DNA of 20,976 nucleotides from a virus. The stretch spans positions 1 through 20,976 of IMG/VR virus record IMGVR_UViG_3300020457_000126. One strand, given 5' to 3'. Under the pieces are notes generated by a model. The model had not been told where the DNA came from. It was given only the letters and a program-made list of their open reading frames with translations, and did not search any database. Shown here piece after piece: positions 1 to 20,976 of this stretch (the first letter of the stretch is position 1; the number at the start of each line of letters is the position of its first letter). The translations under genes and the position numbers were made by a program.

Positions 1-200
1 TCCTCATGTCTTGTATGATAATCATTAATCTTACCTTCATTAGTATTTACTTCATCACCTTTATGGTATTCATCATACTCTGCATGAACATCCTTAAGGT
101 CTGCTTCACTATACTCTAACATACCATGATTGATATGCTCTTTACCATCTTTAGGGTCAAGATAAACTTCGTGCTCTAAATCGTGTTTTGGAGTAGTCAT
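1..200 (-). CDS. hypothetical protein, 3' end beyond window
   Basis: The first 66 residues are visible and the frame is still open at the window edge, so the gene is partial at its C-terminus. The start (ATG at 198-200) is well supported: a full AGGAGG Shine-Dalgarno motif lies 7 nt upstream. The visible part begins MTTPKHDLEHEVYLDPKDG and is rich in acidic residues and histidine, with no transmembrane segment or recognised motif. It follows the gp27-like hub gene by 30 nt in the same direction, so it is probably co-transcribed with the tail genes. I do not recognise the family; a small virion or tail accessory protein is only a positional guess. Confidence 0.7.
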   Translation of the reverse strand, partial: MTTPKHDLEHEVYLDPKDGKEHINHGMLEYSEADLKDVHAEYDEYHKGDEVNTNEGKINDYHTRHE

Positions 201-230
201 ACTAGGCCTCCTAAGTACTTATTCATTATA

Positions 231-1664
231 TCATGAATTAGGGGATTTAACACCGAAAGCATCTCTTACTAAGTTTAATCCAGTAAAAGCCTTGGTTCCG
301 TCACCATAATGACATAAATCCGCTATCATATATATACCACTATCCCGACGCTTACTTCCAGTTTGGGTTTTCTTTGTAGTCATTTCCTCGAATTCACAAT
401 AAATCAAATCACCTGCATGTAAACTTAAATCTACATCTATAACAATCTCCGTAAACACATTCATCTTTTGTCTATAATTTTGATGTGACTGCTGGAAAGT
501 AGTCTGTACATCATAATTAAGTTCAGCTGTCTCTTCTACTTGTTTCTCTACAGTTTGTTGTCCCTTTACTGGAGCAAATGCTGCTCTAGTTCTTTCAATA
601 CCAAATAGTACCTTCTCCCCATCAGCATTCGTTCTATATTCTTTATTAAGTACAGGTAAAGTTCTTCCTGCAGTAACTCCATTACCTTTACTCTTCCCCT
701 CTCCATCCGTTTCTACAAATAATTCATTATACTTATACTGTTCTTCTGGTGCTAAATTTGGATTATAAACTTCCAATACAGTTCCTCTAGCAGATGATTC
801 AAATTCTGCTAGAGCATTAACACTTCTTTGATTAAAGGAAAATAAAATCTTACCATCAGCAGGAGCAGGTCCACCCTCCCCATTCAAAGGAGCAATTAAA
901 GGAAGTTCTTCATCTGCTGAAGCCTTTTTATTTTCAACAAATGTTTTAATGTCTTTATTAGTCATATCAAATAATTTATCAAGAGATTTAAAATGAAATC
1001 CCGTTGATGTTTGCCAAAAAAGATACCCTGCAGTTTTTCCTGTAGGACTCTTACCTTCTGAGGTTTGTACCTTTTCAGGAATAGCAAGTTTTTGAAGATC
1101 TAAAATCATATCAAAAGGATATCTTTCATTACCCCATTCATGATATTGATTCTCAGTGGGATCAATATCTATGCGATTCGCTGATCTTAAATCTCCCTTA
1201 AAGATAGTGTTCACAAGTTCAGATATCTTTCCACTATAGTGTCTCCTACACCTATTCCTAACCAGAGTATTATCAAATGCTTCTTTACCCACAGCTGTTA
1301 TAATAAAAGTTTGATTCTGAAAAGATTGTTTAGAAGAGAGTACACTCGCTAATCTTAAATCTAAACCATCCTCATTTGCTAAACTCACCTTATTACCTTT
1401 CATATCTTCTATTTCAAATACTATTTCTTCGGTTCCTGTACCAAATTCACCATCCAATAAACCAACAGCCTCCCCATCCTCATCTTTATCAGGCACAGTA
1501 TTACCAGTATCAGCCAAATAACCAGTCACTTCAATATAAGGAGAAAAAATACTTTCCCTATATTCAAGACGAGCAGTACCTGCCCTGAGATCTATTGTCT
1601 CTTCAGGGTTGATATTAGATTTAATCTCAAACCAATTAAATTTTAAGGATTCCTTTACTGCCAT
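231..1664 (-). CDS. baseplate hub protein, gp27-like
   Basis: This 477-aa protein is probably the central baseplate hub component (T4 gp27 / Mu gp44 class), which joins the spike to the tail tube. The support is partly positional, because it closes the tail block after the tape-measure candidates. It is also partly textual: the C-terminal third reads like a hub beta-domain (IVIDVDLSLHAGDLIYCEF, then SGIYMIADLCHYGD and FTGLNLVRDAFG), the pattern in which hub proteins specify and then report a frame. The protein is longer than T4 gp27 (391 aa); a low-complexity insertion of charged and glycine-rich residues around 245-270 accounts for some of that. ATG at 1664 has only a weak A-rich upstream region and lies 12 nt from the preceding stop. 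It could instead be another virion protein with a hub-like fold. Confidence 0.55.
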   Translation of the reverse strand: MAVKESLKFNWFEIKSNINPEETIDLRAGTARLEYRESIFSPYIEVTGYLADTGNTVPDKDEDGEAVGLLDGEFGTGTEEIVFEIEDMKGNKVSLANEDGLDLRLASVLSSKQSFQNQTFIITAVGKEAFDNTLVRNRCRRHYSGKISELVNTIFKGDLRSANRIDIDPTENQYHEWGNERYPFDMILDLQKLAIPEKVQTSEGKSPTGKTAGYLFWQTSTGFHFKSLDKLFDMTNKDIKTFVENKKASADEELPLIAPLNGEGGPAPADGKILFSFNQRSVNALAEFESSARGTVLEVYNPNLAPEEQYKYNELFVETDGEGKSKGNGVTAGRTLPVLNKEYRTNADGEKVLFGIERTRAAFAPVKGQQTVEKQVEETAELNYDVQTTFQQSHQNYRQKMNVFTEIVIDVDLSLHAGDLIYCEFEEMTTKKTQTGSKRRDSGIYMIADLCHYGDGTKAFTGLNLVRDAFGVKSPNS

Positions 1665-1676
1665 ATATCTTTTTTA

Positions 1677-4283
1677 TTATACTTCTATTGGCTGTATATA
1701 TGTAGTAGTATTCTCAATGACCGTCATACCACCAGTACCATAAGAGGGTCGAGTATCTAACCCCGCTGCCATATCCTTGTCTTGACCACCACCCCCTAAC
1801 CAATCTACGTATTCTTCTCCCATATCTCCTCCAGAAGAAGAACCACCACCACCGCCAGCGGCAGCTGCCATTGCACTCTCAGCAGTTCCTTTAGTGCCAC
1901 CACCAGGTTTACCAGGGAAAAATGATTTCGCAATGGTAGGCATCAACAAAGGCATTCCCAAAGGAGTTAAGAATAAAAGATTAGGGATTTTAGTTAATTT
2001 ACCACCCTCTACCCAATTTTTGAGAACGGGTATATGTTGAGCAAAAAATCCTAAGAATTCTTGCACACCTGGAAGGCCTTCTAACATTCCTTTAAGAGAA
2101 AAACCTTTATTCAAAACCTCCTTCCATGCCTTAGGAATGGGAAGGGGTCTCAACAAAAGTTTGGGAATTCCAGGTATTTTAGCATCTATTATTTGCTTAT
2201 ATATTGGAAGTTTACCCAGTATATCAGACAATATCTGACCTGGATTAATATCAGGAATAGGAACTGTTGGGAAATTCGCAATAAGATTGGTTACTCCTCT
2301 ACCAAGCCAATCTTTTAGTGCTACCATTGCTCCACCTATTTTTTTGAAAGTCCAAGGCAATGCAGTCATCAACATCCATTTTGCAAACTTCAAAGGAAGT
2401 CCTGCTATTCCTCCTATTAATTTAAATAATCCTCCACCAAATATGAAATCCACAAACAGTTTACCAACATTAGCAGCCCCTTTAATAATTTGCATCAACA
2501 AACCACCACCAAAAAGATATTTGGCAAATTTTGCTATTCCCCCACCAACTGCTTTTAACAGACTTAATAATCCACCACCAAATATCCAATCCACCATTGC
2601 TTTACCAATCTTTCCTGCACCCGTAACCATTCCCTTTAAAGTTTCTCCTAATTGACTGGCTGCTGCACCCCATCCTTTTCCTAAGAAACCTTCATATAAG
2701 AAATCACCTATAAACATACCAATTCCTTCACCTATTAACATCCCCACAACAGGAATAGGTATAAGATTACCTAAAATACCTCCCAATGCTGCACCTATTC
2801 CTTTAAAAGCAGCTCTACCAATTCCTTCTCCTGATATAATAGAAATACCAGCAACAATCAAAGGACCTACAATAGGTATCTTTATTCCCTTAGCAACTTT
2901 TTTAAACACCTTTGCCATTCCTTTAATATTTCCCATCATTCCCTTCATTCCTTTACCAATTTTACTGGCATGTTTACCGAGTACACCTCCTAGTTTGTCT
3001 ACTTTTCCTGTTACTTTTGGTGCTAATTTTCCTAATCTATTAGCATTCTTACTCAGAAATTTTTGAACAACTGGTGCTTTCTTACTAATAAGACTACTAG
3101 TTTTCTTAAATGTACTTTTAAGAGCCTTATCAGGCCCTCCTTTTTTGATCCAATTTCCTACATTCTTTGGTCTTAATTTACCAGCAGTTTTACTAATATT
3201 CTTACTAAGACGACCAACAGGAGACTTCCTAAATGCACTCTTTAAACCAGAAACTCTTTTTTTCTGTTGTTGAAGAAACTTAGCAGGTTTACTAGTCTTC
3301 CATTTTTTCTCTAAACTCTTTTGCCACTTAGGTTGAGTGCTTTTAAATGCACTTGGATTCTTACGTGCAGCTCTTTTTACTCTCTTAAGTGCCTCACTTT
3401 GAGACATACCCTGTTTACGGTATTGATCATATAATCTCTTTCCACTCTTACCAAACCTCTTATTAACACTTCTTTGAGTTTTAGTTAACTTAGTTTTGCC
3501 TGGTTTTCCTCCTTTTCCTCCTCCTGGTTTTTTACTGAATGCACCAGATCTTGCTGCAACCAATGCTGCAATCAGAGCACCATTAACTACTGTAGTAAAT
3601 AACTTTCCAAACTTATTGAATAATTCAACGGCTCCTTCTCCACCGATTGCTTTAAGTCCAGTTTTTAAAGCATCTATTCCCTTATATGCTAAATCAATTC
3701 CACCCACCACAAACTCAACAAATTTCTCAAACGCCGTAATTAGAAACTTGGCAATGGGTCTTATTATATTAAAAATTTTCTTTAATAATGGCATCAATGC
3801 CACTAATTTATTAAGTATAACTCCAAAAGCTACCCATTGCAGCCAATTACCAATACCCAATCCTGGAATGGTGGGCATCTTCATTCCACTTTTAGATTCT
3901 TTAGGTTTTGCTTTCGGTTTCTCAATTTTCTCTTCTCTAGTTTTTCTCTTCTCTTCTTGTAATGCCTTTCTCTTATTAACTCTTTCTTTTTGTTTAGCAC
4001 TCTGAGTATCTTTTAATATATCTCTTACTTGTATTACTTGCTTCTTGATAATAACTACATCCGAATCTCCTGTAGTTTTACTTACAGGGGCAAGATCCTG
4101 TGCAGCAGGAACTAACCCCATACTAGGTCTAACTGCTAATGCTCCACCCTTTTCTTCTTTTTTTACTAATTGACCTCCACGTTCTTTACCACCCCTATTC
4201 ATCAATTTATCAGTACTTACCTTTTTCTTTCTCCCCTTTAAAAGACTTCTACCTAGTCCTCTTGCTACCATTCCTAATACCAT
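1677..4283 (-). CDS. large structural protein, candidate tape measure or hub
   Basis: The 868-aa product has a short basic N-terminus and a lysine-rich stretch (about residues 75-135). A hydrophobic region (about 143-205, GNWLQWVAFGVILNKLVAL) follows, then a long very basic Lys/Arg/Ser section (about 250-440). Next come glycine-rich amphipathic segments (about 455-690) with three copies of an FGGGL(L/F) motif near 567, 589 and 612. The C-terminus is glycine-rich and ends ENTTTYIQPIEV. Alternating hydrophobic helices and glycine repeats are typical of tail tape-measure proteins, and the gene sits two places after the gp26/gp51 chaperone region, where such a protein is expected. A strong GGAGG site 8 nt before ATG 4283 overlaps the end of the upstream gene, so translation is probably coupled. 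T4 gp29 is not recognisable here. It could be a gp28/gp29 replacement or an internal tail protein. Confidence 0.6.
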   Translation of the reverse strand: MVLGMVARGLGRSLLKGRKKKVSTDKLMNRGGKERGGQLVKKEEKGGALAVRPSMGLVPAAQDLAPVSKTTGDSDVVIIKKQVIQVRDILKDTQSAKQKERVNKRKALQEEKRKTREEKIEKPKAKPKESKSGMKMPTIPGLGIGNWLQWVAFGVILNKLVALMPLLKKIFNIIRPIAKFLITAFEKFVEFVVGGIDLAYKGIDALKTGLKAIGGEGAVELFNKFGKLFTTVVNGALIAALVAARSGAFSKKPGGGKGGKPGKTKLTKTQRSVNKRFGKSGKRLYDQYRKQGMSQSEALKRVKRAARKNPSAFKSTQPKWQKSLEKKWKTSKPAKFLQQQKKRVSGLKSAFRKSPVGRLSKNISKTAGKLRPKNVGNWIKKGGPDKALKSTFKKTSSLISKKAPVVQKFLSKNANRLGKLAPKVTGKVDKLGGVLGKHASKIGKGMKGMMGNIKGMAKVFKKVAKGIKIPIVGPLIVAGISIISGEGIGRAAFKGIGAALGGILGNLIPIPVVGMLIGEGIGMFIGDFLYEGFLGKGWGAAASQLGETLKGMVTGAGKIGKAMVDWIFGGGLLSLLKAVGGGIAKFAKYLFGGGLLMQIIKGAANVGKLFVDFIFGGGLFKLIGGIAGLPLKFAKWMLMTALPWTFKKIGGAMVALKDWLGRGVTNLIANFPTVPIPDINPGQILSDILGKLPIYKQIIDAKIPGIPKLLLRPLPIPKAWKEVLNKGFSLKGMLEGLPGVQEFLGFFAQHIPVLKNWVEGGKLTKIPNLLFLTPLGMPLLMPTIAKSFFPGKPGGGTKGTAESAMAAAAGGGGGSSSGGDMGEEYVDWLGGGGQDKDMAAGLDTRPSYGTGGMTVIENTTTYIQPIEV

Positions 4284-4287
4284 CTTA

Positions 4288-7080
4288 TTATCCTCCCATC
4301 AAATCAGAAATACCCAAAGATGATATAACCATTGATCTTTGAGAAGATTGTATAGGAATTCTAAACTGAGGAACATCAGAATTACTTCTAGTCTGTGCTT
4401 GATCCTCTTTAGGAATAGTAGGTAAAGTAATTGTTTTGTTCTCACCCTTTTGTACGTTGGGTTTTCCTGGTGCCATTTTTTCTGCCATTCTCTTAGCACC
4501 ATCCAACATACTTCCACGTTTATCAAAATCAGTCAACCCCATAGTCATATGATCAACAGCACCTAATGCCCATCTCTTCCATCCTTGAGGTTTATTTACT
4601 TCCCCTCCACCTTGTAAGTATTGAACCAATCCTCCTGTATAATAATGATTAGTTTTCATATTTCTATAATTATTAATTAACCCTCCCTTATTAACCTCTA
4701 CATTAGGTTCTTTGAATTCAGGTTTATTAGTTCCTCCACCCATCGCATTCATAGATTCCATAGTATCAACACCATACTGCTGAACTGCAGGAGCTGAGAC
4801 AACAAATTCACCAGGAGTTAACATTGCAGGAACTGTACCTTCCTTGTCACTTGAAGATTTAGAAGAAGGAGCACCAGCAGCTGCATTCATATTCTCTAAA
4901 GTATCAGTCCCATACTTATTAACTGCTCCTTTACTCATTACAAACTCACCAGGAGTTAGCATCGCAGGAACTGTATCCTTATTACCACTTCCAGGAACTT
5001 TTCCACCTGTATTAAATCCTGTAACAGGTCCACCACCCTTCCAATGACCCATTTCTTTCAATTTTTCAGTGACTCTCTGAGGATTTAAGTGTTCCATATT
5101 ACTCTCACGATCCATCTCCATTGCTGCATCTCTTTTTGCCATAGTTGCTTTTCCTGCATCACTCTTATTAAGAATAGGATAAAGAGTTTCTGGTTTAATA
5201 CCTACCAGATTTCCCCTATCATCAGGATATTGTATGACATCCATAAAATTAATATTTTCATATCCAGGAACCTTACGTATCTGCTCAACCAATTGAGTCT
5301 GATGTTCTATTAAATCAGGCATCCCAATAGAACCACCAATATCAGTGTAAGTTTCTTCATCCTTTATTACTTCATCACCTTTTGTTATCACATGCTGTTG
5401 AAATTTTTCATCACGGAAAACAAACTGCTCTGGATATTTTTGACCCGTCCTATACCCAGTTTGGCCAAAATGAGATGTATCTCTACCTGCCCAATAATCT
5501 CCCTCTGGACTAACTGCTTCCCCACCTTTTTTAAAATGCTGAACTAAACCACCTTGATTATATTTCTGAATGAAAGTCCTAGCTACTCCACCTTCATTGT
5601 AATGATAAGTTCCACCACCATCTTCTTCATAAGGAGAAATCGGAACCACTCCTCCACCACTCATCTCTACTTGATTACCAGTTTCTTGAATTTCCTCTTT
5701 AGGTATAACATCTTTTTGTGGTTTTTCTTTTTTCTTACCACCCCCACCAGCCATTTTGGCTATGCCCCAAATAGCAACACCTCCCAACACAGCAGCAGCT
5801 GCCCAAGGATTTGCAGCAATAGCCATCACTAACTTAGGAATAATAGCCGTTAAAAGACCCACTACCCCTTTCACTAATCCACCTAAAGGAGTAAGAAATA
5901 AAAGAGCAGCAGTGGTTAATGTAGGCCACCAATCCTTGAAAAACTTTCCAAGACTCTTTATCTTATCCTGATTCTTAGGATTACCAAACCATTTCATTAT
6001 TTTATTTAAAAGCACTCCAATTACAACAGTCTTGACGAAATTCATTACAGTATCCCAGATACTACTAAATGGTTTCACCATTGCACTAATAGCTTTTCCA
6101 ATTCCAGCAGCTGCTTTTCCTACTCCTTCTAACTTATCCTCTCTTTTACCTCTTTTCTTTCGTGCTGCTTCTTTCTGAGCATCCCTTGCTTCCTTTCTAT
6201 CACCCTTAAAATCTAAACGCAATACCTTTAATATATCATCAAGAACATCCCTTATTCCTTTCAAACCTTCTGTTTCTGCTTCTTTGTCATCTTTAGCTGC
6301 AGGAAGTTCTGCAGGTGGATCTACAGGTTTTGCTCCCCTAATAGAATCAGCTGAAATTTTAGATTTTTTAAATCTTATCTTCCTTTCTTCAGGACTCAAA
6401 TATTCTCCTTCTTCATCTTCACCCATCACTCGTGATCTAAAATCATCATCCAATACAGTTCCTTTCTTTAAATCTTCTGCACTAATCTTTTTCTTCTTTG
6501 CTACTGGTTTTTTCTTTGGTATCTTTCTTGCAGTAGGTTTCTTCCTTGGTTTTTTCTTTGATTTCTTTTTGGTGGCTGCAGCTTTATTTACTGCATCAAA
6601 TTTTGATTCTGTTTCCTTAAATTCTTTCTCATCATCCGTCATTGGAACTGAAGCATTATATTCTGCTACTTCTTCTGGTGTGGCATGAGCAGCATCAAAT
6701 TCTTCATCCTTTTCACCACGTATATCATCTAAAACATCATCCAATCCTTCAGGTATCTCTTCTTCAGATGCTTTTTCTTCAGCTGTTTTTTCTTCTTTTA
6801 TATCATCTACTACTTCCTTTATATTATCCTCCCCTATATCCTTTACTACTTCCTCTACCTTTTCCTTCGCTGCCTTCAATTCCTCAATCTTCTTCTCAAG
6901 TGCAAGAACACGAACCAAAGTTTTCCTTTGCATTCCAAAGGACTTGCTTAATGTCTTATGTAAATCAGCAATTTGAATAGGTAACTTTTTTTCAAGCTCT
7001 TCAACTCTACCCTCTAACTTAAAATGAGGATCATGAGCACTCCTTAAAGATTGTATTAGATTTTGGTTTCCTTTAGGCAT
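4288..7080 (-). CDS. large tail protein, candidate tape measure
   Basis: The 930-aa product begins with predicted coiled coil (about residues 20-110, heptad-like Leu/Ile with Glu/Lys). A strongly basic block of Lys-rich repeats follows (about 163-200), then hydrophobic helices (about 340-365 and 385-445). The C-terminal half is glycine-rich, with recurring GGxV elements (NEGGVARTF, NQGGLVQHF, YTGGLVQYL) and two copies of a segment opening TVPAMLTPGEFV (near 702 and 749). That motif recurs in phage tape-measure-like proteins. The gene directly follows the tail chaperone pair and overlaps the small gp51-like ORF by 8 nt, the canonical position for a tape measure. At roughly 1.5 angstrom per residue its length would span about 140 nm, reasonable for a cyanomyovirus tail. 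ATG 7080 has no clear ribosome site, so coupling is likely. Function rests on architecture and position. Confidence 0.6.
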   Translation of the reverse strand: MPKGNQNLIQSLRSAHDPHFKLEGRVEELEKKLPIQIADLHKTLSKSFGMQRKTLVRVLALEKKIEELKAAKEKVEEVVKDIGEDNIKEVVDDIKEEKTAEEKASEEEIPEGLDDVLDDIRGEKDEEFDAAHATPEEVAEYNASVPMTDDEKEFKETESKFDAVNKAAATKKKSKKKPRKKPTARKIPKKKPVAKKKKISAEDLKKGTVLDDDFRSRVMGEDEEGEYLSPEERKIRFKKSKISADSIRGAKPVDPPAELPAAKDDKEAETEGLKGIRDVLDDILKVLRLDFKGDRKEARDAQKEAARKKRGKREDKLEGVGKAAAGIGKAISAMVKPFSSIWDTVMNFVKTVVIGVLLNKIMKWFGNPKNQDKIKSLGKFFKDWWPTLTTAALLFLTPLGGLVKGVVGLLTAIIPKLVMAIAANPWAAAAVLGGVAIWGIAKMAGGGGKKKEKPQKDVIPKEEIQETGNQVEMSGGGVVPISPYEEDGGGTYHYNEGGVARTFIQKYNQGGLVQHFKKGGEAVSPEGDYWAGRDTSHFGQTGYRTGQKYPEQFVFRDEKFQQHVITKGDEVIKDEETYTDIGGSIGMPDLIEHQTQLVEQIRKVPGYENINFMDVIQYPDDRGNLVGIKPETLYPILNKSDAGKATMAKRDAAMEMDRESNMEHLNPQRVTEKLKEMGHWKGGGPVTGFNTGGKVPGSGNKDTVPAMLTPGEFVMSKGAVNKYGTDTLENMNAAAGAPSSKSSSDKEGTVPAMLTPGEFVVSAPAVQQYGVDTMESMNAMGGGTNKPEFKEPNVEVNKGGLINNYRNMKTNHYYTGGLVQYLQGGGEVNKPQGWKRWALGAVDHMTMGLTDFDKRGSMLDGAKRMAEKMAPGKPNVQKGENKTITLPTIPKEDQAQTRSNSDVPQFRIPIQSSQRSMVISSLGISDLMGG

Positions 7081-7240
7081 TCGCTTGTTGCTGTTTGAGT
7101 TTCTCTTCCTCTAAGTGTGCTCTCAACATCTCAACATACACGTCCCTTTCCCAAGGAATCATGTTTTCAATCTCAGTTAATGAATATTTATGATACTGCA
7201 TGAGAGAAAAATTAAGTTTAAAATAATTTTCCAGACTCAT
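7073..7240 (-). CDS. gp51-like tail assembly ORF, possible frameshift extension of gp26
   Basis: This small protein (55 aa from ATG 7240; 58 aa from ATG 7249) reads MSLENYFKLNFSLMQY and ends with a charged helix containing MIPWERDVYVEMLRAHLEEE. That signature resembles the small ORF downstream of phage tail chaperones (T4 gp51, lambda T). AGGA 9 nt before ATG 7240 favours that start; it leaves no space for ATG 7249. The frame is open upstream through the end of gp26 in the -1 frame. It may therefore be translated both on its own and as a C-terminal extension of gp26 after ribosomal slippage at 7258-7264. It overlaps the start of the 930-aa tape-measure candidate by 8 nt. The likely role is recruiting or folding the tape measure during tail assembly. 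Confidence 0.65.
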   Translation of the reverse strand: MSLENYFKLNFSLMQYHKYSLTEIENMIPWERDVYVEMLRAHLEEEKLKQQQANA

Positions 7241-7251
7241 GTATATCATTC

Positions 7252-7279
7252 CTATCCGAAAAAACTTGAAAGTCCCTCC
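7252..7279 (-). promoter_or_regulatory. predicted programmed -1 ribosomal frameshift site
   Basis: Read on the minus strand, the last gp26 codons are AGT TTT TTC GGA TAG, which contains the slippery heptamer T_TTT_TTC (7264-7258) in the correct phase. A Shine-Dalgarno-like GGAGGG (7279-7274) lies 9 nt upstream of it, the same arrangement that stimulates -1 slippage in E. coli dnaX. The zero-frame stop follows one codon after the heptamer. After a -1 slip the frame reads CGG ATA GGA ATG and continues through the gp51-like ORF to TAA at 7073-7075. The sequence features are direct observations; that slippage occurs is inference. Confidence 0.65.
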
Positions 7280-7971
7280 AATACAACTTCATTCTCTACT
7301 TTAGTCTTAGGATTCTTAAACTTGACTGTATGAGAAAGTTTAGGCATAGTCTCAAAGAAAGTTTCAATCTCTTTAAACTGAGAGGAATTCATTTGATCCA
7401 AGAAAGAAGTAATCTCCTTCTTAGTGCAATCAGCGGCTGCCCAAACCTCTTCTTCATTATAAATTTTATCTATACATGAAGCAATCAAATCAAAGGACTG
7501 ATCCATATTTGCATCTTGCCCAAAATCAAAATTATTTTTAATAAACTCTGCAAGAGAAGGATACTTCATCTCCATCATCAAGTTAGAATCTAATTTAATT
7601 TGCTTGGTATGTTCATCGTTCTTTACTACTTTGATGTCATCAATAAGAACCTTCACGGGAACATAAGTTTCATTGTCATCAGGGCAAAGAAGTTTAACTT
7701 CAAGATCTTCTCCGACAGACTTACCCCGAATATTAAGGAACAAATACTCAATATCAAATGTAGGAAGAGTATCTACTTTAATTCCTTTTGTCTGAATACA
7801 AGACTTTATAACATTCTTGATAGCAGTCGTTATTTCTTTTACATCTTCTCCTTCTAAAGCTAAAACCAATAATTTCTCTTCTTTAACTAAAAAAGGTCTA
7901 TATTGAATTGTTTGTCCAGTCGAAGGTAATTCCAACTCATACGTCGGGGTGGCAATCTTTGGTAAAGGCAT
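7252..7971 (-). CDS. 26: gp26 baseplate hub assembly / tail chaperone
   Basis: This 239-aa protein matches the T4-type gp26 family: the N-terminus MPLPKIATPTYELELPSTG followed by IQYRPFLVKEEKLLVLA is the family signature, with a helical C-terminal half (SLAEFIKNNFDFGQD). In T4, gp26 acts in assembly of the central baseplate hub. By position, just ahead of the tape-measure candidates, it also corresponds to the tail assembly chaperone (lambda G). Its length is close to T4 gp26 (208 aa). AGGA lies about 5 nt before ATG 7971. The C-terminus ends EGLSSFFG, and the two Phe codons form the slippery site described separately, so a minor fraction may be made as a fusion with the gp51-like ORF. The 43-nt gap from the upstream gene holds no convincing promoter. 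Confidence 0.8.
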   Translation of the reverse strand: MPLPKIATPTYELELPSTGQTIQYRPFLVKEEKLLVLALEGEDVKEITTAIKNVIKSCIQTKGIKVDTLPTFDIEYLFLNIRGKSVGEDLEVKLLCPDDNETYVPVKVLIDDIKVVKNDEHTKQIKLDSNLMMEMKYPSLAEFIKNNFDFGQDANMDQSFDLIASCIDKIYNEEEVWAAADCTKKEITSFLDQMNSSQFKEIETFFETMPKLSHTVKFKNPKTKVENEVVLEGLSSFFG

Positions 7972-8014
7972 AATATCCTATAGAAATTTCAGTGTATTTT
8001 ATTTAGCAGGTTTA

Positions 8015-8659
8015 CTAGAATACTGGATAAGGAGCTTGTTTAACTCTTGTTGCATTAGTAATATATCTACTAAAGTTAAAATTAACAGTACATTTTAATG
8101 TCTGTGCTGCTTCATAAGTAACAGGCATTGCATTAATACTGATAGGATATGCATTTAAAAACTCATATTCTAAAGAAGGTGACTTATAATCTCTCTCAAA
8201 TTTCTTAATTTGAATTATTGTTTGATACTGTCTTGGAAAGTTTACTCTATAAAAATAATTTGGATTAGCACTATCCTGTTCATTAACAATATATCCAATC
8301 CATGTTTCAAAAAACTGTATCTGCTTATAATCCCTATCAACTAAAAAAGTAAAAGATGCAGTGGTATCATATTGCCTTCTATGAACATGTCTCTCTGTTA
8401 TTCCAGTATGATCATTAGTAAGTTCAGCAGTAGCTAAAGAAGTTCCAGGTAAAGAGGCCTCTATGCACGACAAAGTATAATCCAAATCAGACCTTGAATT
8501 AGGAATTAACCCATTAGTTGCATTTTGACCTGTTGGTCCTTCTATTCCTCCAGCAATAGCAGATGGGGGATTAAACCAACATTCATAATGTGTAGTTAAC
8601 GCAGTATTTAAAATAGAAGATTTTAACCTCTCTACTGCGGTTGGTTGAGGGGTACGCAT
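8015..8659 (-). CDS. tail-tube-fold protein, gp54-like baseplate tube initiator
   Basis: The 214-aa product looks like a member of the gp19/gp54 tail-tube fold. After a short N-terminus it has the region EASLPGTSLATAEL, then a beta-strand-rich core (TTASFTFLVDRDYKQIQFF, TWIGYI), and near the end LEYEFLNAYPISINAMP followed by LKCTVNFNFSRYI. The 'LPGTSL...YP.SI' pattern is shared by phage tube and tube-initiator proteins. In T4, gp54 caps the baseplate and nucleates tube polymerisation. The gene lies between gp4 and gp26, away from where the main tube gene gp19 is normally found with the sheath, which favours gp54. It is shorter than T4 gp54 (320 aa). The ATG at 8659 is followed by MRTPQPTAVERLK. 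A second tail-tube-like protein is the alternative. Confidence 0.6.
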   Translation of the reverse strand: MRTPQPTAVERLKSSILNTALTTHYECWFNPPSAIAGGIEGPTGQNATNGLIPNSRSDLDYTLSCIEASLPGTSLATAELTNDHTGITERHVHRRQYDTTASFTFLVDRDYKQIQFFETWIGYIVNEQDSANPNYFYRVNFPRQYQTIIQIKKFERDYKSPSLEYEFLNAYPISINAMPVTYEAAQTLKCTVNFNFSRYITNATRVKQAPYPVF

Positions 8660-8667
8660 TATAGACC

Positions 8668-8675
8668 CATAAATA
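8668..8675 (+). promoter_or_regulatory. candidate late promoter for gp4
   Basis: The octamer CATAAATA matches the T4/cyanophage late promoter -10 element (TATAAATA) at seven of eight positions. It lies 32 nt before the gp4 ATG, in the 48-nt gap between divergent genes. Late genes of this type need only this box with gp55, gp33 and the sliding clamp. Confidence 0.55.
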
Positions 8676-8707
8676 TTACTACTTGATATATTATGTAGTC
8701 AAGATAA

Positions 8708-9160
8708 ATGGGAGAAAGTAAAAAAAGTTTATTTAAACCCATATTTCCCAAAAAATACAAGGGAAATCCAAATAATATTATATGCCGTAGTACTTGGGAA
8801 ACCAAATTCTGCAACTATTGTGATCTAAATGAAAATATTCTTGAGTGGGGAAGTGAAGAATTCTATATTAAATATGTCTCTCCTCTTGATAATCGGTTTC
8901 ATAAGTATTATCCAGACTTTATTATTAAGGTCAAGGAAAGTACAGGTCAAATTAAAACTTATGTGATTGAGGTAAAACCCAAAAAGCAAACTCGACCTCC
9001 TAAAAAGAAAAAGAAAGTGACTCAATCATATCTCTATGAATGTAAAACCTATGCTGTTAACACGGCTAAATGGGCAGCAGCCAGAGAGTTCTGTAATGAT
9101 AGAAAAATTGAATTCAAAATCATTACCGAACAAGAACTAGGAATATATCATGGTAGATAG
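8708..9160 (+). CDS. 4: gp4 head completion protein
   Basis: This 150-aa protein has the same length as T4 gp4 (gp50) and its recognisable pattern. An N-terminal basic segment (SLFKPIFPKKYKGNPNNI) is followed by ICRSTWETKFCNYCDLN. A nuclease-like core then has YPDFIIKVKES and YVIEVKPKKQTRPP (around residues 75-105), and the C-terminus is helical with WAAAREFCNDRKIEF. The PDF...EVKPK spacing fits a PD-(D/E)XK-type active site (Asp, Glu, Lys), previously noted for gp4-family proteins. In T4, gp4 acts after DNA packaging to complete the head so that it can join the tail. The gene follows a late promoter box, and its end overlaps the next gene by 11 nt. Confidence 0.85.
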   Translation: MGESKKSLFKPIFPKKYKGNPNNIICRSTWETKFCNYCDLNENILEWGSEEFYIKYVSPLDNRFHKYYPDFIIKVKESTGQIKTYVIEVKPKKQTRPPKKKKKVTQSYLYECKTYAVNTAKWAAAREFCNDRKIEFKIITEQELGIYHGR

Positions 9161-9572
9161 TTTTCTTCCTGAAGAGAATCCTTTTAATGAGGAGTATTTT
9201 GAACAATATTCCCAACAAGTAGGTGATAATAGAATTGCACCTATCAAAGAAGAATTGAAGGAGATGAGTGATCCTGAAGAGATGATGCTTCTTATCATGG
9301 ATACCTTAAAAGATGTAGAAGTAGTGCCTGACGTAGGACAATATTATACATTCATTTACACTGCCAAAACTCGCAGAATGCAATATGATCAACATCCCCT
9401 TGTCGCAGTAACTGATATACAAAGATGGGGATTTAGAGGTATCAATTATCACTGGGGTAAATTCAGAAACTATACATGGGAAGAGATCGGAGGAGTCCTC
9501 TATGTGGTTCGACCCAGTGAAATAAATGACCTACGTGACATATCTTATGCTTATTTCTTAACAACACTATAA
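9150..9572 (+). CDS. conserved hypothetical virion-block protein
   Basis: The 140-aa product has an acidic N-terminal half (about residues 1-60, DSFLPEENPFNEEYFEQY and KEELKEMSDPEEMM). A more structured C-terminal half is rich in aromatics (YYTFIYTAKTRRMQYDQHP, IQRWGFRGINYHWGKFRNY). ATG 9150 lies inside the end of gp4, with AGGA 7 nt upstream, so the pair is translationally coupled. In T4 the gene after gp4 is gp53; here an extra ORF and gp48 intervene before gp53. I do not recognise a family beyond a conserved cyanophage protein in the gp4-gp48 interval. A role in neck, tail or baseplate assembly is suggested only by its neighbours. The last codons carry the late promoter of the next gene. 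Confidence 0.7.
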   Translation: MVDSFLPEENPFNEEYFEQYSQQVGDNRIAPIKEELKEMSDPEEMMLLIMDTLKDVEVVPDVGQYYTFIYTAKTRRMQYDQHPLVAVTDIQRWGFRGINYHWGKFRNYTWEEIGGVLYVVRPSEINDLRDISYAYFLTTL

Positions 9573-9575
9573 ATA
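9568..9575 (+). promoter_or_regulatory. T4-type late promoter for gp48
   Basis: The octamer TATAAATA is a perfect match to the T4 late promoter -10 element and is preceded by C, as in cyanophage late promoters. It overlaps the TAA stop of the upstream gene (9570-9572) and stands 16 nt before the gp48 ATG, so the transcript would have a very short leader. Confidence 0.75.
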
Positions 9576-9591
9576 ACTAAAAAATAATTTA

Positions 9592-11067
9592 ATGTCTCAA
9601 TATAAGGGCAACGATACCAGTTTCAAACCCAATTATGCCGTGGCGGGAGAAACTAAAACTCCTATTAATGTGGTAGCCACATCAATGGAGATTGGTGGGG
9701 AGGTTGTTGAAGGATATCAATCTACATATGCAAATGGTACATCTAAATGGACAGCAGCAGTTCATCAAGATCAAGTATGGGATACAACGAACGTAGATAG
9801 ATCAACATTTACAGGAACTTATAATCAAAGTACAGGAAAATGGACATGGGAACCAACAACTACAAATAGTATTAAAAATTTAGCTAATGACTGGAAAGGA
9901 ACTGGAGTTGATTATGAAAGAATATCGCAAGCAGAAATAGAACAGGCTTTTTATAATAACAAAAGTAATAACCTTCAACAAAAATTATCTACAGAACAAG
10001 CAAATGCATTAATAGAAGAATATGGTTCAGAAAATTTAGCAACAGTTAATAATGGTAGGTTTGCAGGTTTACCAGGAATACAAGGAACGGCTTCAGGAAC
10101 TTCAAACACCACTGAAGATTTCAGCGTCAGTGAAATCAACCAGTCTAATGTGGCTAATATAAAAGCACCAAAAACAAGAAAAAAATATGGAGATTATTTC
10201 TATCCTGCGGATCTATCATCAAATAAACAGGATAGAATTAGATTCACAATGAAGCAAAGTACAGGGCAAGTAATAGATCCTTCAATTAAAGAAAATGTAT
10301 CAGTTAGACAAAGAAAATCTGGTGGCATAGAAGGATCCGTAACTCTACCCATTCAATCTGGTATTAAAGATCTAAACTCTGTGTCATGGCAAGGATCTAC
10401 TATGAATCCTCTCCAAGCCTTTGGTGCTGCCAAAGCTTTGAATATAATCGATGCTGCAGGAACGGAAGGTAAAAGTGTAGTAGATGAAGCAGGAAATGCA
10501 TTAAAGAGTGGGGGAGACATGCTCAAAGACCCAGAGGTAATGAAGGGAGTCAATGCAATGATTGCAGGTAAAGCAGCACAAACCCAAAATTTATTATCAA
10601 GGTCAACAGGTGCTATTGCTAACCCAAATATGGAATTGCTTTTTGATGCTCCTGCTCTAAGAGCATTTGATTTTACATTTACAATGTCTCCAAGAGATGG
10701 TGATGAAGCACAACAAATAAGAAATATTATTAATTTCTTTAAACAAGGGATGTCAGTAAAAACCACCTCTACTAATATATTTCTGAAAGCACCTAATTAT
10801 TTTGAAATTGATTATACGACTTATGATGACCAAGGACAAGCACAGAAACATCCTTCTCTTAATATAATTAAAACCTGTGCATTATTATCATGTTCAGTTG
10901 ACTATACGCCAAATAACACTTACATGACATATAGTGATCCTCAACGAAGTATGGTTCAATATACAATGAATCTACAATTTAATGAACTTGATCCAATATA
11001 TGAACTGGATTATTATGATACTCTTGGTATGCAAGACGGCACAAACAAACAATTAATAGGTTATTAA
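9592..11067 (+). CDS. 48: gp48 baseplate tail tube cap
   Basis: The C-terminal 150 residues carry the gp48 signature: FDFTFTMSPRDGDEAQQI, INFFKQGMSVKTTSTNIFL and APNYFEIDYTTYDD, then a strand-rich end with YTMNLQFNELDPIYELDYY. In T4, gp48 sits on the baseplate hub as the cap from which gp54 and the tail tube grow. The product is 491 aa against 364 in T4. The extra length is mostly in the N-terminal half, which is Asn/Thr/Ser-rich with aromatic repeats (YQSTYANGTSKWTAAV, TGTYNQSTGKWTWEP, residues about 40-95), suggesting a surface beta-rich insertion. An alanine-rich helical stretch covers about 270-345. The start follows the late promoter directly. gp53 begins 1 nt after its stop, so the two form an operon. 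Confidence 0.85.
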   Translation: MSQYKGNDTSFKPNYAVAGETKTPINVVATSMEIGGEVVEGYQSTYANGTSKWTAAVHQDQVWDTTNVDRSTFTGTYNQSTGKWTWEPTTTNSIKNLANDWKGTGVDYERISQAEIEQAFYNNKSNNLQQKLSTEQANALIEEYGSENLATVNNGRFAGLPGIQGTASGTSNTTEDFSVSEINQSNVANIKAPKTRKKYGDYFYPADLSSNKQDRIRFTMKQSTGQVIDPSIKENVSVRQRKSGGIEGSVTLPIQSGIKDLNSVSWQGSTMNPLQAFGAAKALNIIDAAGTEGKSVVDEAGNALKSGGDMLKDPEVMKGVNAMIAGKAAQTQNLLSRSTGAIANPNMELLFDAPALRAFDFTFTMSPRDGDEAQQIRNIINFFKQGMSVKTTSTNIFLKAPNYFEIDYTTYDDQGQAQKHPSLNIIKTCALLSCSVDYTPNNTYMTYSDPQRSMVQYTMNLQFNELDPIYELDYYDTLGMQDGTNKQLIGY

Positions 11068-11068
11068 A

Positions 11069-11749
11069 ATGTCAGCTTACTTCCGCAACATTCCAAATTT
11101 TGAATATGTAAACAGACTGCCAGAATCTCACAGCAGTTCAGAATATCTTGAAGTAAAAAACCTTTTTAAAAGAGGAAAAATTAGAGATGATATATTTAAA
11201 GATGTTACCTATTTTACCAAATACAGCATTCAAGGAGATGATAGACCCGATAATGTTGCTTTTCAAGTCTATCAAGATTCAAAATTAGATTGGGTAGTTC
11301 TTTTAGCAAATAATATCATCAACATTCAAGATGAATGGCCTCTTACTCAAGAATCATTTGAAAATTATCTTCTCCACAAATACGAGAACCAGCAAAATAT
11401 ACACAGCATTCATCATTACGAAAGTAAAGAAGTAAAAGACAGTCTTGGAGCTACTATTCTAAAAGAAGGTCTTCAAGTTCCAAAAAATTTCTCAATGAAA
11501 TTTCTTGATTCTAACTTAGGAACCTATACAGAAATAGGAGGGGCTGGAAATCCTATAACATCAGAAGTAACTAATTATGAGTATGAAGTAGACCTTCAAG
11601 ATAAAAAAAGACAAATATACCTATTAAAACAAAATTATCTCAATATAGTTCTTACTGATATGGATCGTATGATGCCATATAAAACGGGTTCCACCCAGTA
11701 TGTGAGTGAAACCCTAGTTAAAGGAGAAAATATTAAAATATATTCTTAA
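11069..11749 (+). CDS. 53: gp53 baseplate wedge protein
   Basis: This 226-aa product matches the T4-type gp53 wedge subunit (196 aa in T4). The diagnostic opening is MSAYFRNIPNFEYVNRLPE, followed by YTKYSIQGDDRPDNVAF-type sequence and SKLDWVVLLANNIINI with DEWPLTQESFENYLLHKY. In T4, gp53 joins neighbouring wedges around the hub and is needed to close the hexagonal baseplate. It follows gp48 with a 1-nt gap and is probably on the same late transcript. The TAA stop (11747-11749) abuts the stop of the oppositely oriented gp32 gene with no spacer, so no intrinsic terminator fits between them. Confidence 0.88.
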   Translation: MSAYFRNIPNFEYVNRLPESHSSSEYLEVKNLFKRGKIRDDIFKDVTYFTKYSIQGDDRPDNVAFQVYQDSKLDWVVLLANNIINIQDEWPLTQESFENYLLHKYENQQNIHSIHHYESKEVKDSLGATILKEGLQVPKNFSMKFLDSNLGTYTEIGGAGNPITSEVTNYEYEVDLQDKKRQIYLLKQNYLNIVLTDMDRMMPYKTGSTQYVSETLVKGENIKIYS

Positions 11750-12655
11750 TTATTCCTCTGCAAGTTTTTGGAAATAAGAAAGAGCATCATCCTCATCTGA
11801 ACTAGCAGATGCTACAGGAGCAGCAGCTACAGGTTCTTTACGAGCATTAAAGTCTGGTGCATAAGAACCACGACTGTTATCTTCCTCTGCTACCTCTTCG
11901 TCTATACGACGTGCAGGTTGCTTATTACCTAAAACATAGTCCAAACGCTTCTTCAGGTCATCATATGACTTGAATTGGTCTGGTGCGGTGACAGCAGTGA
12001 GTGAATACTGCTTCTTCCACAATGCCTCTAGTGCATCATCGTCATCAAGCAATGGTGATACTGAATCGAACTCTGACTTATCATAGTTCCAGTAACCATC
12101 TTTCTTAACGATTTTCAATTTGAAATTAGCACCTTGCCAGAAGTCAAAAGGATTAATCGGAGTCTCATCCTCAAATTCAGGTTGCATGGATTCCATGACC
12201 TTATCAAAGATTTTCTTACCAAATTTATATAAGAAGACTTTACCCTCATTTTGAGGATTAGTAGGATCCTTTACGACATAGATGTTTGCATAGTAAGAAA
12301 GCTTACGCTTCTGCTTACGAACTACATCTTTATCTGACTCATTACCACTATTCCATAATTCACGATTATATTCAGAAACAGGATCTTTACCACCAGTAGT
12401 AGTTAAAGAATTTTCAATATACCATCCACCTGGTCCTTGAAATGCATGTGAATACATCTTTGCCCAAGGGATATCCTCTCCATTAGGAGCAGGAAGGAAT
12501 CGAATAACGGCATAACCGTTACCTGTTTTATCAAGTTCTGGTTTCCAAAGGCGATCATCACCTCCTCCACCATTGTTCATCTTCTCCACTTCTTTGACCA
12601 ATTTAGAAGTCAAAGATCCTAGAGAGGATTGTTTTTTTAAGTCTGAAAATGACAT
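11750..12655 (-). CDS. 32: gp32 single-stranded DNA-binding protein
   Basis: The 301-aa product is the T4-type SSB that coats replication and recombination intermediates. The basic N-terminal cooperativity region is followed by the OB-fold core: GYAVIRFLPAPNGEDIPWA, WYIENSLTTTGGKDPVSEY, SYYANIYVVKDPTNPQNEG and VFLYKFGKKIFDKVME (residues about 48-155), as in T4 gp32. An acidic C-terminal tail (about 245-301, ending SDEDDALSYFQKLAEE) is the expected partner-binding arm. T4 gp32 uses one His and three Cys to hold zinc; this protein keeps a His in MYSHAFQ but has no cysteine at all. The ATG at 12655 lacks a Shine-Dalgarno motif and follows an A-rich leader of about 30 nt. That leader could serve autogenous control as in T4, although no pseudoknot is evident. 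Confidence 0.92.
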   Translation of the reverse strand: MSFSDLKKQSSLGSLTSKLVKEVEKMNNGGGGDDRLWKPELDKTGNGYAVIRFLPAPNGEDIPWAKMYSHAFQGPGGWYIENSLTTTGGKDPVSEYNRELWNSGNESDKDVVRKQKRKLSYYANIYVVKDPTNPQNEGKVFLYKFGKKIFDKVMESMQPEFEDETPINPFDFWQGANFKLKIVKKDGYWNYDKSEFDSVSPLLDDDDALEALWKKQYSLTAVTAPDQFKSYDDLKKRLDYVLGNKQPARRIDEEVAEEDNSRGSYAPDFNARKEPVAAAPVASASSDEDDALSYFQKLAEE

Positions 12656-12694
12656 TTAGATTTTTATTGAGATTTGGCTTGTGTGTACCTTTTT

Positions 12695-12723
12695 AGTATA
12701 TCAAGTTAAAGGTTCTTTGTCAA
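12695..12723 (-). promoter_or_regulatory. sigma-70 type promoter for gp32
   Basis: The minus strand reads TTGACA (12723-12718), a 17-nt spacer, then TATACT (12700-12695): a perfect -35 box and a -10 box with one mismatch. The -35 lies in the last codons of the upstream DUF1825-like gene. Transcription would start near 12688, giving gp32 a leader of roughly 32 nt. Host RNA polymerase could make gp32 early and in excess over the upstream genes. Confidence 0.72.
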
Positions 12724-13042
12724 TGTTTTTTTTCATCATACTTACCATATTATTCATATTGGCAAATAAAATATTCATGTCCACATTAGTAGGAAGACCC
12801 ATTTGACGAGCACCTTCTAAAATGCTTTTTTTCATTTCTTTAGCTTGAGGATCATCTGATAAACTAACACGAGTATAAAGAACTCGTTGCTTATTTAAAA
12901 GTTTCTCCAGAATAGCAACATGATATAATTGATCGTCTTTTGACATTGTGGGAAATTTGAAGACATTAGTATAAACCTCCTCTTGGAGTTCATGTATCTC
13001 TGCCATTTCTGCACGGACAACTTCAGAATCGAAAAAGCTCAT
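12701..13042 (-). CDS. DUF1825-like protein
   Basis: The 113-aa, largely helical protein starts MSFFDSEVVRAEMAEIHELQ, very like the opening of the DUF1825 family (PF08855), a small protein of unknown function found across cyanobacteria and in cyanophages. It also shares the central LEKLLNKQRVLYTRVSLSD and the C-terminal MGLPTNVDMNILFANM segments. The gene lies between gp59 and gp32; its ATG overlaps the gp59 stop (ATGA), so the two are coupled. The position suggests a role in replication or the host takeover that accompanies it, but no catalytic motif is visible. I assign the family from memory of sequence pattern. It is not a UvsY look-alike. Confidence 0.65.
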   Translation of the reverse strand: MSFFDSEVVRAEMAEIHELQEEVYTNVFKFPTMSKDDQLYHVAILEKLLNKQRVLYTRVSLSDDPQAKEMKKSILEGARQMGLPTNVDMNILFANMNNMVSMMKKNIDKEPLT

Positions 13043-13626
13043 AGGACAGTTTGTTTAAGAATCTTTTTATACTTGGGTACATCTATATTTAGGAAAGGTT
13101 TATACTTTTTCATCTTTTTACTTACGGTTTCCCAGATAGGATCATTCAATTTCTGATCAAAATCTTTTCTATAGTCAAATACAGAATCACAGATTACAAG
13201 AGTTTCGAGTGATATTTTCCCACCAAGATAATTTCTTAAAATAGGTGGATGTCCCTCAGAACAGTCAAATACATCATTTACCTCATTATCCTCAAAAAGC
13301 AAATTTATCTCTTCTTTAAAAATATACGAAAGTGACTGAATTTTCTTTTTCCAGTCAATATAGCGATTTTCCCCTTCTTTGATCATTTCACCAATCCACA
13401 TAGTTGCGGGATCTGTGGTGTGTATGAAATTAGAGACGAAAAACTCTTCTACCTCTTTATCGTTTTTTTGCCTTGCAAACTTTTCAAACCAAAATCGATC
13501 CTTTCTCTTATAAAAGGCTTGTTGAGTTGCTCTCGTCTTACCACGATACTTGATATAATCATAATGATCTTTAGTAAAGTGATTCTTCAACGAGAGATAA
13601 CAACGATATGCATCAAAAGGCATCAT
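13039..13626 (-). CDS. 59: gp59 helicase loader
   Basis: This 195-aa basic protein matches the T4 gp59 family (217 aa), which loads the gp41 helicase onto gp32-coated forks and recombination intermediates. Diagnostic segments are MPFDAYRCYLSLKNHFT, YDYIKYRGKTRATQQAFY and RKDRFWFEKFARQ (residues about 1-55), followed by FFVSNFIHTTDPATMWIGE and a C-terminal domain containing SYIFKEEINLLFEDN and FDCSEGHPPILRNYLGG. The N-terminal half is the DNA-binding part in T4. The gene keeps T4 order with gp32 downstream. ATG codons at 13626 and 13623 overlap the upstream stop, giving ATGATG; the first is taken as start. Confidence 0.88.
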   Translation of the reverse strand: MMPFDAYRCYLSLKNHFTKDHYDYIKYRGKTRATQQAFYKRKDRFWFEKFARQKNDKEVEEFFVSNFIHTTDPATMWIGEMIKEGENRYIDWKKKIQSLSYIFKEEINLLFEDNEVNDVFDCSEGHPPILRNYLGGKISLETLVICDSVFDYRKDFDQKLNDPIWETVSKKMKKYKPFLNIDVPKYKKILKQTVL

Positions 13627-13799
13627 TCTTCATTCTGTATCAATTCTTTCCAATGTGCATACATCGCACCGTAGATCATTCCCTCATGGGCTCTGATCTT
13701 TGATCCGTCCAACAGTTCCAATTCCCTCTTTGATAATTGTCTTGGGGTCATGTCCCTGTATTCCTTCTCCCAGTTTGGGATTCTTTTTATGTAATTCAT
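13623..13799 (-). CDS. small ORF, probable 3' part of a frameshifted gene
   Basis: A 58-aa frame from ATG 13799 reads MNYIKRIPNWEKEYRDMTP and includes MIYGAMYAHWKELI near the end. It looks genuinely coding (aromatic-rich, balanced composition), yet it overlaps the preceding ORF by 116 nt in another frame, unusual even for this compact genome. Removing one A from the A5 run at 13784-13788 would join the N-terminal half of the 87-aa ORF to this frame, giving one protein of about 107 aa. No Shine-Dalgarno motif precedes ATG 13799. It overlaps the gp59 start by 4 nt. The function is unknown. Confidence 0.6.
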   Translation of the reverse strand: MNYIKRIPNWEKEYRDMTPRQLSKRELELLDGSKIRAHEGMIYGAMYAHWKELIQNEE

Positions 13800-13947
13800 T
13801 GGATAATTGACGTTCAATTTCAAATTCTAAATCAGATAATGAGGATGTCAAATATTCTTGATACTCATTATCTTCAATAAGATCATATAAATGAGCAATG
13901 TGCTCCAGAGCAAAGACTAACTTAGTCTGTTGATTCATTTTAGGCAT
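13684..13947 (-). CDS. hypothetical protein, probably 5' part of a frameshifted gene
   Basis: The frame gives 87 aa starting MPKMNQQTKLVFALEHIAHL. The first about 50 residues are helical and acidic (YDLIEDNEYQEYLTSSLSD), as in small conserved cyanophage proteins. The last about 37 (NPKLGEGIQGHDPKTIIK and onward) have a different, less protein-like composition and coincide with the alternative frame that appears to be the real coding frame from 13784 downward. ATG 13947 overlaps the upstream stop (TAATG), supporting this start; MNQQ at 13938 is the alternative. It lies in the gp33-gp59-gp32 replication cluster. The function is unknown. Confidence 0.55.
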   Translation of the reverse strand: MPKMNQQTKLVFALEHIAHLYDLIEDNEYQEYLTSSLSDLEFEIERQLSNELHKKNPKLGEGIQGHDPKTIIKEGIGTVGRIKDQSP

Positions 13948-14123
13948 TATCCACTATTCTTCTTATCTTGGATTTCTGCACGTCTTGCTTTTGCAAGTTT
14001 AGTCAATTCACCAAGTGCTTTACGTGCTCTCGTACCTGCGACTTTAACACCCTTATCTTCAAAAGATTCAGATTCGGCAATATAAGAGTTGAAAGACTCT
14101 AGGATTTGTTCATGTAAGGTCAT
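13947..14123 (-). CDS. histone H1/Hc1-like small basic protein
   Basis: This 58-aa protein, MTLHEQILESFNSYIAESES followed by FEDKGVKVAGTRARKALGEL and then KLAKARRAEIQDKKNSG, has a central Ala/Arg/Lys helix. It resembles the conserved part of chlamydial histone-like Hc1, where a similar 'AA.R.R.....L.K..K..RKE' pattern occurs. It would bind DNA non-specifically or act as a small nucleoid-type or transcription factor. It lies between gp33 and gp59; T4 has dsbA, a small DNA-binding late-transcription factor, in the same neighbourhood, which makes DNA binding a reasonable inference. The start is preceded by an A-rich stretch without a clear ribosome site. The TAA stop overlaps the next ATG. The family call is from pattern memory. 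Confidence 0.55.
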   Translation of the reverse strand: MTLHEQILESFNSYIAESESFEDKGVKVAGTRARKALGELTKLAKARRAEIQDKKNSG

Positions 14124-14197
14124 TTTCTTTATTTAAAAAAAGTAATAGGGCAAAAAAAGCTTGGAGTTTTTTTTCCGCCTTTTTTGGAATTAAAAGC

Positions 14198-14215
14198 TAG
14201 CCTCCCCTGAGGCTA
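14198..14215 (-). terminator. hairpin at end of gp33, possible terminator
   Basis: A perfect 7-bp stem (TAGCCTC / GAGGCTA) with a 4-nt loop is followed on the minus strand by GCTTTTAATT. Its first arm contains the gp33 TAG stop. The T tract is short, so termination may be partial. The 74 nt between it and the next start (14124-14197) are A/T homopolymer-rich, with no convincing promoter. Confidence 0.55.
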
Positions 14216-14470
14216 AAAAATTAATTTCGCACGACTAGTTCGCTTTAAAAAATTTAACTCTTGGGCCTCGTACTTTATCTTCTCCTTTAACGGTTTAGAT
14301 ATAAGTTTAGGAACTGATTCCAAATCAATACTATTCTGCTCACAGAAATGAATGATAGCATCAATGTAATTAAGGTTACCATTTTCATGGACCAAAGATT
14401 CTATCTCCTGTGCGAACCTAGACGGACAGAAAAATTTATTTTCAAGTGCCTTCTCTAGTTCATTCTCCAT
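14213..14470 (-). CDS. 33: gp33-like late transcription co-activator
   Basis: The 85-aa product from ATG 14470 (MENELEKALENKFFCPSRF) is small and helical. It ends LKEKIKYEAQELNFLKRTSR AKLIF, a hydrophobic/basic tail like that of T4 gp33, whose C-terminus contacts the sliding clamp gp45 so that gp55-RNA polymerase can use late promoters. The middle (IDAIIHFCEQNSIDLESVP, LISKPLKEKI) matches the gp33 domain that binds the polymerase flap. Synteny supports it: T4 also has 33 upstream of 59 and 32. A TTG at 14497 could extend the frame, but ATG 14470 has AGG about 7 nt upstream and overlaps the previous gene by 11 nt. The late boxes at 8668 and 9568 would be its targets. Confidence 0.62.
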   Translation of the reverse strand: MENELEKALENKFFCPSRFAQEIESLVHENGNLNYIDAIIHFCEQNSIDLESVPKLISKPLKEKIKYEAQELNFLKRTSRAKLIF

Positions 14471-15143
14471 TCTGGGACCTAGTATTGTGATGTACAAATT
14501 CTTTAATATATCGAACTAGAAGTTTAATATAATCCCCTTTGTTCCTTTTGTCAAATACTTTTACTTCACCTGAAGGAGTTACCATCAAAGTAATAAGTTT
14601 TTTAACAGGGATTTCAGTTAGTTCATAGTAAGCAGCAGCATAAAAAGTCTCCTGTACGAAATAGTTTTCCAACCACTTCTCAGGTTTAATCTTCTCAGAT
14701 GTCTTAAAGTCTATGACTGCTAACTCGCCTTCATACTCCGCTATACAATCAACTCTACCTGCAAGACCAAGGTACTCAGAGTAAAGGGTTCTCTCTATAG
14801 CGTGTATGTTATTTATCTTATCCAGATATGGTGCTGCATGATGAAACATGAACTTGGTTGCTGGTCTATAATCATCCCAGTTAAGTTCTTTGTTCTCTAG
14901 ATATGCCTGTGCTGCCTCATGAAAATCAGTCCCACGAGCAGTGGCTTTCTTTGTAATTCTATTTGCTTCTTCTATACCTACTTTCTTCCTCCACTTAATA
15001 AAGATATCACGATTATAAAAGGATGTTACTGATGTAATAGAAGGAACCCACTGACCATCAGGTAGTTGATACAACCTACAACCAGGAGTTTCTTTCTTTT
15101 CTAATTCAAGTTCACCTAAGAAATTACAATGAGTAAAGGTCAT
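14460..15143 (-). CDS. PD-(D/E)XK exonuclease, MGME1/RecB-like
   Basis: The 227-aa protein carries the motifs of RecB-family nucleases: an early GTDFHEAAQAYLEN motif (around residue 70), GRVDCIAEYEGELAVIDFKT with the catalytic Asp...Asp-x-Lys (about 130-150), and QETFYAAAYYEL (the QxxxY helix, about 165). This is the layout of mitochondrial MGME1-type and cyanophage exonucleases, which degrade single-stranded or flap ends. It lies between phoH and gp33 in the replication region, so a role in recombination, end-processing or host DNA breakdown fits. The ATG at 15143 overlaps the phoH stop by 4 nt (ATGA), indicating coupling. Confidence 0.75.
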   Translation of the reverse strand: MTFTHCNFLGELELEKKETPGCRLYQLPDGQWVPSITSVTSFYNRDIFIKWRKKVGIEEANRITKKATARGTDFHEAAQAYLENKELNWDDYRPATKFMFHHAAPYLDKINNIHAIERTLYSEYLGLAGRVDCIAEYEGELAVIDFKTSEKIKPEKWLENYFVQETFYAAAYYELTEIPVKKLITLMVTPSGEVKVFDKRNKGDYIKLLVRYIKEFVHHNTRSQNGE

Positions 15144-15892
15144 AAATTAAGTTCCAGTTTCGCAAGTAAATATTCCTTACACAAACCTGATCTTACAATA
15201 TCCTCAACACCAAATTCAATGATGTCAACTGATGGCATGATACGAAGGATTTGCATGAAATCATGAATACCATTCCTCTCATTTTGCTTAATCAAATCAG
15301 TCTGAGTAGCATCACCACAGAACATTATTTTTGTGTCTGTACCGATCCTTGTTATTATACTATCTAATTCATGATAATTCAAGTTCTGGAATTCATCTAC
15401 AATAATGATAGCCTTATCTAATGTTGTACCACGAATGAATGATGTGCTCCAAAAGTCAATAGTATCTTGACCCTTAAGATTACCATAGAGCATTTGGAAG
15501 TCTGCATCTGATGGCATCTCAAACATATACTTCACCATATTCTTATAAGGAATCTGATAAAGTGATGACTTATCTTCATGGTCACCAGGTAAGAATCCAA
15601 TCTCTCTGGTGGCAACAAGTGACCTTACAATATAAATTTTATCATAAGGAGTGCTTGGATCTAGTACCTCTTGCAGAGCATTATAAAGAGTGATGAATGT
15701 CTTACCAGTTCCTGCTGCACCATAAGCAACAAGATTCTTTCCTTTCTTATAGGAGTCAAATAATTTTTTCTGATTATCGGTGAGGGGTTCGATGTCCCTC
15801 ATCATATCAGTATTAATGGGTTTCTTTCTTTTCATCTGCTTAGATGTTAATCCTACACCTATAGGTTGATCTGCTTTCTTTTTTCGTGCCAT
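15140..15892 (-). CDS. phoH: PhoH-like P-loop ATPase
   Basis: This 250-aa protein has a basic N-terminus (MARKKKADQPIGVGLTSKQM). An ATPase domain follows: Walker A GAAGTGKT (around residue 65), the KIYIVRSLVATREIGFLPGD motif, Walker B AIIIVDEFQNL (about 165) and sensor MFCGDATQTDL. That is the PhoH family, common in marine phages and usually placed with RNA metabolism or nucleotide-binding helicase-like functions; the Pho-regulon link is uncertain in phages. The start is ATG 15892, one nt after the stop of the upstream ORF; an upstream non-ATG extension lacks support. It is followed by the exonuclease with ATGA overlap. Confidence 0.9.
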   Translation of the reverse strand: MARKKKADQPIGVGLTSKQMKRKKPINTDMMRDIEPLTDNQKKLFDSYKKGKNLVAYGAAGTGKTFITLYNALQEVLDPSTPYDKIYIVRSLVATREIGFLPGDHEDKSSLYQIPYKNMVKYMFEMPSDADFQMLYGNLKGQDTIDFWSTSFIRGTTLDKAIIIVDEFQNLNYHELDSIITRIGTDTKIMFCGDATQTDLIKQNERNGIHDFMQILRIMPSVDIIEFGVEDIVRSGLCKEYLLAKLELNL

Positions 15893-15893
15893 A

Positions 15894-16190
15894 TTAATCA
15901 GCCATGGCCTCCGACTCAGTTGTACCAATATTTTTGGTTCTTGCTAATCTTCCAGAGATACCTCCAGATTTTTCAGCACTCTTGAGAATGTCACCCCATC
16001 CAGGATTCTTATTAACAACTTTATCTCTCCATTCACCAAGTTCAACTCCCATCAGAGGCATACTGGTAGGATCAGAATAATCACGAGACCAATCAGGGTT
16101 ATCAGCACACCACTGATCCCAATCATGGACACTCATCATAATTTCTTTCTGTTCACCAGTTTTCTGATTAACAACAGGGTACGTAGCCAT
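15894..16190 (-). CDS. conserved hypothetical, possibly Cys-less FmdB-like
   Basis: The 98-aa product starts MATYPVVNQKTGEQKEIMMS and continues HDWDQWCADNPDWSRDYSD, with NPGWGDILKSAEKSGG downstream. The layout (short N-terminal strand pair, 'MS...W...NP.W', then a 'GW.DIL' helix) resembles phage FmdB-type zinc-ribbon proteins, but the CxxC knuckles are absent: NQKTGE stands where the first would be. It is consistently found beside phoH in cyanophages as far as I recall. It sits between thyX and phoH on the same strand. The function is unknown; the FmdB relation is a tentative inference. Confidence 0.7.
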   Translation of the reverse strand: MATYPVVNQKTGEQKEIMMSVHDWDQWCADNPDWSRDYSDPTSMPLMGVELGEWRDKVVNKNPGWGDILKSAEKSGGISGRLARTKNIGTTESEAMAD

Positions 16191-16217
16191 ACAAATCTTA
16201 ATAGGGTTTACGATTAT

Positions 16218-16862
16218 TTAGGAAATCCAGTCAAGAGCTTCCGCAACAGTAGGAAATTGCTCTTTAAAAATAGAACGAACTCCTTCTGCTACTGCCATAT
16301 GCTCCTTCTGTGTTCCGTGTGCAGAACGTAGGTCAATGTAATGTACCCATGATCTTACAGAACCAGTCATATAGATTCTTGTAGGAGTAGCAAGAGGTAA
16401 TACAAACCTTGCACACTCCTTTGCTATACCTGCATCCAACATCTCTTTATACAGGTGCATTCCATCTACAAAATGCTTCTGCATCTTGGCATTAAAATGC
16501 TGTACCACAAGAGGATCTACATCATCAATACTATTCTGACGATTCTTATCATCTTGTCTCCTAAGTTCTGGTAAAGGAATTTCCTTACCCAACATACTAC
16601 TATCAGCATACCTTTGAGAGAACTCTTGGTATGTAAATGATCTATGACGTAGTATCTGTGCAGCAAGTCCTCTGGTAGTATTGATCTCTACCGTCATGAA
16701 TGCTTGCTCAAAGACACTCCAGTGACCGTGCTGGATGCAATACTTAAGAAGACCAGCAAACTTATCATTGTCTTGGTTCTTAGGGTTGCTAACACGGGCC
16801 ACGTATGCCATGTGCTTTTCAGCATCAGGAGTGACACTAACTAATTTAATTTGGGAATGCAT
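16218..16862 (-). CDS. thyX: flavin-dependent thymidylate synthase ThyX
   Basis: This 214-aa enzyme makes dTMP from dUMP using methylene-tetrahydrofolate, with NADPH and FAD supplying reductant. The ThyX signature RHRSFTYQEFSQRY (RHR-x7-S, about residues 72-86) is intact, and the C-terminal part has CARFVLPLATPTRIYMTG and SWVHYIDLRSAHGTQKE, which form the nucleotide and FAD sites. The length is standard. ATG 16862 (MHSQIKLVSV) is preceded by GAAGA and overlaps the upstream 56-aa ORF by 17 nt; a TTG at 16880 is less likely. It feeds phage DNA synthesis and fits with the glutaredoxin and pentose-phosphate genes nearby. Confidence 0.93.
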   Translation of the reverse strand: MHSQIKLVSVTPDAEKHMAYVARVSNPKNQDNDKFAGLLKYCIQHGHWSVFEQAFMTVEINTTRGLAAQILRHRSFTYQEFSQRYADSSMLGKEIPLPELRRQDDKNRQNSIDDVDPLVVQHFNAKMQKHFVDGMHLYKEMLDAGIAKECARFVLPLATPTRIYMTGSVRSWVHYIDLRSAHGTQKEHMAVAEGVRSIFKEQFPTVAEALDWIS

Positions 16863-17016
16863 CGTTGTCTTCGTATTCAAAGGACTCGTCGTAATCAGTA
16901 GGGGGAGAAGAAAATGCAGGAGTATCCGTTTCTAACTCAGCATAAATTTCATTCTCTAACTCATCTACAATCTCTTTAAGAGCTTGTACTAGAACTTTAA
17001 ATTTTGCTTTGTTCAT
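16846..17016 (-). CDS. small acidic hypothetical protein
   Basis: A 56-aa ORF, MNKAKFKVLVQALKEIVDEL then an acidic tail (YDESFEYEDNDAFPN). The ATG overlaps the upstream stop (TAATG at 17016), and its own 3' end overlaps thyX by 17 nt in another frame, so all three genes are coupled. An N-terminal amphipathic helix and a disordered acidic C-terminus are visible. I do not recognise the family, although similar short acidic proteins precede thyX in cyanophages. Confidence 0.65.
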   Translation of the reverse strand: MNKAKFKVLVQALKEIVDELENEIYAELETDTPAFSSPPTDYDESFEYEDNDAFPN

Positions 17017-17273
17017 TAAATCTCACTAGATCGTCTGTCTATATCTGACATCGTATGACTTGACTTAAAATATTTGTTTATAACTTCTACTTGATCATCA
17101 TATCTAGCAATTTTATCCAACTCAACTTGAATTGCCTCAGTAATATCAGAATGCTCTCCAATACCTGCTGGATGTTCCAAGTATACTTCTACGTTTGCTC
17201 TATGCTTTGCAATCTCTCCTTGTGCATGTGCTAAGACTGCTCTTAATAATTGTTCTCTCATATGTAGTGCCAT
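17016..17273 (-). CDS. conserved cyanophage hypothetical
   Basis: The 85-aa helical protein starts MALHMREQLLRAVLAHAQGE and continues with HRANVEVYLEHPAGIGEHSD. It is predicted to be a helical hairpin (AIQVELDKIARYDDQVEVI). A GAGGAG ribosome site lies about 10 nt before ATG 17273. A TTG 18 nt further upstream is the alternative. It is the first gene after the terminator/promoter element at 17296-17331 and leads into the 56-aa ORF and thyX. I recognise the pattern from cyanophages but know no function. Confidence 0.72.
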   Translation of the reverse strand: MALHMREQLLRAVLAHAQGEIAKHRANVEVYLEHPAGIGEHSDITEAIQVELDKIARYDDQVEVINKYFKSSHTMSDIDRRSSEI

Positions 17274-17295
17274 GATACTCGTTCTCCTCAAGTTA

Positions 17296-17324
17296 ATTAT
17301 ATATTAAAAAAGGGGGTATGTAAA
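17296..17324 (-). promoter_or_regulatory. sigma-70 type promoter within terminator loop
   Basis: The minus strand reads TTTACA (17324-17319), a 17-nt spacer, then a perfect TATAAT (17301-17296). The -35 box lies in the loop of the intrinsic terminator of the upstream gene. Transcripts would begin about 16 nt before ATG 17273, with the GAGGAG site between, so the leader is very short. Confidence 0.65.
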
Positions 17325-17331
17325 CCCCCTT
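17304..17331 (-). terminator. intrinsic terminator after the DUF4278-like gene
   Basis: The minus strand has a 7-bp stem (AAGGGGG / CCCCCTT) with loop TTTACATA, followed by a T6 run. It begins 5 nt after the TAG stop of the riboswitch-controlled peptide, isolating that transcript from the thyX operon. Confidence 0.82.
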
Positions 17332-17336
17332 GTCAT

Positions 17337-17477
17337 CTAACTCTTAGAAGCGAACTTACGTTCTACTTTGATACCACGATACATTAAATCATGGTTTCTT
17401 TTTTGAGCTTCTGCTTGTACCATTTGACGGTACGCTTCAGAGTCGTACTTGACTCCACGGTAAGTGACTTGTGCCAT
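17337..17477 (-). CDS. DUF4278-like 46-aa peptide under glutamine-type riboswitch
   Basis: The product, MAQVTYRGVKYDSEAYRQMV then QAEAQKRNHDLMYRGIKVER, is small and basic and contains two copies of a YRGxK motif. The N-terminal 'TYRGVKY' resembles the DUF4278 family of cyanobacteria and cyanophages. Short ORFs of this sort are what the 'Downstream-peptide' RNA motif (glutamine riboswitch class) precedes. The GGAG site lies 7 nt before ATG 17477; an in-frame ATG at 17528 would run through the second aptamer and is not credible. The transcript is a one-gene unit: a strong promoter at 17607-17635, tandem aptamers, this gene, a terminator. In cyanobacteria the related riboswitch controls glutamine synthetase inactivating factor, so this peptide may influence host nitrogen metabolism; that is inference. 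Confidence 0.78.
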   Translation of the reverse strand: MAQVTYRGVKYDSEAYRQMVQAEAQKRNHDLMYRGIKVERKFASKS

Positions 17478-17480
17478 TGG

Positions 17481-17492
17481 CTTTCTCCAAAG
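17481..17492 (-). promoter_or_regulatory. hairpin presenting the ribosome binding site
   Basis: On the minus strand CTTT-GGAG-AAAG forms a 4-bp stem with the GGAG ribosome site in its loop, just before ATG 17477. The stem is weak (one GC pair), so it could be a minor element of a translational expression platform for the aptamers upstream. Confidence 0.3.
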
Positions 17493-17510
17493 TAGTAGGG
17501 ATTTTTGCCC

Positions 17511-17597
17511 CGTTCCTTCAGTCGGCATTTGCGTCCCCGTAGGGATGAACGATCCGTTCCGTGTCGGCTTACTTGCGACCTCTTCTGAGGTTGAACG
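17511..17597 (-). promoter_or_regulatory. tandem glutamine riboswitch-like aptamers (Downstream-peptide type)
   Basis: Two similar units follow each other with a 3-nt linker. Unit 1 (17597-17555) has closing stem CGTTC/GAACG, hairpin CCTC-AGAA-GAGG, the conserved CGCAAGTA, then GCCGACACGGAACG. Unit 2 (17551-17511) has CGTTC/GAACG, hairpin TCCC-TACG-GGGA, CGCAAATG, then CCGACTGAAGGAACG. This is the layout of the glnA / Downstream-peptide RNAs, known glutamine-binding riboswitches of cyanobacteria and cyanophages. Unit 2 departs from the CAAGTA consensus. The promoter at 17607-17635 would start RNA only a few nt before unit 1, and a 46-aa ORF follows. I recognise the motif from memory; a covariance-model search would settle it. 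Confidence 0.8.
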
Positions 17598-17599
17598 AT

Positions 17600-17617
17600 T
17601 GTGTTAATAATAACACA
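17600..17617. repeat. inverted repeat overlapping -10 box
   Basis: Perfect 7-bp arms TGTGTTA / TAACACA separated by 4 nt span the -10 hexamer of the riboswitch promoter. The symmetry and position are those of an operator, but no regulator is identified. AT-rich chance symmetry is possible. Confidence 0.4.
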
Positions 17618-17635
17618 TGTATACTATATAGTCAA
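17607..17635 (-). promoter_or_regulatory. strong sigma-70 type promoter for riboswitch transcript
   Basis: The minus strand reads TTGACT (17635-17630), a 17-nt spacer, then TATTAT (17612-17607), each one mismatch from consensus. Transcription would start near 17600, immediately before the first aptamer. It lies between the stop of the upstream ORF (17647) and the riboswitch. Confidence 0.78.
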
Positions 17636-17646
17636 GTAAAACTGTA

Positions 17647-17796
17647 TCAAACGATACTATTTGCAATACTTTGTGCAGATTTGTTAACTTCTATTAACTT
17701 CATAGCCCATATTCGGTCTTCTAAACTTACTTCTTCCTCAGATTTAATTGCATTACAAATTTCTGTAAGACGTAATCTATAATTGGTACTTAACAT
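17647..17796 (-). CDS. small conserved cyanophage hypothetical
   Basis: A 49-aa protein from ATG 17796 (MLSTNYRLRLTEICNAIKSE, then VSLEDRIWAMKLIEVN). It looks like a helical, DNA-mimic-free small protein of the type 'YRLRL..IC..I..G.EV.LED..WA.KL' that recurs in cyanophages. An in-frame ATG at 17832 overlaps the upstream stop as TAATG, so a 61-aa form starting MILVTYRLFYW is also possible; the shorter start is preferred from memory of homologues. It is the last gene of the talC-side run before the riboswitch promoter. The function is unknown. Confidence 0.6.
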   Translation of the reverse strand: MLSTNYRLRLTEICNAIKSEEEVSLEDRIWAMKLIEVNKSAQSIANSIV

Positions 17797-17831
17797 AGTC
17801 CAATAAAATAAACGATAGGTAACTAATATCA

Positions 17832-18128
17832 TTATTCACTATCATCATTCATTAATTCATCAACCATTTTACTAATCATCTCTTCCGTCTCATCCATACT
17901 CTGTACAGCAAAGAGAGAAGACTTTCTATACTTCTGGATCTTTTTATACTTCTTAACTATCTTATCAATTTCAGCCTTCGATACCTTCACATTTAATTGA
18001 CCACCTTGATTGGCAAATCCCAATCCACTCTCCTCTTTACCTTTTTCAGACTCTAGATATTCATTGATGTTGTTCTGAATCTCACCTTCAATGATGTCAT
18101 TTATTTGATCCCTAATTTCATCACTCAT
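17832..18128 (-). CDS. hypothetical protein
   Basis: The 98-aa product, MSDEIRDQINDIIEGEIQNN onward, is acidic at both ends with a basic middle (KIVKKYKKIQKYRKSS). It is likely helical, with a possible coiled-coil stretch over residues 1-30. ATG 18128 lies inside the end of the previous gene (8-nt overlap). I do not recognise it. Its tight packing with neighbours suggests co-translation with the 115-aa and 161-aa genes. Confidence 0.65.
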   Translation of the reverse strand: MSDEIRDQINDIIEGEIQNNINEYLESEKGKEESGLGFANQGGQLNVKVSKAEIDKIVKKYKKIQKYRKSSLFAVQSMDETEEMISKMVDELMNDDSE

Positions 18129-18468
18129 CGTCTTTCATCCTCCTTTTTCTTCTTTTTCTTTCAGGTGGTTTAACATTCCATAGATTAGGTCTAATTGTAC
18201 CATGACCATATACAATTGATTGAACTGCACCCTTTCCATACTTATCATAATACATATCAAACACATTTGCCATCTTCTCTGAACGAGTCACATCTAAATG
18301 TTCCTTACCATCTACAATATACGTTACATTAAATGCATCACTAGGAAGACTCCTATCGGCTGCTTTATCTTTTGTAGTTTTTTCTAAAACAATCTGACAA
18401 GAATATTGGTCTGTATTTTTCTCAATTTTCTTAGGTGGTTCTGCTTTCTTCTCTGTGGTTGTGGTCAT
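18121..18468 (-). CDS. hypothetical protein with basic C-terminus
   Basis: The 115-aa product starts MTTTTEKKAEPPKKIEKNTD. A folded-looking centre (YSCQIVLEKTTKDKAADRSL, FNVTYIVDGKEHLDVTRSE) is followed by a very basic tail (ERKRRKRRMKDDE). ATG 18468 overlaps the upstream stop (ATGA) and has GGAGG 6 nt upstream, clearly better than the in-frame ATG at 18483. The basic tail may bind nucleic acid. No family is recognised. Confidence 0.7.
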   Translation of the reverse strand: MTTTTEKKAEPPKKIEKNTDQYSCQIVLEKTTKDKAADRSLPSDAFNVTYIVDGKEHLDVTRSEKMANVFDMYYDKYGKGAVQSIVYGHGTIRPNLWNVKPPERKRRKRRMKDDE

Positions 18469-18950
18469 GAACGTCCTCCCCATTGAATATCTGGATATGC
18501 TTTCTTAACCATATCATATGTAATATTATACTTCTCTTCAAGAGCTTTGTCTTTTACTAAGCAAACTATTTCTGCCTCATCAGGATGAAGTCCCTCAAGC
18601 ATCTGAATGAACATAGTCTCTCTACGCATCGAACTCAACTTATCATTACCACCTTTCACAAAATGATAAAGATTTTTCCACTCTCTACGTAAAGAAGTAT
18701 GGTCTGTGCCTACAGGAACCTCATTCTTATTATAAGGAACTGTTCCTTCAGGAATCATAGAAACAACAGTCTGATCAAAATTCCAAATAAGAATAGATTT
18801 CAAGGCATCACTTGAATACTCTTCTAAAATTTCTATTTTTTTTGCCTTGGTTCTTTGCTTATCTACAAGTTCAAGAACTTCATGTATAAAAGGATTAGGA
18901 GGAAGTTTAACTGCTGTCTTCCTAGTCGTCGTTTTCTTCGTCGGTGTCAT
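18465..18950 (-). CDS. conserved cyanophage protein, DUF6433-like
   Basis: The 161-aa product has a short Lys/Thr-rich leader, then PNPFIHEVLELVDKQRTKAK, EYSSDALKSILIWNFDQTV, VPVGTDHTSLRREWKNLYHF and RRETMFIQMLEGLHPDEAEI. These segments are highly conserved among T4-like marine phages and I associate them with DUF6433, whose function is unknown. ATG 18950 is used; the in-frame extension to 18959 would need TTG. It overlaps the membrane-protein gene upstream by 29 nt and the next gene by 4 nt. The strong conservation suggests a core role such as replication or assembly. Confidence 0.72.
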   Translation of the reverse strand: MTPTKKTTTRKTAVKLPPNPFIHEVLELVDKQRTKAKKIEILEEYSSDALKSILIWNFDQTVVSMIPEGTVPYNKNEVPVGTDHTSLRREWKNLYHFVKGGNDKLSSMRRETMFIQMLEGLHPDEAEIVCLVKDKALEEKYNITYDMVKKAYPDIQWGGRS

Positions 18951-19152
18951 GTGTTTCAATTCTTAGGGCTAAAATTTCATCGGGAAGAACATTCCCATTT
19001 GCATCAAACATTTCTGGATGAGTGTAAACCGTTTGAGGAGTTGTTTCATATGAATGCTGTCTTGCCATCCATCCTATCATACCTCCCACTAATAATGCAA
19101 GTATAGACATTACTGTCATAAGTGTCAATGATACTACAAGTGTTTCTGACAT
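18922..19152 (-). CDS. small single-pass membrane protein
   Basis: The 76-aa product has one transmembrane helix at about residues 5-29 (SLTLMTVMSILALLVGGMIG W) and a cytoplasm- or periplasm-facing acidic tail (HPEMFDANGNVLPDEILAL, ending ETHDTDEENDD). GGAG lies 7 nt before ATG 19152. The 'HPEMFDxNGNVxPDE' tail is common to small cyanophage membrane proteins of unknown function. No signal peptidase site is evident. It overlaps the following DUF6433-like gene. Confidence 0.72.
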   Translation of the reverse strand: MSETLVVSLTLMTVMSILALLVGGMIGWMARQHSYETTPQTVYTHPEMFDANGNVLPDEILALRIETHDTDEENDD

Positions 19153-19169
19153 GGCACTGCTCCAGATAG

Positions 19170-19373
19170 TTATTTTTTTCTTATGTCCAAGTAAAAATTA
19201 AAGTGAAAAATAATTTCTCTATTCCAAAGAGCAATCAAATTTCCAAACTTTACTTGAAATGTTTTAGGTTTTTCGGGTTTCTTCTTCCTCCTTAGTAATA
19301 ATTCTACACCCCGATTGATCTCGGTTGTGTCTTTATTTAGAGTTTTTTTTGCGTCTTCCTGGTCTTTTGTCAT
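19170..19373 (-). CDS. small conserved cyanophage hypothetical
   Basis: The 67-aa product has a charged N-terminal half (MTKDQEDAKKTLNKDTTEIN, basic RRKKKPEKPK). Its compact C-terminal segment (FQVKFGNLIALWNREIIFHF followed by NFYLDIRKK) is a recognisable pattern of short cyanophage proteins. GAGGT lies 6 nt before ATG 19373, which sits inside the upstream gene (41-nt overlap). The strong ribosome site argues that it is expressed. The function is unknown. Confidence 0.68.
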   Translation of the reverse strand: MTKDQEDAKKTLNKDTTEINRGVELLLRRKKKPEKPKTFQVKFGNLIALWNREIIFHFNFYLDIRKK

Positions 19374-19698
19374 GTCTATACCTCACTGCATCTTCAAGAA
19401 TACCTCCAAGGTATGCTTTTATTTTACGTGCTTGAGGTTTAGAGATATGTCCATAAGCCTCACGCAATTGTTTATGATCGTTGTCAGCACCTCCTTTAAT
19501 ATATTCTTGTAGTTCTATTATTTGATCAGAGATTTCCTTTGCGGTAGAACTCTGAAGAAAAGCATCTACTTCTACTTTTTTTGTTTTACGATATTCTAGA
19601 AACTGATAAAACTTTAATTGCATCTTGCCATCAAACGCAAGTTCAATGGCATGTTCAATCATGTCATATACCGTTTCAAAGTCATCAACTTTTTTCAT
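19333..19698 (-). CDS. conserved cyanophage hypothetical
   Basis: The 121-aa product, MKKVDDFETVYDMIEHAIEL onward, is helical with a conserved core (ADNDHKQLREAYGHISKPQA, ARKIKAYLGGILEDAVRY) and a basic C-terminus (DKRPGRRKKNSK). ATG 19698 overlaps the glutaredoxin stop (TGATG). ATG 19743 would add 15 residues that lie within glutaredoxin and is rejected. The basic tail and conserved His/Lys cluster suggest nucleic-acid contact, but no known fold is recognised. Confidence 0.72.
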   Translation of the reverse strand: MKKVDDFETVYDMIEHAIELAFDGKMQLKFYQFLEYRKTKKVEVDAFLQSSTAKEISDQIIELQEYIKGGADNDHKQLREAYGHISKPQARKIKAYLGGILEDAVRYRHDKRPGRRKKNSK

Positions 19699-19937
19699 CA
19701 GACTAATTTGTTCTCCTTTAGATACTGAACTGTCTCTGTACATCCACCGATGTGCTGTATGTCATTTATTACTACCTGAGGAAAGGTAGATCCTTGACCA
19801 AATTGATGGTAAAAACCTTCTCTATTAAAATCCTCACCTAAAGTATAAGTGACATGTTCTAACTTAGATAACTCTAACACCTGTTTAACCTTATCGCAAT
19901 AAGGACATCCATTTTTAGAATAAACAGTGAATTTCAT
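19698..19937 (-). CDS. nrdC: glutaredoxin
   Basis: This 79-aa thioredoxin-fold protein has the redox site CPYC at residues 11-14 (KFTVYSKNGCPYCDKVKQVL), the cis-Pro motif TFPQVVI and GGCTET at the glutathione site. It is the length of a minimal glutaredoxin and would supply electrons to ribonucleotide reductase or other phage reductases. ATG 19937 is chosen; the frame to 19970 would need TTG and overlaps talC. The symbol nrdC follows T4 usage and is tentative. It lies 16 nt after the talC stop. Confidence 0.88.
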   Translation of the reverse strand: MKFTVYSKNGCPYCDKVKQVLELSKLEHVTYTLGEDFNREGFYHQFGQGSTFPQVVINDIQHIGGCTETVQYLKENKLV

Positions 19938-19953
19938 ATACCTATTTAAAAAT

Positions 19954-20607
19954 TTATTTATTGTTAGCAACTACTGAGGCCCAATCGGCATCAAATAATT
20001 GCAATCCTTTGTCTGTAAGAACATGGTTGTACATCTTCTCAAAAACTGTTGGTGGCATCGTTACTACCTGAGCACCAAGGGCAAAAGAAGTAGAGACTGC
20101 TTTCACTCCTCTTATAGATGCAGATAGAATCTGAGTTTTGATCCAATGCTTACTATAGATCTCAGCAATGTCACTAATTACATCTAACCCATTAACTGAG
20201 TTATCGTCAAGTCTTCCTACAAATGGTGAAACATATGTAGCACCTGCCTTCGCAGCCAGTATTGCCTGTGCAGCATCAAAAATCAATGTAACATTAACCT
20301 TTGTACCATCTTTTGCTAACTGATTACAAACATAAAGACCATCTGGTGTACAAGGAACCTTGATGGTTGCTACTTCTTGGAACTTAGTGGCAAGTCTACG
20401 ACCCTCAGAGGTCATCTCTTCACGAGTTCCGACTACTTCCATACTAATGTCTCTTACACCTGCTTCAGCGAGTTCCTGGTACACATCCTCAGGATCTCTA
20501 CCACTCTTCATAATCAGGGTAGGATTAGTTGTTACTCCATCAATAAGTCCAGTCTCAAAATGTTCAAGAATGGTTGAGACATCTGCTGTGTCTAAAAATA
20601 TTTTCAT
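19954..20607 (-). CDS. talC: transaldolase-like protein TalC
   Basis: This 217-aa protein is of the short TalC/fructose-6-phosphate aldolase type. Seen are MKIFLDTADVSTILEHFE, GVTTNPTLIMKSGRD and the Schiff-base lysine in ATIKVPCTPDGL (about residue 83), then TLIFDAAQAILAAKAGATYV and SPFVGRLDDNS. In cyanophages it diverts carbon into the pentose phosphate pathway, supplying NADPH and ribose for nucleotide synthesis, and it replaces the longer host enzyme. ATG 20607 is the first in frame. The gene lies just after the psbA terminator with no clear sigma-70 promoter, so either read-through or a late box drives it. Confidence 0.93.
   Translation of the reverse strand: MKIFLDTADVSTILEHFETGLIDGVTTNPTLIMKSGRDPEDVYQELAEAGVRDISMEVVGTREEMTSEGRRLATKFQEVATIKVPCTPDGLYVCNQLAKDGTKVNVTLIFDAAQAILAAKAGATYVSPFVGRLDDNSVNGLDVISDIAEIYSKHWIKTQILSASIRGVKAVSTSFALGAQVVTMPPTVFEKMYNHVLTDKGLQLFDADWASVVANNK
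19955..19962 (-). promoter_or_regulatory. candidate late promoter box for glutaredoxin
   Basis: AATAAATA (minus strand) matches the late box TATAAATA at seven of eight positions and lies 17 nt before the glutaredoxin ATG, at the end of talC. The surrounding A/T richness makes a chance match possible. Confidence 0.35.
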
Positions 20608-20642
20608 AAGAATAATTTACCTAGAGTATCTATAAAAAGAAA

Positions 20643-20673
20643 TAAAAAAGGAGACCCTTTTGTGAGGGTCTCC
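20643..20673 (-). terminator. intrinsic terminator after psbA
   Basis: The minus strand has a perfect 8-bp stem (GGAGACCC / GGGTCTCC) with an 8-nt loop, followed by a T6 run and TATTT. It lies 28 nt after the psbA stop and separates psbA from talC. Confidence 0.9.
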
Positions 20674-20700
20674 ATATTGTATCAGGTTGTTTGAATTTTA

Positions 20701-20976
20701 TCAACCAACTGATGGAGCAACAAGTGCAACCTCAGATGTCTCAGCAGTTGCTAAGTCAAGTGGGAAGTTGTGTGCATTTCTTTCATGCATAACTTCCATA
20801 CCAAGGTTTGCTCTGTTAAGAACATCACCCCAAGTAGGAACAACCTTACCTGATGAGTCTACGACTGACTGGTTGAAGTTGAAACCGTTAAGGTTGAATG
20901 CCATTGTGCAGATACCCATTGAGGTTAACCATACACAGATAACAGGCCATGATGCTAGGAAGAAGTGAAGACTTCT
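20701..20976 (-). CDS. psbA: photosystem II D1 protein, C-terminal part
   Basis: The last 91 residues of D1 are present; the rest lies beyond the window and the frame is open to its edge. Visible are the end of the last transmembrane region ([19 protein letters not shown]), then [20 protein letters not shown] and the manganese-cluster ligands in [17 protein letters not shown] (His332, Glu333, His337, Asp342 and Ala344 by D1 numbering). A 15-residue extension follows the expected processing site after that Ala, ending VALVAPSVG. Phage-encoded D1 replaces photodamaged host D1 to maintain photosynthesis during infection. The gene ends before a strong terminator. Confidence 0.95.

Follow-up and report, generated by a model that had tools for sequence, protein, structure and literature searches.

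A probable composite glutamine-I riboswitch of two interleaved aptamers in a cyanophage leader

The leader of a short DUF4278 gene in cyanophage DNA is best explained, as a whole and with a probability of roughly three in four for structure and function together, as a composite glutamine-I riboswitch in which two aptamers are interleaved. Its architecture, as judged from comparison of related sequences, almost certainly consists of a canonical glutamine-I aptamer whose P3 arm houses another aptamer in circularly permuted form, a single P3 being shared by both. The element likely serves glutamine-activated translation of the DUF4278 protein with two coupled sites; we infer the binding, cooperativity and switching.

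The locus and its relatives

The window, i.e. the entire stretch of 20,976 nucleotides analysed, is T4-like cyanophage DNA. The element occupies 88 nt of its minus strand (17597-17510), between a TTGACT-N17-TATTAT promoter and the gene of a 46-aa DUF4278 protein. Genes for thyX (Thy1, 16218-16862), phoH (15140-15892), a talC-like transaldolase (19954-20607) and glutaredoxin (19698-19970) are found in its neighbourhood. The features flanking the element are the following, with promoter boxes, palindrome and terminator-like hairpin recognised by their letters:

17630..17635, minus strand: -35 box TTGACT of the sigma-70-type promoter
17607..17612, minus strand: -10 box TATTAT
17600..17617, minus strand: DNA palindrome TGTGTTA-TTAT-TAACACA, overlapping the -10 box
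17485..17492, minus strand: CUUUGGAG, Shine-Dalgarno region, pairable with CUGAAG (17516-17521) of linker B, loop E and b2 in a predicted ligand-free fold with partial covariation; putative switch
17337..17477, minus strand: gene of the 46-aa DUF4278 protein, ATG at 17477, stop at 17337 (Pfam PF14105, E 6.5e-6; phrog_5049, E 2.6e-21)
17304..17331, minus strand: intrinsic-terminator-like hairpin GGGGGTTTACATACCCCC-TTTTTT, which ends the one-gene unit

A similar leader is present in 432 phage records, nearly all of them from cyanophages. Relatives were collected among viral and phage records, from IMG/VR by DNA pattern and from 21 named phage records by similarity, and pairing counts refer to 330 unique elements from related phages. 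The patterns that retrieved most elements contained GGAACG..CGTTC, and the parser required P2 stems of at least three pairs. The tree used for contrasts is based on 110 nt and is weakly supported.

A similar promoter lies directly 5' of the element in 251/324 relatives, and the expected start of transcription is a few bases at most from the element. Palindromes with arms of at least 6 occur in 73/114 relatives vs 8/114 shuffled sequences. Their sequence varies among phages (TGTGTTA-N4-TAACACA, GGTCTA-TAA-TAGACC, GGTATG-CTAA-CATACC), all overlap the -10 box before the riboswitch, and together they look like a set of diversified operators. The last of the three matches the NtcA pattern GTA-N8-TAC.

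The 46-aa reading frame of the first-pass annotation is borne out, and the protein exceeds the Pfam cut-off for DUF4278 (PF14105; 26.9 vs 25.3 bits) and belongs to this family. A DUF4278-like motif is found in 296/303 downstream ORFs of relatives. At five loci (L094, L383, L386, L419, L427) the short downstream ORF lacks the motif, or no ORF of 30 aa is found; given these few elements, the regulated gene may change. The element also suggests that cyanophages broadly tie to host glutamine a DUF4278 protein, which is a relative of the N-terminal segment of IF17, an inactivating factor of glutamine synthetase (PMC6316151). The name PirA was considered for the 46-aa protein and rejected in favour of DUF4278, because PirA is missing from marine picocyanobacteria (PMC8092223).

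The interleaved fold

The leader had been described in the first-pass annotation as two consecutive, self-contained aptamers. Two units with CGTTC/GAACG strands, short hairpins and a CGCAA core are indeed present on the minus strand: unit 1 (17599-17555) follows the pattern ..CGNAAGUA-linkerA-GGAACG-Y1, unit 2 (17553-17507) the pattern ..CGNAA-linkerB-(G/A)AAGGAACG-Y2, and they meet in the junction GGAACGG-AT-CGTTC. Here X denotes the third base of CGN, Y the base after GGAACG, and the numbers give the unit. Self-containment fails, since neither unit is complete and the long-range pair is formed crosswise. In the nested fold the element consists of:

17593..17597, minus strand: a1 CGUUC, 5' strand of the outer P1, pairing with b2
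17578..17591, minus strand: P2a hairpin of the outer aptamer (99.5% of cells paired, changes on both sides in all 4 pairs)
17575, minus strand: X1 (C), long-range pair with Y2 at 17510, Watson-Crick in all elements
17570..17574, minus strand: AAGUA with the AGUA strand of loop E, invariant in A1
17562..17569, minus strand: linker A (AGCCGACA), 5' strand of the shared P3, covarying with linker B
17555..17560, minus strand: b1 GGAACG, 5' strand of the inner (permuted) P1, intact in all elements matched without requiring b1
17554, minus strand: Y1 (G), long-range pair with X2 at 17531, a standard pair in nearly all elements
17547..17551, minus strand: a2 CGUUC, 3' strand of the inner P1, from the pairing in the nested fold
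17534..17545, minus strand: P2b hairpin of the inner aptamer, site of ORF1 in relatives, with covariation across ORF1 there
17531, minus strand: X2 (C), long-range pair with Y1, covarying
17520..17527, minus strand: linker B (UGCCGACU), 3' strand of the shared P3, covarying with linker A
17517..17519, minus strand: GAA, second strand of loop E, by sequence and in unit 2 only
17511..17516, minus strand: b2 GGAACG, 3' strand of the outer P1, pairing with a1
17510, minus strand: Y2 (G), long-range pair with X1, covarying

The outer aptamer would thereby read canonically as CGUUC(a1)-P2a-CGCAAGUA-(P3)-GAAGGAACGG(b2), and the inner one, inside the P3 of the outer, would be circularly permuted to GGAACGG(b1)-AU-CGUUC(a2)-P2b-CGCAA.

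X1:Y2, the single long-range pair that closes a glutamine-I pocket, is Watson-Crick in 330/330 elements (222 C-G, 108 G-C), and X2:Y1 is paired in 322/330, with G-C and G-U replacements and eight unpaired cases, whereas the pairs within units form in only 225/330 and 222/330, being absent from about one element in three. Combinations compatible with crosswise pairing alone are frequent among the 330 elements (GGCC 95, CCGG 6); those compatible with within-unit pairing alone were never found among them. In 46 elements without ORFs the crosswise pairs are 100% paired with a covariation score reached by 0/500 shuffles, as against 76% and 124/500 for the within-unit pairs, which thus behave like shuffled data. 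On the tree X1 and Y2 change together about 8 times, with 1 contrast on supported branches, so that tree support is thin.

P3 is likewise formed between the units. The variable position of its long form is paired in 186/186 (U-A 111, G-C 58, A-U 15, U-G 2), seven of seven independent contrasts on supported branches agree in direction, and in the short (AGUCGC/ACGACU) and the GC-rich (GGACGGC/ACCGCCC) form both strands have changed in concert. Not one of 500 shuffles matches the helix in percentage paired or covariation score, and every slide is far worse; the long form retains two non-standard positions, C-A and A-C. With a1:b2, P2a and linker A:linker B, the outer aptamer possesses the three-way junction of P1, P2 and P3 typical of glutamine-I.

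Loop E is divided in the same manner: AGUA occurs in unit 1 only and GAA in unit 2 only in nearly all relatives, hence the AGUA/GAA loop E of glutamine-I is assembled at the outer junction, from one strand per unit. The difference between CAAATG (unit 2) and CAAGTA (unit 1) is real; its earlier reading as an affinity variant falls away, because the interleaved fold needs the AGUA strand only once and unit 1 supplies it. At the inner junction most members have no loop E. Loop E is present at both junctions in eight loci, and symmetric relatives include L097, L273, L277, L314 and L319. In the symmetric interleaved variants L288, L313 and L321, with loop E at both junctions, X2 = A faces Y1 = C, their inner long-range pair being therefore non-standard.

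The P1 strands are invariant, and the assignment of their partners consequently depends on the long-range pair, P3 and loop E. Where the search did not demand them, the inner P1 strands are intact (GGAACG in 71/71; CGUUC in 70, and on visual inspection in the remaining one), a count that also pools loci from earlier pattern searches. Energy folding gives -21.2 kcal/mol for the nested helices without P3 vs -16.9 for separate units; the minimum free energy structure (-24.3) has other pairs, and the nested fold is not ranked first. An interpretation of GAACG-GAU-CGUUC as a mere off-state hairpin competing with both P1 was dropped, as the long-range pairs place this hairpin in the main fold.

Database models treat the composite unevenly. 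In a 221-nt scan the glutamine-I model RF01739 matches unit 2 with 33.9 bits (E 5.5e-6) and unit 1 with 24.9 bits (E 0.0017), both below its gathering score of 35, and the glutamine-II (Downstream-peptide) model RF01704 reaches 21.2 bits on unit 2, its own cut-off being 33. The Rfam search for glnA and Downstream-peptide RNAs suggested earlier thus returns both units, each under threshold; the proposal of a glutamine riboswitch in a cyanophage leader before a short nitrogen-related protein stands in family and context, and its Downstream-peptide assignment is not supported by score. In S-H34 (43.7 bits) and ACG-2014f (41.1 bits) RF01739 reads the entire 91-92-nt composite as a single aptamer. 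A covariance model of the nested fold, built from 30 relatives with the window excluded, scores the element at 98.4 bits (E 1.1e-22), its sole site in the window. This match and the 432 records with a similar leader set the element apart from a chance pattern.

Two ordinary glutamine-I aptamers in series, each with its own P1 and acting as a pseudo-cooperative tandem switch, are a very improbable reading. Tandem glutamine-I riboswitches are known (PMC2864571; 157 doublets in PMC9481103), each unit alone gives a sub-threshold RF01739 match, and the identical P1 strands permit own-unit P1 pairing, perhaps as an alternative state; the failure of the within-unit pairs, set against crosswise pairs that hold in nearly all elements, contradicts it. 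Genuine tandem glutamine-I aptamers were found in at least 55 viral loci (L060, L263-L324), and there every unit comprises a local P3 hairpin (GUC..GAC or similar), both AGUA and GAA, and an X:Y pair within the unit that is G-C in 48/48 unique units, whereas neither unit of the window element has a local P3 or a complete loop E, and the P1, P3, loop E and long-range pair of its own that a tandem unit would require are not all there. In the tandem at L060 the following gene is not DUF4278-like. A glutamine-II riboswitch with GGAACG in the loop of the following stem as a pseudoknot has a weak RF01704 match on its side, and UGCC (17524-17527) could pair with a GGCA downstream of b2; that match stays under the cut-off and mispairs in the defining second stem, the downstream GGCA is missing from most relatives, and linker B pairs with linker A, which makes this reading highly improbable. 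There is equally little to recommend a DNA- or protein-binding repeat without glutamine role: a palindrome does overlap the promoter, yet the compensatory changes, which span as much as about 200 nt of coding sequence, and the conservation of glutamine-aptamer positions argue for an RNA aptamer.

More weight, although still unlikely, is due to the view that the outer aptamer alone senses glutamine, inner junction hairpin and P2b merely extending P3 with no second site. Most elements lack the AGUA/GAA loop E at the inner junction, and X2:Y1 is unpaired in 8/330; on the other hand the inner GGAACG/CGUUC, CG core and X2:Y1 are kept, none of which a plain stem extension needs, and symmetric relatives possess a full inner loop E.

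Small genes inside the P2 arms

A small ORF occupies one or both P2 arms in 201 of the 330 elements listed. The classes comprise 129 elements with hairpins in both arms (including the window), 118 with an ORF in P2b, 41 with one in P2a and 42 with both, frequencies that are not population estimates given the pattern-based fetching and the restriction to listed matches. ORF1 (phrog_504) measures 49-66 aa in the first set and begins a few bases past CGUUCAUCC. In 146/160 its stop UGA/UAA coincides with GACU(G/A)A, the loop-E region within linker B; its last residues (WDAND, WDAKAD) are therefore aptamer sequence. It lies fully inside the aptamer, from P2b strand 1 to loop E, in L001, L128, L129, L139-L141 and L143. 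ORF0 (phrog_6471) is placed in P2a likewise (L132, L135, L136, L138, L142). Codons of ORF1 change more at the third (0.60) than at the second position (0.21), and protein similarity is kept.

Pairs 4 and 5 of P2b, not required by the parser, are formed across ORF1 in 155/160 and 144/160, as C-G, A-U, U-A and U-G types. Supported tree contrasts for pair 4 go the same way in 4.4, the opposite way in 0.5 and show no difference in 4.1. A Shine-Dalgarno-like spacer AG follows b1 in 53/160 elements with ORF1 and is not among the common spacers of those without. RF01739 gives no match in P-SSM4, P-HM1, P-RSM4 and AG-345-O18, all of which carry ORF0 and ORF1. In relatives with protein genes inside the aptamer, folding around the ligand should be incompatible with translation.

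Proposed switching and known systems

L-glutamine is probably bound at both sites of the interleaved riboswitch, since each has retained P1, the long-range pair and the CG core. Glutamine would hold together outer P1, long-range pair, loop E and linker B. Without it, CUGAAG of linker B/b2 would be free to pair with the CUUUGG of the Shine-Dalgarno site, which would dampen translation, and the predicted ligand-free fold contains this pairing. In energy folding of the window leader the Shine-Dalgarno site was not released. Covariation for the anti-Shine-Dalgarno pairing is modest (linker B A with platform U in 37/37; G with C in 20 or U in 30), 2.7 of 5 supported tree contrasts agree, which is weak, and other platforms exist. 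High glutamine would then, with somewhat better than even odds, turn ON synthesis of the 46-aa DUF4278 protein, whose promoter is presumably early, being of the sigma-70 type. The ON direction agrees with published cyanobacterial glutamine riboswitches, both classes of which respond to glutamine by switching expression ON and lie mostly ahead of DUF4278 genes (PMC6316151, PMC6698751).

Coupled binding of the two sites via the shared P3 is plausible on the structural model, and the interleaved fold offers a concrete physical route to coupled sensing; the graded or cooperative sensing proposed in the first-pass annotation may thus still occur. It is a tentative further proposal that the two sites bind cooperatively through P3 and that in relatives glutamine flips the phage between embedded proteins and DUF4278; the embedded genes, with the start codon by P2 and the stop inside loop E, would be translated only when the sensor is unfolded.

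Glutamine riboswitches are known in T4-like cyanophages (PMC9964418, PMC9602691, PMC9004378), as are tandem glnA RNAs (PMC2864571), among them 157 doublets and 4 triplets (PMC9481103). The glutamine-riboswitch junction has a loop E with both strands in one junction and a single long-range pair (PMC12510878; PMC6698751). With glutamine-I (RF01739) the present element shares P1 CGUUC/GGAACG, the P2 hairpin, the CG core, the AGUA/GAA loop E, a single long-range pair and the DUF4278 context (PMC6316151); unlike it, the outer P3 holds a circularly permuted aptamer instead of a plain hairpin, and Rfam gives two weak window matches. As in tandem glutamine-I riboswitches (PMC2864571, PMC9481103), there are two aptamer-like units per leader, but here they interlock and share P3, and some reported glutamine-I tandems may be of the interleaved form. 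Glutamine-II (Downstream-peptide, RF01704) has the same glutamine pocket, small DUF4278 genes downstream and an ON switch (PMC6698751, PMC6316151), yet its pseudoknot topology is not seen in the window element. The glnA element of S-CREM1 (PMC9964418; OP535465; locus L134) is the same composite, annotated as one 99-nt glnA riboswitch; in the portion of PMC9964418 consulted it is filed as ordinary glnA RNA, with interleaving not described there. A literature search covering part of the relevant papers yielded no account of interleaving, of P3 harbouring a permuted aptamer or of ORFs embedded in a riboswitch aptamer. The interleaved fold and the embedded ORFs thus appear to be new; glutamine riboswitches, tandem pairs and the link to DUF4278 were known already. 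If the fold is true, this is a riboswitch with two aptamers threaded through each other, one of them circularly permuted, a feature that the tandem reading of the repeats hides.
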